Shown here in pieces: positions 1-64,000 of a DNA stretch of 64,000 nt. The stretch comes from Plesiomonas shigelloides (lineage in GTDB: Bacteria; Pseudomonadota; Gammaproteobacteria; Enterobacterales; CAMTGL01). The stretch covers positions 1,488,001-1,552,000 of the forward strand of contig NZ_LT575468.1 in NCBI RefSeq assembly GCF_900087055.1, in the 5' to 3' direction. The notes beneath the pieces were generated by a model. The model ran no database searches. It saw nothing but the letters and a program-made list of their open reading frames with translations, and had not been told where the DNA came from. Within the stretch, counting starts at the first letter, position 1. Each line of letters opens with the position of its first letter. Both the position numbers and the translations under genes were made by a program.

Positions 1-185
1 TGAAAATGGCCCATCCGCAAGGGCAAGTTTGGTTGCTGCCCGCCGATGCGTACCCGGCCATTGAACAGCAGGCGGTGATTCTGGCCTCGAGCTCGCAGCC
101 GAAGGCGGCCAAGGCTTTTGCCGACTTTCTGCGTAGCGATGCCGCCCGTAGCCTGATTGAGTCGCATGGCTATTTGGCGCAGTGA
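1..185 (+). CDS. modA: Molybdate ABC transporter periplasmic binding protein, C-terminal end (partial)
   Basis: The window opens inside a reading frame that ends at the TGA at 183-185. The visible 60 residues (about MAHPQGQVWLLPADAYPAIE onward, then KAAKAFADFLRSDAARSLIE and GYLAQ) have the typical C-terminal helix of periplasmic molybdate-binding proteins of the ModA family, in which the closing ADFLRSDAARSLIESHGY-like segment packs on the second lobe. ModA captures molybdate in the periplasm and hands it to ModB. The N-terminus, signal peptide and ligand residues are outside the window. modB starts 23 bases later on the same strand, so this is the last part of the first gene of a modABC operon. 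Confidence 0.85.
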   Translation, partial: KMAHPQGQVWLLPADAYPAIEQQAVILASSSQPKAAKAFADFLRSDAARSLIESHGYLAQ

Positions 186-208
186 GGTAGCGCGCGTGGG
201 AGGCGATG

Positions 209-889
209 ATGTCGGAGGCTGATTGGCTGGCGGTTCGTCTTACCTTACGGCTGGCCGCGACCACCACGTTGATCTTGATGCTGCTGGCGCCATCGTTGGC
301 GTGGTGGTTGGCGCGAAGTCGTTCGCGTATTCGTCCGCTGATTGAATCATTGGTCGCCTTGCCCTTGGTGCTGCCGCCGACAGTGCTGGGTTTTTACCTG
401 CTGCTGGCCTTCTCACCTCGCTCATTGCCCGGTCATTGGTGGCTGGAGATGACTGGCCATACTCTGGCGTTTTCATTCACCGGTTTGGTGCTGGCTTCCG
501 TGATTTATTCGTTGCCTTTTGCGGTACAACCCTTACAAAGCGCGTTTGTGAATATGGGGGATAAAGAGCTGGAAGCGGCGGCAACTCTCGGTATGGGGCG
601 TTTGGCCCGTTTTCGCCATATTGTGGTGCCGATGGTGCTACCGAGCTTCATCATCGCTGCAACTTTGAGCTTTGCCCATACCTTGGGGGAGTTCGGCGTG
701 GTGCTGATGATTGGCGGTAATATTCCCGGTCAGACGCAGGTGCTGTCGATTGCGCTTTTTGATCATGTGGAAGCGATGGATTACCAAAGCGCACATTATC
801 TGGCCGGTGGGCTCTTACTGTTTTCCGTGGTGCTGCTGACTTTGGTGTATGGCGTGCTGCAAAAACGTCAGCAAAGGCGGTTTCAGTAA
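209..889 (+). CDS. modB: Molybdate ABC transporter permease ModB
   Basis: This is the inner-membrane channel subunit of the molybdate importer, 226 residues, the usual length. It is mostly hydrophobic with about five membrane segments, and carries the EAA loop (EAAATLGMGRLARFRHIVVP, near residue 122) that docks on the ATPase ModC. Two ATG codons lie in tandem at 206 and 209. I chose 209 because the GGGAGG Shine-Dalgarno sequence at 198-203 sits only two bases from the first ATG but five from the second. The stop codon overlaps the modC start by one base (TAATG at 887-891), so the two proteins are translationally coupled. Confidence 0.95.
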   Translation: MSEADWLAVRLTLRLAATTTLILMLLAPSLAWWLARSRSRIRPLIESLVALPLVLPPTVLGFYLLLAFSPRSLPGHWWLEMTGHTLAFSFTGLVLASVIYSLPFAVQPLQSAFVNMGDKELEAAATLGMGRLARFRHIVVPMVLPSFIIAATLSFAHTLGEFGVVLMIGGNIPGQTQVLSIALFDHVEAMDYQSAHYLAGGLLLFSVVLLTLVYGVLQKRQQRRFQ

Positions 890-1956
890 TGTTGCAGGTT
901 GATATCACGCATACGCTGCCGGATTTTAGCTTGCAGGCCGCCTTTACACTGCCGGAGGAGGGAATCCACGGCATCATCGGCCACAGCGGTGCCGGTAAAA
1001 GTACGTTGCTGCGCATTCTGGCGGGTCTAACTCCGGCGCAGCAAGGTCAGATCTACTGTGGCGAGGTGTGCTGGCAAAACGGCACGCAAAGTTTACCGCC
1101 CGAGCAGCGTTCGGCAGGCATGGTGTTTCAAGATAGCCGTTTGTTTCACTGGTTAACGGTACAGGAAAACCTGCAACTGGCCGCGCGTTTTGCGAAACGA
1201 AATAGCCCTGAACCGGCGCAATTGGCCGAGCGACTAGGGTTTAGCGCGTTGCTGGATATGCCCGCCCGAGCGTTATCCGGCGGGCAAAAACAGCGGGTGG
1301 CGCTGGCTCGCGCGTTGATGGCCACGCCACGCTGGTTGTTGCTCGATGAGCCTTTGTCAGCACTCGATCATCATGCACGTCAGCTTTTACTGGATGAGAT
1401 TGCCGCCTTAAGTCGTGAACTGGCTTTGCCGATGTTGTATGTCAGCCATACGATGGAAGAGGTCGTCACGCTTTGTCGTCAGGTGGTGCTATTGCATCAA
1501 GGCCGCGTGGAAGCCACAGGCTCACCGGTGAGCTTATTTGCCGATCCGGCGCTATCACTGGCGCAGCACCCTGATGCGGCTGTGCTGCTCGAAACCACTG
1601 TCAGTGGTTATGATCATGATGGACGACAAATCTTAGCCAGCTGTGGCGGCCAAACTTTACGTATCCCCGGTGATATTCGAACGGATGCGCGTTTACTGCT
1701 GCGCGTGATGGCGCGGGAAGTGATCTTATCGCGCGCACCTTTGCACGGCTCAAGCCTGCAAAATGCCTTACAGTGCCAAGTGACTTGTATCGGTCTGCCG
1801 CAACAGGGCATGGTGATGGTGCAACTGAGCTGTGCCGGACAACCGTTGCTGGCACGTATTTCCTATCGCGCACTCAGTCAACTGGACTTGCATTTGCACG
1901 ATACCGTATTGGCTTACATTAAAGCTGCCGGTTTGGTGGATGGAGGCACTGTCTAG
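889..1956 (+). CDS. modC: Molybdate ABC transporter ATP-binding protein ModC
   Basis: ATPase that powers molybdate import, 355 residues. The Walker A motif GHSGAGKST is at residues 31-39, the ABC signature LSGGQKQR at about 129-136 and the Walker B segment WLLLDEP at about 149-155. The C-terminal third, after residue 290, has the small beta-barrel MOP/TOBE fold typical of ModC, which binds oxyanion and gives feedback control in known members. It is the last gene of the modABC unit. Its product supplies molybdate for the cofactor made with MoeA/MoeB just downstream and used by TorA further along the window. Confidence 0.97.
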   Translation: MLQVDITHTLPDFSLQAAFTLPEEGIHGIIGHSGAGKSTLLRILAGLTPAQQGQIYCGEVCWQNGTQSLPPEQRSAGMVFQDSRLFHWLTVQENLQLAARFAKRNSPEPAQLAERLGFSALLDMPARALSGGQKQRVALARALMATPRWLLLDEPLSALDHHARQLLLDEIAALSRELALPMLYVSHTMEEVVTLCRQVVLLHQGRVEATGSPVSLFADPALSLAQHPDAAVLLETTVSGYDHDGRQILASCGGQTLRIPGDIRTDARLLLRVMAREVILSRAPLHGSSLQNALQCQVTCIGLPQQGMVMVQLSCAGQPLLARISYRALSQLDLHLHDTVLAYIKAAGLVDGGTV

Positions 1957-1994
1957 CAAGCGAGCTCGTGAATTAGCGAAATAGTAAAAATCAT

Positions 1995-2095
1995 CCAATT
2001 AGCGCACTAAACGCTCTAGGGGATAAGGGCATTCAAGGGAATATAAGCGCTCTAGGAGATAAGGGATAGAAGATAGCCCCAAGAGCGCTAATTGG
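1995..2095. repeat. Intergenic inverted and direct repeats between modC and moeB
   Basis: The two convergent genes modC and moeB are separated by 183 bases with an ordered repeat structure. CCAATTAGCGC at 1995-2005 is perfectly inverted as GCGCTAATTGG at 2085-2095. Between them an 18-19 base direct repeat of the form CGCTCTAGGRGATAAGGG occurs at 2012-2029 and 2048-2065. The second copy can also pair (GCGCTCT at 2047-2053 with AGAGCGC at 2082-2088). There is no clear T-run, so a classical intrinsic terminator is not evident; a bidirectional stop or a small repeated element are both possible. Confidence 0.45.
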
Positions 2096-2139
2096 TTTAG
2101 GCCTGCGCGGTATTAATCATCGCTGTATTGATAGAGCGA

Positions 2140-2943
2140 TTAAAGTGGTGCATCGCCACCACAAACATCACACTGCGGATTCTGATTAAGCTTCATCTCT
2201 CGAAACTGCATCATCCGCGCATCCACCAGCAGCAGACGACCGGTTAACGGCGTTCCCATTCCCGTGAGCAGCTTGATGCATTCGGTCGCTTGTAGGCTGC
2301 CAATCAGTCCCACCACGGGCGATAAGATCCCATTTTCCATGCAGCTACCGGCATGCTCACCAAACAGACGGCTCAGACAGCGATAGCAAGGCGTACCCGG
2401 CGCGTAGGTGAATACGCTGACTTGCCCTTCCATCCGAATCGCCGCGCCAGATACCAACGGCACACGATGTTGCGCGCACAGACGATTGAGTTGATTGCGT
2501 GTTGGCGCGTTATCGGTGCAATCCAACACAATCTGCTGCTGGGCAATTAGCGCAGATAAGTCATCATCCTCTAATTGCGCGCAAATGGGCGTCAGCTGCA
2601 CGTGCGGATTGATGCTCTGCAGGCTCTGCGCGGCTGATGTGACTTTGGCTTGGCCGATCCGCGCGTCAGTATGCAGAGTTTGCCGCTGTAAGTTAGACAG
2701 AGACACATGATCAAAGTCTAGCAGCGTCAGGTGACCGACACCCGCCGCCGCCAGATATTGGGCTGCTGCGCAGCCCAAACCACCGAGACCGACAATCAGC
2801 ACAGACGCGCCTTTTAGCGCTTCTTGCCCAGCAAAATCACATTCGCGCAGCACTATTTGCCGATTGTAGCGCAGCTCTTCTTCGTGGCTGAGTGTAACGC
2901 TAGGGGCGTGTGGTGTTGAGTTAGCATCAGTATGCGTCATCAA
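2140..2943 (-). CDS. moeB: Molybdopterin-synthase adenylyltransferase MoeB
   Basis: MoeB (E1-like/ThiF family) adenylates the C-terminal glycine of the small molybdopterin synthase subunit MoaD so that it can be sulphurated. The 267-residue protein has the ATP-binding glycine loop GLGGLGC at residues 52-58, the R-Q dyad RYNRQI near 25-30, and two CxxC pairs (CYRCL near 187 and CDVCG near 259) that hold the structural zinc. It follows moeA on the reverse strand with a two-base gap, the same moeA-moeB order as in E. coli. The first codon pair is Met-Met-Thr; either Met could be the start. Confidence 0.96.
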   Translation of the reverse strand: MMTHTDANSTPHAPSVTLSHEEELRYNRQIVLRECDFAGQEALKGASVLIVGLGGLGCAAAQYLAAAGVGHLTLLDFDHVSLSNLQRQTLHTDARIGQAKVTSAAQSLQSINPHVQLTPICAQLEDDDLSALIAQQQIVLDCTDNAPTRNQLNRLCAQHRVPLVSGAAIRMEGQVSVFTYAPGTPCYRCLSRLFGEHAGSCMENGILSPVVGLIGSLQATECIKLLTGMGTPLTGRLLLVDARMMQFREMKLNQNPQCDVCGGDAPL

Positions 2944-2945
2944 GC

Positions 2946-4199
2946 TCAGCCTCCCAACAGGGCGTTAAACGGCTCGACAGTAACCCATTCTCCGGCCGTG
3001 ACCGCACCGCGCTCTTGCTCCAGAACGATAAAGCAGTTACCGCCGGTAAATGAGCTAAATACATGCGAGCCTTGATGACCGGTGCTGGTGACGCTCAACT
3101 CAGTTTGGCCGGTGTGTGGATTCACTTGGCTACGCAAAATTCCGCGTTGGAAATCCAGTCGGCCCGGCGTTTTTTTCAGGTTGCTGTCGCAGCGAACCTG
3201 AAAACGCTGTGGCGCTTGGTAAGCGGTGTGGCCACTTAAGGCGGCAATCAGCGGCTGCACCAGTTGATAGAAGGTGACGGCCGCAGATACCGGATTGCCC
3301 GGTAAACCACAGAACCAAGCGTGCTGTAAACGACCAAAGGCAAAGGGTTTGCCCGGTTTAATGGCCAGCTTCCAAAAACCGATATCCCCAGTTTCATCCA
3401 AAATTTCTTTGGTGTAATCCGCTTCGCCAACGGATACGCCGCCGGAGGTGATCACCAAATCGGCATTGTTATCGGCTTGGTGAAATGCGTTACGCAGTGC
3501 TTGCGGATCGTCAGCGATAATTCCCAAATCGAGGATCTCGCAACCGAGCTTTTCCAGCATCAAACGGATGGTCAGACGGTTGCTATCGTAAATCTGGCCA
3601 TTTTCCAGCGGTTGGCCCGGTTCACGCAGCTCATCGCCGGTCGAGAAAATCGCCACTTTCAGACGGCGACACACCTCGACTTGTGCAATACCCAGAGACG
3701 CCAATACCGGTAAATGTGGCAAAGTTAGCTTTTCACCTTGGGCAACCACGGCATCGCCACAACGAATATCTTCGCCAGTACGGCGAATATTCTGGTTCAG
3801 CCGTACCGGCGCGGTGAAGCGAATACCTTGCTCTGTGCTTTCGGTCTGTTCTTGCATGATCACTGCATCACAGCCGTCGGGAATGGCGGCACCGGTCATA
3901 ATGCGGACACACGTGCCTGCAGGCCATTCTCCGGTAAACGGTGCACCAGCAAACGCTTTGCCCGCTACGGGGAATTCAGCCTGTTGTGCCAGTTCAGCAG
4001 TGCGTACGGCATAGCCATCCATCGCCGAGTTATCAAACGGCGGAACGCTGAGTGGAGAGGTGACGGGACGTGCGGTGATCCGATCCAGCGCTTGCTCCAA
4101 AGATACCTGCTCGGGGGTACAAACGCAGGAAACGCGCTCCAGCATCAGTGTCAGGGCCTGAGATAAGGTACGCAAACCGGGGGTAGAACAGCAATCCAT
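2946..4199 (-). CDS. moeA: Molybdopterin molybdenumtransferase MoeA
   Basis: MoeA inserts molybdenum into adenylated molybdopterin, the last step before cofactor maturation. The 417-residue protein shows the family marks in order: the N-terminal [13 protein letters not shown] segment, the MPT-binding STGDEL(R) region, the [15 protein letters not shown] motif and GLPGNPVSA, followed by the C-terminal beta domain. Length and domain order match E. coli MoeA. It is the promoter-proximal gene of the moeA-moeB pair. Its likely client in this window is the molybdoenzyme TorA. Confidence 0.97.
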
Positions 4200-4632
4200 G
4201 TGATACTCCAGCGTCGTATCCGGCCGGTCTGATGCCAGCCGGGAAAAAATGATGCGTTATTATAAAGCACAGCACGCTGCTTGCGGGAGCGCACAGTAAA
4301 AAAGCTGTGTGCTAGCAGCGGTTACCGTCACCGACTACGCTTGATAATGTGTATTTCGTAAGAATGTATTAATGCTCTACAACAGAGTAGGGCTCACAGA
4401 TGATATTTGTTATCATATGCGAATAAGAACAGCTGTCTTACCTGCTGTGAGATGATCGGTGGATTTGCCGCAATACCCTGACTAAATGCAAGGTAGATTT
4501 TTTCTCAGTAATGTTTATGCTTCAGAAAGATGCTTATCTGAAGCGTTTTATAAACGGATAGGTAAAAAAACTCTGGCTGCGTAAATATCATCCTAAAACG
4601 AACGAAAGCAGCCGTTAATGTGGAGAACCGTT
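4200..4632. promoter_or_regulatory. Divergent intergenic region moeA / folE
   Basis: This stretch separates two divergent genes and must hold both promoters. I see no open frame worth calling. Two inverted repeats are present: TGATA-TTTGT-TATCA at 4401-4415, and the wider pair CTCACAG (4393-4399) with CTGTGAG (4445-4451). I cannot assign either to a known regulator. Confidence 0.4.
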
Positions 4633-5289
4633 ATGTCATCGCTAACTGAAGAGGCTATTAAGGTTCGGGCGGCCCTGGAAATGCATGGTTTGGAAACACC
4701 GATGCAGCAGAGTGGTCTGGATAAAAATACCCGTAAAGCGCAAATCCAGCATCATATGACGGAAGTTATGCGTCTGTTGGAATTAGATCTCGGTGATGAC
4801 AGCCTGTGTGAGACTCCGCGTCGCATCGCCAAAATGTACATGGACGAGATCTTCTCCGGTTTGGATTACGCCAACTTTCCGAAGATCACCACCATTGAAA
4901 ACAAAATGCACGTGGATGAAATGGTCACGGTGCGTGATATCCACCTGACCAGCACCTGTGAACACCATTTCGTGACTATCGATGGTGTGGCGCACGTGGC
5001 TTATATCCCGAAAGATAAGGTGATTGGTCTATCTAAGCTCAACCGCATTGTGCTGTTTTTTGCCCAGCGTCCGCAGGTGCAAGAGCGTTTGACGCAGCAA
5101 ATTTTGGTTGCGCTGCAAACGTTGCTCGAAACGGATGATGTGGCGGTTTCTTTAGATGCCGTGCATTACTGCGTGAAAGCGCGTGGGATCCGCGATTCCA
5201 GCAGCTCAACGCTGACGATGGGGCTAGGTGGCGTATTCAAAACTGAAGCTAGCCGTCGTCAGGAATTTTTGAGTTCAGCGCGTCGCTAA
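4633..5289 (+). CDS. folE: GTP cyclohydrolase I
   Basis: FolE opens GTP to 7,8-dihydroneopterin triphosphate, the first step to folate and pterins. I start at the second in-frame ATG (4633), giving 218 residues, because GGAG at 4622-4625 is seven bases upstream and the protein then begins MSSLTEEA, as in the enterobacterial enzyme. The zinc ligands are in STCEHHF and HYCVKARG; the [13 protein letters not shown] helix is also conserved. The neighbour yeiB follows on the same strand, as in E. coli where folE and yeiB are adjacent. An intrinsic terminator follows at 5466-5493. Confidence 0.97.
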
Positions 5290-5465
5290 TCCCCGTTGCA
5301 GTAAGCGCAAAATATGATTAGCTGCAATTTCAGGCCATTTACGTGTATAATGGTCTGAGTGGCTCAAATACGTAAGCTAAATACGGCGCTATCACTGAAG
5401 TTAACCAGGTAAACTGGCTAAATAAGTTAAGATAGTAAGTCAAATAGCAAGTAAGCTAAGTACGT

Positions 5466-5493
5466 AAAAAGGCGCAAATGTGCGCCTTTTTTT
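5466..5493 (+). terminator. Intrinsic terminator after folE
   Basis: GGCGCA (5471-5476) and TGCGCC (5481-5486) form a stem with a four-base loop, preceded by five A and followed by seven T. The symmetry would allow termination in both directions. Confidence 0.85.
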
Positions 5494-5558
5494 GATCTGT
5501 ACTCACCGTTAAAAACGGTTTACTGAGCGAGCAGCCTAGCTGCAGTTCGGTCTTCTTT

Positions 5559-5582
5559 TTCTGTATGATAGATCATACAGAA
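5559..5582. promoter_or_regulatory. Perfect 24-bp palindrome upstream of yeiB, candidate operator
   Basis: The arms TTCTGTATGAT (5559-5569) and ATCATACAGAA (5572-5582) are perfect reverse complements around a central AG. The loop is too short for an RNA hairpin and there is no T-run, so a dimeric repressor site is the more likely reading. It lies between the folE terminator and yeiB, about 250 bases before the yeiB start. The rest of 5290-5834 holds no gene I can support. Confidence 0.5.
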
Positions 5583-5834
5583 TGTCAGTGATTTTCGTTG
5601 GCTATCCCCCCATTCTCATGGTGACCAAGATGACGGGAACGTAATCCCGCTCTGTGTGTCCAACGCTATTGTGCGTGATGACAGCATGATCATTCGGGCT
5701 TGCGAGATGGCAAGCCGCTGATACACCGCATATTTGTGCGATGTGTAGACAGCGTAAGGATAAATTGGGGATAGCTGTTAAAGCCGTTCGGGCTTTCTAG
5801 AAAAAAAAAGACAACAATAACTATGAGAGGTTGC

Positions 5835-7004
5835 ATGCAAGAACGTTTGGCTGTGCTGGATGGTGCCCGTGGCGTGGCGGTACTGGGAATATTGATCCTC
5901 AATGTGATCAGCTTTGGCTTACCTCAGGCCGCTTACTTGAACCCCGCATTTGCCGGCCTGCCTTCGGTTTCTGATATTTGGGCCTGGGGCCTGCAGAATG
6001 TCCTTGCGGAGCAGAAATTCCTGACCATTTTCGCATTGTTATTTGGTGCTGGCTTACAGCTGCAATTGCGTCGTGGCAAAGGCAATGAAGAGATGAAATC
6101 GCGGCTGTCTTGGCTGCTGATTTTTGGCGCGCTGCATGCGATATTTTTGTGGGATGGGGATATTTTACTCCCGTACGGTCTGGTTGGTTTGATGTGCTGG
6201 CGGATGATCCGCGATGCACAAAGCCCACGCAGTATGCTGCGTTTTGGTTTGGTGCTGTACTGCCTAGGTTTGCTACTTCTGCTGATACTGGGCTGGTTGA
6301 GTATTAATGCCGCGCCATCGTCTTTCTGGCAACCAGATTGGCAAACACTCGACACTGAGATCAGTACCAAACTGGCTGGTGGTGTGGTTGCCATGAAGTA
6401 TCGTTTCCATCAGATGATTTCTATGCTGCTGGTGGTGATTTTGCAATACGGTTGGCAGCTCGCGGGCATGATGGTCGCAGGTGCTGGCTTGGTGCGCAGC
6501 GGGTGGCTGCAAGGTAGTCGGCTACCTCACCAGTATCGACGCAAAGCGCTGATTTTGATCCCGCTCGGCATTTTGATCCAATTACCGGGGGTATGGCTGA
6601 ATATCAGCGGTGGGTGGAGCTTCCATTGGAGCGCGTATTTCGGTCAAATCCCACGTGAAATTGCTGCGCCGATTCAGGCAATGGGCTATTTGGCACTGTG
6701 GTATGCGATTTTCCCTTCCATTCAACATACGCGCTTTGCGCGCGCGATGGTGTCAGTCGGGCGCATGGCGCTCAGTAACTACATACTGCAGACGCTGCTG
6801 TGCTACATGATTTTCTACGGTTTTGGCTGGTTCAATCAATTGAACCGCGTGCACCTGTTGATGTTGGTTCCAGTGATTTGGCTGGTGAATATTGCGTTTT
6901 CAGTGCTGTGGCTACGTCATTTCCGCCAAGGGCCACTGGAGTGGGTGTGGCGCAAATTGGTGTATTGGAGTACCCATCATCACCGTCAGCATGAATCATG
7001 GTAA
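5835..7004 (+). CDS. yeiB: DUF418 family inner-membrane protein YeiB
   Basis: A polytopic membrane protein of 389 residues from the DUF418 family, whose biochemical role is not known. The N-terminus LDGARGVAVLGILILNVISF and the following FGLPQAAYLNP and FLTIFALLFGAGLQ segments match E. coli YeiB closely. About ten hydrophobic spans can be counted and the conserved LSNYILQTLLC segment is near the C-terminus. I start at 5835 rather than 5823 because GAGAGG at 5825-5830 is then correctly spaced. The pairing with folE is conserved with E. coli. Confidence 0.9.
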   Translation: MQERLAVLDGARGVAVLGILILNVISFGLPQAAYLNPAFAGLPSVSDIWAWGLQNVLAEQKFLTIFALLFGAGLQLQLRRGKGNEEMKSRLSWLLIFGALHAIFLWDGDILLPYGLVGLMCWRMIRDAQSPRSMLRFGLVLYCLGLLLLLILGWLSINAAPSSFWQPDWQTLDTEISTKLAGGVVAMKYRFHQMISMLLVVILQYGWQLAGMMVAGAGLVRSGWLQGSRLPHQYRRKALILIPLGILIQLPGVWLNISGGWSFHWSAYFGQIPREIAAPIQAMGYLALWYAIFPSIQHTRFARAMVSVGRMALSNYILQTLLCYMIFYGFGWFNQLNRVHLLMLVPVIWLVNIAFSVLWLRHFRQGPLEWVWRKLVYWSTHHHRQHESW

Positions 7005-7148
7005 GGCCACGGCCGGTGCTCAGTGCTGTCGTCATAACAGTTGATGTAACCACACGGCTAGCCGCTGTTCTGTCATATAAGTCAGCTCGGTGATAAGTCA
7101 GTTCTGACATTAGTCCGTTTCGCTTGAGCAAGTCGGCTATCGCCAGTC

Positions 7149-7210
7149 AAAAAAAGCGCCTCTTCTCTCTGATATCTCTCAAGATATAGGATGAAGGGGC
7201 GCTTTTTTTT
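7149..7210. terminator. Bidirectional intrinsic terminator between yeiB and sanA
   Basis: GCGCCTCTTC and GAAGGGGCGC pair with one G-T wobble; A7 lies upstream and T8 downstream. It serves the convergent genes yeiB and sanA. Confidence 0.85.
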
Positions 7211-7276
7211 ATCGGTCAGTATTATCAATCAGAGAGAGCAGCTTGTATCGTGGAGGATGTGTATCCGATACAGTTA

Positions 7277-8260
<984 letters not shown>

Positions 8261-8308
8261 TCAACCTTTGCGTGTTCCTGTGTGCAATCAGAGGGCGAAG
8301 TGTCGCCG

Positions 8309-8438
8309 TTATACCCTTCCTACTTGAAGCCGCAGCGGTGTTGGCTACGTTCGTTCACCCCAATCACATAGTTTGCCTATGCTCATGGGGATTCACTCAC
8401 TTGCAGCCTACCTGCAACTTCACGTTGTTTGGGCATAT
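8309..8438. repeat. ERIC (IRU)-type imperfect palindrome
   Basis: About 130 bases starting TATACCCTTCCTACTTGAAG and ending GGGCATATAA, with the central TTCACCCC / GGGGATTCAC halves around a TATG-type centre. This is the layout of the enterobacterial repetitive intergenic consensus, an imperfect palindrome found outside genes in Enterobacterales and some vibrios. The rest of 8252-8737 holds no gene I can support. Confidence 0.8.
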
Positions 8439-8677
8439 AAACCCTGTTACCACTGTGTTGTACATGACAATTATTAATTCTGGGCTCTTAAAACTGGCCC
8501 GAAGGTCAGTGGCCATGAGAGCCTTGTTATCAGCAACCATCTCAAACCTGATTGGACAATGGCTGCAGATATGCTGGTGTAAGCAGTATGCGGCGATATG
8601 CATGGTTTGTCTGAGAGTAAAACCCCGAAATTAAACCAGTCACCGGAAAACGACAATGCCTACCATAAACTTATTTC

Positions 8678-8714
8678 GTTAAAAAATAATAAAAAAGGGA
8701 GCTAATGCTCCCTT
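8678..8714 (-). terminator. Intrinsic terminator of maeA
   Basis: AAGGGAGC (8695-8702) and GCTCCCTT (8707-8714) form an eight-base stem with a TAAT loop. Read on the reverse strand the stem is followed by T6 and more T, as expected for a terminator of the reverse-strand gene maeA. Confidence 0.85.
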
Positions 8715-8737
8715 ATATCGTCTTACTATACCACGAA

Positions 8738-10447
8738 TCAGAATGAGGTACGTTTATACTGACGGTAAACCGCTTGCCAGAAGTTTTGCTCGATGTTTTG
8801 CTCCAGCGCCTCGTCAGAGGTTTGTACGGCAACACCTTCGAACTGCGCGGTCTTCGCCACTTGCAGCGCGATGTACTTGCTGACGCGTTGGATCTCAGAC
8901 AGACATGGCAGCAGAGAACCTTCACCTTGGCTGGCCAGTGGCGAGCAGTCAGCCAATGCACGGCTTGCTGTCATCAGCATGGCATCAGTCACGCGACGCG
9001 CGCCAGAAGCCAAGACACCCAAACCGATACCAGGGAAGATATAGGAGTTGTTGCACTGGGCAATCGGGTAAGTTTCACCGTTGTGCAGGACTGGGGCAAA
9101 TGGGCTACCACTGGCAACCAGCGCGGCACCATCGGTCCAACGGATCACATCTTCAGGACGCGCTTCCACGCGTGATGTTGGGTTTGACAGCGGCATCACG
9201 ATTGGACGCGGGCAGTGCGCGTGCATCTCACGGATGATCTCTTCGGTAAACAGACCCGGCTGGCCAGATACCCCGATCAGGATGGTTGGCTTGCCGTTAC
9301 GCACAACGTCCATCAAGGAGATCATGTCAGAAGACAGATCCCAGTTTTGCAGTTTGTCATGCTTTTGTACCAGCTTGCTTTGGAAATCCAGCAGGTTTGG
9401 CATCTGATCCGTCAGCAGACCAAAACGATCAACCATGAACACCTGTGCACGGGCTTCTTCATCACTCAGACCTTCCGCTTTCATCTGGGCAACGATTTGC
9501 TCAGCAATACCGCAACCGGCAGAGCCTGCGCCCAAGAAGGCAACGCGTTGATCACGCAGCTGGCTACCGGCAGCGCGGCTGGCGGCAATCAGGCAGCCCA
9601 ATGTGACCGCGGCAGTACCTTGGATATCATCGTTAAAGCAGCACAGCTCATCGCGATAGCGGTTCAGCAGTGGCATGGCGTTTTTCTGCGCGAAGTCTTC
9701 GAACTGCAGCAGGACGTTTGGCCAGCGGCGCTTCACGGCTTGGATGAATTCGTCTACAAACGCATCGTACTCTTCACCGGTGATGCGCGGGTGACGCCAG
9801 CCCATGTACATTGGGTCGTTCAAACGCTGTGGGTTATTGGTACCTACATCCAGCACGACTGGCAGGGTGTACGCTGGGCTGATGCCACCACAAGAGGTGT
9901 ACAGAGACAGCTTACCGATTGGGATCCCCATACCACCGATACCTTGGTCACCGAGGCCCAAAATACGCTCACCGTCTGTCACCACGATCACTTTTACGTT
10001 TTGCTTGGTGGCGTTTTGCAGCATGTCATCAATACGATCGCGGTTCGGGTAGGAGATGAACAGACCACGGTTACGGCGATAGATATTAGAGAATTGCTCA
10101 CACGCCTGACCTACAGTCGGGGTGTAGATAACCGGCATCATCTCTTCGAGGTGATCATTGACCAGACGGTAGAACAGGGTTTCGTTGGTGTCCTGAATAT
10201 TACGCAGGAAGATGTGGCGGTTGATGTCGCTATGGAAACTGGTGAATTGTTCGTAGGCGCGATTGGCTTGTTCTTCGATCGTTTCGATAGCTTCCGGCAG
10301 CAAACCTTCCAAGTTGAAAAACTGACGCTCATCTTCCGTGAAAGCGCTGCCCTTGTTGAGCAGAGGCGTTTCCAACAGTGCTGGACCGGCATAAGGGATG
10401 TACAAAGGACGCTTGCTGTCCTGATTGATTTCAGTAGTCATATTCAT
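8738..10447 (-). CDS. maeA: NAD-dependent malic enzyme (malate dehydrogenase, decarboxylating)
   Basis: MaeA (SfcA) converts malate to pyruvate and CO2 with NAD. The 569-residue protein covers the whole family: the substrate tyrosine in VIYTPTVG, the [19 protein letters not shown] segment, the metal site [10 protein letters not shown] and [11 protein letters not shown], and the dinucleotide loop [14 protein letters not shown]. The C-terminus with FPGIGLG is intact. It starts at 10447 (Met-Asn-Met); the second Met at 10441 is an alternative. It is a single-gene unit with its own terminator. In this window it lies between sanA and the curli genes. Confidence 0.97.
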
Positions 10448-10752
10448 TGTGTGTTTGTAGGAAAGGCACCGCCGATCCTAGGGCGATGTAACAGAAAGTA
10501 AATTGCCGAAGACCATAAATGTGCGGACGCGCAAGTTATTGGTTTCAGCAACTGACCGATTGAGACTGAATACGCTGAAAATTGCCGATAAATCATATAA
10601 ATAATGTGAGCCGATTCAGGATTATGACCGGCTCACTGTGACCCCGATTCAAAATTATACGTAACCAACTAACAACCCATGCATAACCAATACATAGCTA
10701 CTACTTAACTATGATGTATTGTATCAAGGTCAATCGTAAGCCGATTTTTGGC
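10448..10752. promoter_or_regulatory. maeA upstream region with inverted and direct repeats
   Basis: This gene-free stretch holds the maeA promoter and the end of the curli unit. GTGAGCCG (10606-10613) is perfectly inverted as CGGCTCAC (10629-10636). Partly overlapping it, a direct repeat of the form CCGATTCARRATTAT occurs at 10611-10625 and 10644-10658. No T-run follows, so a protein-binding site or a weak hairpin are both possible. Confidence 0.4.
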
Positions 10753-11094
10753 TTAATGTTGCTTACTAGCCGTGTCTGGGATCTGTGTTTGTGCCTCGGA
10801 AAGTAGAGTATCGCCCTGATAAAGCTTAACCGAGATATGTACCTTATCTTGTGGTGAAAGGGTAAAGCGCAGGGTGGATAGCGCCTGATCTTGTCCGGCG
10901 GTTAATGTTACGTCCTGCTGCTGCGTGGTTCTGCTGGTGCCCGATGGGCCGGTTTTGTTGACGCTCACACTGTAGCTGCATTCACAGGTTTGTGCGCTGC
11001 GTGCGTGGGTAACGATATCTGTCGTTTGGTCGTGCTGCTGGCGGGTAAACCAGATTTGACTTTGCACGGCGCCAGCGAGTAATAAGGCAAGCAT
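10753..11094 (-). CDS. csgC: Curli assembly chaperone CsgC-like
   Basis: A 113-residue protein last in the curli gene series. E. coli CsgC (110 residues) is a periplasmic immunoglobulin-fold protein that stops curlin from aggregating before export. Shared traits are the hydrophobic leader, SQI-F just after it, a CxC pair (here TCEC; the E. coli protein has the equivalent pair), and the SPQDKVHISV strand near the end. Overall similarity is low, so the call rests on those marks plus position after csgB-csgA. GGGAGA lies five bases before the start. Confidence 0.78.
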   Translation of the reverse strand: MLALLLAGAVQSQIWFTRQQHDQTTDIVTHARSAQTCECSYSVSVNKTGPSGTSRTTQQQDVTLTAGQDQALSTLRFTLSPQDKVHISVKLYQGDTLLSEAQTQIPDTASKQH

Positions 11095-11276
11095 AGGATC
11101 TCCCTGTCATCAATGTGATGTGGTGGAAAAGATGCGATGGAAAAGGTGAAAAATCAGTGCCTAGGGTTTTCAGTGAGCATGAGTTAGCGGCCATCAGCTC
11201 TCTACGTTATTGGATAAAAGATAGGTCAAAAATTCGCAGGTTGCTCACAGCGGCGGTTATCCCCATCTGAAAACAA

Positions 11277-11301
11277 CAAAACGGAGCAGGGCCCCGTTTT
11301 G
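11277..11301 (-). terminator. Hairpin after csgA
   Basis: CAAAACGG (11277-11284) pairs with CCGTTTTG (11294-11301), with a GC-rich loop; TTG-TTTTC follows on the reverse strand. It sits between csgA and csgC and may reduce csgC expression rather than stop it fully. Confidence 0.6.
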
Positions 11302-11348
11302 TTCGTATCTCACTGAGCGGCGATTACTCGCAGCAGAGTCAGCGTGTA

Positions 11349-12275
11349 TCAGTTTTGGTTTACGGTCGCAGAGTTGTGACCACCATACTGAGTGACACTG
11401 GCCAAGTCGTTGTAAGCGCTCTGAGTCACGGTTACGTCGTTGTGATGACCGTTTTGGTAAGTATCAGACTCGTTCCATGCACCAGATTGTTTGATGTCGG
11501 CATCGTTGCGGCGACCAATTTGATCGACATCGATATCGTTATGAGCACCACTTTGTCTTACTTTGGCATCGTTGCCGTTACCGGTTTGGGCAACATCGAT
11601 ATCGTTATGCACGCCACGTTGTTTCACGTCGGCATCGTTGAGATGGCCTTTTTGCACCACATCAACATCGTTTTTCCAGCCACGTTGTGAAACGTCAGCA
11701 AAGTTGCCATTGCCAGATTGTTTAACGGTGGTGTCGTTGTAACGGCCACGTTGATTCACATCAGCTTCGTTGCCATTGCCGTTTTGTTTGACGTAAACGT
11801 CATTCAGGAAACCGCGCTGTTTAACATCGGCATCGTTTTTACGACCAGATTGTTTGACGTCGATTTCATTGAATTTACCGCTTTGAGCAACGGTAGCGTC
11901 ATTTTTACGGCCACGTTGATCGATATCAGTATTATTTTTGTAGCCGCTTTGGTCTACTTGAGCATCGTTACGTTTGCCACGTTGCTCGATATTGATATCG
12001 TTTTTGGTACCGGTTTGATCGGTGGTGGCGGAGTTAAAAGAGCCACTTTGATAAATCACGGTATCACTTTTTGATGCCCCAATTTGAGTTGAGGTTGAGC
12101 TGTTTTTGGTTCCTTTTTGGGTTACATCAATCAGTACGCTGTTTGAACTGCTTTGCAGAGCATCAGCACTGTTACCATTACCGGTTTGGTAAATGGTGGT
12201 GGTTTGGTTGGCGGCGTTAACAGATACGGCACCGATAATAGCGGCAGTGATGATAGACAGATTCAACATTTTCAT
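11349..12275 (-). CDS. csgA: Major curlin CsgA with about 25 eleven-residue strand repeats
   Basis: The secreted amyloid subunit of curli fibres. A signal peptide (cleavage near VNA-ANQ, residues 21-22) is followed almost wholly by 11-residue units of the form xQ-G--N---V. I count about 25 units, the last 20 in nearly perfect register. E. coli CsgA has five repeats (ten strands) in 151 residues; this one has 308 residues, so a stack of about twelve coils is expected. Unlike E. coli, most units carry the sequence (K/R/H)ND-DV, giving many aspartates and basic residues along one face. The 33-base periodicity is also visible in the DNA. It lies downstream of csgB with a 48-base gap. Confidence 0.93.
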   Translation of the reverse strand: MKMLNLSIITAAIIGAVSVNAANQTTTIYQTGNGNSADALQSSSNSVLIDVTQKGTKNSSTSTQIGASKSDTVIYQSGSFNSATTDQTGTKNDINIEQRGKRNDAQVDQSGYKNNTDIDQRGRKNDATVAQSGKFNEIDVKQSGRKNDADVKQRGFLNDVYVKQNGNGNEADVNQRGRYNDTTVKQSGNGNFADVSQRGWKNDVDVVQKGHLNDADVKQRGVHNDIDVAQTGNGNDAKVRQSGAHNDIDVDQIGRRNDADIKQSGAWNESDTYQNGHHNDVTVTQSAYNDLASVTQYGGHNSATVNQN

Positions 12276-12323
12276 GGGATATATCCTCAGTGTTGCTTTG
12301 CCTGATTAATTTAATCGAGTAAC

Positions 12324-12815
12324 TCAATTACTTTGATTGACTGTAATTGGTAACCCTACACCGTGTTGCACGACTGCAGCGCTAAGGCCCGTGCCATATT
12401 GATTGATATTGGCTTGATTACCCGAACCATATTGAGTAATCGATGCGTAATTGTTATATCCGTATTGGTTAATGGCTGCATCGTTAGATGAACCATATTG
12501 GCTAACGTATGCTTCGTTACCTGAACCATACTGCGCAACAGAAGCCGAATTATTATTTCCGATTTGTTCAGCAAAGGCGGTATTGTTGGTGCCATGCTGA
12601 GTCAGATAATAATCGTTAACATTGCCGCGTTGTTTTACAGTGGCTTTGTTAAATGCACCGTCCTGTGCTATTTCGGTATTATTCCAGTTACCAATTTGTT
12701 TTACATGTGCTTGGTTTAACGTTATTTCATCTGGAGCCATATCTTCTGCTGCATAAGCTTGAGAACTTAATGCCAGCAAAATAGATATAGCCAGATAACC
12801 GGTTTTTCGCTGCAT
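12324..12815 (-). CDS. csgB: Curlin nucleator CsgB
   Basis: The minor curlin that is held at the cell surface and starts polymerisation of CsgA. The 163-residue protein has a signal peptide (AQAYAAED near residue 22) and about eleven units of the type QYGSGN-A-V/I, e.g. AQYGSGNEAYVSQYGSSND. Its glycine/tyrosine/asparagine-rich units differ from those of the neighbouring csgA product, whose units are charged. Length is close to E. coli CsgB (151). It is the first gene after the csgG terminator, so csgB-csgA-csgC probably has its own promoter in the AT-rich 12816-13010 interval. Confidence 0.9.
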   Translation of the reverse strand: MQRKTGYLAISILLALSSQAYAAEDMAPDEITLNQAHVKQIGNWNNTEIAQDGAFNKATVKQRGNVNDYYLTQHGTNNTAFAEQIGNNNSASVAQYGSGNEAYVSQYGSSNDAAINQYGYNNYASITQYGSGNQANINQYGTGLSAAVVQHGVGLPITVNQSN

Positions 12816-13010
12816 TATATTTACTCATGTCGTTGGTAATGTCCTCAAGACAGGAGTAAGTATTGGTTTGATATTTGATTACCAAAATAAAACTAATTTC
12901 TTATTTTTTCTGAGTGTGATGGATGAAAGTATTAATTCTTTTGATGGGGTGTTGGCTAACTTATTGTGGTGTATGATGATTTTTGAATGGATTTTAATGG
13001 TGTGATAAGT
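12816..13010 (-). promoter_or_regulatory. Probable csgBAC promoter region
   Basis: AT-rich DNA upstream of csgB and downstream of the csgG terminator. By analogy with enteric curli loci it should hold the CsgD-dependent csgB promoter, but I cannot point to a specific CsgD site. Confidence 0.45.
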
Positions 13011-13016
13011 GAAAAA

Positions 13017-13054
13017 TTAAAAAAAAAGAGAGCAATACTGCTCTCTTTTTTATT
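13017..13054 (-). terminator. Intrinsic terminator after csgG
   Basis: GAGAGCA (13028-13034) and TGCTCTC (13039-13045) form a stem with loop ATAC, flanked by long A and T runs on both sides. It ends the csgDEFG transcript before csgB. Confidence 0.88.
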
Positions 13055-13081
13055 GATAAGGGTTTAATACCCCGGCAAGAG

Positions 13082-13915
13082 TTAAATAGCCAGAGGTACA
13101 TCCTCTTTCATATAACGTTGAATTATAGCGTTATTTATGTCAGACGGATTTTGTAAAGACCACAGATTTTGCCTAATACCTTCCACAATCAGATGGGCAA
13201 CACCGGCTTCAAGCGCCGACATCATACACATCATGACAGGCTCGTTTGTGGTAAAGCCGGCCTCCAGCTCCAGTAGGCGCTGGTATTCGATAAATCGAAA
13301 TACGCCTGCGGAGAACTCGCTAGAGAGGATAGTCTTGCTGGTATTGACGGACAGCAAGACTTCCCCAGTTCGGACGTCAACGGCGCGTAAGTTGACGGCG
13401 ACCTGATCGACCCGATACTTGCCGTCAGCACCGATCCCGAAGTAACGGGCACCGGCACCCCCGGTTTTGATATCTGAGTCGTAACCGATAATGGCTCCTT
13501 CAATCAGCACATTGGCTGAGAGTAACGAAGGTAGCGGGTTTTGGTTATTGGCTGCCACAGTACCGTTTTCCTGGGCGGCACGGATAATTTTTCGCTCGTT
13601 CAGCAGGTTCTGTAAACCTTCCCGCTCCAGTGGCACGAACCAGCCGGAGTCTTTTAACGCCGATGTCAGCATAGCGTTGCCGCTTTGCGGTACAGCGGTT
13701 GAGAAGTTACTGGCCGGCAGAGGTTTAAACTGACCGGTTTCATCCTGTACGCTATAAACTGAAACGATAATTTTTCCGTTCGGTTTGGGTAGTGCCACCA
13801 AGTCTTTGTAGGTGCTGGCACGTGGCAGTAATGTCGGTTTGGCCGCTTCCTTAGGTACTTCTGTAATTGAACAACCCCCAAGTAAAACGGCAATGATCAG
13901 AATCATTGCTCGCAT
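13082..13915 (-). CDS. csgG: Curli secretion channel lipoprotein CsgG
   Basis: CsgG forms the nonameric outer-membrane pore through which curlins leave the cell. The 277-residue protein has a lipobox (LLGGC, Cys15), the TYKDLVALPKP segment after it, the FKPLPASNFSTAVPQS constriction-loop region and the GADGKYRVDQVAVNLR strand region. Length equals E. coli CsgG (277). It is the last gene of the csgDEFG set and is followed by a terminator. Confidence 0.97.
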   Translation of the reverse strand: MRAMILIIAVLLGGCSITEVPKEAAKPTLLPRASTYKDLVALPKPNGKIIVSVYSVQDETGQFKPLPASNFSTAVPQSGNAMLTSALKDSGWFVPLEREGLQNLLNERKIIRAAQENGTVAANNQNPLPSLLSANVLIEGAIIGYDSDIKTGGAGARYFGIGADGKYRVDQVAVNLRAVDVRTGEVLLSVNTSKTILSSEFSAGVFRFIEYQRLLELEAGFTTNEPVMMCMMSALEAGVAHLIVEGIRQNLWSLQNPSDINNAIIQRYMKEDVPLAI

Positions 13916-13932
13916 AGTGCTTACCTTTCTTA

Positions 13933-14334
13933 TCAGTTAGAGAGCCGTCCATTGACTTCAATGGTGGATGTTTGCCCGGTTTTCTTATCCGTGATCACCA
14001 CAAAGAGTTGGCCTGAACTAGCGCCGCCTTGCACTTTGACGGAATAATCATTGGTGGAAATAGATTGTCCGGGCGTAGGGTTGCTGAGCAAATCACTGAT
14101 CAGGTTGGATTGCAGCAATTCAGTCAGGTTATCTAATGGTGATGTACCGGCAAGAGCATCATCGAGTGCCGGGTCTTTATAGCTGTTTTGCGCTTGTGCG
14201 TTCGACATCAGATATGAGCCGTTAAGCGGGTTGCCGCCGAAGTTCGGATTGACCGGCTGGTAGATTAGCGGGCTGCTGTGTGCAAGAGCACTGAACAGTA
14301 GCACCGGGGCAGCAAGGAGGGCTTTGTGTTTCAT
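13933..14334 (-). CDS. csgF: Curli assembly factor CsgF
   Basis: CsgF plugs the CsgG pore and places the nucleator CsgB at the surface. I start at 14334 (MKHKALL), giving 133 residues. The upstream GGAGA is well spaced there, and the signal peptide then begins normally; a longer frame from 14364 would overlap csgE by 20 bases. The N-terminal NPNFGGNPLNGSYL and AQAQNSYKDP segments, which in E. coli CsgF enter the CsgG channel, are conserved, as is KKTGQTSTIEV at the end. Confidence 0.95.
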   Translation of the reverse strand: MKHKALLAAPVLLFSALAHSSPLIYQPVNPNFGGNPLNGSYLMSNAQAQNSYKDPALDDALAGTSPLDNLTELLQSNLISDLLSNPTPGQSISTNDYSVKVQGGASSGQLFVVITDKKTGQTSTIEVNGRLSN

Positions 14335-14344
14335 ACTGTCTCCA

Positions 14345-14758
14345 TTAAAACTCATCAGCGGCAAGTTCGCTGGTTTTGAGAAGTGCCTTATCGATCAATA
14401 TCTTGGCCATATTGTCTGAGGTGACAGTAATCGCCTGATCGACAACCTGTTCCAGATTTCTCCGGCTTGGAAATAACACAGTCCTGAATAAAATATTTTG
14501 CTCATTCTTTATGGTAATTATACTTCCCCAACGAGCACTCGGTTTTTCTTGAATGGATAAGTTGATCTTTTGGCTGGCTTGCCATTTGTCACTGAATAGA
14601 CGATAAAAATCGTGACCGATAGGGGTAATGGTTCGGTTGGTTATAAGGCCAGGAATTTCAACTTCAACGGCAGAGGCCTGCGGGGCAGGAAATGCAGACA
14701 GCAGGAACAACAGTCCTGCCGTAGCGAGAGTTTTTCCGTAAATAAAATTCATCGTCAT
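14345..14758 (-). CDS. csgE: Curli secretion adaptor CsgE
   Basis: CsgE is the periplasmic cap of the CsgG channel and selects curlins for export. The 137-residue protein has a signal peptide (PQASA-VEV), then VEVEIPGLITNRT, IGHDFYRLFSDKW and KPSARWGS as in the E. coli protein, and ends with the shared sequence LAADEF. Start is 14758 (Met-Thr-Met) or 14752. It lies directly before csgF and is separated by only 10 bases from the start chosen there. Confidence 0.95.
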   Translation of the reverse strand: MTMNFIYGKTLATAGLLFLLSAFPAPQASAVEVEIPGLITNRTITPIGHDFYRLFSDKWQASQKINLSIQEKPSARWGSIITIKNEQNILFRTVLFPSRRNLEQVVDQAITVTSDNMAKILIDKALLKTSELAADEF

Positions 14759-14824
14759 GGCTCTGCATGTTATTTATTATTGTCCGCCAGATTCATTCCG
14801 GCAGGGTCTTATCGCTAAACTTTA

Positions 14825-15472
14825 TTACTGCTTAAGATTCTCTTCAGCCCAGTAAATGGCTTGTGTCCGATTACGTACGTTGATTTTTCTGAATAAATTA
14901 TAAAGATGTGACTTTATGGTATGTTCGCTAACAAACAGCATGCTGGCGATTTCCATGTTCGACGCGCCAGAGCGTAATTGTTCTAAGATCTCTTTTTCCC
15001 GTAACGTAAGTTGTGGGTAATTGGCGCTGTTGCGCTGGTGAACGCGTAAATGTTCAATCAATAAACTGGTTAGGCTACGGGGCAGCCAAAACTCACCGTT
15101 GAGCACCGATTTAATCCCTTTAACCAGCGTGTCTTCGTTATCTTCGGTGCGAAAAATGCCGCTGATCGCCGGCCAAGACAGAATATCTTCTTGTGTCACA
15201 TCATCTGGCATATTGAACAACAACGTCTTAATGCTGTTACGATGCTGGAACAGCTTGTATTGCCACAGTTTTATTTCTTTATTATCCATTTCGGATAAAT
15301 CAAACAGCATCAGAGTCAATTCCGCCGGCATACTGTCCAGTGGATTGGCCAGATTATGAATGCTGACCGGCAGAGAGGTTTTCTCGCGCAATGTTCTGCT
15401 GAGTGCGCTGACCTGCAGGGAAGGCTTGGTAATGAGCAGCAAATGTGCATGCTTTTCCATCGTGAACCCCAT
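14825..15472 (-). CDS. csgD: Curli / biofilm master regulator CsgD
   Basis: A LuxR/FixJ-type regulator of 215 residues. The N-terminal pseudo-receiver region (LLLITKPSLQVSAL) is followed by a GerE-type helix-turn-helix: LTLREKEILEQLRSGASNMEIASMLFVSEHTIKSHLYNLFRKI, given here as positions 155-197, with the conserved EKEIL and HTIKSHLYNL parts. E. coli CsgD activates csgBAC and genes for cellulose synthesis. The gene heads a csgDEFG set and lies on the same strand as csgBAC, unlike the divergent enteric arrangement. A second in-frame Met at 15460 is a possible start. Confidence 0.95.
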   Translation of the reverse strand: MGFTMEKHAHLLLITKPSLQVSALSRTLREKTSLPVSIHNLANPLDSMPAELTLMLFDLSEMDNKEIKLWQYKLFQHRNSIKTLLFNMPDDVTQEDILSWPAISGIFRTEDNEDTLVKGIKSVLNGEFWLPRSLTSLLIEHLRVHQRNSANYPQLTLREKEILEQLRSGASNMEIASMLFVSEHTIKSHLYNLFRKINVRNRTQAIYWAEENLKQ

Positions 15473-15562
15473 AACCGGTTATTCGTTATCAATCTCTTAA
15501 TACGCAATATAGTGGATTAACCTCATCCTTTCCGGTCTGCGATAAACGTGCCTTATTGTTCC

Positions 15563-15580
15563 GTTTGTTAAAGAACAAAC
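15563..15580. promoter_or_regulatory. 18-bp palindrome in the csgD promoter region
   Basis: GTTTGTT (15563-15569) and AACAAAC (15574-15580) are perfect inverted repeats around AAAG, about 90 bases upstream of csgD. This is a candidate operator in the regulatory region of the curli locus. Confidence 0.4.
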
Positions 15581-15650
15581 AGTTAGATGAAACTGAGTGA
15601 CAGAATATTAATTATTCGATAACCAAATATTCTAATGATGGGTTTTATAT

Positions 15651-15685
15651 GCAGAAAAGATAGTCTGCGATTAAGCCAGACTATC
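15651..15685 (-). terminator. Intrinsic terminator of the EamA transporter gene
   Basis: GATAGTCTG (15659-15667) and CAGACTATC (15677-15685) form a nine-base stem with a nine-base loop; on the reverse strand it runs into TTTT. Confidence 0.75.
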
Positions 15686-15725
15686 TAATCAAAGGCAGGA
15701 GGAATCAGAACAGCGGGTTGAATCT

Positions 15726-16604
15726 TTAGCGTGAAGCGCGTTGTTCCCAGTGGGTAATAAAGGCGGTGGCAGCAACAATAATGGCCGCGCCAAGCCACAA
15801 GCGACCCGGTGGCGCCCAGCCGAACACCAACCAACCTGCGGCTACGTTAATGGGCAGCTTGAAGTTGTCGAACGGCTGCACGAATGAGGCATCTGCGCTG
15901 GCGTACGCTTTGGCGATCGCCATCTGCGCAAAGGCGGTAAGTAAGCCGACCAAGCCTAGCATTACCGCGCCCGTGCCCTGTGGTACGGTGAATTCCGGCA
16001 GCGCCAACAGAAGGTTAAATGGCGTAATCAAGATCAGCAGGTAAACCACCATGGTGGTTGGCGAGTCATGGTGTGACAGCTTTTTCACCATCAGCGAATA
16101 GCTGGCCCAGAAAAATGCCGCTGCCAGAGGGAGTAAGGTGATCAGCTGAAAATTATCTGACCATGGCTCCAAAATGATCATGGCACCGACAAAGCCACTG
16201 AGGGTGGCAATCCAGCGCGCGGCGCCCACTTTTTCGCCTAAAAATAGCCCAGAGCCGAGCGTAGCGAACAGCGGCGAGGTCATGATCAGCGCAATACCTT
16301 GCCAAATCGGGATTGGATAGGCGAGCGCCCATAACCAGCATTGAATTCCGATCACCGAAAGGAAAATTCGGAAGATATGTTGCCCCAAATGCTCCGTACT
16401 GAGCGAGCGGCGCAATCCTACTTTCAACAGCCACGGCAGCATCACCACCAGTGCAACCAGATATTGGTAGAGGGCAACAGAAGTGGACGGGATGTGCATA
16501 TTAATGCTGACATACTGAGTCAGGGTATTAATGGCTGCAAAGGCCATTCCGGCCAGAATCATCCAACTGGCGCCTATCAGCGGCCGGTGTGTACGCAAAG
16601 TCAT
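15726..16604 (-). CDS. DMT superfamily (EamA) transporter
   Basis: A 292-residue membrane protein with two EamA halves and about ten predicted spans; substrates of this family (metabolites, amino acids, nucleobases) cannot be told from sequence. The first half starts GASWMILAGMAFAAINTLTQ and the second begins near AAAFFWASYSLMVKKLS, each with the typical glycine-rich helix closings (LGEKVGAARW, WLVFGWAPPG). It stands alone between csgD and cdd with its own terminator. The two genes flanking it are unrelated, so context gives no functional clue. Confidence 0.85.
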   Translation of the reverse strand: MTLRTHRPLIGASWMILAGMAFAAINTLTQYVSINMHIPSTSVALYQYLVALVVMLPWLLKVGLRRSLSTEHLGQHIFRIFLSVIGIQCWLWALAYPIPIWQGIALIMTSPLFATLGSGLFLGEKVGAARWIATLSGFVGAMIILEPWSDNFQLITLLPLAAAFFWASYSLMVKKLSHHDSPTTMVVYLLILITPFNLLLALPEFTVPQGTGAVMLGLVGLLTAFAQMAIAKAYASADASFVQPFDNFKLPINVAAGWLVFGWAPPGRLWLGAAIIVAATAFITHWEQRASR

Positions 16605-16989
16605 GGCAAGCTACTACGGTAATTAATCGGGTGGTTAACAGGTCATCTTACAGACGCTGGATAGTTTACCGATTTCATGCGCAGAACCTAGCAAAAAGAC
16701 CGCCGTGACTTTCGACTCTAGACTGTTTGTTCGCTAAATCAGCAGACTGCACACAAAAATGTGACAGGGGTAAAATCCACCATCTTAAGCAGCCGTATGC
16801 CGAATAACGAAAAATACGATACCGATTAAGCGGCGAGGGGATGTACTGAAGAAAAATGACGAAGGAAGAAAAGGTATGCGGCAGGAGAGAAAACTCCATC
16901 GTCATCAACAATGGGCAATGCCGTTCTCGGTGACGATGGATGAGCGGAGCCTGTAGGTGCGAATGTAACCTCTACAAGCTAGGCGTAAA
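16605..16989. other. Gene-free interval EamA gene / cdd
   Basis: No supported gene. One long inverted repeat is visible: CCATCGTCA (16896-16904) and TGACGATGG (16931-16939), lying about 50 bases downstream of cdd. A short reverse frame at 16675-16911 has no recognisable features and I do not call it. Confidence 0.4.
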
Positions 16990-17874
16990 CTACACGCGCA
17001 GACAGGTGATCTCGCTAACACCTAATGCGCGCAGAGTCGCTTCGGTTGCCGCTTGCTGGCTTAAGATAGCCGTTTGACTTTCTACCAGTACCGCGCGGCA
17101 AATATTCGCCGCAGATTCACCTGACATGTTCAGATTGATCAGCGCAGCTTGCAGCGGAGGCAGGCTTGGGTTGAAGGCCGCATTTTCTGCGTACATGCCC
17201 TGATAAATCGCGCCGGATTGCATTTGCAACGCAACCCCGGCATAGCTTTGGCTGTAAGGCGCATGGCTATGGTTGGCAGCCTCTAACGCAGCACTGACCA
17301 GCGGATCTGTGGTACGGGTTTGCATCCCGTGATCCTGGGCATCCATCAACAAGGTGGTGATGTTCAGATCGCGCGGGCCGAATGCATCCGGCAAGTAATC
17401 ATACAGCTTACTTGGTGCACGCTCTGGCAGGTGAATTTTCAGATCTGGCGCAGCATTTAGCTCATTCATGAACTGGCGGCAGTGACCACACGGCGAATAG
17501 TTGATCGTAATGTCAGTCAGGGCTTTCTCGCCGCGGATCCACGCATGGGTAATGGCACTTTGCTCGGCATGCACGGTCTGTTGCAACGCAACATCGGCAA
17601 ATTCCATATTGGCACCAAAATACAGATTACCGCTTTCACCACGGCTGATCGCGCCAACATAAAACTTTGAAATAGGGGCAACAGAGTAGGCGGCTGCAAC
17701 GGGCAATAACGCCAATGACAGCGCTGGTACATCCAGTCCGGTTACCGAACAAATAGCGGAAACGTCTTCAGCGCGCAACCAGCCAGCAAAACCAGTTTCT
17801 GATAAATATGGGGTTAATGCGGCAGATAACGGCGCAGGCAGGTTGGCAAGGGCGGCTTTAATTCTCTCTTGCAT
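16990..17874 (-). CDS. cdd: Cytidine deaminase
   Basis: Deaminates cytidine and deoxycytidine to the uridines. The 294-residue length equals the large dimeric E. coli enzyme. The catalytic zinc site is intact at the same numbers: His102 and Glu104 in VHAEQSAI, and Cys129 and Cys132 in SPCGHCRQF. The C-terminal catalytically inactive copy is also present. The upstream DNA has two CRP-like sites with CytR-type octamers between them, so regulation by cAMP-CRP and CytR is expected. The order yohJ-yohK-cdd on one strand matches E. coli. Confidence 0.97.
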
Positions 17875-17924
17875 CCGCTTTGTACTCCTGTTTATTGATG
17901 GGATCAGGATTTTAGAGATATGCC

Positions 17925-18001
17925 ATGCAATAAAGTGTGATTAAGATCACTTAACTATGCAATTGCGTGTTATTGCATTTCATGATGTGAGATCTGTCGC
18001 A
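17925..18001 (-). promoter_or_regulatory. cdd control region: two CRP-like sites flanking CytR-type octamers
   Basis: TGTGA-N6-TCACT is at 17936-17951 and TGTGA-N6-TCGCA at 17986-18001, with centres 50 bases apart. Between and beside them are ATGCAAT-type octamers at 17925-17932, 17957-17967 and, inverted, 17970-17980. Tandem CRP sites around 50 bases apart with CytR sites between them are the hallmark of nucleoside-catabolism promoters such as E. coli cdd and deoP2. Confidence 0.7.
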
Positions 18002-18173
18002 CGTATTCCGCCATGTCTTCACCAAGATAAACCGGCGGCAGCACGCTATGAGTTAATGGATCTAAAGGTATTTAGCAGTATAGCTAGGTAAACCAAAGCC
18101 AGAAATGGTGCAAACATCCTGAGCCGTACATATGAAAAGTTCTTGTGTGCTGTCGTGGCCAGAGTCTGGTGGC

Positions 18174-18200
18174 CAAAAAAAAGCCTCCTAGAAGGAGGCT
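18174..18200 (-). terminator. Intrinsic terminator of yohJK
   Basis: AGCCTCCT (18182-18189) and AGGAGGCT (18193-18200) form an eight-base stem; on the reverse strand eight T follow. The rest of 17875-18438 shows no further gene. Confidence 0.85.
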
Positions 18201-18438
18201 ATGAAACAACAAGATGATTTCGCTGAAATACGGGCAGGGTATGCGGGAGTTCAACCGTAACCTGATTGCCCAACACTCATCTCAAAATAAAAACTCAAAC
18301 TAACAGCCAATATGACCAGAATGACCAGAAAATGAGACAGTGAAGCATTCTTACCTGTAGAGCGTGCGTCATATCAGCAAGCTCTACTCCCCTAGGAGTG
18401 AAAACAGGGGATAGAAAACATGGGATAGGGAAGAGCCT

Positions 18439-19131
18439 TTATCCCAACAATTTGACCAGCACAGGGAAGATGAAAGGCGCAATCAGTGAGGTAATTACAC
18501 CACAAATCACCAGTGCCAGTGAACTAAACGCACCTTCGACATAATCTTCTTCCGCGCAGCGTGCAGTGCCTAAGGCGTGTGAAGCATTACCCATCGCTAA
18601 ACCGCGAGCAGAAGGATGACGAATTTTCAGCCAACGCATATAAATGTGGCCAAACACCGCGCCCAGCAAGCCCACATAGATAACGGCAACAGCGGTAATC
18701 GCTGGAATACCCCCGATGTTTTGTGCCACCGCCATCGCAATGGGGGTGGTCACTGATTTAGGCGCAATGGAGGCGGCCATTTGTGGCGAAGCGCCCATCC
18801 ACAGAGCAATTGCAGTCCCGCTGACAATCGCAAACAGAGAGCCTAAAAAGCAGATCCCGATAATGGATTTCCAGCGTGCACGAATCTGGTGCAACTGTTC
18901 ATACAGCGGAAAGGCTAATGCCACTACCGCCGGTTGCAATAACTGGTTCAGTAACTGGCTACCGGAAAAATACTTATCGTAAGGAATACCTGTCGCGACC
19001 AGAAAACCGATCAGAACAATCATCGAAATCAGCAACGGGTTCATCAGCGGTGATTTGACTTTGGTCGCCAGCCAACGGGCTGCGAAAAATACCGCTAAAG
19101 TCAGAGGTAAAGGCCACCAGTTCATGATCAT
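18439..19131 (-). CDS. yohK: LrgB/CidB-family membrane protein YohK
   Basis: A 230-residue protein with about seven membrane segments. The conserved LQPAVVALAFPLYEQL, PKSVTTPIAMAVAQ and MGNASHALGTARC segments match E. coli YohK (LrgB family). Members are linked to murein-hydrolase control or to transport of pyruvate-like compounds in some species, but the role of YohK itself is not fixed. The start overlaps the yohJ stop by four bases (ATGA), so the two are co-translated; the second Met at 19125 is an alternative. Confidence 0.93.
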   Translation of the reverse strand: MIMNWWPLPLTLAVFFAARWLATKVKSPLMNPLLISMIVLIGFLVATGIPYDKYFSGSQLLNQLLQPAVVALAFPLYEQLHQIRARWKSIIGICFLGSLFAIVSGTAIALWMGASPQMAASIAPKSVTTPIAMAVAQNIGGIPAITAVAVIYVGLLGAVFGHIYMRWLKIRHPSARGLAMGNASHALGTARCAEEDYVEGAFSSLALVICGVITSLIAPFIFPVLVKLLG

Positions 19132-19622
19132 TTCTCTCCGTTACCACGTGCTGCGGACTGATCCGCTTTGTTGCTGTTTGCTGCGTTTGACTGTTCCGCT
19201 TCGACCGTTTCCGGTGCATCTGGCGTACCGGCCATCAAATCGGATTTAGCGTGAATGCGTTGGTACACCACGGATACCGCAGTCATCACAATCAGTGTAC
19301 TGACGGTGGTGGAGACCAAAAACGCCCCCATGCTGCTGGAGAGATCACGGTAATGGTTGATCAGGCCGACACCGATAGGAATGAACAGTACCGCCATATA
19401 GCGGATAAAGAGATAACATCCCGGTTTCACCCAATCGGCTTTCACAATTTGCAGACTGAGCAGAATGAACAGCACCAGCATACCGATGATGCTACCGGGG
19501 ATATTAAGATGCAGCCAAGCAGACAGGCTGTTTCCCACCCATAAACACGCAAAAATAAGTACAAAGGCTCGGGCATAGCCCCATACATTGCTGACGTACT
19601 GTGACATAAGATTAGACAACAC
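19128..19622 (-). CDS. yohJ: LrgA/CidA-family membrane protein YohJ
   Basis: Small partner of YohK with four membrane segments in the first 115 residues (YARAFVLIFACLWVGN, LNIPGSIIGMLVLFILL, IRYMAVLFIPIGVGLI and a last span). It is 164 residues, longer than the 132 of E. coli YohJ. The surplus is a charged Ala/Asn/Glu-rich cytoplasmic tail after residue 130. A CRP-like site lies just upstream at 19661-19676. Start may be 19622 or the second Met at 19607. Confidence 0.92.
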   Translation of the reverse strand: MLSNLMSQYVSNVWGYARAFVLIFACLWVGNSLSAWLHLNIPGSIIGMLVLFILLSLQIVKADWVKPGCYLFIRYMAVLFIPIGVGLINHYRDLSSSMGAFLVSTTVSTLIVMTAVSVVYQRIHAKSDLMAGTPDAPETVEAEQSNAANSNKADQSAARGNGEK

Positions 19623-19660
19623 TCATTAACCTGTAATCATCATACAATTATTCTATAGGA

Positions 19661-19676
19661 TGTGCCATAGATCACA
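19661..19676 (-). promoter_or_regulatory. CRP-like site upstream of yohJ
   Basis: TGTGC-CATAGA-TCACA matches the CRP consensus TGTGA-N6-TCACA at nine of ten key bases and is about 40 bases before the yohJ start. Confidence 0.55.
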
Positions 19677-19879
19677 CAAATTAATTGTCTCGGATTATGG
19701 GCGTAGGGATCTGTCAGACATTAGCATACTCACTGTCACTCACCCACGCTTATCTGCGTGCTAGCGCACAAATGAGTGTAGTAATTTGATCATCATTTCT
19801 TTTCTGTGATGTATAGACAAAGGCAAAAGCAGGTTGATAGACTAAAAACGTTTCTGGTGACAACCGGAAAACATGAAAG

Positions 19880-20062
19880 TTCGGATGAAGGTATCAGGAG
19901 AGTGGAGAATCGACTCCACGCCGAAGAAGTAAATCTTTCAGGCGCTGTTATTCAACAGCAGGGACTGTTACTGGACGAGCCCTTGGAGAGATCCATTGAG
20001 TTGGACGCCGAAGGCGCAAGGTGGCTCCCGCCACTCAAACGCTCAGGCAAAAGGACAGGGGA
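19880..20062 (+). ncRNA. Tandem glycine riboswitch
   Basis: Two similar aptamers lie in series before an alanine/glycine symporter gene. The first has GGAGAGTGGAGAATCGACTC...CGCCGAAGAAGTAAATC...TTTCAGGC, and the second GGAGAGATCCATTGAG...ACGCCGAAGGCGCAAGGTGG...AAACGCTCAGGCAAAAGGACAGGG. The repeated GGAGAG, CGCCGAAG and CTCAGGCAAAAGGAC blocks are the conserved glycine-aptamer core. The tandem layout upstream of an AGCS-family gene is a known arrangement in gammaproteobacteria. Confidence 0.93.
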
Positions 20063-20149
20063 AGAGATGTGCGGAAGGCTGGCCGAAAGGGCAGTCTGCG
20101 TTGTGTTATGAGTTTTTTCATCAGCTGTAAACGACCACATATCTGTTTC

Positions 20150-20188
20150 TCCTCCTAAAACGGTCAGCTTTATCGCCCTTAAGGAGGA
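20150..20188 (+). promoter_or_regulatory. Anti-Shine-Dalgarno / Shine-Dalgarno pair in the riboswitch expression platform
   Basis: TCCTCCT at 20150-20156 is the exact complement of AGGAGGA at 20182-20188, the ribosome site of the following GTG start. A hairpin would mask the ribosome site. No T-rich intrinsic terminator is visible after the aptamers, which suggests control at translation. Confidence 0.6.
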
Positions 20189-20193
20189 ATGTT

Positions 20194-21558
20194 GTGTTTG
20201 ACCTGCAATCCGTATTGCAAACCATCGATAATTTTGTCTGGGGTGCGCCGCTGTTGATTCTGCTGGTGGGAACCGGTGTTTATCTAACAGTACGTCTGCG
20301 CCTGATCCAGATTTTCTCTCTGCCGCGTGCATTTTCCTATATGTTCCGTTCCGAGCCGGGCCAAGGTGCGGGTGATGTGAGTGCCTTTGCTGCGCTCTGT
20401 ACCGCGCTGTCTGCCACTATCGGTACCGGTAATATTGTTGGGGTAGCCACGGCAATCAAAGCCGGTGGGCCGGGTGCGCTGTTTTGGATGTGGATGGCGG
20501 CATTCTTTGGCATGGCCACCAAATACGCCGAATGTTTGCTGGCCGTGAAATACCGCGTGAAAGATGCCAATGGTCAGATGGCGGGCGGCCCGATGTATTA
20601 CATCGAAAAAGGGCTGGGCCTGAAGTGGTTGGCGTCGCTGTTTGCGGTGTTTGGTATCGGGGTGGCGTTCTTCGGGATCGGCACATTCCCGCAGGTCAAT
20701 GCGATCACCGAATCGCTGCAAAATACCTTTGGTTTCCCTATTTGGATCACCGCGACCGTACTGACATGCTTAGTCGCCGCCGTTACCCTTGGCGGGATCA
20801 AGCGGATTTCGGCCATTGCCCAGCTGACAGTTCCGTTTATGGCGCTGTTCTATGTGGCCGGTTCTGTGCTGCTGCTGATGGTGAATTACCATAAGGTGCC
20901 GGATGCGGTGATGTTGATCCTGACATCGGCATTTAACCCTGATGCCGCTGTGGGTGGTGCGCTGGGTCTGACCATTCAGCAGGTGATGAAATCCGGTATT
21001 GCGCGCGGCGTGTTCTCTAACGAATCAGGCCTTGGCAGTGCGCCGATTGCCGCGGCTGCGGCACGTACCAATGAGCCAGTGCGTCAAGGTTTGGTCTCGA
21101 TGACCGGTACCTTTATCGATACCTTGGTGATCTGTACGATGACCGGTTTGGCGCTGGTGGTGACTGGGGTATGGAATACACCACTCAGCGGCGCAGCGAT
21201 GACCAATGCGGCCTTTGCGACCGGCTTGAATGAGCTGGGGCAGTGGGTGGTGACTATCGGTCTGATGTTCTTTGCCTTTACAACAATTTTGGGCTGGAAC
21301 TACTACGGTGAGCGCTGCGTAACCTATCTGTTCGGTACTAAAGGGATCCGTCCGTACCGTTGGATCTTTATCCTACTGGTGGCATCGGGTGCGTTTTTGA
21401 AACTCGATACCATCTGGATTTTGGCGGATATCGTCAATGGCCTGATGGCGATCCCGAATCTGATTGCGCTCGTCGGGCTGCGTCATGTGGTGGTTGCCGA
21501 AACCCGTGATTATTTCGCTCGCATGAAACTGCCGCGTGAGGCTGTAGAAGCGGTTTAA
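20194..21558 (+). CDS. Sodium:alanine/glycine symporter (AGCS family)
   Basis: A 454-residue carrier with about eleven membrane spans that takes up alanine or glycine with sodium. Typical parts are GAGDVSAFAALCTALSATIG(TGNIVG) near residue 55-80, the GGPMYYIEKGLG segment and GIARGVFSNESGLGSAPIAA. It starts with GTG at 20194, fixed by AAGGAGGA five bases upstream. The glycine riboswitch in its leader indicates that its physiological substrate is glycine, or that it acts in glycine homeostasis. A terminator follows. Confidence 0.95.
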   Translation: MFDLQSVLQTIDNFVWGAPLLILLVGTGVYLTVRLRLIQIFSLPRAFSYMFRSEPGQGAGDVSAFAALCTALSATIGTGNIVGVATAIKAGGPGALFWMWMAAFFGMATKYAECLLAVKYRVKDANGQMAGGPMYYIEKGLGLKWLASLFAVFGIGVAFFGIGTFPQVNAITESLQNTFGFPIWITATVLTCLVAAVTLGGIKRISAIAQLTVPFMALFYVAGSVLLLMVNYHKVPDAVMLILTSAFNPDAAVGGALGLTIQQVMKSGIARGVFSNESGLGSAPIAAAAARTNEPVRQGLVSMTGTFIDTLVICTMTGLALVVTGVWNTPLSGAAMTNAAFATGLNELGQWVVTIGLMFFAFTTILGWNYYGERCVTYLFGTKGIRPYRWIFILLVASGAFLKLDTIWILADIVNGLMAIPNLIALVGLRHVVVAETRDYFARMKLPREAVEAV

Positions 21559-21628
21559 GCTATGCCGGTGTTGCACAAGGTATTGCCGGTGTTGTCAGTA
21601 GGCAATCCGTATAATCAGTAATGAAAGC

Positions 21629-21664
21629 AAACGGCTTTGGGTAGTAATCCAAAGCCGTTTTCTT
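21629..21664 (+). terminator. Intrinsic terminator after the AGCS symporter
   Basis: AAACGGCTTTGG (21629-21640) and CCAAAGCCGTTT (21649-21660) form a twelve-base perfect stem followed by T-rich DNA. Confidence 0.9.
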
Positions 21665-21775
21665 ATCGCGAGTCAGTTGATTTTATCCCACCAGAACATA
21701 CTTCTTTTTGTATCCGTTTTTTGCGTGAGTGGCTAGCATGCTTCTCTTCTTGTCAATTTGCGTTGCTATTACATG

Positions 21776-22396
21776 TTACAAGCTCTGCGGCAATGCCTTG
21801 AGTGTTGTAATTGTTGGGTAACCTGACCAGCTCATCAATTGCTTCTCTGTAGCTTCACCATGCGCTTGTAGCCACTGGCCGGTTTCGAGTGCTGCATTCT
21901 GGCTATTCTCTGCATTGTCGTAACTGCGTCGTGAGTAGACGATGAATATGCCAGTGCCATCCACCAACATTGCGCGTGCAAACACCGTTTCCAACACGCC
22001 TGGCGCGCCTAATATTGCCACAATCAAGTGTTCGGCGGGTTTAGTCGCTGTGGCTGGAATGGAATTAACGCGGACAATTTTCCCCGCCTGCTGATAATTG
22101 GCCAGTACCGCATTGCTCAGTTGTGCCAATTGCTCACCATCATGCACGGTGGGATAGACGTTGATCGTCATCATCTCATGCCAAGTCGATAAATCGGTTT
22201 GTTCTGGCGGCGTAAATTCATTCTGATTGTCTTTCGACCAGCGATGCACAAAAGTTTTCCCCGCAAATTGCAGGGGAGCCACGGATACAGATGGTGCTGT
22301 TGTGCTAGATGTAGGTGCGGCATGAACGGGGTGTAATGTGCTGACCAGCGTGGTGCTAAGCAGCGCGGCCAGCATTAAAAATCCAGCTTTATTCAT
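21776..22396 (-). CDS. Secreted protein of unknown function
   Basis: I do not recognise this 206-residue protein. A clear signal peptide (MNKAGFLMLAALLSTTLVST to HAA, cleavage near residue 27) is followed by a short Thr/Ser/Pro linker and a globular part of about 170 residues with no cysteine motif. The start at 22396 is chosen because GGGAAG is well placed before it; an upstream extension to 22492 lacks a leader-like start. It is divergent from phoA, so the two share the upstream interval and it may be co-regulated by PhoB, but that is inference. Confidence 0.7.
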   Translation of the reverse strand: MNKAGFLMLAALLSTTLVSTLHPVHAAPTSSTTAPSVSVAPLQFAGKTFVHRWSKDNQNEFTPPEQTDLSTWHEMMTINVYPTVHDGEQLAQLSNAVLANYQQAGKIVRVNSIPATATKPAEHLIVAILGAPGVLETVFARAMLVDGTGIFIVYSRRSYDNAENSQNAALETGQWLQAHGEATEKQLMSWSGYPTITTLKALPQSL

Positions 22397-22472
22397 ATGT
22401 CTTCCCTGAGAATAAATGGTCAATGAATCTGACAGGTTTACATTATTCGCCTTTCTGCGGCACAACACAAAA

Positions 22473-22490
22473 CTGTTATCGTACCGCCAC
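22473..22490 (+). promoter_or_regulatory. Pho box upstream of phoA
   Basis: CTGTTAT-CGTA-CCGCCAC fits the 7-4-7 layout of the PhoB site (CTGTCAT-N4-CTGTCAC) with one mismatch in the first half and two in the second. It ends 86 bases before the phoA start. Confidence 0.6.
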
Positions 22491-22576
22491 AAAAACGTAA
22501 TGACATCTCGTTATCTTTCAGCGGGTCAGCCGGAGAGTTACCGGCAGGATTTTGTTTTATATGGAGATTTATCAGC

Positions 22577-24031
22577 ATGTCCGTTCGTTTCCCATTAACC
22601 CTGCTTACCAGTGCTCTGTTATTGTCCTTAAGTGGTGGCGCTTCTGCGCAAGCGGCTGAGGCACATGCCGCTGGCCCAAAAATCGAACATCGCGCCGCCC
22701 AAGGTGATGTGACCCAGTTTGGTGGTGCTCGCCGTTTGACCGAAGAACAAACGGCAGCACTGCGCGCTTCTCTGTCCGACAAGCAGGTGAAAAACGTGAT
22801 TCTGCTGATTGGCGATGGCATGGGCGACTCGGAAATTACTGCAGCGCGCAATTATGCTAATGGCGCCGGTGGTTTCTTTGCTGGGATTGATGCGCTGCCA
22901 TTGACTGGTCAGTACACCCACTACGCGTTAGATAAAAAGACCGGTAAGCCAGATTATGTGACGGATTCCGCGGCGTCGGCTACGGCGTGGAGCTCGGGCG
23001 TGAAAACCTATAATGGCGCGCTGGGTGTTGATATCCATGAAAAGCCACACACCACATTGATGCAGCTGGCGAAAGCGGCGGGTAAAGGTACCGGTAACGT
23101 CTCCACCGCAGAATTACAAGATGCGACACCGGCGGCGATGATGGCGCATGTGACCGCGCGTAAATGTTATGGCCCAGAAGCGACCAGCAAACTGTGCCCA
23201 ACTAATGCGTTGGAAAACGGTGGTAAGGGTTCGATTACCGAACAAATGTTGCAAACTCGCCCTGATGTGACTTTAGGCGGCGGGATGAAGACCTTCAGCG
23301 AAGTGAGCAAAGCCGGTGCCGGCCAAGGTAAAACGCTGCGTCAACAGGCGCAAGAGCAGGGCTTTGTGATTGTCGAAACGCTCGATGATCTGAAAAAAGT
23401 GCAGTCTGCCGATCAAAAAGCGCCACTGTTAGGCCTGTTCTCTGACGGTAATATGCCAGTACGCTGGAAAGGTCCAAAAGCCAGTTATCATGGTAACTTA
23501 GACCAACCGGCGGTGACCTGTACCGCGAACCCAGAGCGCAGCGCATCGGTGCCGAATCTGGCTGATATGACAGAAAAAGCCATCGATTTGCTGAAAACCA
23601 ATCCCAATGGGTTCTTCTTGCAAGTTGAGGGCGCGTCGATTGACAAACAAGATCACGCAGCGAACCCGTGTGGCCAATTTGGTGAAACGGTGGATCTGGA
23701 TGAAGCGGTACAAAAGGCACTGGAGTTTGCCCGCGCAGATGGCAACACCTTGGTCATTGTGACCGCTGACCACGCGCACTCCAGCCAAATCGTAGCACCG
23801 GACACCAAAGCGCCGGGTCTGACCCAAGCCCTGAACACCAAAGATGGTGCAGTGATGGCGATCAGCTATGGCACAGCGGAAGCCGATGAGTCACAAGAGC
23901 ATACCGGCTCTCAACTGCGTATTGCTGCCTATGGTCCACGTGCGGCGAACGTTGTGGGGCTGACTGACCAGACTGACTTGTTCTTCACCATGCGTGATGC
24001 GATGGGGCTCAAGCAAGACAAGCAACAATAA
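22577..24031 (+). CDS. phoA: Alkaline phosphatase PhoA
   Basis: Periplasmic phosphomonoesterase that releases phosphate from organic esters. The 484-residue protein has a signal peptide (cleavage near ASA/QAAEA, residue 24-28), first metal aspartate in [10 protein letters not shown] (Asp80), nucleophile Ser131 in [13 protein letters not shown], metal segment [14 protein letters not shown] and [10 protein letters not shown]. Four cysteines for disulphides are present. It is very close to enterobacterial PhoA. A Pho box lies upstream and a strong terminator downstream, so it is a single-gene phosphate-starvation unit. Confidence 0.97.
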
Positions 24032-24060
24032 GCGCTAGACAGCGATACATAGACATCAAG

Positions 24061-24087
24061 CCGCAGTCTTTGGACTGCGGTTTTTTT
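24061..24087 (+). terminator. Intrinsic terminator of phoA
   Basis: CCGCAGTC (24061-24068) and GACTGCGG (24073-24080) with loop TTTG, followed by seven T. Confidence 0.92.
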
Positions 24088-24293
24088 ACGTCTTTTTTTG
24101 CGTATTAAGATAGGTTGGAATGCGCGAGTATTACGTTAGAAATACATCATATCAATGTGCTGCTTGGGCGCTGTTTGAGTATAAAAATACGCTATAGTTG
24201 ATGGTTGGGAGCTCCGTTGAGTCGTGTGTAGCGAAAGCGTATTCAATCAGAGCGGCGAGCGATCAGTCTATGGGTAGCAAGGGGCGCAATGCG

Positions 24294-24764
24294 ATGAAAG
24301 CATGGGTCATGATTACAGCGGGCGTGGTGATGTTGAGTCAAACGCCTGCGTTTGCCATTAGCGAAGCATATCGGCAAAAGCTGGAGCATTCAGGTTGTAC
24401 GCAAGTGAGCGAATTGCAAGGCTGTGATATCAACAAGAGCAAGGCGGAAAATGCCAAAGCCGGTTTTGTGACGGCAGAAGCGGCTGCGCCAACCACACAG
24501 GCAACGGCTGATCCTGCGCATCCCTATACTGGGCAGTGGGTGGCTAAAAATGATCGTGGGGATACCGTCGCGACCATTCGCGTCGATAAGCAAGAGCATG
24601 TGTGGGTGAACGGCGAGAAGGTGAAAGCTAAACGCAGTGATGGCGCGCTGGAGTTCCATCAGGGCAGCTTGGTGTACCGCATCCAAGGCGATCGTCGCTT
24701 AAAAGACGAAGATAAATGGATGGATCGTGATGCCGGCACCTCTGGCCCGATTGTCGCGGAATAA
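24294..24764 (+). CDS. Small secreted protein of unknown function
   Basis: A 156-residue protein that I do not recognise. A signal peptide MKAWVMITAGVVMLSQTPAF-A is followed by a segment with two cysteines nine residues apart (SGCTQVSELQGCDI), an alanine/threonine linker, then a basic, tryptophan-containing C-terminal half (YTGQWVAKNDRGDTVATIRV, VWVNGEKVKAKRSDGALEF) that looks like a small beta-barrel. The start at 24294 gives a normal leader; a longer frame from 24198 does not. It is a single gene between phoA and rarD. Confidence 0.7.
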   Translation: MKAWVMITAGVVMLSQTPAFAISEAYRQKLEHSGCTQVSELQGCDINKSKAENAKAGFVTAEAAAPTTQATADPAHPYTGQWVAKNDRGDTVATIRVDKQEHVWVNGEKVKAKRSDGALEFHQGSLVYRIQGDRRLKDEDKWMDRDAGTSGPIVAE

Positions 24765-24896
24765 CATTCGTTGCGAAATAACGTCACGGAATAGTGTTGC
24801 GGAATAAAAAACGGCGTCGCTGCTATGTTGATAAGCGACGCCGTTTGTATCTGTTAGTTTGAGCGCTATATTTTACGTGCTGATTTTAACGCTTAG

Positions 24897-25811
24897 TCAG
24901 CCTCGTGGCTGATGTTTTTCGCGCAAGACGCCTTTGTATTTCCAGTGACTGAAAATCATCTCCGCGACACAGAAAATCAGACCGGCCCAAATAAAGCTAA
25001 AGCTTACGCCTTTGACCATATCAAACGGTTCATCAAAGATCAGCACCGCTAGAATAAACTGCAGCGATGGCTCGATATACTGCACCAAACCGACTACCGT
25101 TAATGAGGTGCGTTTTACCGCTAAGGCAAACAGCAGCAGCGGCACCAGCGTGACCGGCGCACTTAGAATATATCCCGCGCGGGTGATGTTATCGGCATCC
25201 AGCAGCACACTGTTGCCACTGAACAGCAGCCAGAGTGCGCACACCAAGGCAAACGGGAACAGGAACAGTGTTTCCACACTTAGCGCGGTCAGCGAGTCAT
25301 AGCGCACTTGCTTACGGATCAGACCATAAACTGCAAAAGCGACGCCCATCAAAATCGCCAACCACGGCAGTTCACCGTAATGCCACACTTGGTAGCCCAC
25401 ACCGACAATCGCCAGAACGACCGCCAACTGTTGGAACCGACTCAGCTTATCGCTCAAGAAAATCACGCCAAGCGCAATCGAGCACAGTGGGTTGATAAAG
25501 TAGCCTAAGCTGGCGGCCAAAACCTGATCGTGGGTAATGGCGTAGGTGAAGGCTGTCCAGGAAACACACATCACGATCCCGCCCAGGAGACAGCCGAACA
25601 GGGATTTTTTATCCTGCCAGACCTCACGGAACGAGGTGCGATTTTTGATCAGTAAACGCGCTAACAGCAGTAGCGGTAAAGACCAAACCAGACGTTGCGC
25701 CAGAAGCTCAATGGCATCGGCACCGGGGATTAAACGGTAGAAGAGAGGCGTGATGCCCCAGAGTACGAAGGCCAACGCAGCAAGAACTGGCCCAGAGAAT
25801 AGTTGTGGCAT
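24897..25811 (-). CDS. rarD: RarD, EamA-family transporter
   Basis: A 304-residue DMT-type membrane protein with ten spans. ASLGYFINPL, the FYRL segment after span 1 and QYIEPSLQFILAVLIFDEPF match the RarD subfamily, which in E. coli is known only through chloramphenicol-related annotations. I start at 25811 (MPQLFSGPV); the frame extends to a GTG at 25841. Substrate unknown. It is separate from the unrelated neighbours. Confidence 0.88.
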   Translation of the reverse strand: MPQLFSGPVLAALAFVLWGITPLFYRLIPGADAIELLAQRLVWSLPLLLLARLLIKNRTSFREVWQDKKSLFGCLLGGIVMCVSWTAFTYAITHDQVLAASLGYFINPLCSIALGVIFLSDKLSRFQQLAVVLAIVGVGYQVWHYGELPWLAILMGVAFAVYGLIRKQVRYDSLTALSVETLFLFPFALVCALWLLFSGNSVLLDADNITRAGYILSAPVTLVPLLLFALAVKRTSLTVVGLVQYIEPSLQFILAVLIFDEPFDMVKGVSFSFIWAGLIFCVAEMIFSHWKYKGVLREKHQPRG

Positions 25812-25979
25812 AGTTATCGTGGCACTCTTTACGGGCCACACCTTTTATCAGTTTATTGTTATTAATGGAGTTCGTAGAGCAGTAATCGGAAGGGTTCCTG
25901 CTGTGTTACTTGTTACGGGTGTAATGAGCATCGCGCTACAAAATGTCGCTTTTGCTCATTACACCAGCAATCTTAACAG

Positions 25980-27404
25980 TTAAGACACCAGACGACAGCC
26001 GTAATCGTACAACGCTTTGAGCAATGCCAACTTTTCTGCGTTATCGTCATACAGATTAGCCAGATCTTCCAAGCTACGCGTAAAGCGCGGCGCTTGTTCG
26101 GTCAGCACCTGCTGGCGGTGTTGTTGCCATTCACGTTGCTCTTCCCGAGTCAGAGTTTGCGGGAAGTTACGCGCGCGGTAACGAAACAGCAGGGGAGCGA
26201 TGCGATCATCAGTGTATTGCAGATCCAGTGTGCCAAGCGCTTCAGGCGCACTGCTGCGGATAATTTGCATCGCGGCCTTGTCAGCATCCGAGAAAAAACC
26301 GTCGTACAGGCGTGCATCGACATCGCTTTGTGCGGGGTAGTCACGCTCTTGAGCGAAGATGGCGACGACTTTATCGCGCAAATCTGGCGCGTCTTTGAGG
26401 CGCTGTAAGTTTTGCAGACAGGCGGCGCGATCAATGCCCAGTCGCTCGGCATTTTCTGGCAGCAAGGTTTTGGCGGGGGCCAAAATAGGGCACTTATTGA
26501 TGTGCACCAGTTTGAGTGGGATGCGGCTTTCTCCCGGCGCTAAATCAGCCGTGGCGGTATAGAGCTTTTCGCGCAAGGTATCGGCATCGGCGGTCAGTAG
26601 CGGGGTGATATCACCGGCCAGATCGCAAACAATCACGGCATTTTGATTGGTCGGATGCCAAGCCAGCGGCACAATCCAGCTGGTGTTGCCGCGCGCACTC
26701 CCAAACATACCGGATACATGCACCAGCGGCGCCATATTCACCAGATCCAGCAAGCCAGACACTTTACGCTTGTGGCGATGAGTCAGGAAATAATCGAATA
26801 ATTTCGGTTGCGCTTGACGTAGCAAACGCGCCATCGCGATGGTGGCATGCACGTCAGACATCGCATCGTGCGCTTGTGTGTGTTCAATGCCGTTGGCTTT
26901 GGTCAATTTTTCCAGCTTAAAGCTCGGTAGACCATCGTCACCTTCTGGCCACGCGATCCCTTCAGGGCGCAGCGCGTAACAGGCGCGCACCACATCCAGC
27001 AGATCCCAGCGAGAATTGTTGTTTTGCCAGCTGTAAGCATACGGATCGATGAAGTTGCGGTAAAAAATATTACGCGTTACCTCATCATCAAAACGGATAT
27101 TGTTATAGCCCACTGTGCAGGTGCGTGGTTGGCTAAATTGTTCGTGAATCAGCGTAGCAAATTCAGCTTCACTGACTCCCCGCGCCAGAGCCACTTGCGG
27201 GGTGATCCCCGTGATCATCACTGCTTCTGGATGGGGCAAGTAATCATCAGTGGGTTTGCAATATATCACCAGCGGTTCGCCGATGATATTGAAGTCACTG
27301 TCGGTACGGATACCGGCAAACTGTGCCGGTCGGTCGAGCGCCGGATGGGTTCCCCAGGTCTCAAAATCGTAAAAGTAATAAGTATCCTGTGCCTGACTGC
27401 TCAT
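25980..27404 (-). CDS. sbcB: Exonuclease I (ssDNA 3'-5' exonuclease)
   Basis: SbcB degrades single-stranded DNA 3' to 5' and takes part in mismatch repair and recombination control. The 474-residue protein begins with the DEDD-type motif I YDFETWG (Asp13, Glu15), has VGYNNIRFDDE (motif II) and HDAMSDVHATIAMARLL (motif III), then the SH3-like and C-terminal helical parts typical of exonuclease I. I start at 27404; an extension to 27452 has no family match. The length equals that of E. coli SbcB (475) within a residue. Confidence 0.96.
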   Translation of the reverse strand: MSSQAQDTYYFYDFETWGTHPALDRPAQFAGIRTDSDFNIIGEPLVIYCKPTDDYLPHPEAVMITGITPQVALARGVSEAEFATLIHEQFSQPRTCTVGYNNIRFDDEVTRNIFYRNFIDPYAYSWQNNNSRWDLLDVVRACYALRPEGIAWPEGDDGLPSFKLEKLTKANGIEHTQAHDAMSDVHATIAMARLLRQAQPKLFDYFLTHRHKRKVSGLLDLVNMAPLVHVSGMFGSARGNTSWIVPLAWHPTNQNAVIVCDLAGDITPLLTADADTLREKLYTATADLAPGESRIPLKLVHINKCPILAPAKTLLPENAERLGIDRAACLQNLQRLKDAPDLRDKVVAIFAQERDYPAQSDVDARLYDGFFSDADKAAMQIIRSSAPEALGTLDLQYTDDRIAPLLFRYRARNFPQTLTREEQREWQQHRQQVLTEQAPRFTRSLEDLANLYDDNAEKLALLKALYDYGCRLVS

Positions 27405-27701
27405 GGTGTTCTTCTGTACCTGCCTGAAAACAACTGCAATATAACGGGTCATAGTAAAGATAACTGCCCGTAAAAGGTAGTCCTGTCTGGTTGCATTGCA
27501 GCAGAAAAAAGCGCTCTGGCTCGCTGTTTACCGACTGTTACCGCTTTTGTGCTCAAGTTTTCGCGTAAAACTGCGATATCAAAAGAAGAGAGTACAAATT
27601 TATCGTACGAATCGGTATGGGGACAGGGTGATCGCAATGTGGGATCCTGCGTTCTGTGCCGCCAACAGCCTGATTATTGACGACGAGCACAGAGGTTTGA
27701 T

Positions 27702-28442
27702 GTGAGTTTCATTGGTTTTTTTGTTGCCCTGATTTGTATTTTGGGGGCGAACTTAATTGAAGGCGGTCATCCGTCGGCATTGCTGAACGGTCCGGCATTT
27801 TTGATCGTCGTCGGGGGTACTATCGGTGCGGCGATGGTGCAGTTTCCATTCAATGTCATGTGGCGCAGCCTCAAGCGTTTTCGTTGGTTGGTGATCCCGC
27901 TGCGAATGGATTTTTTCTCCCAAGCTGAAATGCTAGAGAAACTGGCCAGTGTAGCGCGCAAAGAAGGCTTTTTGGCTCTGGATGCGATGATTGAAGAGAT
28001 CCCCGATCCTTTCACCGCTAAAGGCGTGCAAATGCTGGTGGACGGTGTCGACAAAGACGCGCTCTATGATCTCTTAGAAGCTGAAATCGAAAAAGAGCAA
28101 TATGACATTGAGCAGACCGCCAAGCTGTACGAATCCATGGGCGGTTATAGCCCAACCATGGGTATTCTGGGTGCGGTATTGGGCCTGATTCACGCCATGG
28201 GGCTGTTGGATCGGCCAGACGAGCTGGGTCAGGGGATCGCGGTTGCGTTCGTGGCCACCATTTACGGTGTGGCATTTGCCAACGTGTTGTTGCTGCCATT
28301 TGCCAACCGTTATAAAGCGTTTGCCCATGATCTGTATAACTTCAAAATCATGAGTGTGGATGCGCTGTATTCCATTGCCGAAGGTCATAGCCCACATCAA
28401 ATTCGTCAGCGTTTGGATGTGTATACCGAAGAGTTACAGTGA
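27702..28442 (+). CDS. motA: Flagellar motor stator protein, MotA/MotC type
   Basis: Ion-channel subunit of the flagellar stator, 246 residues with four membrane spans. GGHPSALLNGPAFLIVVGGTIGA in the first part, the cytoplasmic loop with RKEGFLALD, and GGYSPTMGILGAVLGLIHAMG with the conserved proline in span 3 are clear. Length and the LLNGPA segment are closer to Pseudomonas MotC than to the 295-residue E. coli MotA. It starts with GTG at 27702 behind AGAGG. motB follows after 90 bases. No other flagellar gene is nearby. Confidence 0.92.
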   Translation: MSFIGFFVALICILGANLIEGGHPSALLNGPAFLIVVGGTIGAAMVQFPFNVMWRSLKRFRWLVIPLRMDFFSQAEMLEKLASVARKEGFLALDAMIEEIPDPFTAKGVQMLVDGVDKDALYDLLEAEIEKEQYDIEQTAKLYESMGGYSPTMGILGAVLGLIHAMGLLDRPDELGQGIAVAFVATIYGVAFANVLLLPFANRYKAFAHDLYNFKIMSVDALYSIAEGHSPHQIRQRLDVYTEELQ

Positions 28443-28532
28443 TCGAGCGGTTATTTGAACCGCGGATTGACATTGCTAAACCGTTAGCCGGCTAAAAAAG
28501 AAATTTAGCGGAAAATAGAGAAGAGAACGTCT

Positions 28533-29453
28533 ATGGCTAGAGCCAGAAGAAAACGCCGCGGGGATGGGGGACACGAAAACCACGAACGCTGGTTGGTCTC
28601 CTATGCGGATTACATGACACTGTTGTTTGCTCTGTTTGTAGTGTTGTATGCCTTTGCCATGACCAAAGAAACCACTACGCGAGCGATGATTCAAGGATTG
28701 ATTGATTCCTTCGGACAAATCGGTTTTATCGCTAAGCCAAGAGGTTCGCCAGTGTTAGATGGTGGTACTGGCATCATTGATCACGCTGTGGGCACCAAAG
28801 AGCTGGCTCAGGCTGCGCCGTCGGTGATTGAAAGTCTGCCTCGCTCATTGGCGTCATCAAAAGTCTTGGAAAGTGAGCAAGATGCGGCATCTGATGTGAT
28901 CCCGATGCCGACCTCATCGGAAGCGGAAGATGGTCGTAATCAAGACCAGCGCGGACAGCTAACCGAAATTGAGCATCAGCAGTTGGTGAAAAACTTGCAA
29001 ACCGAGTTCCAGCAGCAGATCAAAGATGGCTCGATGCAGATTGAGTCCCTTGGGCAGCAGGTGATCATTCGACTGAATGAAAGTGCGTCGTTCGCTGCTG
29101 AATCAGCCTATTTGCAGCCTAAGTTTGAACCTTTGGTGCTGAAAATCGCCTCGATACTTAAAGATGTGCCGGGTCAGATCAAAGTCACCGGTCATACTGA
29201 CAGCACGCCACCACCCAGTGAGCTGTTCCGTTCCAACTGGGATTTGTCCGCCCAGCGTGCGGCGTCAGTGGCATTAGGGATGTTGGATGAAAAAGGCATG
29301 AGCCCGAACCGTATAGTGGTGCAAGGCGTGGCCGATACCCAGCCTTTAGTGCCTAATGATACGGATCAGCATCGTAAGGAAAACCGGCGCGTGGAAATTG
29401 CACTGACGCAGGGTAAACCAACGGTGTATAGCGCCGCGGCGCTGAAACAATAA
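28533..29453 (+). CDS. motB: Flagellar motor stator protein, MotB/MotD type
   Basis: Peptidoglycan-anchored stator subunit of 306 residues. The short basic N-terminus with HENHERWLVSYADYMTLLFA holds the single membrane span and the ion-binding aspartate in YADY. A flexible linker of about 110 residues leads to an OmpA-type domain with ITVTGHTDSTPP-like (IKVTGHTDSTPP) and SNWDLSAQRAASV motifs that bind the cell wall. HENHERWLVSYAD is typical of MotD-type proteins. Whether it is driven by protons or sodium cannot be told from sequence. A terminator follows. Confidence 0.93.
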   Translation: MARARRKRRGDGGHENHERWLVSYADYMTLLFALFVVLYAFAMTKETTTRAMIQGLIDSFGQIGFIAKPRGSPVLDGGTGIIDHAVGTKELAQAAPSVIESLPRSLASSKVLESEQDAASDVIPMPTSSEAEDGRNQDQRGQLTEIEHQQLVKNLQTEFQQQIKDGSMQIESLGQQVIIRLNESASFAAESAYLQPKFEPLVLKIASILKDVPGQIKVTGHTDSTPPPSELFRSNWDLSAQRAASVALGMLDEKGMSPNRIVVQGVADTQPLVPNDTDQHRKENRRVEIALTQGKPTVYSAAALKQ

Positions 29454-29460
29454 GCGTGAC

Positions 29461-29482
29461 GATATCCTTCCTACTTGAAGCT
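29461..29482. repeat. Remnant of an ERIC-type end
   Basis: GATATCCTTCCTACTTGAAG repeats, with one or two changes, the left end of the full element at 8309. Only this end is present, fused directly to the motB terminator. Confidence 0.5.
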
Positions 29483-29486
29483 CAGT

Positions 29487-29516
29487 GAAAAAGGCTGCCA
29501 ATTGGCGGCCTTTTTC
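29487..29516 (+). terminator. Intrinsic terminator after motB
   Basis: AAGGCTGCC (29491-29499) and GGCGGCCTT (29504-29512) with loop AATT and one G-T pair, followed by T-rich DNA. Confidence 0.85.
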
Positions 29517-29527
29517 TTCGTGTTCAC

Positions 29528-29594
29528 CGAGTTAGCTTTTATCGAGTTAGTCTTTATATAGTTAGTTTTCATCGAGTACGAATTCATCGGGCAC
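29528..29594. repeat. Degenerate tandem repeat, about 15-bp units
   Basis: Five imperfect units beginning CGAGTTAGCTTTTAT, CGAGTTAGTCTTTATA, TAGTTAGTTTTCAT, CGAGTACGAATTCAT and CGGGCACGAAT stand in a row in the motB-yidE interval. The rest of 29454-29897 holds the yidE promoter and no gene I can support. Confidence 0.5.
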
Positions 29595-29897
29595 GAATAT
29601 CCTGTGTCAGTTTCCACTGAGCATAGTTTTGGCGCGTAGATTTTTGTTTTTCGCTTTGCTCACCGGCTATCTTGAGCTAGCAATCTTAGGTTGAACTCAC
29701 GATTTTATCCTCGCGGAATTTTTCTTTGCAGTTCAGGCTTCTGCTGTCAATCATTGATGCAAAATTGTGCGCTGTTCGACAGCTATGCGCTTGTATTCAG
29801 CACACAATAAGAAGCAATATAGAACCAAAGCTGAATTGTTTCAGCTTGTGCGGTTTTATCGGAACATAACCGTGATCATGAACAGAAGGAATTGACC

Positions 29898-31559
29898 ATG
29901 AGTGATATCGCACTTACAACCAGTCTGCTGTCGCTGGTTGCGGTGCTCGGACTGTGGATGGGGAACTGGCGCATTTATGGTGTCGGGCTAGGCATTGGCG
30001 GCGTATTGTTTGGTGGCATTTTTGTTGGCCACTTTGTCGGGTTATACAACATTGAACTGGATCCACATACTCTGCATTTTATTCAGGAGTTTGGGCTGAT
30101 CTTGTTCGTGTATACCATCGGTATTCAGGTGGGGCCGGGCTTTTTCTCCTCATTGCGCACATCCGGTTTAAAACTCAACGCATTTGCCATGCTGCTGGTG
30201 CTGCTTGGGTGCGTGGTCACCGCGTTGCTGCACAAAATTTTCAATATCCCGCTGCCGGTTATTTTGGGTATTTTCTCCGGTGCGGTGACCAACACGCCAT
30301 CTTTGGGTGCTGGCCAACAAATCCTATCAGAGCTTGGCGCGGCACCGAATGTCACAACCATGATGGGGATGGGCTATGCGATTGCCTACCCGTTCGGGAT
30401 CTGCGGTATTTTGCTGACTATGTGGCTGGTACGTGTTTTCTTTCGCATCAATATCGAAAAAGAAGCACAGGATTTTGAAAATCAGACCAACATGGTGCAC
30501 GAAAGCTTATCTACCATGAACGTGGCGGTGCGTAACGGCAACCTTAATGGGCTGATGCTGCGTGATATTCCAAGTCTGGACTCCGAAACCGTGGTTTGTT
30601 CACGCCTTAAGCGCGGCGATCAACTCTTAGTACCAAAACCGACCACTGCAGTGCAAATGGGCGACTTACTGCACTTGGTAGGTGAGCGGGCTGCGCTCAA
30701 TAGTGTGCGCCTGGTAGTGGGGGAAGAGGTGGATACCTCGCTGTCGACTCGTGGTACTGATTTGCAAGTGGCGCGGGTGGTGGTGACTAACGAAATTGTG
30801 TTGGGTAAGAAGCTGCGCGATCTCGATTTGAAAGAGAAATACGATGTTGTGGTATCGCGTTTGAACCGTGCTGGTGTTGAATTGCTGCCGACCGAACACA
30901 GTACGCTGCAATTTGGTGACATCCTGAATCTGGTGGGGCGTCCAGATGCCATCGATGCAGTGACCAGTATTGTCGGTAACGCGCATCAAAAGCTGCAACA
31001 AGTGCAGATGCTGCCGGTGTTTATCGGGGTCGGGTTGGGCGTGTTGTTAGGCTCGATTCCGTTTTATATTCCCGGCTTTCCTGCGGCGTTGAAATTAGGT
31101 CTGGCCGGCGGCCCGTTGGTGGTGGCGCTGATTTTGGCGCGGATTGGCAGCATTGGTAAGCTGTACTGGTTTATGCCACCGAGTGCCAACTTGGCGCTGC
31201 GTGAGATCGGGATTGTGCTGTTCTTGGCGGTGGTAGGGCTGAAATCCGGTGGAGATTTCTTCGATACCTTGATCCACGGCGATGGCCCTTCATGGATGCT
31301 ATACGGCATGCTGATCACCTTTATTCCGTTGGTGATTGTCGGCTTTCTGGCCCGTAAAGTGGGCAAGATGAATTACTTGAGCCTGTGCGGGATGATGGCC
31401 GGCTCCATGACTGACCCGCCAGCGTTGGCGTTTGCCAATGCGATGCATCCGACTTGTGGAGCGAGTGCGCTGTCGTACGCTACGGTGTACCCACTGGTGA
31501 TGTTTATGCGGATTATCTCACCGCAGCTATTGGCCATTTTACTCTGGGCTGGGATGTAG
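29898..31559 (+). CDS. yidE: AspT/YidE-YbjL duplication family transporter YidE
   Basis: A 553-residue inner-membrane protein made of two hydrophobic halves with two RCK-C (TrkA-C) domains between them (about residues 200-375). It is very close to E. coli YidE throughout ([63 protein letters not shown]). Relatives exchange aspartate/alanine or other dicarboxylates; the substrate of YidE itself is unknown. I start at ATG 29898 with AGAAGGA seven bases upstream, not at the TTG six bases earlier. Confidence 0.93.
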
Positions 31560-31610
31560 TCAGTTGATTGATATAACCGGCCAATAAAAGTCGGTTATCG
31601 CAATGTTATT

Positions 31611-31653
31611 GCGGGCGGACATAGTGCATACATTCGCGCTATACTCCGCCCGC
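31611..31653 (+). promoter_or_regulatory. Inverted repeat enclosing the probable nadA promoter
   Basis: GCGGGCGGA (31611-31619) and TCCGCCCGC (31645-31653) are perfect inverted repeats 25 bases apart. A TATACT that could be a -10 box lies at 31640-31645, at the edge of the second arm. nadA starts 27 bases downstream. Confidence 0.4.
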
Positions 31654-31679
31654 TAACGTTTACGCAGAGTAGGGAAGCC

Positions 31680-32726
31680 ATGAGCCAGATTTTTGATCCG
31701 AGTTTGTCCGTGTATCCGTTTCCGCCCAAACCTCGGGTTCTGACGGATGACCAAAAAGCCTTCTATCGCCGAGAAATTATTCGCCTGCTGGCGGAAAAAG
31801 ATGCGGTGCTGGTGGCTCACTACTATACCGACCCTGAAATTCAGGCACTGGCCGAAGAAACCGGTGGCTGTATTGCTGACTCGCTGGAAATGGCGCGTTT
31901 TGGCAATAATCATCCTGCTTCAACCTTGCTGGTGGCAGGGGTGCGTTTCATGGGGGAAACCGCCAAGATCCTTAATCCAGAAAAGCGCGTTTTGATGCCG
32001 ACGCTAGAGGCGGAATGTTCATTGGATCTGGGGTGTCCGGAAGCGGAATTCTCGGCATTTTGCGATGCTCATCCGGATCGCACCGTGGTGGTGTACGCCA
32101 ATACCTCGGCGGCGGTAAAAGCGCGCGCTGATTGGGTGGTGACATCCAGTATTGCGGTAGAACTGATCGACCATCTGGATGCGCAGGGCGAGAAAATCAT
32201 CTGGGCGCCAGATCGCCATCTGGGGCGTTATGTGCAGCAAAAAACGGGGGCTGACGTACTCTGCTGGCAAGGTGAGTGCATTGTACATGATGAGTTCAAG
32301 GCGCAAGCCCTGCAGCAGATGAAAGCGTTGCACCCTGATGCCGCTATTTTGGTGCATCCAGAATCGCCGGAGTCAGTGGTGGCGTTGGCGGACGCCGTCG
32401 GATCCACTAGCCAGCTGATCAAAGCCGCACGCGAGTTACCGCAGCAAAAGCTGATTGTGGCGACGGATCGCGGCATTTTCTACAAGATGCAGCAAGCCTG
32501 CCCAGATAAAGAGATGTTCGAAGCTCCAACTGCTGGTGAAGGCGCGACTTGTCGCAGCTGCGCGCATTGCCCGTGGATGGCGATGAATGGTCTCGAAGCG
32601 ATTTATTCCGCGCTGACTGAAGGCTCTGCGGCCCATGAGATTGAAGTGGATGAGAATGTGCGTCGTCAGGCGTTGATCCCGCTCAACCGCATGCTGGAGT
32701 TTGCGGCCTCGTTGCAGTCTCGATAG
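31680..32726 (+). CDS. nadA: Quinolinate synthase A
   Basis: NadA condenses iminoaspartate and dihydroxyacetone phosphate to quinolinate in NAD synthesis, using a 4Fe-4S cluster. The 348-residue protein matches the E. coli length (347). Cluster cysteines are in [25 protein letters not shown] and [11 protein letters not shown]; the conserved [10 protein letters not shown] and [10 protein letters not shown] segments are present. It is followed by a bidirectional terminator shared with dauA. Confidence 0.97.
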
Positions 32727-32757
32727 AAAGAATACCGTAAAGCGATCACTTGCTATA

Positions 32758-32796
32758 AAAACAGCCCGCAGACGATCATTCGCTGCGGGCTGTTTT
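32758..32796. terminator. Bidirectional terminator nadA / dauA
   Basis: AAAACAGCCCGCAG (32758-32771) and CTGCGGGCTGTTTT (32783-32796) form a fourteen-base perfect stem. Confidence 0.88.
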
Positions 32797-32880
32797 AGTT
32801 TTTACCGATTCACTTATTGCCAAGCTTGCTGGCGCTGAGACGTTTATACTGACTGGCTAAGCTGCGCGTACTGAACGTGA

Positions 32881-34629
32881 TTACAGACTGTGCGACTCTT
32901 GTTCGGCGCGTAGCTCTTGTAATGCAATTTCCAACGATGGCATAAAGTCCAGTTTTCCTGGCTCGGGTTTCACTCGTGCGCGTGCCAACGTTTTCAGCGG
33001 TTGGAATGGCACATCGGTGATAATCAGGCGCTGCTCCGGCTGGATATGTTCAATAAAGTGCATCAGTGCGTTTAAGCCTCCCGCATCCAGTACCGAGACG
33101 GCGTCCCACTGCAGGATCAGGGTTTGTTTTCCCTCAGCTTGTTCGGTCAGTTCGCTAAATACGCGCTCTGCCGCAGCAAAAAACAGCGGCCCGTTAATCC
33201 GAAACACCGCGGTGCTGTCTTGTAACGGCTCGGCTACGACAACCGGCGATACCCGTGTCATCTTGGCGATATTGCGCATAAACAGCAGTGACGCCAGCAC
33301 GATCCCGACTGTAATCGCGATTACCATGTCAAACAGCACCGTTAAGCTGGTACAGACCAGCATCACGGTAATATCACCACGTGGAGCACGGCGGATCAGG
33401 TGAATCACCTTGTGGATCTCACTCATGTTCCACGCCACCATCAGAAGCAATGCGGCCATGGCGGCCAATGGCAGGTAAGAGAGCCATGGTGCTAGTACTA
33501 GCAAAGCCAGCAGCACAACTAACGCATGCACGATCCCTGATACCGGTGAAGTGGCACCCGCGCGCACGTTGGCGGCAGAACGGGCAATCGCGGCGGTAGC
33601 GGTGATCCCACCGAAGAACGGCGCGAGCAGGTTACCAATGCCTTGGCCGATCAGCTCATTGTTTGAGTGGTGTTTGGTACCGGTCATGCCATCGAGCACG
33701 ACGGCGCACAGCAGTGACTCAATCGCTCCCAGCATCGCCATAGAAAATGCCACAGGCACAATGGCGCTCAAGGTGTGCCAGTTCCAGTGCACTGGATTAC
33801 CATCTGGCCCCGGTAACTGCCACGGCAACATAAACTGCGGCAGGATTTGCGGAATACCTTGGCCGACGGTGCCATCAGCCAAATGGTAGCTAAAGCTACT
33901 GCCGATCGTCGCAATCGGGTAACCGAGGTGGATCATCAAAAATGAGGCGGCCACCCCAACCAGCACGGCGGGCAGGTGACCCGGGATAGGCAGGCGTAAA
34001 CGCGGCCACAGTAACAACGTGGCGAGCGTCGCGACCCCAACCAGTGTATCGCCCGGATTGAGTGTTGGCATGGCGTGTGCCAGCACCTGAATTTTTGCCA
34101 GATAGCTTTCTGGCAAATGCGTGATGCTGAGGCCGAAAAAGTCACGAATTTGCAGTGTCGCAATGGAAATCGCAATACCGGAGGTAAATCCTAAGGTAAC
34201 GGGCAGGGGGATGTATTCAATCAAGCGTCCCAAACGTCCAAGCCCCATTAATAACAGGAAAATCCCAGAAATTAGCGTGGCCATCAACAGGCCGCCCAAG
34301 CCAAACTTTTGCGCGACCGGGAACAAAATCACCACAAACGCGGCGGTGGGGCCGGAAATGCTGTAGCGTGAGCCGCCCGTTAACGAGATCACCAAACCCG
34401 CAATAATAGCGGTGTACAAGCCTTGCTGCGGGGGAACACCACTGGCAATGGCCAGCGCCATTGACAGCGGAATGGCAATAATGCCCACCGTGATCCCAGC
34501 GATAAGATCTCGTGAGAAACGGGCTTTAGTATAAGGAAGTTTAATGCAGGCTTCGGCCATGGCACTAAACGGACGTAGTCGTGACCCATTAGGGCTTTTT
34601 ATCTGATTAGGCATGAAATTAAGTACCAT
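32881..34629 (-). CDS. dauA: SulP-family C4-dicarboxylate / anion transporter DauA
   Basis: A 582-residue SulP/SLC26 carrier. The membrane part has [41 protein letters not shown] and [21 protein letters not shown]; a STAS domain starts near residue 455 with [11 protein letters not shown]. coli DauA (YchM), an aerobic succinate carrier at acidic pH, is close along its entire length. The start is uncertain: 34629 or the second Met at 34614. It stands alone on the reverse strand, convergent with nadA. Confidence 0.92.
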
Positions 34630-34938
34630 CCATTTGTGATGACAACAATTAGTGGTCCGGATAGTCTTTCAACCACTGCTCCTAGCAGTAACCATACTCC
34701 GCCGATCTGCCCCTAGGGTAGATGTAAATCAAATTTATGAATGTTGCGTATAATAATTTGTTTATTAAGCCATTGTTTTTAAATTGGATGATAAACGTAG
34801 ATGATGGCATTTTTTGTGGGTAAAACAACCAAAAGAAACGTTTTTGAAGGAATTAGCTTGACCGTTTTACCTGAAACCTCTATATTCTTGCCCCGTCCGG
34901 TGCTGATAGCGAAACGCAATCACTGCGGCACAAAATTT

Positions 34939-35026
34939 GGTGAGGTGTCCGAGAGGCTGAAGGAGCACGCCTGGAAAGTGTGTATACGGCAACGTATCGA
35001 GGGTTCGAATCCCTCCCTCACCGCCA
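34939..35026 (+). tRNA. serX: tRNA-Ser (anticodon GGA)
   Basis: The acceptor arms GGTGAGG and CCTCACC pair fully, followed by discriminator G and an encoded CCA. The anticodon stem-loop CACGC-CTGGAAA-GTGTG gives anticodon GGA at 34973-34975. A long variable arm (TATACG-GCAA-CGTATC) and T-arm GAGGGTTCGAATCCCTC confirm the class II serine tRNA. An intrinsic terminator follows. Confidence 0.97.
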
Positions 35027-35035
35027 AATTTAAAG

Positions 35036-35063
35036 AACCCCTGCTTACGAGCAGGGGTTTTTG
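35036..35063 (+). terminator. Intrinsic terminator after tRNA-Ser
   Basis: AACCCCTGCT (35036-35045) and AGCAGGGGTT (35050-35059) with loop TACG, then T-rich DNA. Confidence 0.9.
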
Positions 35064-35120
35064 CGTTTTAGCGCCCAGCTACACCTAATAAAAAAACAGC
35101 TAACAAAATACAGCCAATAA

Positions 35121-35150
35121 AAAAGCCCAGCATAATGACTGGGCTTTTTT
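35121..35150. terminator. Terminator after the Nramp-like gene
   Basis: AGCCCAG (35124-35130) and CTGGGCT (35139-35145), flanked by A and T runs on both sides, ends the reverse-strand Nramp-like gene. Confidence 0.85.
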
Positions 35151-35200
35151 GTCTTTCATCTTTTGGTCTTACTTAATCTTCGTATTTGCCACACGGCACA

Positions 35201-36430
35201 TCAGCCAATAAATTTGGTCACGAAGTTACTGATATTCGCCACGCTAGATACTGCCATCACCAACACAATTACGGCACCAATCACAGTCAGGTAAATCGGG
35301 TGCTGATAGTTGCCGACGATATCTTTACGCCGTGTGGCGGCCAGTACCATCCCTAATACGATTGGTAGGATAATGCTGTTAACCAGACCGGCCAGCATCA
35401 GCAGCAGGATAGGCATGTTCATAGTGACGGTGCCAAGGCTGGTCAGCGCAATAAACGCGATACACCACATTTTTTCATGGCGGGCGACCACCGGGAACAG
35501 GGTCTTAATCAGTGAGATGGCCATGTAGGAGTTACCGACTACGGAGGTAATCGAGGCAACAAACAGTACCAGACCGAAGATGAAATAACCGATTTGTCCC
35601 GCACCTTGACGGAAGGCATCGGCGGCTGGGTTGGCTTTGTCTAATACTGCGCCGGTGGCAATTACACCGAAGATGGCCAAGAACAGCAAGATTCGGATCA
35701 CCACGGCAATCGAGATGCCTGCCCATGCCGCTTTTTTGATAGACGGAATGTTTTCCTGCCCCTGCAGGCCGATATCCACGAGACGTTGTGCGCCGGTGTA
35801 ATATCCACCCACCGCGCCACCGACAATGGTTAAGGTAGGCAGCAATAAATTCCCCAAATCCCCCGGCATCACGGCGGCGGTGAGCGTTTCACCCATCGGC
35901 GGCAAGCTGGTCATGGCCACATAGGCAATCAGTACAATCATGAACAGGCCAAGGTAGCGCGCCATCTGATCCATGCGTTTGGAGGCATTGTGCACCACAA
36001 ACAGCAGGCAGCCGACCACCCCAGTAAACAGTGCGCCCCAGGTGGTATCAATGCCGGTTAAGACATTAATCCCTAGCGCCGCGCCGCTGACATTACCGAA
36101 GTTAAAGGCTACCGCACCTAACGCCAGTAAGGTACCGACGACATAACCCATCCCCGGAGCAACGCGGTTCGCGATATCTTGGATCCGCAGGCCCGATACG
36201 CCGACAATGCGCCATAAGTTCATCACAATACCGAAGGTGATAAACATAGAGGCCAGCACAGGGAAAGCCATGTCCACTTTGTAGATATTGGTAAAAACGG
36301 CGGTTTGGGTCAAAAAGCCAGGACCTACAGAGGTGGTTGCCATTAAAAAGGCGACGCTTAAAACGGCTTTCTGTTGCCAAGTGCGGGGAGTTGTCGCAGC
36401 GGGTGCGTTAGATGAAGTTATCAAAGTCAT
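35201..36430 (-). CDS. Nramp-superfamily transporter without the classic metal-site motifs
   Basis: A 409-residue membrane protein with about eleven spans and an Nramp/LeuT-type fold. At the span 1 break, where manganese/iron transporters have DPGN, this protein has TSVGPGFLTQTA; at the span 6 break, where they have MPH, it has GGYYTGAQRL. The metal ligands Asp, Asn, Met and His are therefore absent. It resembles the YcsG-type branch of the family, whose substrates are unknown and probably not divalent metals. It is divergent from the LacI-type regulator of the alpha-glucoside locus. Confidence 0.82.
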   Translation of the reverse strand: MTLITSSNAPAATTPRTWQQKAVLSVAFLMATTSVGPGFLTQTAVFTNIYKVDMAFPVLASMFITFGIVMNLWRIVGVSGLRIQDIANRVAPGMGYVVGTLLALGAVAFNFGNVSGAALGINVLTGIDTTWGALFTGVVGCLLFVVHNASKRMDQMARYLGLFMIVLIAYVAMTSLPPMGETLTAAVMPGDLGNLLLPTLTIVGGAVGGYYTGAQRLVDIGLQGQENIPSIKKAAWAGISIAVVIRILLFLAIFGVIATGAVLDKANPAADAFRQGAGQIGYFIFGLVLFVASITSVVGNSYMAISLIKTLFPVVARHEKMWCIAFIALTSLGTVTMNMPILLLMLAGLVNSIILPIVLGMVLAATRRKDIVGNYQHPIYLTVIGAVIVLVMAVSSVANISNFVTKFIG

Positions 36431-36778
36431 GCCGGTCTCAAAAATGTGGTCTCTCTCTTTATAGAAAAAAGAAAGACAACTGACCGGGATCAGCTGAGCT
36501 TGGTGACTCGATAATAGTACTACAATATTATTTATTTAAAACAACGAGTTACCAGATGGCGTCCGTTGGATTGGCGCGAATACTAATCGTAAATGCGAAG
36601 TGAGTCAACCGATATCCACAATTTTAGATCGCCGCCTCAAACGTGCATAAAACCTCAGCGGTGGCGCTGAACTTGAGAAGCCGAAATTAGTCATTGCCTG
36701 CGCAATTGGGTACCATCGCGCATATCTTTTTATTTTCCCTTGGTATTTTGTTAGCGCACTCAGCGGATAGAGCGACCT
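36431..36778. promoter_or_regulatory. Divergent promoter region Nramp-like gene / LacI-type regulator
   Basis: The stretch is AT-rich near 36510-36545 and carries both promoters. I see no reliable operator, repeat or small gene in it. Confidence 0.35.
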
Positions 36779-37744
36779 ATGCAGAAGAAAATCACGATGG
36801 CCGAGATCTCAAAGCAGCTCGGGATCTCAAAAATGACCGTGTCACGCTACTTTAACGGCGGTTATGTGGCCGAAGAAACACGGCAAAAAATCGATGCAGT
36901 GGTCAAAGCGAATCACTATACCCCGAATAAATTTGCCCAATCGATGCGCTGCCAATCTAACATTATCGGTTTTATTGCGCCGCGTATTGAGTCTTATACC
37001 ACCAGTCAGGTCATCAAAGGCGCCTTGGCGGCCGCGAGCGATCTGCAGGCGCGTTTGCTGTTCCATGCGACCGGTTTTGATCATGACTCCGAGCGTCAGG
37101 CGGTGAGCGAGTTCACCAATTTGAATGCGTTGGGGACAATTTTGATTGCCTCGAAGCACAGCGTGACCGAACCGTTTTACCAGAGTCTGCACAACCTGAT
37201 TTTTATCGGTAAACATATCCCCGACCAATGCTGTTTGTATTACCCCGAAGAGGCCGCGTTGCATGCCTTGGTCACGCAAGTGATCGGGCAACTGGTGCAG
37301 CAGCAAGCGCCGGTTCATGCGGTTCACTATGTGTATGATGCGCGGATGCTGTCGAGCCGCACTCAGTATATGCAGCAACTGCTGTCGCAAGATTACGCGC
37401 ATCTGCCGCTCACGTTGCAAAGCTTGGCCAATTCTGAAGATAAAGCGGCGTACCAAAGTCTGCGTTTGCAACCGCACCAGCTCTATTTTTGTGCCACCGA
37501 CAACATTGCGATGCGCCTGTATCGCTGTGCCAAAGAGCAAAAATTGAGTATTGGCCGTGATATCTGGATTGTGGGGATCGGTGACTATGAATACAGCGAT
37601 CTGTTAGTGCCGAGTTTGAGCAGTGTGGCCTTTAATCACTACGAAATTGGTTATCAATCCGTCAAAAAGCTGGTTGAGCGTGACTTCAGTGCGCTCGAAG
37701 GTGCCTTCGAATTAAAAATCAGGGAAAGCTCTCAGTTTAGATAA
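36779..37744 (+). CDS. LacI-family transcriptional regulator of the alpha-glucoside locus
   Basis: A 321-residue repressor. The N-terminal helix-turn-helix ITMAEISKQLGISKMTVSRY with the hinge segment KFAQSMR is followed by a periplasmic-binding-protein-like core (IIGFIAPRIESYTTSQVIKG). The core is of the TreR type: TreR-like members respond to phosphorylated sugars brought in by a PTS. A 14-base palindrome with central CG lies directly downstream, before the glucosidase gene, and is a fitting operator. Weak similarity does not let me name the inducer; trehalose or maltose phosphates are the main options. Confidence 0.85.
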   Translation: MQKKITMAEISKQLGISKMTVSRYFNGGYVAEETRQKIDAVVKANHYTPNKFAQSMRCQSNIIGFIAPRIESYTTSQVIKGALAAASDLQARLLFHATGFDHDSERQAVSEFTNLNALGTILIASKHSVTEPFYQSLHNLIFIGKHIPDQCCLYYPEEAALHALVTQVIGQLVQQQAPVHAVHYVYDARMLSSRTQYMQQLLSQDYAHLPLTLQSLANSEDKAAYQSLRLQPHQLYFCATDNIAMRLYRCAKEQKLSIGRDIWIVGIGDYEYSDLLVPSLSSVAFNHYEIGYQSVKKLVERDFSALEGAFELKIRESSQFR

Positions 37745-37783
37745 AAAATTTTTGTGCCTCGGTTGGTTAACATTTACTCTGTA

Positions 37784-37797
37784 TGTTATCGATAACA
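37784..37797 (+). promoter_or_regulatory. Candidate LacI-family operator before the glucosidase
   Basis: TGTTATC-GATAACA is a perfect 14-base palindrome with the central CG step typical of LacI-family operators. It lies 33 bases before the glucosidase start. Confidence 0.6.
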
Positions 37798-37830
37798 CAT
37801 AGTGTGAATGACAACCACTAAGGCTCAGGG

Positions 37831-39624
37831 ATGCAACAGTCAACTCACTCTTCAATTGCTGCCAATAGCTCCAACCAAACTCAGCCAGAAGGCGTGGTGT
37901 GGTGGAAAAAAGCCACCGCTTACCAAATCTATCCGCGCAGTTTTTATGACTCCAATAACGACGGAATAGGGGATATCCCCGGCATTATTGCTAAGCTTGA
38001 TTACCTCGCGGCGCTGGGCGTGGATTTGGTTTGGATCTGCCCGTTTTATCAATCCCCAAATGACGATAACGGTTATGACATCAGTGACTACCAAGCTATC
38101 CATCCAGATTTTGGGACGCTCGAGGATGTTGATGCCCTGATTTCCGCGGCGCACCAGCGTGGGATCCGCATTATTTTGGACTTGGTCATCAATCACACCA
38201 GTGATGAGCATCCATGGTTTATCGAATCACGGCAAAGCCGCACGAGCCCGAAGCGTGATTGGTATATCTGGCGTGATGGCACTGAGCCGAGTCGCGAGAA
38301 GCCAACGTCTGAGCCAAATAACTGGGAAAGCATCTTCCACGGTAGCGCTTGGGAATACGATGAACAGACTGCGCAATACTATTTGCACCTGTTCTCGAAA
38401 AAACAGCCGGATCTGAATTGGCAAAATCCTGAGGTGAAACAGGCGCTATTTCGGATGATCCACTGGTGGGTAGCACGTGGCATTGATGGTTTTCGAGTCG
38501 ATGCCATCAGTCATATCCAAAAAGAGCCGGGCTTGCCGTCATTACCTAATCCAAACGGCGAGCGTTATGTCTCTTCTTTTCCTTACCACATGAATGTTGC
38601 GGGCATTGAAGCGCCGCTGGCGGAGCTGCGCGAGCAGGCGTTTGCCCCGTTCGATATTGTCACGGTCGGTGAAGCCAATGGCGTGGCCGCCGAAGAGGCG
38701 TTGAGCTGGGTTGCGGAGGAAACCGCTGAGCAATCGGCAGGCGTCTTCAACATGATTTTCCAGTTTGAACACATGAAGTTGTGGGCGGAAGAAGAGTCAC
38801 GGGAAACGTTTGATTTGGTGAACTTCAAGCGCATTTTGTCACGCTGGCAAAATGCCTTGGAAGGGAAGGGCTGGAACGCTTTGTATCTGGAAAATCACGA
38901 TCAAGCGCGCAGCATCAATACCTTTGCGGATGCCGATAACTGGTACGCCAGTGCCACAGCGTTAGCGACCTGCTATTTCTTGATGAAAGGCACGCCGTTT
39001 ATCTATCAAGGCCAAGAGATTGGCATGGTGAATCATCGTTTTGCATCGCTGGATGATTTTCAGGATGTCTCGGCTCGTAATCTGATTACTAAGCTCAGAC
39101 AAAAAGGCAAAACCGATGCACAAATCTTGGCGTTGTTGAACCAAGTCTCGCGCGATCATAGCCGTTTGCCGATGCAGTGGAATGACCATGCCTTTGCCGG
39201 TTTTTCCGCTGTACAACCGTGGATCACCGTAAACCCTAATTATCGGCAGATTAATGTGGCGCAGCAGCAAGCTGACCCCAATTCAGTATGGCATTTCTAT
39301 CGCCGCCTGATTGCGCTGCGCAAAGCCAACCCAAGCTTAATCACGGGCCGCTACCAGCTGTTATTAGAAGACGACCCGCAAATCTATGCCTACCAGCGTG
39401 TTGCCGATGACGCCATTTGCACCATCATCACCAATTTAAGTGCCCATGATGCGCAGGTGGATTTGGATATCGCGGCGCTGGGCGAGTGTGTGCTGCATAA
39501 CCAGCAAGCCGGTGATGGCGGTGCAGCTCTCACTGCAAGCGAATGTGTATCACCGTTTTTGGCAGCATCGTTTTTAGCAGCACCGTATTCGGCTTACGTA
39601 TTCATCCAAAAAAATACGCAATAA
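37831..39624 (+). CDS. GH13 alpha-glucosidase
   Basis: A 597-residue glycoside hydrolase of family 13. Region I is DLVINHTSDEHPWF, region II GIDGFRVDAISH with the nucleophile Asp, region III TVGEANG with the acid/base Glu, and region IV LENHDQARS. The opening WWKKATAYQIYPRSFYDSNNDGIGDI is common to oligo-1,6-glucosidases, alpha-glucosidases and trehalose-6-phosphate hydrolases. There is no signal peptide, so it acts inside the cell. With the PTS gene next to it, the natural substrate is probably a phosphorylated alpha-glucoside, which would make it a functional partner of the EIICB; this is inference. Confidence 0.9.
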   Translation: MQQSTHSSIAANSSNQTQPEGVVWWKKATAYQIYPRSFYDSNNDGIGDIPGIIAKLDYLAALGVDLVWICPFYQSPNDDNGYDISDYQAIHPDFGTLEDVDALISAAHQRGIRIILDLVINHTSDEHPWFIESRQSRTSPKRDWYIWRDGTEPSREKPTSEPNNWESIFHGSAWEYDEQTAQYYLHLFSKKQPDLNWQNPEVKQALFRMIHWWVARGIDGFRVDAISHIQKEPGLPSLPNPNGERYVSSFPYHMNVAGIEAPLAELREQAFAPFDIVTVGEANGVAAEEALSWVAEETAEQSAGVFNMIFQFEHMKLWAEEESRETFDLVNFKRILSRWQNALEGKGWNALYLENHDQARSINTFADADNWYASATALATCYFLMKGTPFIYQGQEIGMVNHRFASLDDFQDVSARNLITKLRQKGKTDAQILALLNQVSRDHSRLPMQWNDHAFAGFSAVQPWITVNPNYRQINVAQQQADPNSVWHFYRRLIALRKANPSLITGRYQLLLEDDPQIYAYQRVADDAICTIITNLSAHDAQVDLDIAALGECVLHNQQAGDGGAALTASECVSPFLAASFLAAPYSAYVFIQKNTQ

Positions 39625-39670
39625 CTTTCTACTATGTGTGTAACGCGCATGCTCACTCAAGGAACGGATT

Positions 39671-41293
39671 ATGAGTAAATTGTTGTCGTTTGATTTTTGG
39701 CAGCGATTCGGGAAATCCCTTATCGTGGTCATTGCGGTAATGCCTGCCGCAGGGTTGATGATTTCACTGGGTAAAGTGGTTGGCATGTATGCTGGTGGCA
39801 TAGGTTTTATTGAAACCTTCGGCAGCATCATGGAAAACCTCGGTTGGGGCGTGATCGTTAACCTTAACTTGCTGTTTGCCGTGGCGATTGGTGGTTCATG
39901 GGCCAAGGAGCGCGCAGGAGGCGCATTCGCGGCGATTATTGCCTTTGTGCTGATCAACCGCACGACCGGCGTCATTTTCGGTGTCGATAACGCCATGCTG
40001 GGCGATCCGCAGGCGACCGTGTTGAGTTTGTTTGGCAATCCTCTGCCCGTATCGCAATTTTTCACCAGTATTCTAGGCTCGCCAGCGCTCAATATGGGCG
40101 TGTTTATCGGTATTATCTCCGGCTATTTGGGCGCGACATTATTTAACCGTTATCACGATTTTGCGCGTCTGCCAGAAGCATTGGCATTCTTTAACGGTAA
40201 GCGCTTTGTACCGTTTGTGGTGATTTTCTATTCGGTGCTGATTGCGGTGGCATTAGCGGCGATTTGGCCGCTGATCCAAGGTGCGCTGAACAGCTTCGGT
40301 CAGTGGATTGCAACCTCAAAAGATACCGCGCCGGTGATTGCGCCGTTTGTCTACGGCACCTTGGAGCGTTTGCTGCTGCCATTTGGTTTGCACCACACTC
40401 TGACCATCCCGATGAACTATACCGAGCTCGGTGGTACTTATCAGCTGTTAACCGGTGCCAGTGCGGGCTCGAATGTGTACGGTCAAGATCCTCTATGGCT
40501 GGCATGGGTGAGTGACCTGAATAACCTGAAACTGTCAGATCCTGCAACTTACCAGCGTTTGTTGGAAACCGTACATCCGGCGCGTTTTAAAGTCGGTCAG
40601 GTGATTATTGCGGCGTCTTCGTTGATTGGTATCGGTCTGGCGATGTACCACAGTGTCGATCGTGAGAAACGCAGTCAGTACAAGCCAATGTTCTTGTCTG
40701 CCTGTCTGGCGGTGTTACTGACCGGTGTAACTGAGCCTATCGAATTCATGTTTATGTTTGTCGCGCCGGTGCTGTATGTCGTGCATGCGCTATTAACCGG
40801 TATCGTCTTTGCGCTGGCAGACTTCATGGATTTGCGTGTGCATGCTTTTGGTCTGATTGAGCTGCTGACTCGGGTGCCGATGATGGTGTCGGCGGGTATT
40901 GGTCGTGACTTGATCAACTTTGTGCTGGTTTGCGTGCTGTTCTTTGGCGTCAACTACGGTCTGTTCCGCATCTTAATCACCAAATTTAATCTGCCAACAC
41001 CGGGACGTGCAGGGAATTACATTGATGATAAGAACGATGATATGTCGCAAGACGACAAGCTGGAGATCATCCTGCAGAACTTGGGCGGTCGCAGCAACAT
41101 CAGTGAAATCGATGCTTGCATGACGCGCTTACGGATCACGGTTAAAGACCCAACCTTAGTCAGTGAGTTTACCGCTTGGCAGCCAACGGGCGCCGTCGGG
41201 TTGGTGATCAAAGACCAAGGGGTGCAAGCGATTTATGGCCCGGGCGTGGATGTCATCAAATCCGGCTTGGTACAGAAGTTCGCGGCCGCGTAA
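39671..41293 (+). CDS. PTS EIICB, glucose/alpha-glucoside family
   Basis: A 540-residue sugar phosphotransferase permease. The EIIC part (to about residue 435) has RFGKSLIVVIAVMPAAGLMI, the sugar-site loop LPFGLHHTLTIPMNY and GVTEPIEFMFMF (conserved TEP). The EIIB domain follows after a linker and has its phosphocysteine in EIDACMTRLR. Domain order C-B and the sequence TGVTEPIEF place it with glucose/maltose/alpha-glucoside carriers such as AglA and MalX. It has no EIIA, so it must use a EIIA-Glc (Crr) encoded elsewhere. Confidence 0.92.
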   Translation: MSKLLSFDFWQRFGKSLIVVIAVMPAAGLMISLGKVVGMYAGGIGFIETFGSIMENLGWGVIVNLNLLFAVAIGGSWAKERAGGAFAAIIAFVLINRTTGVIFGVDNAMLGDPQATVLSLFGNPLPVSQFFTSILGSPALNMGVFIGIISGYLGATLFNRYHDFARLPEALAFFNGKRFVPFVVIFYSVLIAVALAAIWPLIQGALNSFGQWIATSKDTAPVIAPFVYGTLERLLLPFGLHHTLTIPMNYTELGGTYQLLTGASAGSNVYGQDPLWLAWVSDLNNLKLSDPATYQRLLETVHPARFKVGQVIIAASSLIGIGLAMYHSVDREKRSQYKPMFLSACLAVLLTGVTEPIEFMFMFVAPVLYVVHALLTGIVFALADFMDLRVHAFGLIELLTRVPMMVSAGIGRDLINFVLVCVLFFGVNYGLFRILITKFNLPTPGRAGNYIDDKNDDMSQDDKLEIILQNLGGRSNISEIDACMTRLRITVKDPTLVSEFTAWQPTGAVGLVIKDQGVQAIYGPGVDVIKSGLVQKFAAA

Positions 41294-41420
41294 GTCCGAA
41301 TGACTGTTATAGATCGATTATCACCGATAAATGCCGTCATCGGCGGCGTTTATCGGACATACCAAGTCAAGAGCTACCCGAGAATGCCGGACATTCACTC
41401 TTCACGTATTGAGCTACAAC

Positions 41421-42281
41421 ATGAAGTTACTGACATTAAACACCCACAGCTGGCAAGAAGATGAGCCGCTGGCTAAGTTAGACATCTTAGCCAAGGCGAT
41501 CATCGAACAAGATTGCGATGTGGTGGCGTTACAAGAAATCAATCAGCACCAAACTAGTGGGTATTTGCAGCGTGATCTGCTGCCGAGCTCAACTGCCGCG
41601 CAAGCGCATGCCTATAATTTGCTGAATCCGCAAATCCGAGTGGGCAATTATGCCTATCTCTTGCAGCAAAAGCTGCGTGAGTACGGTCAGCGCTATCAAC
41701 TGACGTGGGATTTTGTACATCAAAGCTATGCAGTGTACGAAGAAGGGCTGGCCTTTTTAAGCCGACTGCCTATTTTGCAGCATGAAGTGATCGACTTAAA
41801 TGATGATTACGATGAGCAAAATTGGAAGCACCGACGTGCAGTGCGCATACGCGTGCACCATGCCGGACAAGAGATCGATCTATTTAATTGTCACTGTGGC
41901 TGGTGGGATGATGCCGAGTCACCTTTCCAGCAGCATATCGATCGGATTGCGAGCAAAGTGACACCGCGCTTGAGCTTCTTTCTTGGCGATTTTAACAATC
42001 CGGCGCACCTTTCTCAGCAAGGCTATGATTATGTGCAGCAGCAAGGGTGGTGGGATTGCTATGAGCTGGCGGAGCAAAAGGATGCGGGCATTACGGTAGT
42101 GAAGAAAATCGATGGCTGGGAAGATAACACCCAGAGCCTGCGCTTGGATTTTATCTTTGCCAATCTACCGGTGAGAGTTAAACGCAGCCAAACCCTGTTC
42201 ACGGGTGATTGTTATCCGGTGATCTCGGATCATTTCGGTGTCTTCACTGAGCTTGATTTAGGTACGCCGGAGTCAAATTAA
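41421..42281 (+). CDS. Endonuclease/exonuclease/phosphatase (EEP) family hydrolase
   Basis: A 286-residue protein of the EEP superfamily: MKLLTLNTHSW, VVALQEINQH (metal Glu), SRLPIL, FFLGDFNNP (catalytic Asp/Asn) and SDHFGVF (catalytic His) are in the right order. Family members cut DNA, RNA or small phosphoesters. No signal peptide is visible. Such genes often accompany alpha-glucoside PTS operons, and a sugar-phosphate or lipid-phosphate substrate is as likely as nucleic acid. I start at 41421; an upstream extension to 41331 lacks family sequence. Confidence 0.82.
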   Translation: MKLLTLNTHSWQEDEPLAKLDILAKAIIEQDCDVVALQEINQHQTSGYLQRDLLPSSTAAQAHAYNLLNPQIRVGNYAYLLQQKLREYGQRYQLTWDFVHQSYAVYEEGLAFLSRLPILQHEVIDLNDDYDEQNWKHRRAVRIRVHHAGQEIDLFNCHCGWWDDAESPFQQHIDRIASKVTPRLSFFLGDFNNPAHLSQQGYDYVQQQGWWDCYELAEQKDAGITVVKKIDGWEDNTQSLRLDFIFANLPVRVKRSQTLFTGDCYPVISDHFGVFTELDLGTPESN

Positions 42282-42719
42282 GTTTCAAGGTTATCTCACT
42301 ACTGGCGGCGTGCTTTTGGGGTTGCCGGTGGTGAGTGCTCAGCTGTATTAGCTCAATCTTTGTGCGTGAGCCGCCCGCTTATCTTTTTCGTTTTTTCCTT
42401 CTTCCTCGTTCCTTCTCTTGCTTTCTTCCTCGCTGCATTTCGAAATGGCCTGACAGTAGTGCTTCTTTCCATATCGATTGCGCGTAATTTCTACTCAATC
42501 ACACGCCAGCAATCTGCGCGACAAAACCGCTCAACAAAACAGGTCGACAAAACAGGTCGACAAAATAGAAAGTGCTCTTTTTTTATAGTGAAAAATTTTA
42601 TAATTAAAACTGCAGCCAGTATCGAAGTAATAATGGCATTTTTTCTATATGCTGCTCGGTTCAAAAGCATTTTTACAGACCAGTGTCAGGCGCACGGGTG
42701 ATTCACGGGGTACATTTTC
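42282..42719. other. Gene-poor interval before ccmA
   Basis: I see no gene here that I can support; a forward frame at 42360-42701 is made of low-complexity codons without a ribosome site. A short tandem repeat lies at 42518-42569. The ccm promoter should be in the last 150 bases. Confidence 0.4.
42518..42569. repeat. Four tandem 13-bp units upstream of ccmA
   Basis: Units GCGACAAAACCGC, TCAACAAAACAGG, TCGACAAAACAGG and TCGACAAAATAGA follow one another without gaps. Confidence 0.65.
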
Positions 42720-43337
42720 ATGCTGACAACCTCCAGTCTGACATGCCAACGTGGCGAGCGAGTCTTACTGCATGATTTGCAGTTCTCCGCCAGTGCGGGA
42801 GAAATGGTACAAATTGAGGGGCCAAACGGTGCCGGCAAAACCACGTTGCTGCGTATTTTGGCCGGTTTAGCGCTACCCGATACCGGTGAAGTGCTATGGC
42901 AGGGCGAGCCGATTCGCCACCAGCGCGAACGTTATCAAGAAAGCTTGCTGTATTTGGGACACCATCCGGGGTTGAAACGGGTGCTGACCGCCTATGAAAA
43001 TCTGGCGTTCTATCAGCAAGTGTCAGGTGGGCAGTGTGACGACAACGCGTTGTGGGATGCGCTGGCGCACGTGGATCTCGAAGGTTTTGAAGATGTGCCG
43101 GTGGCCCAGCTTTCCGCAGGTCAGCAACGCCGCGTAGCTCTGGCGCGATTGTGGCTTAGCCAACATCCACTTTGGATCCTTGATGAACCGCTGACCGCCA
43201 TTGATAAATCCGGTGTTGCCAAATTGCTGGGATTATTTGAACGGCATATTTCCAGTGGTGGGATTATTATCCTTACTACGCATCAGGACTTAAATTACCC
43301 CAATATGCGCCATTTTCGGCTCGGCAATATGGAATAA
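42720..43337 (+). CDS. ccmA: Haem exporter ATP-binding protein CcmA
   Basis: ATPase of the CcmABCD complex, which releases haem-loaded CcmE for cytochrome c maturation. The 205-residue protein has Walker [10 protein letters not shown] (residues 34-42), signature LSAGQQRR and Walker B LWILDEP. It is the first gene of a nine-gene cytochrome c maturation operon; ccmB starts six bases after its stop. In this window the obvious client is the pentaheme cytochrome TorC. Confidence 0.95.
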
Positions 43338-43343
43338 GATGCA

Positions 43344-44003
43344 ATGCTATTGGCAATAATTAAACGTGAGCTGAAAATTGCGTTTCGAAATTCAACGGAA
43401 ATTGTTAATCCGCTGCTGTTTTTTGTGATTGTGATTACCTTGTTTCCATTGAGTATTGGCCCTGAACCCAAATTATTGGAGCGGATTGCGCCTGGTATTA
43501 TCTGGGTTGCCGCGCTCTTATCTTCTTTACTCTCTTTAGAGCGCTTATTTAAGGATGATTATCTAGATGGTTCGTTAGAGCAGTTGATGCTACTGCCTGT
43601 GCCGTTACCTTTGATTGTCTGTGCTAAAGTCATCTCTCATTGGCTGTTGACCGGCCTGCCGCTATTGATTTTATCACCGCTTATTGCAGTATTACTGTCG
43701 CTCAAACCTGAGGTCTGGTTGACCATGGCCACCACGTTGCTGCTGGGGACGCCAACCTTGAGTTTTATTGGCGCCATTGGCGCGGCATTAACCGTGGGGT
43801 TACGCAAGGGCGGGGTACTGCTGAGTTTGCTGATTTTGCCGCTGTTTATCCCCGTGTTGATTTTTGCCACCGCTACGCTGGATGCGTCAATTATGGGCAT
43901 GCCACTGAGCGGCTATTTGGCCATTTTAGGCGCCATGCTCATGGGCAGCATCACCTTATCGCCGTTTGCCGCTGCCGCCGCGCTGCGCATTAGTGTGCAA
44001 TAA
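43344..44003 (+). CDS. ccmB: Haem exporter membrane protein CcmB
   Basis: A 219-residue membrane protein with six spans, partner of CcmA and CcmC. RELKIAFRNSTEIVNPLLFFVIV at the N-terminus and the SLERLFKDDYLDGSLEQLML cytoplasmic loop match the family. Length is normal. A 337-base interval separates it from the start chosen for ccmC, unusually long for this operon. Confidence 0.95.
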   Translation: MLLAIIKRELKIAFRNSTEIVNPLLFFVIVITLFPLSIGPEPKLLERIAPGIIWVAALLSSLLSLERLFKDDYLDGSLEQLMLLPVPLPLIVCAKVISHWLLTGLPLLILSPLIAVLLSLKPEVWLTMATTLLLGTPTLSFIGAIGAALTVGLRKGGVLLSLLILPLFIPVLIFATATLDASIMGMPLSGYLAILGAMLMGSITLSPFAAAAALRISVQ

Positions 44004-44340
44004 ACGTGGTCTACCCGAGATTCTGGGCAAAATAACTCAAAAGGGTAATGGGTTGGATAAGTACCCGCGCGGAAAATAGGGCTTTAAACAATCACTGTGA
44101 ACTATCTAGTGAAATACAGAGAAAAGAATAGCCGAAATTGCTAGAACAGAGACAATTAGCAAACGCCAAACAATACCGTAACGTGGTGTAACTTTTATGA
44201 TGCAATTACAATACGGCCACGACGTAAGTACAGCACAGCTCTGTTGAACCGCTATTTATTGAGCACTCCTGTCGAATGCGTTGATGGTGAGTGCTGATAA
44301 TAAGAAAACAGTTTCACAAGACAATAAGAGAGATCCAATT

Positions 44341-45114
44341 ATGTGGAAATGGCTACATCAGTACGCAGCACCGGAGCGGCTGTATCAGCTTTGCGGCCGG
44401 TTGCTCCCGTTCAGCGGAGTTCTGGCGGTGGTACTGCTGGTGACCGGTCTGGTGTGGGGATTTGTCTTTGCACCGGCAGACTATCAACAGGGTGATAGCT
44501 ACCGGATCATGTATCTGCATGTTCCCGCCGCCATTTGGTCGATGGGTATTTACGCTTCAATGGCGATTGCCGCGTTTATTGGGCTGGTTTGGCAAATTAA
44601 GATGTCTGATCTGGCCAGCGCCGCGATGGCGCCAGTGGGGGCGGTGTTTACCTTTATTGCTTTGGCAACTGGCTCGGCGTGGGGTAAGCCTATGTGGGGC
44701 GCGTGGTGGGTGTGGGACGCGCGCCTGACCTCAGAGCTGATTTTATTGTTCTTATATCTGGGCGCGATTGCCCTGTATAACGCCTTTGACGATCGCCGTC
44801 TGGCAGGGCGCGCGGCCAGTATTTTAATTCTGGTTGGCGTCGTGAACTTGCCGATCATCCATTTTTCTGTTGAGTGGTGGAATACCCTGCATCAGGGCTC
44901 AACCAACATGCAACAAAGCATCGCACCGAGTATGCGCACGCCACTGCGGCTGAGTATTTTTGGTTTTCTGTTCTTCTTCATTACCTTGACGATGATGCGT
45001 CTGCGTAACTTGATTCTGGCTCAGGAGCGTCATCGCCCGTGGGTGAAGAATCTGGCTTTACGCGGCGCGGCAACACCATCGTCTGCGGTGTCCGGTAAGG
45101 GAAATAAAGCATGA
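44341..45114 (+). CDS. ccmC: Haem handling protein CcmC
   Basis: CcmC loads haem onto CcmE at the outer face of the membrane. The 257-residue protein has six spans, the tryptophan-rich motif WGKPMWGAWWVWDARLTSEL, and the two haem-ligand histidines in LHVPAAIWSMG and SVEWWNTLHQGST segments. I start at 44341 (MWKWLHQYAAPERLYQL) because AAGAGAGA lies nine bases upstream and E. coli CcmC starts at the same place; an in-frame extension reaches 44281. It overlaps ccmD by four bases. Confidence 0.96.
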   Translation: MWKWLHQYAAPERLYQLCGRLLPFSGVLAVVLLVTGLVWGFVFAPADYQQGDSYRIMYLHVPAAIWSMGIYASMAIAAFIGLVWQIKMSDLASAAMAPVGAVFTFIALATGSAWGKPMWGAWWVWDARLTSELILLFLYLGAIALYNAFDDRRLAGRAASILILVGVVNLPIIHFSVEWWNTLHQGSTNMQQSIAPSMRTPLRLSIFGFLFFFITLTMMRLRNLILAQERHRPWVKNLALRGAATPSSAVSGKGNKA

Positions 45115-45353
45115 CGGCATTTTTTGATTCATGGGATGCCTTTCTGGCCATGGGCGGTTACGCCTTTTATGTCTGGTTGGCCGTAGGTATCACCTTCATT
45201 TCCTTGCTGGGAATTTGTGTCCATACCCGTTGGACTCACTCTCAGTTGTTGGCCGAAATCCGGCGTCAGGAAGCGCGGGCACAGCGCGTGCAGAAAATAA
45301 AACAACAAAAAGCCTCAGACCATGTTGTGAGTCATAAGGAGAGTCAAGAATGA
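45111..45353 (+). CDS. ccmD: Haem exporter accessory protein CcmD
   Basis: A small one-span protein of 80 residues that helps release holo-CcmE from Ccm[23 protein letters not shown] is the membrane part, followed by a basic cytoplasmic tail [17 protein letters not shown]. It overlaps ccmC and ccmE by four bases each (ATGA), showing translational coupling. Confidence 0.93.
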
Positions 45354-45856
45354 CAATGAGTTCCCGCCGGAAAAACAGACTGTATCTGGTTGTGCTGGTG
45401 CTGCTGGGTGTGATCACCACGATTGCGCTGATCCTGTATGCACTGCGCTCGAACATTGACCTGTTTTATACCCCCGGTGAGATCCTAAACGGCAAAGGCG
45501 CACAACATGAAAAGCCGGAAGTCGGCCAACGTCTGCGTATTGGCGGCATGGTACTGCCGGGCTCAGTGCAACGTGCGCCAGATAGCCTGCAAGTGACTTT
45601 CAAACTGTATGATGCCAAAGGCGTGGTTGAAGTGACCTATGATGGCGTATTGCCCGATCTGTTCCGTGAAGGGCAGGGCATTGTGGCGCAAGGCGTGTTG
45701 ATGCCGGGTCAGGTGATTCAGGCTAACGAAGTGCTGGCCAAGCATGATGAGAATTACACGCCGCCAGAAATTCAGCAGGCGATGGAAACCAACCATCACA
45801 CTCCAGCGAAGCCGACGCCAAGCATGCCAGCGCCAGCCAATGGGAATGCATCATGA
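45350..45856 (+). CDS. ccmE: Cytochrome c-type biogenesis haem chaperone CcmE
   Basis: Periplasmic membrane-anchored protein that binds haem covalently and carries it to CcmF/H. The 168-residue protein has an N-terminal span, [10 protein letters not shown], and the haem-binding histidine in [13 protein letters not shown]. The C-terminal tail is disordered and proline-rich. The start may be 45350 or the Met at 45356. Confidence 0.96.
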
Positions 45857-47820
45857 TCCCTGAAATTGGTAACTTTTTACTGGCGCTGGCGCTCGCATTG
45901 GCGCTGCTATTGAGCATTTATCCGTGCTGGGGCGCGGTGCGCAATGACAGCCGGATGATGGCCACGGCGCGTCCGCTGACCGTCGGTATGTTTTTAGCTA
46001 TCACACTTTCGTTTGGCTGTCTGGTTTACGCATTTGTGATGAATGATTTCACCGTGGCGTATGTAGCAACCAACTCCAACTCGCAATTGCCGGTCTATTT
46101 CCGTATTGCGGCAACCTGGGGCGCTCACGAAGGCTCATTGCTGTTGTGGGTTATGTTGCTGAGCTGGTGGACGCTGGCGGTGGCTTTTTTCAGCCGTCGG
46201 ATGCCACAAGACTCGGTGGCGCGCGTGTTGTCGGTGATGGGGATGATTAATATCGGCTTTTTGCTGTTTATTATCCTCACGTCTAACCCGTTTACGCGCA
46301 CGTTGCCAGATTTCCCGATTAATGGTCGCGATCTGAACCCATTGCTGCAGGATGTTGGGCTGATTTTCCACCCACCGCTGCTGTACATGGGTTATGTCGG
46401 CTTCTCGGTGGCGTTTGCGCTGGCCATTGCGTCACTGATGGCGGGGCGTTTGGACTCGGTATGGGCGCGCTGGTCACGTCCTTGGACATTAGCTGCGTGG
46501 GTCTTTTTGACTCTTGGCATCGTGCTGGGTTCTTTCTGGGCCTATTACGAACTGGGCTGGGGCGGCTGGTGGTTCTGGGATCCGGTCGAAAACGCCTCCT
46601 TGATGCCATGGTTAACCGGTACCGCGCTGATGCACTCACTAGCGGTATCAGAAAAACGCGGCACCTTTAAAGCGTGGACGGTGCTGCTGGCAATCACCTC
46701 GTTCTCGTTGTGTCTGCTGGGGACTTTCTTAGTGCGTTCTGGCGTGCTGGTTTCGGTGCATGCGTTTGCTTCCGATCCATCGCGCGGTATGTTCATTCTG
46801 GCCTATCTGGTGGTGGTGATTGGTGGCTCGTTGCTGCTGTATGCACTGCGCGGTGGCCAAGTGCGTACTCCGGGGCGACACGAGTTTTTCTCACGCGAAA
46901 CCTTCTTACTGCTGAATAACCTGTTGCTGGTCGCAGCCACCTTGGTGGTGCTGCTCGGCACCTTGCTGCCATTGGTGCACAAGATGCTCGGCTTGGGCAG
47001 TATTTCGGTCGGTGAGCCCTTCTTTGATGCCATGTTCACCTATCTGATGGTGCCATTCTCGCTGCTGTTGGGTATTGCGCCGCTGGTGCGTTGGCGTCGT
47101 GATGAGCTGCGTCGTATTCGCATGCCGATGCTGCTGGGTTTGGTCGGTTCAGTGGCGCTGGCGGTATTGCTGCCGTGGTTACTGCACGATCGCATCGCCG
47201 CGATGACCGTAGTGGGTCTGCTGATGGCGTTGTGGGTGATTATCCTGACGCTGGCCGAAGTGTATGAGCGTGCCACGCACCGTTTTGGTTTGCTGCGTGG
47301 ACTGACTAAATTGCCGCGTAGCCACTGGGGCATGGTGTTGGCGCATCTGGGCGTAGCGGTAGCGGTGATCGGTATTGCCTTTAGCCAGAATTACAGCATC
47401 GAGCGTGATGTGCGCATGCGTGCGGGCGATACGCTAGAAATTCGCGATTATCTGTTCACCTTCCGTGATGTGCATGAAATCAAAGGGCCAAACTATACCG
47501 GCGGTATGGCGGTGATTGACGTGACCCGCGATGGCAAACCGGAAGCGACCTTGAACGCTGAAAAACGCTTCTATACCCATGCGCGTAGCATGATGACCGA
47601 AGCGGCTATCGATGGTGGGTTGACCCGTGACCTGTACGCCGCACTGGGTGAACAACTGGACGATAACTCATGGGCGGTGCGCATTTATTACAAACCGTTT
47701 GTCCGCTGGATCTGGTGGGGTGGTTTGCTGATGGCTATCGGTGGTGCGCTCTGTATGTTTGACCGCCGTTATCGCAGCGTGGTGTATGCAACAACTCAGC
47801 CGGAGACTACACAAAAATGA
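45853..47820 (+). CDS. ccmF: Haem lyase subunit CcmF
   Basis: Large core subunit of the cytochrome c haem ligation complex, 655 residues, with about fifteen spans. The WWD haem-binding motif is [20 protein letters not shown] (near residue 236-255); the [12 protein letters not shown] motif lies earlier, near 94. Haem-ligand histidines lie in conserved periplasmic loops. Length equals the E. coli protein within ten residues. Overlaps both neighbours by four bases. Confidence 0.97.
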
Positions 47821-48428
47821 AGCGTAAGTTGCTTTTTATCCCGCTGGCGCTGTTTTTGATTTTAGTGCTGACCTTTATGGTACAGCTGATGCGTAACGCG
47901 GGTGGGGAAGATCCGACCATGCTGGAGTCGGCACTGATCGGTAAACCGGTGCCGCCGTTTAAGCTGGAATCGCTGGATATTCCAGGGAAAACCTACAGCC
48001 AAGACGTGCTGCACGATGGCAAACCGCTGCTGCTGAATGTGTGGGCGACGTGGTGTCCGACCTGTTATGCCGAGCATAAATACCTCAATACGCTGGCCAG
48101 CCGAGGTGTGCGCATTGTGGGGATGAACTACAAGGATGATCGCAAAAAAGCCATCGCGTGGCTCAATGAGCTGGGCAATCCGTATGCGCTGAGCTTGTAT
48201 GATGGTAACGGCATGCTGGGATTGGATTTGGGCGTATATGGCGCACCAGAAACATTCCTGATTGATGGCCAAGGCATCATCCGTTATCGTCATGCCGGTG
48301 ATATGAATGAAACCATCTGGAAGCGCGAAGTTGAGCCTTTGTGGCTTAAATATAACGGCGCACCGGTTTCTGATTTGCCTGCGAAGCCTGTCGCGGCTCC
48401 AGCTCCTGTTCAGGGGGGCGCACAATAA
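47817..48428 (+). CDS. ccmG: Thiol:disulphide oxidoreductase CcmG (DsbE)
   Basis: Membrane-tethered thioredoxin-like protein that keeps the apocytochrome CxxCH cysteines reduced. The 203-residue protein has an N-terminal anchor and the active site WATWCPTCYAEH (near residue 77-82), with the family loop GVYGAPETFLID. The tail after residue 185 is proline/alanine rich. It overlaps ccmH by one base. Confidence 0.96.
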   Translation: MKRKLLFIPLALFLILVLTFMVQLMRNAGGEDPTMLESALIGKPVPPFKLESLDIPGKTYSQDVLHDGKPLLLNVWATWCPTCYAEHKYLNTLASRGVRIVGMNYKDDRKKAIAWLNELGNPYALSLYDGNGMLGLDLGVYGAPETFLIDGQGIIRYRHAGDMNETIWKREVEPLWLKYNGAPVSDLPAKPVAAPAPVQGGAQ

Positions 48429-48991
48429 TGAAAAACGCAAGCATGAAGAAAATGTTGCGTGTTTTCTGGTTGCTGGTGGGAATGGCACTGCCGCCACTGG
48501 CGTATACCGGTTTGGTGTATGCCAGTGTGATTGATACCTATCAGTTTTCCACCGTTGAGCAAGAGCAGCAGTACCGCGAATTAACCGCGCAGCTGCGTTG
48601 CCCGAAATGTCAGAACAACAACATCGCCGATTCGAACGCGATTATCGCCGAAGACATGCGGCAGAAAGTGTATGAGCTGATGCAACAAGGCTACAACAAG
48701 CAGCAAGTGGTGGATTACATGGTCACGCGCTATGGCAATTTCGTGACTTACGATCCGCCATTAACCGCCTCGACCCTGATTTTGTGGCTGGGGCCGCTGT
48801 TGGTATTGCTGGGCGGCGCGTTCATCATTTTCCGTCAGACCGCGAAACGTCGCACTGATAAAGCACTCGTCACCAGCGCGGCGGTGGTTTCTGAAGAGCA
48901 GCAACAGCGCTTGCAGCGACTGCTGGAGGAAAATGGCAAGTCGGCTCCAAATAGCCATAACGAGAAGAATAATAACGGAGAACAACCATGA
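48428..48991 (+). CDS. ccmH: Cytochrome c maturation protein CcmH, short form
   Basis: The thiol-active part of the haem lyase. LRCPKCQNNNIADSNA is the family motif with its CxxC; a signal/anchor precedes it and a second span (STLILWLGPLLVLLGGAFII) follows. The 187-residue protein corresponds only to the N-terminal half of E. coli CcmH; the C-terminal half is a separate gene, ccmI, next in the operon. This split form is usual in many gammaproteobacteria outside the Escherichia group. Confidence 0.95.
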   Translation: MKNASMKKMLRVFWLLVGMALPPLAYTGLVYASVIDTYQFSTVEQEQQYRELTAQLRCPKCQNNNIADSNAIIAEDMRQKVYELMQQGYNKQQVVDYMVTRYGNFVTYDPPLTASTLILWLGPLLVLLGGAFIIFRQTAKRRTDKALVTSAAVVSEEQQQRLQRLLEENGKSAPNSHNEKNNNGEQP

Positions 48992-50241
48992 TGACATTTT
49001 GGCTGTTGGTCGTGGTGTTGCTGGTGGTCAGTGCGCTACTGCTGGTGGTTCCCGTATTGCGCGCGCCGGGAGAAAGTCACCAGACGACCCGTGATCGCTT
49101 GAATACCGCACTTTACAAACAGCGCGTGCAGGAAGTGGCGCAAGACGAAGAGCTTGGCGTCGTCAGCGAACAGCGTGAGATGGTGCAAGATCTGCAGCAA
49201 ACCTTGCTGGCGGATGTGCCGGTTGCCAATTCTGCGACTACGCAGCCTATTTCGCGCTGGGCATTGGTGCCGGGCGTCATTGTGCTGCTGGTGGTGAGTG
49301 TGGGGTTTTATCTGAAAACCGGCGGTCAATCGCAGATGGCCGAGTGGTCTCAGGTGATCAAGCAAATGCCGCAACTGCGCGAGCGGGTGCAGCATGAAGA
49401 TCAAAAACCATTAACGACAGAAGAGCTAGCGCGTTTGGGATTAGGTCTGCGTACAGAGTTGCAACAGCAGCCGAATAACTTGCCGGATTGGGTGATGTTA
49501 GGCCGCATCGGTATGGCGCTTAACAACCTGACCACCGCATCGCAAGCGTTTGAAAAGGCTTATCAGCTGGCGCCGGATAACGTGGAAGTGATCTTGGGCT
49601 ATGCCGAGGTGCTGATTCAGTCTAGCGATCCGGCCGATAACCGCAAAGCCGAAGGGTTGCTAAAGCGCGTACTGCGTCAAGATCATCAGAACATGCAGGC
49701 GTTAGCGCTGCTGGCGTTTAGTGCATTTGAACAGGAGAACTACCAGCAAGCTATTGGTGCTTGGGAAGTGATGCTGAAGATGATGCCTAAAGATGATTCT
49801 CGTCGCACCTTGCTGGAGCGCAGTATTGAAGCGGCAAAAGCGCGCGCCGGTATCACAGCGCCAGCGCTGAAAGTGCGTGTGGATGTTCCGCCGACACTGC
49901 GTAGCAGCTTACCGGCTTCGGCGCGTTTGGTGGTACTGGTGACTGACGGACAAAGTCCGGTGCCGGTTGCGGTGCGTCAAATTCCATTGGGCGAACTGCC
50001 ACAAACCGTGACTGTTTCTGATGCCGATAGCATGATGCCAGAGCGTAAACTGTCGTCGCTTTCTTCGCTGCAAGTGAAAGTGAAGGTGATTGATGGGCAG
50101 GCGGATATTATGTCGCCGGGTGTCTTAAGCGGTAAGAGCGCGGTACAGCCGTATCAGGCCAATCAGCCGGTAGCCGTCGAGGTGAATCATCGTCCAGATC
50201 CACATGCTGCGCCGATGATGCCCATGCCGCCTGCACAGTGA
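48988..50241 (+). CDS. ccmI: Apocytochrome c chaperone CcmI (TPR protein)
   Basis: A 417-residue protein with two N-terminal spans around a short loop, then tetratricopeptide repeats (about residues 130-280, e.g. LPDWVMLGRIGMALNNLTTA and ALALLAFSAFEQENYQQAIG), which bind the C-terminus of apocytochromes. A beta-rich C-terminal domain follows. It is the last gene of the ccm operon and is followed by a strong terminator. Confidence 0.93.
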   Translation: MMTFWLLVVVLLVVSALLLVVPVLRAPGESHQTTRDRLNTALYKQRVQEVAQDEELGVVSEQREMVQDLQQTLLADVPVANSATTQPISRWALVPGVIVLLVVSVGFYLKTGGQSQMAEWSQVIKQMPQLRERVQHEDQKPLTTEELARLGLGLRTELQQQPNNLPDWVMLGRIGMALNNLTTASQAFEKAYQLAPDNVEVILGYAEVLIQSSDPADNRKAEGLLKRVLRQDHQNMQALALLAFSAFEQENYQQAIGAWEVMLKMMPKDDSRRTLLERSIEAAKARAGITAPALKVRVDVPPTLRSSLPASARLVVLVTDGQSPVPVAVRQIPLGELPQTVTVSDADSMMPERKLSSLSSLQVKVKVIDGQADIMSPGVLSGKSAVQPYQANQPVAVEVNHRPDPHAAPMMPMPPAQ

Positions 50242-50277
50242 TGCTTATCTGCTAAGCTAACAAAGCTAAGCCAAGAA

Positions 50278-50304
50278 AAGCCCCGCCTGATGCGGGGCTT
50301 TTTT
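50278..50304 (+). terminator. Terminator of the ccm operon
   Basis: AAGCCCCGC (50278-50286) and GCGGGGCTT (50292-50300), then six T in total. It lies between convergent ccmI and torD. Confidence 0.92.
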
Positions 50305-50334
50305 ATGTCGAAATACGGTGAAACCTAACCCGCG

Positions 50335-51036
50335 TTAAATTGCTGATGTATCAGCAGCGAGTTGAGCTCCTGGCGCGTGAATCTGAGCAGCATCCAGTTG
50401 CACCAGTTGCAGGGCCAGCGCGCTGATGGCGGCATAAAAGCCAAATGGATCGTGTGCTTGGCAGCGTGCCGCAAAATCAGGCAGCCACATCAGCAGTAAT
50501 CCCAGAGTACGTTGCTGCAATGAATTGAGGGTAACGAGCTCATCATGCGCAGCGGTATGTTCATCGGCAGCAAATTCACCGGCGGCAAATTTCAGATGAC
50601 TGAGCAGCTCAAAAATTACCGCCAGATGATCTTCTGGCTCGTGAAACTCGCTGCGTACACTCATGCCGGCATCGCGCAGTAATTGCTGCATTTGCAAACA
50701 GGCATCGCGGCGAAAACGCACCTTGTCACCTTCATAGCAAGAGGCATACGGCAGCGCGCCTTGTTTGTCGGTCATTAAGAACAGACCCGCAAAATCGGCG
50801 GCTAACTCCAGTCGCGCATCGGGGCGCAGCAGCAAGGCGCTGATGGCGCGGCGCACATTGCTCGATGCTTCATGCAGGGCCGGTTGGCTGTCCATAAAGT
50901 CTAACCAAGCTTGCAGGTCGGCTGATTGCAGTTGAGTGAGCTGCGTATCATCCAGCTCGCGGGCAAAGATCCCAGCAAGCCATGCATACAGACAGGCATA
51001 ATGCTGCGCACTAAGTGGGGTCGCTTGTTGTGGCAT
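50335..51036 (-). CDS. torD: TorA-specific chaperone TorD
   Basis: TorD binds TorA before export and helps insert the molybdenum cofactor. The 233-residue protein is helical and matches E. coli TorD (YACLYAWLAGIFARELDD, LELAADFAGLFLMTDKQGALPYASCYEG, EPEDHLAVIFELLSHL). I start at 51036, with AAGGGA seven bases upstream, not at the longer frame from 51084. It is the last gene of torC-torA-torD and is separated from torA by a repeat-rich 141-base interval. Confidence 0.95.
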   Translation of the reverse strand: MPQQATPLSAQHYACLYAWLAGIFARELDDTQLTQLQSADLQAWLDFMDSQPALHEASSNVRRAISALLLRPDARLELAADFAGLFLMTDKQGALPYASCYEGDKVRFRRDACLQMQQLLRDAGMSVRSEFHEPEDHLAVIFELLSHLKFAAGEFAADEHTAAHDELVTLNSLQQRTLGLLLMWLPDFAARCQAHDPFGFYAAISALALQLVQLDAAQIHAPGAQLAADTSAI

Positions 51037-51061
51037 AGGATGTCCCTTGGGCTTAAAGTTG

Positions 51062-51086
51062 CCTTGAGGCCGTAACGACCTCAAGG
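51062..51086 (-). promoter_or_regulatory. Hairpin between torA and torD
   Basis: CCTTGAGG (51062-51069) and CCTCAAGG (51079-51086) form an eight-base stem, placed 26 bases before the torD start and without T-run. It may lower torD output relative to torA. Confidence 0.5.
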
Positions 51087-51107
51087 CTGTGTGCGGATTC
51101 GCGCGTT

Positions 51108-51177
51108 GACTAACTTGCTCGCAGGCTAATCAGTTCTCGGGCTCATTAGCTCGCTGACTAATGAGTTCGCAGACTAA
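51108..51177. repeat. Degenerate tandem repeat of about 16 bp between torA and torD
   Basis: Units GACTAACTTGCTCGCAG, GCTAATCAGTTCTCGG, GCTCATTAGCTCGCT, GACTAATGAGTTCGCA and the start of a fifth lie head to tail directly after the torA stop. Confidence 0.55.
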
Positions 51178-53757
51178 TTAGTTAGCTGGTTTAGGCACAT
51201 AGCTGCACTCAGCAACCATCTCGATTGGGCCGTTGAATGCCGTGACGGGCTCAACGTGGCCGGTGTATTTCTCCATCTCGACAATAGCGGTATGCGCACT
51301 GGTGGCTTGCGCCAGCTGTGAGGTACCGATATCGATGGTCAACACGTTCGGGTTGCCGTACTTACACATTGCGCCAATCACGCCGCCTTTATCCGGATCG
51401 TACCACGCACCTTCCTGAATACGGATAGTGCCCGGCACATACAGATCGGAAACTACCGCGCCAGCCAACACCTGACCGCGATCGTTAAAGACACGCACGA
51501 TATCGCCATCTTTAATGCCACGCGCTTTCGCATCTTGCGGGCTCATATACACCGGCTCTTTACCGCCGACGGTATATTTGGCGCGCAGGGTTGGTGACTC
51601 ACACAGCTGCGAGTGCAGACGTGCATCAGGGTGAACCGATTGGAGGTGCAGTGGGAAGCGATTAGAGCCAGGGCCGCCGTGAGAGCGCTCCTCTTTTTCA
51701 AACCACATTGGGTAACCACGGCAATCGTCGTAGTTCATGTCGGCAATGGTCTGCGAGAAGATCTCAATCAGGCCACTAGGGGTGCCGAGTGGGTTCAAAT
51801 CAGGATCGTCGCGGAACTCTTGGTGGCGCACAAACAGTTGCGGATCGCTAAATTCGATATAGCCAGAGCCGTTCCAGAACGCTTCGAAGTCAGGCATATG
51901 GATGCCGCGGCCCTTGCCTTGTTGTTGACCGGCCTTATAGATGTGCTTAAGCCAGCCCATCTCATCCATCCCTTCAGTAAAGGCTTGTTCGCGGTTAAAG
52001 CGGCGGCACAGATCGCGGAAAATCTCGAAATCACTGCGCGCTTCAAATTGCGGCTCCACCACTTTGTGCATGGCAATCAGGCCACGGTTAGAGTGGTTAC
52101 CGTATTGGTCGATATCATTACGCTCGAACTGTGTGGTGGCTGGCAGCACGATATCGGCAAAGCGACAAGTTGAGGTCCACTGGTTATCAATGGCGACTAC
52201 GGTTTCCAGTTTCTGCCAACCAGCAATCATGCGGTTGTATTGCTGATGGCGGTGGAACGGGTTAGTACCGCTGAACACGCACATTTTAATCGCCGGCAGG
52301 GTGACTTGCTTGCCGTTCCAGTTGATTACTTTGCCCGGCTCTAACATGGCATCGACAAAGCGCGCGATAGGGATAGTACTGCTATAGCCTTTGTAATCGG
52401 TGCTGGTGTGTACTGGCGGCACGGAAGTCGAGCCAGAGAAACCGCTTAAGATCACTCCTTTGCGGGTTGGCGTCCCGGCGCCGTTATAGTGCCAACCAAA
52501 ACCAAAACCGCCACCCGGCAAGCCAATTTGACCGAGCATGGCCGCTAGCACCACTACCATCCACGCCCACTGTTCGCCGTGCTGCATACGCTGCACACAC
52601 CAGCCGGCCACAATTTGAGTGCGGCCTGCGGCCATTTCGCGTGCCAGCGTACGGATGGTGTCAGCATCAATGCCGGTCAGTTTCGCTGCCCATTCTGGGG
52701 TTTTCGGCTGGTTATCAGTTTTACCCAGCAGATACGGCAGGAATTGCGCGAAACCGACGGTGTAGGTATCGAGGAAGTGCTGATCGTAGAGCTTTTCGGT
52801 GTACAGCACATAGGCCAGCGCCAACTGCAACGGCACATCCGTTTGTGGGTTGATGGCCACATGCTGCACTTTATCGCGACCAAGGAAATCATGGGTGGAG
52901 GAGACCACGGTGTCGATACTGATCACCTTGATGTCGCCCTTGGCCACTTTGTCTTTCAGCTGATGGTAATACTCATACACATCGTGATCTGGGCACCACC
53001 AGTTGACCTGCTGGTTTTTCAGCATGTCAGAGCCCCACAGCACGATGGTTTTGCTGTTTTGCAGCACCAACGGCCATGAAGTTTGCTGTTCGTACACTTC
53101 CATCGAGCCTACCACACGCGGCAGGATCACTTGCGCTGCACCGGTGGAATAGTCGCCGCCGGTGCCTACACGGTTGCCGTGCAGTGCCAAGGCGCGACCC
53201 ATGATGCCGCCAGCGTTATGCAGCATACCGGTAGACTGCCAGCCCGAGCCGGTCAGCAGGGCGCTCGGGCCGTAGGTGGTCTGTACGCGCTCCAGCTCTT
53301 GGTAGAACAGATCCAGCGCCTCATCCCAGCTCACGCGCACAAAGCGGTTATCGCCGCGCTGCGTGGTGTCACTCTTGTGCTTGTTGCGCATCCAGTCAAT
53401 GCGCACCATTGGGTAACGAATGCGAGCGGCATTGTGCACATGATCAGGCAGGCCGTTGATCATATCCGTAGGATACTGGTCTTTTTCAAACGGCTTGGCG
53501 GCGACAAAAATGCCATTTTCCACGGTAGCGCGAATTGCGCCCCAGTGAGAACCTGTCAGAATGCCTTGCTGAGAGTTGGCCGCGCCGCTTGCATCCGCGG
53601 CGAAGGCGTTACGCGGCACCAGCAGCGAAGGGCTCAGCATGCCAAGGGCGGTCAGGCCGCCTAAATGAGCCAGAAAACGGCGACGCGATACGTTAACGCT
53701 GTCCTGAATCAGAGGCGCTGCAGTACGGGTCTCTGGAACACTATTTTGTATTTTCAT
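51178..53757 (-). CDS. torA: Trimethylamine-N-oxide reductase catalytic subunit TorA
   Basis: Periplasmic terminal reductase that converts TMAO to trimethylamine. The 859-residue precursor has a Tat signal (SRRRFLAHLGG, Arg25-27), binds bis-MGD molybdenum cofactor with the serine ligand in GGDYSTGAAQVILPRVVGS, and aligns throughout with E. coli TorA (QQTSWPLVLQNSKTIVLWGS, WTSTCRFADIVLPATTQFER, NPNVLTIDIGTSQLAQATSA). No iron-sulphur cysteine motif is found at the N-terminus, as expected for this subfamily. Electrons come from TorC, encoded 11 bases upstream. Confidence 0.98.
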   Translation of the reverse strand: MKIQNSVPETRTAAPLIQDSVNVSRRRFLAHLGGLTALGMLSPSLLVPRNAFAADASGAANSQQGILTGSHWGAIRATVENGIFVAAKPFEKDQYPTDMINGLPDHVHNAARIRYPMVRIDWMRNKHKSDTTQRGDNRFVRVSWDEALDLFYQELERVQTTYGPSALLTGSGWQSTGMLHNAGGIMGRALALHGNRVGTGGDYSTGAAQVILPRVVGSMEVYEQQTSWPLVLQNSKTIVLWGSDMLKNQQVNWWCPDHDVYEYYHQLKDKVAKGDIKVISIDTVVSSTHDFLGRDKVQHVAINPQTDVPLQLALAYVLYTEKLYDQHFLDTYTVGFAQFLPYLLGKTDNQPKTPEWAAKLTGIDADTIRTLAREMAAGRTQIVAGWCVQRMQHGEQWAWMVVVLAAMLGQIGLPGGGFGFGWHYNGAGTPTRKGVILSGFSGSTSVPPVHTSTDYKGYSSTIPIARFVDAMLEPGKVINWNGKQVTLPAIKMCVFSGTNPFHRHQQYNRMIAGWQKLETVVAIDNQWTSTCRFADIVLPATTQFERNDIDQYGNHSNRGLIAMHKVVEPQFEARSDFEIFRDLCRRFNREQAFTEGMDEMGWLKHIYKAGQQQGKGRGIHMPDFEAFWNGSGYIEFSDPQLFVRHQEFRDDPDLNPLGTPSGLIEIFSQTIADMNYDDCRGYPMWFEKEERSHGGPGSNRFPLHLQSVHPDARLHSQLCESPTLRAKYTVGGKEPVYMSPQDAKARGIKDGDIVRVFNDRGQVLAGAVVSDLYVPGTIRIQEGAWYDPDKGGVIGAMCKYGNPNVLTIDIGTSQLAQATSAHTAIVEMEKYTGHVEPVTAFNGPIEMVAECSYVPKPAN

Positions 53758-53768
53758 CGTTCTAATCC

Positions 53769-54932
53769 TTAGTGTTTCTGATCGGCACCGCCGGTGTCGG
53801 AAGCATTCATTTGCAGGTATTTCAGCAAGGTGCGCTCTTCGCGTTTATCCAAGCTGGTAAAACCAAGCATGCCGTTTAAGGTGCCAATCCAGCCGTTAGC
53901 ATCGAAATGCGCTTTATCTGGTGCGCCGTGGCACTGGTTACAGGAGCTGTTGTACATCGAGTCGGCGTAAGCCCAGATTGGTTTGATGTCGTTGATCATG
54001 TCGCCACTTTTCACCCAGGCGGTGGTTTGCAGCTTGCTCCATTCCACACCCGTACCGGCAACGGTTTCGGTTTCCAGTGTTTTGGCGCGCTCTTGCACTT
54101 GGTCACGAATTGAGGAGACGAAAATACGTTTACCCGGCAGTAATGACAGAACGCGACGACGACCATCGGTTTCAGTCCAGCCGGTGATTTGTACTTCCAT
54201 CCAATCACCATCACGCTTCAGTACGGTGATTTCAGAGGCTGGCAGCAGGGAGCCGGCGGCATCTTTATCGCCTTTGGCGGCATAAATCGGTTTCATATCG
54301 AGCGTATACAGCGTGTCGCCGCTGTCGTTGTCATCGGCAGTTTTCTTCAGATCGTCAAACTGCTTACGGAAGCCGCTGCTGGTATCGGGCAATTGGTGCG
54401 CAATGCCTTTATGGCAATCGATACAGGATTGGTTGGTCTTTGCGGCAATTTCCATCATGCGCGCCGCTTCTGGATTTTGCTTGGCGTGATCCATCGCATC
54501 ATAGTTATGACAAGAGCGGCAGGTGGCTGAATTGTTCTCTTTCATGCGCGCCCATTCCCGCTCAGCCAGTTCGGCGCGGTGAGCTTCGAATTTCTCTGGC
54601 GTATCGATTTTACCGGTTACCAGGGTGTGGTAGATGTCGCTGGTGGCTTCCAGTTTACGCTTGATCATCCCTGGAATATCTTGTGGGATATGGCAGTCAT
54701 GGCACTCGGCACGCACGCCGGCGGCATTTTTAAAGTGCACCGATTGCTTGTACTCCTCATACACTGGTGTCATGGAGTGACAGCTCACACAGAACTCGGT
54801 GGTGCTGGTCATCTTGATCCCCACATGCGGCACAATAATCAATGCCAGCCCAATGACGATACCGGCAATCAGCAGCGCCAATACCGACCAGCGCGCGCTG
54901 GGACTGGTCAGTTTCTCCCACAATTTCTTCAT
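53769..54932 (-). CDS. torC: Pentaheme c-type cytochrome TorC
   Basis: Membrane-anchored cytochrome that passes electrons from menaquinol to TorA. The 387-residue protein has one N-terminal span (SVLALLIAGIVIGLALIIV) and five CxxCH haem sites: CVSCH (48-52), CHDCH (77-81), CRSCH and CIDCH in the middle, and CNQCH in the C-terminal domain that interacts with TorA. It is the first gene of torCAD; three tor boxes lie upstream. Its maturation needs the Ccm proteins encoded nearby. Confidence 0.97.
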   Translation of the reverse strand: MKKLWEKLTSPSARWSVLALLIAGIVIGLALIIVPHVGIKMTSTTEFCVSCHSMTPVYEEYKQSVHFKNAAGVRAECHDCHIPQDIPGMIKRKLEATSDIYHTLVTGKIDTPEKFEAHRAELAEREWARMKENNSATCRSCHNYDAMDHAKQNPEAARMMEIAAKTNQSCIDCHKGIAHQLPDTSSGFRKQFDDLKKTADDNDSGDTLYTLDMKPIYAAKGDKDAAGSLLPASEITVLKRDGDWMEVQITGWTETDGRRRVLSLLPGKRIFVSSIRDQVQERAKTLETETVAGTGVEWSKLQTTAWVKSGDMINDIKPIWAYADSMYNSSCNQCHGAPDKAHFDANGWIGTLNGMLGFTSLDKREERTLLKYLQMNASDTGGADQKH

Positions 54933-54986
54933 TCCTTAACCCTGTGATTTATATGGTTTCACACGAGATACAATTTTATTGATGAA

Positions 54987-55049
54987 ATATGAACAGGGTG
55001 ACTGGTCATCATGAATACGATGCGGCAAAATATGAACAGATATGAACAG
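54987..55049. promoter_or_regulatory. Three perfect tor boxes (TorR sites)
   Basis: The decamer ATATGAACAG, reverse complement of the tor box CTGTTCATAT, occurs exactly at 54987-54996, 55030-55039 and 55040-55049, the last two in tandem. A weak fourth copy in the other orientation (CTGGTCATCA, 55002-55011) matches seven of ten bases. They lie between torC and torR, so TorR should control torCAD and probably its own gene. Confidence 0.88.
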
Positions 55050-55068
55050 ATTGCCACGAGGCAACCGA

Positions 55069-55764
55069 ATGCCGCATCACATTGTTATTGTGGAAGATGA
55101 TCCGGTGACGCAGGCGCGTCTGGAAGATTACTTTGTACAGGAAGGATATCGGGTTTCCGTGACTGCCAGTGGCGCGGGTTTGCATGAGCTGATGCTGCTC
55201 GAGCCTGTGGATCTGATTTTGTTGGATATCAACTTACCCGGTGAGAATGGCTTGATGCTGACCCGAGCGTTACGTGAGCGCTCCACGGTGGGTATTATCT
55301 TGGTCACCGGACGCTGCGATCAGATTGACCGCATTGTCGGGCTTGAAATGGGGGCGGATGACTATGTCACCAAGCCTTTGGAGCTGCGCGAGTTGGTGGT
55401 GCGGGTGAAGAATCTGCTGTGGCGTATTGATTTGGCCAAACAGGCACAACCCGCCGCGGGGCAAGAGAACTGTTATTTGTTTGATGGCTATTGCCTGAAT
55501 GTGGCGCGCCATACCCTGACGCAAGACGATACACCAATCAAACTTACGCGCGCCGAGTATGAAATCTTGCTGGCGTTCGTGACGAATCCGGGGGAAGTGC
55601 TAAGTCGCGAGCGTCTGCTGCGCATGCTCTCGGCGAATCGGGTGGAGAATCCTGATTTACGCACCGTGGATGTGCTGATCCGACGTTTACGGAATAAACT
55701 GCGCCCCGAGCTGTTTGTCACTCAGCACGGGGAAGGTTATTTGCTGGCTGCCGAAGTGGCTTAA
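55069..55764 (+). CDS. torR: TMAO response regulator TorR
   Basis: OmpR/PhoB-type regulator of 231 residues (E. coli TorR: 230). The receiver has Asp10/Asp11, phosphoacceptor Asp53 in LLDINLPGENG, and Lys in YVTKPLELRE; the winged-helix output domain starts near residue 130 and ends with TVDVLIRRLRNKLRP...QHGEGYLLA. I start at 55069 with GAGG seven bases upstream. A longer in-frame ATG at 55042 lies inside the third tor box. It is activated by phosphotransfer from TorS. Confidence 0.96.
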   Translation: MPHHIVIVEDDPVTQARLEDYFVQEGYRVSVTASGAGLHELMLLEPVDLILLDINLPGENGLMLTRALRERSTVGIILVTGRCDQIDRIVGLEMGADDYVTKPLELRELVVRVKNLLWRIDLAKQAQPAAGQENCYLFDGYCLNVARHTLTQDDTPIKLTRAEYEILLAFVTNPGEVLSRERLLRMLSANRVENPDLRTVDVLIRRLRNKLRPELFVTQHGEGYLLAAEVA

Positions 55765-55801
55765 TGCCACGGTGCGTTATAGCTCTCAGCGTGAGACTTA
55801 C

Positions 55802-56833
55802 CTACGGCTGGTAGCTGTACACCGGCCGAAATCCCAGCGGCGATAATGAGCGGGTAATTTCGTTGCGATGGATATTGTGCGGCGTTAGCAGCAACAGCGG
55901 TGGGCTGATATTGTTGCTCACCGGTAAGTGTTGCAGCACGCGTACTGCTTGCTCGACCGCCAATTCCCCTTGCCACACCATCTGATCGCTGGCCGACACC
56001 GCAATTTTGCCGCGCTTCAATCCGCGATACACCTGATGCGACAGATAGAATGAAACAATCTCCAGCGGCTTGGCGCGACGTAAGTTTTCACCCATTGCCA
56101 CTTCGGCGGCAATCGCCGTGCCGGCCACAATATCAATGTTCGGATAACGCTCGAGCATGTCTTGCAGCAAGTTACGCTGCACTTCGGTGTCATTATCCCC
56201 ATACGCGATATCTACAATGTGTAATTGGCTACCGGCGAGCGCTTGTTTAAAGCCGGTCAGCATTTCATTACTACCGCCAGCATCTCGCGGACCGGGCATC
56301 AGCAGCACATTCATCGGCTTTCCCTTTGCCTGCTGTGCCAGATAATGCCCCGGTAAATAGCCCATTTGATACCAAGGTACGCCAACTCGGGTTGCAATAT
56401 GCGGGTTATGGGTGGCGTTTACCAGCTCAATTACCGGCAGTGGGCCGGCCCAGGTTTTCAGCTGTGGTAACTGTGCAGTACTGCTGCCGACGATCAGTGC
56501 ATCGGCACCCCAGTGTCGACATTGTGCAATTTGCTCTTGCTGGGTATGCAGTTGGTTATAACCACTGGCTTCCATAATTTTTAGGGCCACTGCATAGCGG
56601 CGTGCCGCTTTCAGCATGCCGAAATTTACCGAAAGCCAGTAAGAATCTTTCAAGCTGGGATAGAGCGCGCACAGCTTCCATGGCTTATCAGCGGGTTTCG
56701 GTGTCGGAGATAAAGCGGTATCCAAAGGAACAGAATGCTGCTCCGATTGCCAGTGGCGCAACTGCGCATAGCCAGTTGCTAGCGGCAAACTCAGTAAGAC
56801 CGGTAATAGGAAAAAAACGGCGCGCATATTCAC
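55802..56833 (-). CDS. torT: Periplasmic TMAO-binding protein TorT
   Basis: TorT binds TMAO and presents the signal to the sensor TorS. The 343-residue protein has a signal peptide (LLSLPLATGYA) and a type I periplasmic-binding-protein fold: KLCALYPSLKDSYWLSVNFGM at the start of the mature part, ALIVGSSTAQ, MPGPRDAGGSNEMLTGF, and the C-terminal helix. It resembles E. coli TorT in length and motifs. The gene is convergent with torR and divergent from torS, as in E. coli. Confidence 0.94.
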   Translation of the reverse strand: MNMRAVFFLLPVLLSLPLATGYAQLRHWQSEQHSVPLDTALSPTPKPADKPWKLCALYPSLKDSYWLSVNFGMLKAARRYAVALKIMEASGYNQLHTQQEQIAQCRHWGADALIVGSSTAQLPQLKTWAGPLPVIELVNATHNPHIATRVGVPWYQMGYLPGHYLAQQAKGKPMNVLLMPGPRDAGGSNEMLTGFKQALAGSQLHIVDIAYGDNDTEVQRNLLQDMLERYPNIDIVAGTAIAAEVAMGENLRRAKPLEIVSFYLSHQVYRGLKRGKIAVSASDQMVWQGELAVEQAVRVLQHLPVSNNISPPLLLLTPHNIHRNEITRSLSPLGFRPVYSYQP

Positions 56834-56907
56834 TCCCTCGCAATCAGGCCTTATGCTAGAGGTTTTGCGACCCTTAACTCAACCCTCTTGTGTGATTACC
56901 TGCGCTG

Positions 56908-59769
56908 ATGGCTATTCCCTCGCTAACACGCCGCCTATGGCTGGCATTTGTCTTAATGGCGTTACTGACACTGGCCAGTGCGCTGGTGGGATGGCTGAGT
57001 CTGCGCTTTGTCGAGACCGTGGAGCAGAGTAATACTCATGCGCTGCTGCCGACCATGAACATCGCCCGTGAGCTGAGCGAAGCCAGTGCTTATGAGCTGG
57101 TTTCGGCGCAAAACCTCACTGGCGCCACCACGCAACAAGAGTGGTTAGCCCAAGGGCGAATGCTGACCACGCAGAGTCTGAAAATCAGCCGTTTGTTAGC
57201 GCAACTGCAAGCGTTAGGCTTTGATACTACCGCTATTGAACAGCAAGAGGCAGAGATCACCTCGTTACTCGGCAAGCAAGGCTCGCTGGTGGGCGAGCGC
57301 CTTACGTTGCAACAACAGCGTGACAATTTACGCGAAGAAATAGCCCAAGCCACGAGCAAAATTGCGGAACTCGCTAAAGGACAAGCCAGCATCGCGGCTA
57401 CCTCAGCCGGTGCAACGCAAGCGGGGATTTATGATTTGGTCGAGCAACATCAGCGTGACGCCACCTTGCGCGCGCTCGATCAGCTGGCCGATGTGGATTT
57501 GGGCTACCTTGATCAGATGATTGAGCTGCGCTTAAGCGCAATGCGGGTAGAGAAGATCATCAATGGGTTAAGCGATGGACAAGGCGATACGCTCTTAAGT
57601 CAGCAACAGCAACAACTGGCGCAGGCGGTACGCATCTTACACCGTCGTCATTTGCGGGTAGAAGACCCCGGCGTTCGACGCGAATTGGCCGAAGCGATTA
57701 CGACTATCTCGCAGTATCAAGCACTGATTGATATATGCAAAAACATCAATCACATCCAAGGGCAACTGCAGGCATTCAGCCAGAAGAATCTGGAGCTGTT
57801 TACCCGTTTTGGCGATGAAATTAATCGCCAAGTTGCGCAAATTGAACAGCGCAATGCGCAGGCGTTGGAGCAGCTACGTAGCGCACAAAAAACCGGACAA
57901 CGCTGGTTGCTCGGCTTAGCCCTTGTCGCGCTGATTGCCCTGTGTCTGATTTTGTGGCGCTTAGTGTATCGGCAAGTCACGCTGCCTTTAGCGCGTCATA
58001 CTCAAGCGTTGCAATCCCTACTGAACGGCCGATTGGATTCGGCCTTTCCACAAACTGATGGCATGCGCGAGCTGCAAAGCATCAACCGCTTAGCCAACGC
58101 CTTTCGCTCTAGTGTACGTGCACTGCGTTATCACCAAGAACATCTGGAAGAGGAAGTTCGCGAACGCACTGATGAGCTGCAATCGCTGGTGGTGCAACAT
58201 CGTCAGGCGCGCCAAGAAGCAGAAAAAGCCAATCATGCTAAATCTGCCTTTTTGGCGGCCATGAGTCATGAGATCCGAACGCCTCTACACGGCATTTTGG
58301 GTACTGCGCAGCGTTTGTCACAGCAACCTGATTTGTCATCCAAAGAGCGCGATTATGTGCAGGCGATTAATGATTCAGGTGAGTCATTGCTCTCTATCTT
58401 GAATGATATTCTGGATTATTCGGCTATTGAAGAAGGGCAAGCGCAGGTTTCTATCAGTGATGAGCCCTTTGAGCCGGACAGTTTGCTGCGCAGTATTGTT
58501 CGGTTGATGGAAAGTCGGGCATCGGCAAAAGGTATTTATCTTCGTTTTGACTCACATCCCGTAGATAGCTTTGCGCTGGTGGATTCGGGTACTCAGGACA
58601 TTACTCGAGATACGATATTGCTTGGTGATCCGCGCCGTATCCGACAAATCATCGTTAATCTGATCAGCAATGCGCTGCGTTTTACCCAGCAGGGCGGTAT
58701 CACGCTGCGCTGTAGCATGGCTGAGAAGCTCTGGGAAATCAGTGTCACTGATACAGGTTGTGGCATAGCGACTGAGCAGCTACAACAGATATTCGAGCCG
58801 TTTGTGCAATTAGGGCGACAAAGCGGTGGTACCGGCCTCGGGCTTGCGATTTGTAAATCACTGGCCGAAGCGATGGATGGCTCGCTTTCTGTAACGAGCA
58901 CCCCGGCAGAGGGGTGCTGTTTTACACTGCGCTTGCCGTTACGTTTTGCGTCGGTACCCGCTCAATACAGCGGTGAACGTGATTGCTCCCTTGATGGCCT
59001 GCGCTTATTGCTGATAGAAGACAATGCCTTGATTCGCCAGCTCTCGTGCGAGATGCTGGAAAGCAGTGGTGCGCAGGTGTTGGTGGCGGAAAACGGCGCG
59101 CAAGCAAGAGCCGTTTTGGCGAGAGAATTTGCACATGTGCATGGAATGCTGGTTGATTTGTCCTTACCTGATTGTGATGGCGCTGAATTGGCGGTGATGT
59201 TGGCGAAAAGCTATCCGCAGATCCCACGGCTCGCGTTTAGTGCTCATGTCTTAGATAAGGCGTTAGGTGAGAAAATCCGCGATATATTTTGTGGTTTGAT
59301 TCAAAAGCCCGTACAGCAAGAGACATTATGCCGATTAGTGAAACATTATCTGCAAGCCAGTGTTGCAGAGCAACCAAGCGGTAAAAATACGCGTGAAGAG
59401 CGTGTTATCGATAAATGTGCGCAAGTTAGTACAGCTGATTTACTTAATCTGGAGCAGCTACGAGACGACTATCAGCGATTTGGCTTCGCCCGCTTGCATA
59501 AATGGGTATCTTTATTTGAAACCCATAGTCTACCGTTATTGGAGCGTATTCAAACAGAGTTTGAACAGGGAAATGACAAAGCCATCTCTGAGCTGGCACA
59601 TTCACTGAAAAGTAGCTGTGCGAGCTTAGCGATGCAGCAAGCAACAAGCTTGTGCCAGCAACTGGAAAACGATCCGTTAGTACCAAGCACACAACAAGCT
59701 TTAGAGCATGTCACTCGAAGCAGTTTCTCAGCACTTCAGCATTGGCTTGCTGCCCCAAAAGGTGAATAG
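56908..59769 (+). CDS. torS: Unorthodox sensor histidine kinase TorS
   Basis: TMAO sensor of 953 residues. An N-terminal span (LWLAFVLMALLTLASALVGW) and a second at 333-353 enclose the periplasmic helical bundle that meets TorT. The HAMP region follows, then the kinase with His454 in AMSHEIRTPLHG and ATP motifs VNLISNALRFT, DTGCGI and GGTGLGLAI, a receiver with Asp750 in MLVDLSLPDCDG, and an Hpt domain with His898 in ELAHSLKSSCASL. The four-step relay His-Asp-His-Asp(TorR) is complete. Its stop is only five bases from the end of the convergent integrase gene. Confidence 0.97.
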   Translation: MAIPSLTRRLWLAFVLMALLTLASALVGWLSLRFVETVEQSNTHALLPTMNIARELSEASAYELVSAQNLTGATTQQEWLAQGRMLTTQSLKISRLLAQLQALGFDTTAIEQQEAEITSLLGKQGSLVGERLTLQQQRDNLREEIAQATSKIAELAKGQASIAATSAGATQAGIYDLVEQHQRDATLRALDQLADVDLGYLDQMIELRLSAMRVEKIINGLSDGQGDTLLSQQQQQLAQAVRILHRRHLRVEDPGVRRELAEAITTISQYQALIDICKNINHIQGQLQAFSQKNLELFTRFGDEINRQVAQIEQRNAQALEQLRSAQKTGQRWLLGLALVALIALCLILWRLVYRQVTLPLARHTQALQSLLNGRLDSAFPQTDGMRELQSINRLANAFRSSVRALRYHQEHLEEEVRERTDELQSLVVQHRQARQEAEKANHAKSAFLAAMSHEIRTPLHGILGTAQRLSQQPDLSSKERDYVQAINDSGESLLSILNDILDYSAIEEGQAQVSISDEPFEPDSLLRSIVRLMESRASAKGIYLRFDSHPVDSFALVDSGTQDITRDTILLGDPRRIRQIIVNLISNALRFTQQGGITLRCSMAEKLWEISVTDTGCGIATEQLQQIFEPFVQLGRQSGGTGLGLAICKSLAEAMDGSLSVTSTPAEGCCFTLRLPLRFASVPAQYSGERDCSLDGLRLLLIEDNALIRQLSCEMLESSGAQVLVAENGAQARAVLAREFAHVHGMLVDLSLPDCDGAELAVMLAKSYPQIPRLAFSAHVLDKALGEKIRDIFCGLIQKPVQQETLCRLVKHYLQASVAEQPSGKNTREERVIDKCAQVSTADLLNLEQLRDDYQRFGFARLHKWVSLFETHSLPLLERIQTEFEQGNDKAISELAHSLKSSCASLAMQQATSLCQQLENDPLVPSTQQALEHVTRSSFSALQHWLAAPKGE

Positions 59770-59774
59770 CCACA

Positions 59775-60746
59775 CTACAAATCAGAAAATGGACTGCGCA
59801 CGCCACTGGCACCTTGCTGTAAGACGTGCGTATAGATCTGGGTTGTGCGCACATCCGAATGGCCCAGTTGCTCCTGCACCGTGCGGATATCCGCACCGCG
59901 AGCGAGCAGATGAGTCGCGAACGAGTGGCGTAGCGTATGGCAACTTACCGGTTTGGTGATTTGTAATTTACGCGCCGCAAAGCGCACTGCTTTTTGTAAT
60001 GTGGTGGCATCCAAATGATGCCTACGAAGTGCGTGATTTTCCGGATCGCGACTTAAGCGGCTGGCAGGAAAAAGATAATGCCATCCAAGCTCCATTGGCC
60101 CATTCGGGTATTTTCGTGCTAATGCATAGGGCATTTTCACCCCATCGTAGCCTTCCGTTTCGCGATCGCCATCAAAGCACTGGCGGACATAAGCGATTTG
60201 CTCCTTAATCGCAGGGACCAGCTCCGCAGCTAATGTTACCCGCCGATGTTTGCCACCTTTGGCATTCCACACGCAGATGCACAGGTAGTCGAAATCGATA
60301 TCCCGCACACGAAGACGCATGACCTCCATCAGTCGCAGACCGCTGCCATACATCAATTGCGCCGCTAGGCGTAAATGTGCTGGGATCGCCAACAACAGAT
60401 CGCGCACCTCAGTACGTGTCAGCACCGAAGGCAACTTGGGCGATTTACGACTGTGCTGAAATTGCATCTCCATACTCAATGGCTGTTTCAACACGGTTTT
60501 ATAGAGATAGGACAGGGCATTGAGAGCTTGCGCTTGGGTCTTTGTCGACACCTGTCGCTCACAAGCCAGATAAGTCAAAAATGTCTGCACTTCATGCTCA
60601 CCCATCTTGGATGGATGGCGCAGCTTATGGAAGCGAATATAGAACTTAATCCAATAGATATAAGCGCCAACAGTGTTCATCGCATAGCGCTGAGTCAGCA
60701 TCAGTTCATAGATACTAGCAAGGAAAGGAGAACTGGGTTTACGCAT
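59775..60746 (-). CDS. intI: Integron integrase (IntI, Vibrio chromosomal type)
   Basis: Site-specific tyrosine recombinase that inserts and excises gene cassettes. With the start at 60746 it has 323 residues (V. cholerae IntIA: 320). The catalytic residues Arg138 (GSGLRLMEV), His270 and Arg273 (SCHTLRHSF), His296 (LGHSD) and Tyr305 (IYTHVL) are all present. The extra segment found only in integron integrases is also there (about residues 200-245, with WHYLFPASRLSRDPENHALR and RRHHLD). GAGAA precedes the start. It is read away from attI and the cassette array, the normal integron polarity. A longer frame to 60812 overlaps the promoter and LexA-like box. Confidence 0.95.
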   Translation of the reverse strand: MRKPSSPFLASIYELMLTQRYAMNTVGAYIYWIKFYIRFHKLRHPSKMGEHEVQTFLTYLACERQVSTKTQAQALNALSYLYKTVLKQPLSMEMQFQHSRKSPKLPSVLTRTEVRDLLLAIPAHLRLAAQLMYGSGLRLMEVMRLRVRDIDFDYLCICVWNAKGGKHRRVTLAAELVPAIKEQIAYVRQCFDGDRETEGYDGVKMPYALARKYPNGPMELGWHYLFPASRLSRDPENHALRRHHLDATTLQKAVRFAARKLQITKPVSCHTLRHSFATHLLARGADIRTVQEQLGHSDVRTTQIYTHVLQQGASGVRSPFSDL

Positions 60747-60763
60747 AAAATTCTCAGATAAGC

Positions 60764-60779
60764 CTGTATATGCATACAC
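60764..60779 (-). promoter_or_regulatory. LexA-like box at the intI promoter
   Basis: CTGTATATGCATACAC agrees with the LexA site CTG-N10-CAG (core TATATATATA) except for the last base. It lies 18 bases upstream of the integrase start codon, where repressor would block transcription. Confidence 0.65.
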
Positions 60780-60812
60780 TATAAATGCAATTCCGCCTTT
60801 CGCCTGCCGCAA

Positions 60813-60969
60813 AGTTCAAAATTTCCGCATATCTTGCAAATTTGAGATGCAAATTACAGGTTAATACATTGATTTTAGGTTGGATTCGGTGTTTGGGAGA
60901 AGAGCCCCTGTGTGGATATAGGGGCTAGGGAGTGCGATACTATATGGAAAGAGGCTGTATAATAAATTG
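60813..60969 (+). other. attI region with hairpin and probable cassette promoter
   Basis: The crossover point is in GTTATAC, between G60969 and T60970, inferred from the inverse core GTATAAC at the end of cassette 1. Upstream are a perfect inverted repeat AGCCCCT (60903-60909) / AGGGGCT (60920-60926), a TATAAT at 60958-60963 that may be the -10 box of the cassette promoter Pc, and GTTGGAT near 60878, which fits the integrase core GTTRRRY. The exact left limit of attI cannot be set by eye. Confidence 0.65.
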
Positions 60970-60987
60970 TTATACCTAAGGAAGCAC

Positions 60988-61650
60988 ATGAGCAGTATTT
61001 ACGAAATAATTAAAAAAGATCCGCAGTACTATGTTTGGCTGTTTGGGCTGATCAATGCGGGGTGGATCGTATTCGTATTTCTATTTAAATCATGGCATGA
61101 AAGGCAACTTAAAAGGCTAGAGCAAGACTTAAGGTTTGATGCCGAAAGGCGCTTAAAAGTCTTTGACTTGAAAGCCACTGAATATGCAAACTATGTTGCT
61201 AGCTTGGATCAATTTGGGAAGAAAAATCAGCGTGAAATAATGGGGCGGATGCAGCCTATTTTCGATCAATACCTTAATGATTTTATGGCTGCTTCAGTTG
61301 AAAACAACCAAGAGAAAGCTCGCGAAGTGTTGGTATGGTTTAGCCAACAAATCTCACTCATTATGCGCGAAGGAGGAGAAGATTTTTTAAAATTAAAATC
61401 AGAGTCTAATAGGTTAAAGTTGATAGCGACTGACGAGATGCTTGGAACTTTTCAACAGTTGGAAGACTTGACTGAATTATCAATGAACACCGCACATGAA
61501 TTCATGGGTAAATGGACGGAGATAGTCCTAAATCAGCAAACTTCAGTCCAGGAAGAATATTTAGCTAAACTTAATGATATATCATCAGATATTCAGGTGC
61601 AGTCTAAGTTGCTAATGAATCAGATGCGAACGGAAATACGTGGAATTTAG
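60988..61650 (+). CDS. Cassette 1 protein: membrane-anchored coiled-coil protein of unknown function
   Basis: A 220-residue protein that I do not recognise. One membrane span at residues 17-33 (VWLFGLINAGWIVFVFLF) is followed by a long, strongly charged helical region (KSWHERQLKRLEQDLRFDAE and on) with coiled-coil character to the C-terminus. The start at 60988 is set by AAGGA at 60978-60982, only eight bases inside the cassette boundary. It is the only gene of the four cassettes that is read in the same direction as Pc, and it occupies the first, best expressed position. The TAG stop is directly followed by the attC inverse core. Confidence 0.8.
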   Translation: MSSIYEIIKKDPQYYVWLFGLINAGWIVFVFLFKSWHERQLKRLEQDLRFDAERRLKVFDLKATEYANYVASLDQFGKKNQREIMGRMQPIFDQYLNDFMAASVENNQEKAREVLVWFSQQISLIMREGGEDFLKLKSESNRLKLIATDEMLGTFQQLEDLTELSMNTAHEFMGKWTEIVLNQQTSVQEEYLAKLNDISSDIQVQSKLLMNQMRTEIRGI

Positions 61651-61773
61651 GTATAACAAAAAGCTCAAGCAGGGACATTTTGAAATGGGCATTCGCTACG
61701 CGAATCTTATGCCCATTTCAAACCGCTGCGCACGCAAGCGTACTACGCTATGCCCCTTAGCTAAATGTTAGCT
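61651..61773 (+). repeat. attC site of cassette 1
   Basis: The 123-base site runs from inverse core GTATAAC (61651-61657) to core GTTAGCT (61767-61773). The ends TAACAAAAAGCTCAAGCAGG and ATGCCCCTTAGCTAAATGTT are close to V. cholerae VCR ends. An inner hairpin pairs GAAATGGGCAT with ATGCCCATTTC. Confidence 0.93.
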
Positions 61774-61839
61774 GAAAGGCGAATTTAATAGGCTTTTGTG
61801 GGTCAAATTTGCGCTCTTGCTATAGTATATTTTTACGGC

Positions 61840-62190
61840 TCAATTGTATTTTTTCTTCGATTTAGCTTTTGCGTTGAATGGGGGAGTTGTCTTGGCTACT
61901 TCATCGTTTACGTAAATGTCGTATTCTTTCCAGTAGCGTATTCGGCGTAATCTGGCCAAGTTGCCGATGTATCTTCAGTGTTCACGGTAAGTCAGTATTC
62001 TTTCCAATCCTGTGCATTGTAGGTGAGCGGTCGCGTTGAAGAGTCTGCGGTGTAGGCGAATGTAATCCTGTTTTCTTTCCAGTCAGCTGGTTCGGCTGCA
62101 ACTGAGAGTTTTGGCATAGCAAACTTTGATACAACTGCAAAATCGTATTCTTTCCTCTTGTTTGCATGGTGTTTAGCTGCACGAAATCAG
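61840..62190 (-). pseudogene. Cassette 2: decayed reverse-strand gene of 25-residue repeats
   Basis: No intact frame fills this cassette. On the reverse strand, however, four copies of a motif (DNA tattctttcc, protein W/R-K-E-Y/N) stand at 61922, 61996, 62071 and 62146, that is 74, 75 and 75 bases apart. Reading the repeats gives RKEYDFAVVSKFAMPKLSVA and WKENRITFAYTADSSTRPLT as starts of two full 25-residue units. A TGA stop interrupts the third unit (WKEY-stop) and a one-base deletion then shifts the frame to the last unit, WKEYDIYVNDEVAKTT, which ends at 61840. The function is unknown. Confidence 0.6.
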
Positions 62191-62332
62191 AGTTCTTTTG
62201 CACAACAGGTGGCGAATGGTCGAGTCACGTGGAAGTGTGTGAATAGAATAGGGCCAGTACAATGCTCGCCAAGATCTATTGTCCTGTTTAGTTGGTCGGC
62301 AAATCTAGTGTTTTTAGCTACCTTGGGGTTTC

Positions 62333-62454
62333 AGCTAACAAAAAACTCAACAGGGACATTTTGAAATGGGCATTCGCTGCGCGAATTTTACGCCCATTTC
62401 AAACCACTGCGCATGCAAGCATGCTACGTTATGCCCCTTAGTTAGAAGTTATCA
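62333..62454 (+). repeat. attC site of cassette 2
   Basis: The 122-base site runs from inverse core AGCTAAC (62333-62339), complementary to the core at 61767, to core GTTATCA (62448-62454). The inner part agrees with attC of cassette 1 in nearly all positions. Confidence 0.93.
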
Positions 62455-62568
62455 GGAGTGGTTTTGAACTAAGAGTGTAGGTGAGTGCTAGAATGGTAAT
62501 GTGCATTTATTAACTGAAATCGTTCAGCATTAATAAATTATGTTTTAGCTGAAGATAAGATTTTTTAA

Positions 62569-62865
62569 TTATATTTTCTGCATGTCTTTTCTTTCTTCTT
62601 GGCACTCATATGATCCCATCTCGAATTGACGACAAATCCAAGGTCTATTTTCATATATGGTGCACAGAAGAGTTTCACGATCCAAAGCAGAGCACCAACC
62701 GTCCTCTAAGCGTCGCATCGTTTCGCCACCCCATTTGTCGACAGCAATATGGTGCCTAGGAACTCCAGTATCAGAAATTATCATCACTTCTAGCTTGCAA
62801 CAGCAAGCCTGACAGTTTGAGCACAATATTTCGTTTTCTGGCTGAATTGTGATAGGAATATTCAT
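62569..62865 (-). CDS. Cassette 3 protein: YkgJ-type cysteine-cluster protein
   Basis: A 98-residue protein with the cysteine pattern of the YkgJ/UPF0153 family, thought to bind zinc or iron: LCSNCQACCCKLEV (residues 14-27), C in WCSALDRETLLCTIYENRP, and WICRQFEMGSYEC at 76-88. Nine or ten cysteines occur in 98 residues. Its metal and role are unknown. It is read against the array direction, so it needs its own promoter, presumably in the 62866-63110 stretch of the same cassette. Confidence 0.82.
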   Translation of the reverse strand: MNIPITIQPENEILCSNCQACCCKLEVMIISDTGVPRHHIAVDKWGGETMRRLEDGWCSALDRETLLCTIYENRPWICRQFEMGSYECQEERKDMQKI

Positions 62866-63114
62866 GGCGAACTTATGTAGAAAAGACAGTCTATTGTACT
62901 ATAGCTAAAACCTCTAGCCATAAGCATTATGTACGTTTCAAGGCTTTATTACGAAACAAATGAATACTTGTCTTATAACTGTGGGTGCCGTGTAAATGTT
63001 AATCATCAATTTGGTTGCCCAAGGTTATCATGGGGTTACTATACCTGCTGTTTAGCAGGTTAGGTCATTATGTGGTTTTTCGTCAAACATATGGCTTATC
63101 GTACATCGGCTCCG
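62866..63114. other. Non-coding part of cassette 3
   Basis: No gene that I can support. A hairpin ACCTGC (63043-63048) / GCAGGT (63055-63060) is followed directly by GTTAGGT (63059-63065), which fits the integrase core consensus; a GTTATCA lies at 63024-63030. These may be remains of an older attC, but the other half is not visible. Confidence 0.35.
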
Positions 63115-63196
63115 TGATAACAAGAAGTTGAAGCAGGGACATTTTGAAATGGGCATTCGCTATGCGAATTTTATGCCCCTTAACTAAATGTTATCA
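63115..63196 (+). repeat. Shortened attC site of cassette 3 (82 bp)
   Basis: The site runs from inverse core TGATAAC (63115-63121) to core GTTATCA (63190-63196). Compared with the 123-base site of cassette 1 it lacks exactly the 41 bases between two copies of ATGCCC. One copy of ATGCCC remains, as expected of recombination or slippage between these six-base repeats. Confidence 0.9.
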
Positions 63197-63410
63197 TAAA
63201 GGGCGATAAATTAACATTGTCGTTGCATGAGAGAGTCTTAACATTGCCGTAGTAGAGTACTATGGCGAATGGGAAACTCTATATCTTTAACGAGGTATTA
63301 GGTGGTGAGCAACGCTGACCACCGCAATTAGCGTATTATGCTGAAAGCATAAAATTAAACGTAAACCAAAATGCCAATTATTGGGGAACAGTCTTACATG
63401 TTTTATTGGT

Positions 63411-63695
63411 TTATTTTAATAAATACAATATATCAGCTTTAGGGACAGGAGACGCTGAGTCAAATATAATAATTAACCCACTTATAGGGGATTTGTACTT
63501 TTGAATGCATACTGTACTTTTTAACTGAATCACATATGCTTGATTTTTGTTACCTGGAGATACATTAACCACTGGTTCATTAGTGACGCCAATGTTAATG
63601 TGATTAATTGACACCGTATCTCCAATAGCTAAAGTTATTGGGCTTCCAAAAATATTGCGCAAATCTTGGTCATTGTTAATATCATAATGTGCCAT
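63411..63695 (-). CDS. Cassette 4 protein: small protein of unknown function
   Basis: A 94-residue protein that I do not recognise. It begins MAHYDINNDQDLRNIFGSPI and has alternating hydrophobic residues suggesting beta strands (TLAIGDTVSINHINIGV, AYVIQLKSTVCIQKY). There is no signal peptide and a single cysteine. GGAG stands five to six bases before the start, which supports translation. It is read against the array direction, as in cassette 3. Confidence 0.65.
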   Translation of the reverse strand: MAHYDINNDQDLRNIFGSPITLAIGDTVSINHINIGVTNEPVVNVSPGNKNQAYVIQLKSTVCIQKYKSPISGLIIIFDSASPVPKADILYLLK

Positions 63696-63901
63696 ATATA
63701 CTCCAATTTTAATTGTATTTCATACTGAAAGCTAACAGCGTTATTAAGCTGAAATTATTGATACAGTAACACTGTATGCACTCGGTGTCACCCTGTGCAA
63801 CGAGTTACCCTGTGATTTGTTGTCATTTTTTCTATTGAAGTAAAGTTAGCTCGTGTGTTGTGAGCGGTTAGCTCACATCGCAGTGCGAGTATCGGGTTCA
63901 G

Positions 63902-64000
63902 TGATAACAAAAAGTTGAAACAGGGACATTTTGAAATGGGCATTCACTACGCGAATTTTATGCCCATTTCAAACCGCTGCGCACGCAGGCGTGCTGCGCT
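63902..64000 (+). repeat. attC site of cassette 4 (cut by window end)
   Basis: It begins with inverse core TGATAAC (63902-63908), complementary to the core at 63190, and follows the long form of the site (with CCCATTTCAAACCGCTGCGC) up to the end of the window. Confidence 0.92.

Follow-up and report, generated by a model that had tools for sequence, protein, structure and literature searches.

The csgA gene of Plesiomonas shigelloides, located in a DNA stretch of 64,000 nucleotides (the window), is an ordinary major curlin gene of middling length that encodes a fibre protein of curli, a functional amyloid, and its sole unusual trait is the zoning of charge in its product. Negative charge resides on the strands and positive charge on the turns, a separation much cleaner than that seen in the related proteins compared, about 130-240 in number. 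We infer, with a probability of about 0.6, that this is an ordinary CsgA in which an exaggerated gatekeeper interior slows nucleation before the protein meets CsgB. The open reading frame, already recognized as a curlin from the letters alone, matched the Pfam family Curlin_rpt with an E-value of 2.9e-61 (203.5 bits). It encodes tandem N-x-psi-x-psi-x-Q-x-G repeats, csgB adjoins it, and csgG, csgE and csgF lie in the same csg locus (Table 1). The mature chain has 287 residues. For P. shigelloides the presence of csgE, csgF and csgG has been reported (PMC6309461); a literature search on Plesiomonas CsgA, judged by title and abstract, yielded nothing relevant.

Table 1. Features of the csg locus and of the CsgA chain, with positions in the window
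Feature	Positions	Strand	Basis
csgC-like chaperone, 113 aa	10753..11094	-	Pfam PF10610, E=5.9e-19
csgA, major curlin, 308 aa, 26 strand units (13 rungs)	11349..12275	-	ORF; Pfam PF07012; unit table; PDB 8c50 match
CsgA, charge-poor C-terminal rung 13, residues 290-308	11352..11408	-	charge tables
CsgA, interior with zoned charge (rungs 4-12, residues 92-289): strand faces acidic, arcs basic	11409..12002	-	charge tables
CsgA, charge-poor N-terminal rungs 1-3, residues 24-91	12003..12206	-	per-rung charge table
CsgA, putative signal peptide, residues about 1-22, AxA-like VNA/A	12210..12275	-	inspection by eye (hydrophobic N-terminus ending VNA/A); AlphaFold2 pLDDT <50 for residues 1-21
csgB, minor curlin and presumed nucleator, 163 aa, not highly charged	12324..12815	-	Pfam PF07012, E=3.5e-39
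Terminator-like hairpin between csgG and csgB, 13 pairs and T-run	13022..13051	-	pattern scan
csgG, secretion channel	13082..13915	-	Pfam PF03783, E=3e-79
csgF, true start probably an internal ATG (MKHKALL...)	13933..14364	-	Pfam PF10614, E=1e-24
csgE	14345..14758	-	Pfam PF10627, E=8.5e-30
csgD, LuxR-type regulator with VpsT-like receiver domain	14825..15472	-	Pfam GerE, 2e-19; VpsT-like_REC, 1.6e-14

The chain was divided into strand units according to the published motif N-x-psi-x-psi-x-Q-x-G-x-x (PMC10192328). About 25 units had been proposed by the sequence-only reading, and 26 were counted, with Gln at position 7 in all of them and Asn at position 1 in 22. At the first core position (psi-1), 11 of the 13 even units have Ala, whereas 11 of the 13 odd units have Ile, Val or Thr. 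Because odd and even units are distinct and spacings of 12 residues are confined to arc 2, the repeat register is secure. The protein fits the canonical curlin beta-solenoid motif, its inward-facing positions being taken by Asn/Gln and hydrophobic residues. Structure prediction had been proposed earlier as a check. AlphaFold2 with a first alignment also placed 26 strands, in a poor model (pLDDT 69.5) whose fold matches were meaningless; a second alignment yielded an all-beta repeat model (pLDDT 77, pTM 0.76), for which Foldseek ranked the Pontibacter CsgA 8c50 first at a non-significant E-value of 0.095. As the model thus gives no independent confirmation, the fold assignment rests on the sequence matches to solved curlins, 8c50 with an E-value of 3.5e-41 and E. 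coli CsgA (8enq) with 2.9e-10. A long, regular solenoid, putatively of the left-handed beta type, is expected, in line with the long and regular fibre coil predicted before. In published models, an even strand number leads to the translational stacking known from E. coli and the odd-stranded R15.5 to a screw (PMC10192328); with 26 strands, Plesiomonas CsgA would therefore stack like the E. coli protein.

The protein had also been called giant, a description that did not survive the comparison. Curlins with 4-62 (PMC10192328) or 3-52 repeats (PMC12822426), together 3-62, have been published, the curlin of 8c50 has 15.5, and the CsgA relatives of the same order in the fetched loci have mostly 435-614 aa. 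Only relative to the Enterobacteriaceae, with 5 repeats almost invariably (PMC12822426), is Plesiomonas CsgA long, and there is nothing new in its length. The loci of the relatives were collected with CsgG as bait; close CsgA relatives were not found in a direct search of the genome contigs with CsgA as query.

The high charge noticed in the letters alone was confirmed. The mature chain contains 36 Asp/Glu and 31 Lys/Arg, corresponding to a net charge of -5 and a pI of 5.7. Compared with 241 other curlin ORFs of the fetched loci, it had the highest charged fraction (0.245, next 0.213) and the highest basic fraction (0.113, next 0.099) among about 242 curlins, which are mutually related and were partly picked by similarity to the query, and these ranks are descriptive and not probabilities. 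Its net charge was ordinary in the same set; the long relatives are acidic, with net charges of -25 to -86, whereas Plesiomonas CsgA is near neutral. The pattern (K/R/H)ND-DV, proposed for most units, occurred in its exact form in only 4 of 26, or in 5 if Ile is allowed for Val, and ND is preceded by a basic residue or His nine times. The underlying acidic pattern is nevertheless real: of the 26 units, 17 have Asp or Glu at strand position 2, 13 at position 4 and 9 at both. Units 6-24 form the regular array, and their arcs carry 20 Lys/Arg, 5 His and no acidic residue. The zoning goes beyond a shuffle of the outward residues, with an observed statistic of 46 against a mean of -0.7 (sd 7; 0 of 100000 shuffles). 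Strand positions 2 and 4 are acidic to 67.5%, compared to 23.5% in a pool of 133 curlins, and the arcs are 33% basic and 0% acidic, compared to 4.3% and 17.1% in the pool. In a zoning product score, likewise descriptive, CsgA reached 0.225 and the best rival of the 133 curlins 0.062. With the acidic position filled in at least half of the strands and paired with basic arcs, the zoning presents a natural test case for gatekeepers.

Nucleation of a Citrobacter CsgA equipped with the gatekeepers of E. coli is slowed by Asp together with Arg/Lys, an effect that salt or low pH abolishes (PMC9900396). This supports the gatekeeper role of Asp and charged residues invoked in the sequence-only reading. 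Because the gatekeepers act in this way in Citrobacter CsgA, the charged interior of the Plesiomonas protein most likely delays spontaneous nucleation. CsgA would be secreted via CsgG, CsgE and CsgF and then polymerise head-to-tail on CsgB. Its interior would represent an enlarged gatekeeper set: as long as the chain is unfolded, contacts between Asp and Lys/Arg would hold back spontaneous nucleation, and the charge-poor ends would be free to dock on CsgB and on the tip of the growing fibre. Once folded, the fibre would present acidic columns flanked by basic columns, near neutral overall. The units of rungs 4-12 have 3.2 charged residues each versus 1.1 at the ends (permutation p=0.0002, for a split chosen post hoc). 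In E. coli CsgA the gatekeepers are located in repeats 2-4 and none in the end repeats (PMC9900396), so the same plan may be realized here on a longer chain. The C-terminal end was charge-poor in 49 of 51 long curlins; judged from these sequences, this is a general curlin trait. The Pontibacter R15.5 curlin, which contains 20% Asp/Glu, polymerises robustly alone, forming fibres without nucleator over the tested pH range and in EDTA (PMC10192328), and this makes the strict need for a nucleator suggested before doubtful. Unlikely, too, is an electrostatic switch, in which the Asp-Lys/Arg contacts of a near-neutral, zoned curlin would block nucleation until salt, acid or CsgB releases it and the charge-poor ends dock.

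The charges of CsgA are outward-facing as well as zoned, and they may serve contacts between fibres or between fibre and surface, i.e., bundling and adhesion, with nucleation control as an incidental effect. The acidic strand faces of one fibre would then pair with basic arcs on a second fibre, or with polymers of the host or the matrix. The ordered sheets of R15.5 have been attributed to electrostatic contacts (PMC10192328), but the charge depletion at the ends fits nucleation control better, even though the depletion at the C-terminus is general in curlins, and we consider the contact function rather improbable as the primary role. Calcium was a further candidate: the Asp columns might bind Ca2+ as in RTX beta-rolls, and the ion would assemble or stiffen the fibre. 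GNGND strings in CsgA look like RTX turns, and Ca2+ makes R15.5 fibres aggregate and encrust (PMC10192328). A test for the nonapeptide GGxGxDxux of the RTX beta-roll was negative, however, as the period is 11 and not 9, Asp is found at outward strand positions and not in GGxGxD turns, and the Pfam scan revealed no RTX family. Flanking basic residues would compete and R15.5 assembles in EDTA (PMC10192328), which makes a calcium-dependent fibre hardly credible.

The repeat array is old at the DNA level. The longest exact repeat inside csgA has 17 bp, the best identity between two units is 76%, third codon positions are only about 40% identical between units, and the genome is a single contig of 3.41 Mb. 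An assembly error or a collapsed repeat, which had been raised as a possible flaw, was ruled out on this internal evidence, since units so diverged would not be collapsed by short reads. The divergence likewise ruled out an array of recent slippage, and a change of repeat number by slippage of a 33-bp unit, earlier suggested as a source of variation, is unlikely because none of the units has a near-identical counterpart at the DNA level. A csg match was absent in the sole other genome examined of the same genus and family (75% complete). Similarity at lag 66 is the highest of all lags in the array, and the outward positions vary from curlin to curlin (PMC10192328); both observations would suit a neutral decoration, in which the lineage drifted to Asp and Lys/Arg at tolerant outward positions and spread them via 66-bp duplications. 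Yet the zoning persists in 19 units that are old and diverged, and the CsgB encoded by this genome lacks a comparable charge pattern, with 15% acid and 9% base at its outward positions. Neutral drift thus appears very unlikely as an explanation, and a gatekeeper interior that slows nucleation is the reading we prefer.

The csg locus is a complete csgDEFG-csgBAC set (10753-15472) with both halves in tandem on one strand, and its CsgG is the only one in the genome. The hairpin between csgG and csgB is likely a terminator, implying two tandem transcription units; the number of hairpin sites in the region was not above the shuffled expectation in the pattern scan. Among the fetched loci with both csg halves, those of Enterobacteriaceae, Yersiniaceae and Hafniaceae were all divergent; the tandem order was also present in the loci of one family of the same order (f25) and is known from Aeromonadales (PMC3521004). 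In a CsgG tree, the Plesiomonas protein was sister to the enterobacterial group (support 100/99). Because the early-branching Plesiomonas shares the longer CsgA and the tandem operons with outgroups, these features may be the older state and the five-repeat CsgA with divergent operons of E. coli the derived one, an argument based on one lineage.

Several features were observed elsewhere in the window. An open frame of 428 aa (9215-10501, + strand) is antisense to a malic enzyme gene (8738-10447) and is probably a shadow ORF. An intergenic 13-bp tandem repeat has 3.6 copies (42519-42565). Between 45350 and 59769, cytochrome c maturation genes (ccmF, ccmH-like) adjoin genes for a molybdopterin oxidoreductase and a TorS-type sensor kinase, likely a TMAO respiration cluster. 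Directly 3' of the molybdopterin oxidoreductase gene lies a 16/32-bp tandem repeat (51108-51188) with GACTAATTAGTTCGCA units.

Among the solved curlins, the best sequence match of Plesiomonas CsgA is the CsgA of Pontibacter korlensis (R15.5, PDB 8c50), with which it shares the long regular solenoid, repeats of about 22 residues and outward acidic ladders. R15.5 has an odd strand number and a 2-1 screw, whereas the 13 repeats of Plesiomonas CsgA give an even number; R15.5 is strongly acidic with a pI of 2.98 (PMC10192328), and Plesiomonas CsgA differs in its higher pI and its basic arcs. The long CsgA proteins of the same order (loci L096, L097 and L107, family f25) are likewise encoded in a csgB-csgA pair 3' of csgG on the same strand, and locus L107 also has csgC, as in Plesiomonas. 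They differ in size (524 aa), acidity (net charge of -35 to -40) and their few basic residues. With the CsgA of Enterobacteriaceae, including that of E. coli (PDB 8enq/8enr), the Plesiomonas protein has in common the operon genes, the even strand number, the charge-poor last repeat and, at psi-1, a bulky residue in motif a versus Ala in motif b. It does not belong to their five-repeat type, having 13 repeats instead of 5, Asn instead of Ser at the start of motif a and tandem instead of divergent operons. The enterobacterial proteins have far fewer charges and a Gly-rich N22 segment, the like of which is absent after the putative signal peptide of Plesiomonas CsgA.

Follow-up and report, generated by a model that had tools for sequence, protein, structure and literature searches.

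A chromosomal superintegron of Plesiomonas shigelloides whose cassettes include backward shells with putative secondary attI-like sites and foreign attC

Integron cassettes are usually described as entering at a single attI and as being mostly promoterless (e.g., PMC11551772, PMC11023631, in their accessible parts). An integron integrase gene next to torS in Plesiomonas shigelloides raises the question of which kind of integron it belongs to, and whether its cassettes are built in that way. The window analyzed here is a stretch of 64,000 nt, and coordinates follow its numbering unless marked as genome positions. A literature search that mostly did not extend to subscription journals found no paper on a Plesiomonas chromosomal integron with attC, none linking a sedentary chromosomal integron with Enterobacterales, and no earlier report of reversed or nested capture cassettes. 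In its accessible part, one paper on P. shigelloides (PMC6309461) mentions class I integrons only.

The left chromosomal flank of the integron is torS (56908..59769, plus strand), with NCBIfam NF008543/TIGR02956 above cut-off, and 5 bp separate its stop (59769) from intI (59775..60746, minus strand). The latter is a 323-aa frame without internal stop, scoring 447.9 bits with TIGR02249 (NCBIfam, cut-off 265), and the solved structure nearest to its product is IntI4 (entry 2a3v), which we take to be from V. cholerae. Residues R138, K163, K166, H270, R273, H296, and Y305 are identical across eight aligned IntI; their catalytic roles, like the recognition of the IntI-specific insert, are assumed here. 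Judged by its sequence, the integrase is of the integron type with catalytic residues intact. A LexA-box-like sequence, CTGTATATGCATACAC (60764..60779, minus strand), lies upstream of intI, one base off the core CTG-N10-CAG, presumably the LexA-box consensus, and a variant form also occurs in the only other Plesiomonas genome compared, termed the sister genome here. In a tree of integrases, the enzyme clusters with Aeromonadaceae-type integrases, and IntI1 and IntI2, on long branches, fall outside the five-row set containing it (IntI3 was not among the rows). Kinship with class 1 or class 2 integrons was rejected on this placement, IntI3 being left out. The original prediction of an intact IntI with a full catalytic set, right behind torS and in an enterobacterial host, is thus borne out, Plesiomonas being classed in Enterobacterales, and the tree proposed with it gave no placement with a class 1 or class 2 integrase.

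The sister genome has the same intI-side flank and a different first cassette from AATTG|TTA on. Given this common flank and the divergence of the two species from that point, the crossover of attI (60934..60972, plus strand) was set at G60969|T60970; the attI model built from the shells described below falls in the same register, with a weak score. In the sister genome intI adjoins a gene resembling a chemotaxis receptor (by eye), not torS, and torS was not found in that assembly, which is 75% complete. In the proposed comparison of the region downstream of torS, the torS location is real in P. shigelloides, but the other genome of the genus has a different intI neighbor.

In 120 kb around the window end, 79 attC-like sites were found, all in one orientation and 78 with both ends, and the array extends to 1630677 in genome coordinates, a point that is 82.9 kb away from the 3' end of intI and about 82 kb from attI. 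A chromosomal integron with attI and at least four cassettes had been claimed; the window stops inside its array, and extension past 64000 brought the total to these 79 sites and showed no short run of unrelated ones, so that a short array was rejected. A 22-base attC seed with up to five substitutions has 78 matches on the plus strand and one on the minus strand, the latter being the hairpin arm of one site. The length from TAAC to GTT is 115–116 bp in 67 of the 68 attC completed at first parsing, and the layout of these long attC (P-type) is presumably VCR-like. Cassette ends are self-complementary, with positions 3–5 paired in 97–99% of 77 cassettes vs. 59–67% when paired with the neighbor, and the cassettes are units cut at G|TT. 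The integron is chromosomal, lying in a single 3.41 Mb contig between torS and the pfkB/ybbA side. The same contig has 10 exact matches of primer PS23FW3 (sequence from the accessible part of PMC7409234) in rRNA, whereas 20 related genomes have none, in line with Plesiomonas as the host. GC skew is positive on both flanks and the array lies on the plus strand; with fork direction taken from skew alone, the attC bottom strand is on the leading-strand template. Cassettes 25 and 63, 40 kb apart, are identical over 806 bp, which points to recent mobility of P-type cassettes. An Rfam search of 6 kb gave nothing at gathering score.

The first cassettes, all on the plus strand with attC located by seed search, lie within the window. 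Cassette 1 (60970..61767; ends TTATACC and GGTATAA, complementary by eye) has a forward ORF (60988-61650) and attC 1 (61655..61769). Cassette 2 (61768..62448), of family X and without a long ORF, has attC 2 (62337..62450), and cassette 3 (62449..63190) has a backward gene (62865-62569) with a CxxCxxCC domain and attC 3 (63119..63192), a short form without the second arm.

Over the whole array, 42 of the 59 long cassette ORFs are backward and 17 forward. Comparison arrays have backward counts of 9 of 130 and 2 of 86, although one Vibrionaceae array reaches 6 of 19. The ORF direction from attI to attC, a usual and not a defining trait, is thus not the prevailing one in this array. Chance ORFs were rejected as the source of the backward genes, since simulated sequence gave 0.6 ORFs of at least 120 aa vs. 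62 seen, and 0.0 of at least 150 aa vs. 54 seen (overlapping ORFs counted). The backward direction is found in 27 of 29 ORFs in a group of cassettes termed shells, and in 15 of 29 in other cassettes.

Shells are the 31 of 77 cassettes with a common frame, in which nhmmer found module M5 (31 cassettes) and module M3 (27 cassettes), on one strand throughout and about 80–130 bp long in most members. Read backward, a well-kept shell has M3 first, followed by the attI-like site with G|TTA at its end, a gene together with its own attC (foreign in type wherever recognizable), M5 with a hairpin, and finally a P-type attC. Cassette 4 (63191..64000, plus strand, running on to 64018 past the window) is already a backward shell, and thus the most unusual feature, missed at first, starts within the window. 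It comprises M5 (63191..63314, plus strand; nhmmer E 2e-23), a degraded Vibrio-type attC (63295..63406, minus strand; nhmmer E 5e-9), a backward gene of 94 aa without Pfam match (63411..63695, minus strand), a secondary attI-like site (63732..63806, minus strand; nhmmer E 3.5e-9), M3 (63781..63905, plus strand; nhmmer E 2e-22), and attC 4 (63906..64000, plus strand; seed search), cut at the window end. No empty shell was found in the array, where four matches with 5–7 substitutions are attC-to-M5 junctions, and attC plus M5 had no match in the sister genome, whose assembly ends 68 bp into the first cassette. One shell-like cassette with forward genes is present in the MS-17-188 plasmid. Among 10 cassette proteins tested with PADLOC, those of defense-like genes include a Thoeris TIR-like protein encoded by shell 35, and cassette 49 carries a restriction-modification pair.

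The secondary site occurs in 22 minus-strand copies at E <= 0.02 (20 at E <= 1e-3; 10 of the 22 served as seeds of the model) spread over 21 cassettes, each an M5 shell, and 10 of the 31 shells are without it at E <= 0.02. Seven more matches at that threshold, on the plus strand, are partial; they coincide with these sites, whose sequence is partly palindromic. Across 17 shells, identity is 0.687 in the 100 bp before the crossover, 0.451 after it and 0.448 in shuffled sequence, and it is higher before than after in 136 of 136 shell pairs. Since the shells were picked by the site model, the upstream identity is partly built in, and the informative part is that similarity ends at G|TTA. Upstream of 104 intI, the window's own included, the model matched seven loci at E <= 0.1, with one match in 20 simulated sets as control; six of the seven matches end at the GTTA that an attI should have. 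The foreign attI L040, L021, and L058 outscore the host attI, which has weak likeness to the model (E 0.027–0.07) and no BLAST match in the array; for these reasons recent copying of the host attI was rejected as the origin of the shell sites. In sequence, these sites are akin to the attI of integron platforms, and distantly to the host's own. Dispersed attI copies were not seen in other loci among the BLAST matches listed for 30 attI, many of these loci being short; the extra matches of other loci's attI, where listed, are in or near intI (sister genome skipped).

Vibrio-type attC occur at nine places, all on the minus strand; eight of these lie within cassettes, and the ninth lies beyond the final attC. 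Vibrio records match such sites at 88–92% at best, and others at 80–87%. Inner cassettes have ends matching over at least 7 nt in 8 of 18 cases vs. 2 of 306 mismatched controls (p 7e-10), and over at least 6 nt in 9 of 18 vs. 15 of 306. In the 10 of 18 that fail at 7 nt, some inner ends were misplaced by the script and others are truly degraded. The matching ends lie 56–123 bp before the inner end, ahead of several attC kinds. The captures are not all independent, as shells 39, 41, and 44 have a related inner end in common (by eye). No relative of the inner cassettes over 150 bp was found among the matches listed in 129 integron loci. The idea that foreign cassettes entered P-type attC directly, via the wrong attC strand, was rejected, because M5 and M3 intervene.

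These observations are probably best explained by a sedentary Plesiomonas superintegron with two cassette tiers, in which shells took up foreign cassettes at a secondary attI of reverse orientation. In the first tier, which can be read directly from the DNA, IntI, attI, and the 78 two-ended P-type attC delimit cassettes as usual. In the second tier, formed by the shells, the junctions are observed and capture is the presumed process: foreign cassettes would join the attI-like site through the usual attI x attC reaction, catalyzed by an integrase that may or may not be the host IntI, and the loaded shell would then travel as one P-type cassette. The captured gene probably has its promoter in the M3/attI region, because in 14 of 17 shells the backward ORF starts 2–40 bp past the crossover. 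As shells face backward, plain deletion of the insert would not be expected from recombination between inner and outer attC.

An unlikely alternative is that whole foreign platforms (attI, first cassettes, and flank) were each captured as a unit, and that shells captured nothing here. The better fit of L040, L021, and L058 than of the host attI to the shell model, and the lack of a BLAST copy of the latter in the array, speak for this, but the same M3/M5 ends around different attC kinds imply inner exchange after or alongside shell formation, and a shell piece searched against 393 further genomes from the order had matches in no more than two of them, of 29 and 35 bp (two candidates scored per genome). 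It is quite improbable that genes were swapped by RecA-type homologous recombination between common shell ends, with a shared promoter as the reason for attI likeness: M5 and M3 are long and alike enough for this and the fused shells (cassettes 23 and 64) agree with it, yet homology stops at the single base step G|TTA, the model of the shell site hits other integrons at their attI, and homologous exchange does not predict that inner cassettes have their own attC and matching ends. An ordinary superintegron with some reversed genes and no nesting is hardly credible, since reverse genes known elsewhere in the proportions given above, and the 15 backward non-shell cassettes that the two-tier explanation leaves over, would fit it, but backward-strand foreign attC, the shared frame, and the junction stay unexplained.

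In a bolder form of the two-tier explanation, which we hold only tentatively and at somewhat less than even chance, shells would be mobile mini capture platforms with their own attI-like site, promoter, and terminator, backward to avoid inner deletion against the outer attC and to keep the strand that folds in the inner cassette on the lagging template. About 20–30 inner slots, within an outer array that is itself stable, would exchange foreign cassettes and express them away from Pc. Cassettes with their own attI-like site would multiply the entry points and the expressed positions of an integron, and would let it keep cassettes of other lineages along with their attC. Outer attC on one strand and inner attC on the other would offer a natural contrast for the rule that the attC strand controls stability. 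The locus also adds a large superintegron to Plesiomonas, an Enterobacterales genus associated with humans and fish.

The locus is of a known kind, a sedentary chromosomal superintegron, and what seems new is the shells with a putative secondary attI-like site and foreign attC. As in Vibrio superintegrons (e.g., V. cholerae), whose IntI is of the same broad group, intI and array are divergent and there are tens of cassettes, some duplicated or gene-less; unlike them, the Plesiomonas integron sits behind torS, and its long ORFs are mostly backward, with shells in the array. Gene-less promoter cassettes of Vibrio have no ORF, and their activity is mostly sense-strand and directed at the cassette that follows (PMC11014356, accessible part). 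They resemble shells in having expression signals within cassettes distant from Pc, whereas shells hold a gene behind the attI-like site. Delta-attI-type cassettes of class 1 and 2 integrons contain attI sequence, in which an attI piece takes the place of attC downstream of the ORF (PMC12901181, whose accessible part also names attG insertion sites). Both these cassettes and the shells have attI sequence inside the cassette, but the shell site is upstream of the captured gene and backward to the array, and attC is kept. At attG sites, cassettes are inserted elsewhere than at the main attI. Shell sites likewise lie outside the main attI, but share the core of platform attI and lie within cassettes.

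Shells, the cassettes framed by a common start module, can be read directly in their anatomy and junctions. They are defined as the 31 of 77 cassettes that carry M5, a module that lies at the beginning of the cassette and contains a 9-bp hairpin; M3, the module ahead of attC, occurs in 27 cassettes and both modules in 22, and four weaker M3 matches belong to ORF-less family X. In the better-kept shells a conserved stretch ending ...CGCATAATACGCTG|TTA lies ahead of each captured gene. A model of this secondary site (10 seeds) finds 22 minus-strand copies at E<=0.02 in 21 cassettes, all 21 of them shells, and the seven plus-strand matches at the same threshold are portions of the same sites, which contain a palindrome. 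The main ORF of at least 90 aa is backward in 27 shells, forward in two and absent from two, while the 46 other cassettes comprise 15 backward, 14 forward, 16 in two ORF-less families and one without ORF (backward/forward 27/2 vs 15/14, p 8e-4).

The common sequence stops at the G|TTA crossover point. Over 17 shells (136 pairs) identity is 68.7% in the 100 bp before this point and 45.1% in the 100 bp after it, about the level of shuffled sequence (44.8%), and is higher before than after in 136/136 pairs; the identity before the point is partly built in, because the site model picked the shells, but its abrupt stop is not. Some captured segments also have matching ends. With pairing scored as a start repeated as reverse complement ahead of AAC within the last 300 nt, at least 7 nt pair in 8/18 shells and in 2/306 mismatched start-end combinations; at 6 nt or more the counts are 9/18 and 15/306, one of the nine falling inside the insertion sequence (IS) of cassette 28. 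Of the 22 sites, those in cassettes 8, 11 and 33 and the second one in cassette 23 had no readable crossover point, leaving 18, and the first three start letters were fixed as TTA in both test and control because several starts differ (CTA in three). Automated parsing misplaced the inner end in cassettes 39, 41, 44 and 64, among others; by eye, the inner ends of cassette 39 pair, and those of cassette 41 pair across 5 nt.

Foreign attC sites accompany some of the captured genes. A model built on 60 Vibrio attC gave nine matches in 120 kb, with E from 3e-3 to 7e-28. All are minus-strand; eight sit in cassettes 4, 12, 23, 28, 36, 37, 56 and 72, and the ninth lies past the last attC of the array. 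Where read, they lie beyond the captured gene and adjoin M5; in cassette 28 alone, an IS1595-type transposase (genome 1578407-1579063; ISEc75-like, ~90% to Providencia and Morganella plasmids) stands between the foreign attC and M5. Cassettes 24, 35, 47 and 74 have shorter, different attC-like ends in the same place. For some embedded sites, megablast against plasmids (queries being three 20-kb stretches, L004, L005 and L006, of six fetched) gave 88-92% to Vibrio records at best and 80-87% otherwise. Matches to defence models occur in two of the captured genes: ThsB TIR-like in cassette 35 (1586544-1587149, E 2e-65) and PDC-S21 in cassette 39 (1592284-1593279, E 7e-119).

The secondary site resembles attI. 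Upstream of intI at 102 other loci (some genomes twice), in the sister genome G001 and in the window itself, the shell model matched seven loci at E<=0.1 (L040, L021, L058, the own attI, L076, L055 and L097), and twenty first-order Markov simulated sets gave one match in total. In 6/7 loci the match reaches the place where attI should end in GTTA, to within 2 bases at most, at a distance of 226-252 nt upstream of intI; that of L097 stops short of it. The G001 attI scored E 2.9 in this comparison. Across 1.64 Mb from 129 loci, 7/9 matches at E<=5 lay at expected attI places, L097 in part only. By sequence, the shell site is of attI type; since the host attI matches it in register and weakly (E 0.07 in 120 kb) and BLAST found no copies of host attI in the array, it either has diverged from the present host attI or does not derive from it.

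Foreign cassettes were probably joined at the shell site by an IntI-type reaction. In 14/17 shells the first backward-facing ORF begins 2-40 bp past the crossover point (105 bp in one; two lack a backward ORF of 90 aa), so M3/attI probably drives expression of the captured gene, and the opposite orientation could shield the inner cassette from deletion. PMC11023631 places the bottom strands of superintegron attC on the leading-strand template. With GC skew positive on both array flanks, that template is expected to hold the bottom strands of the outer attC, and the lagging template would then hold those of the inner attC; the inner tier is predicted to be more mobile than the outer.

The outer array comprises 79 attC-like sites in one direction, with both ends present in 78, and a median cassette length of 930 bp (n=77, second cassette onward). 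Its end, at genome position 1630677, lies 82.9 kb away from the intI 3' end, and one extra M5 and the backward Vibrio-type attC follow with no P-type (host-type) attC after them. Cassette ends pair at positions 3-5 in 97-99% within the same cassette vs 59-67% with the neighbour, the clearest failure being cassette 64, a fusion across a truncated attC. With this cassette excluded, the circle form of attC folds more stably as bottom than as top strand in 62/76 sites (mean difference 1.6 kcal/mol). Cassettes 25 and 63 share 806 identical bp, attC included. The 16 cassettes without long ORF form two related families of 353-694 bp (1549768 and 15 more, including window 61768-62448; one member placed by its ends alone), in which TATTCTTTCC-like stretches recur; read backward, parts resemble decayed coding sequence by eye. 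Cassette 49 (1601450-1604563, 3.1 kb) encodes a type II restriction enzyme and a methyltransferase as a pair of convergent genes.

The window lies at 1488001-1552000 of a single contig of 3,405,979 bases, in which the published Plesiomonas 23S primer PS23FW3 (PMC7409234) matches exactly at 10 places, against 0/20 relatives, one of which is the other Plesiomonas genome. This identifies the host as Plesiomonas, and P. shigelloides is the most likely species. To the left are torC, torR, torT and torS, all over NCBIfam cut-off; past the array are genes for 6-phosphofructokinase-II, GNAT-like and tesA-like products (the latter two assigned by eye) and a YbbA-like ABC protein scoring slightly below the curated cut-off. 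The intact intI is transcribed divergently from the array, and a sequence resembling a LexA box, but with one mismatch in the core, suggests possible LexA control. G001 IntI is 93% identical to that of the host, and attI was positioned by the upstream sequence common to both up to AATAAATTG, after which a different cassette follows.

The first cassette of G001 opens with a shell-type start (E 1e-7). On the P. shigelloides MS-17-188 plasmid NZ_CP027853.1, a 32-kb stretch, to which attC and M5 matches of the whole plasmid are confined, has two P-type attC, one of them incomplete, together with three copies each of M5 and M3 and a single secondary site; one shell-like cassette there carries forward genes. 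Because both carry such parts, shells are judged to belong to the genus and not to one strain. A search of 393 further genomes from the order, two candidates being scored in each, gave no match to a shell piece above 35 bp.

In an IntI tree of 84 rows, the host sequence joins those of G001, an E. coli IncX1 plasmid and two Aeromonadaceae assemblies in a set of five (support 100/99). The 56-row group around this set also takes in integrases of Vibrio, Colwellia and Rheinheimera but excludes IntI1 and IntI2, which sit on long branches of unsure placement. The plasmid integrase (AP027469.1, 19196-20167, on a plasmid that has tet(M)) is 72.7% identical to host IntI and groups with the Aeromonadaceae one; the 9 kb surrounding it contain no P-type attC.

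Among non-overlapping ORFs of at least 120 aa in the 77 cassettes, 42/59 point toward attI and 17/59 away; the same caller gives 42 backward and 19 forward over the whole stretch from intI onward. Two possibly overlapping control sets, every stretch at most 20 kb, gave 121 forward and 9 backward ORFs (10/19 fetched stretches, at least three repeat sites each) and 84 forward and 2 backward (17 of the 60 loci tried, 80 having been fetched). Since the Vibrio-type array L163 of a Vibrionaceae-family genome (G360) also has 6/19 long ORFs pointing backward, the largest value of any control, the trait is a matter of degree.
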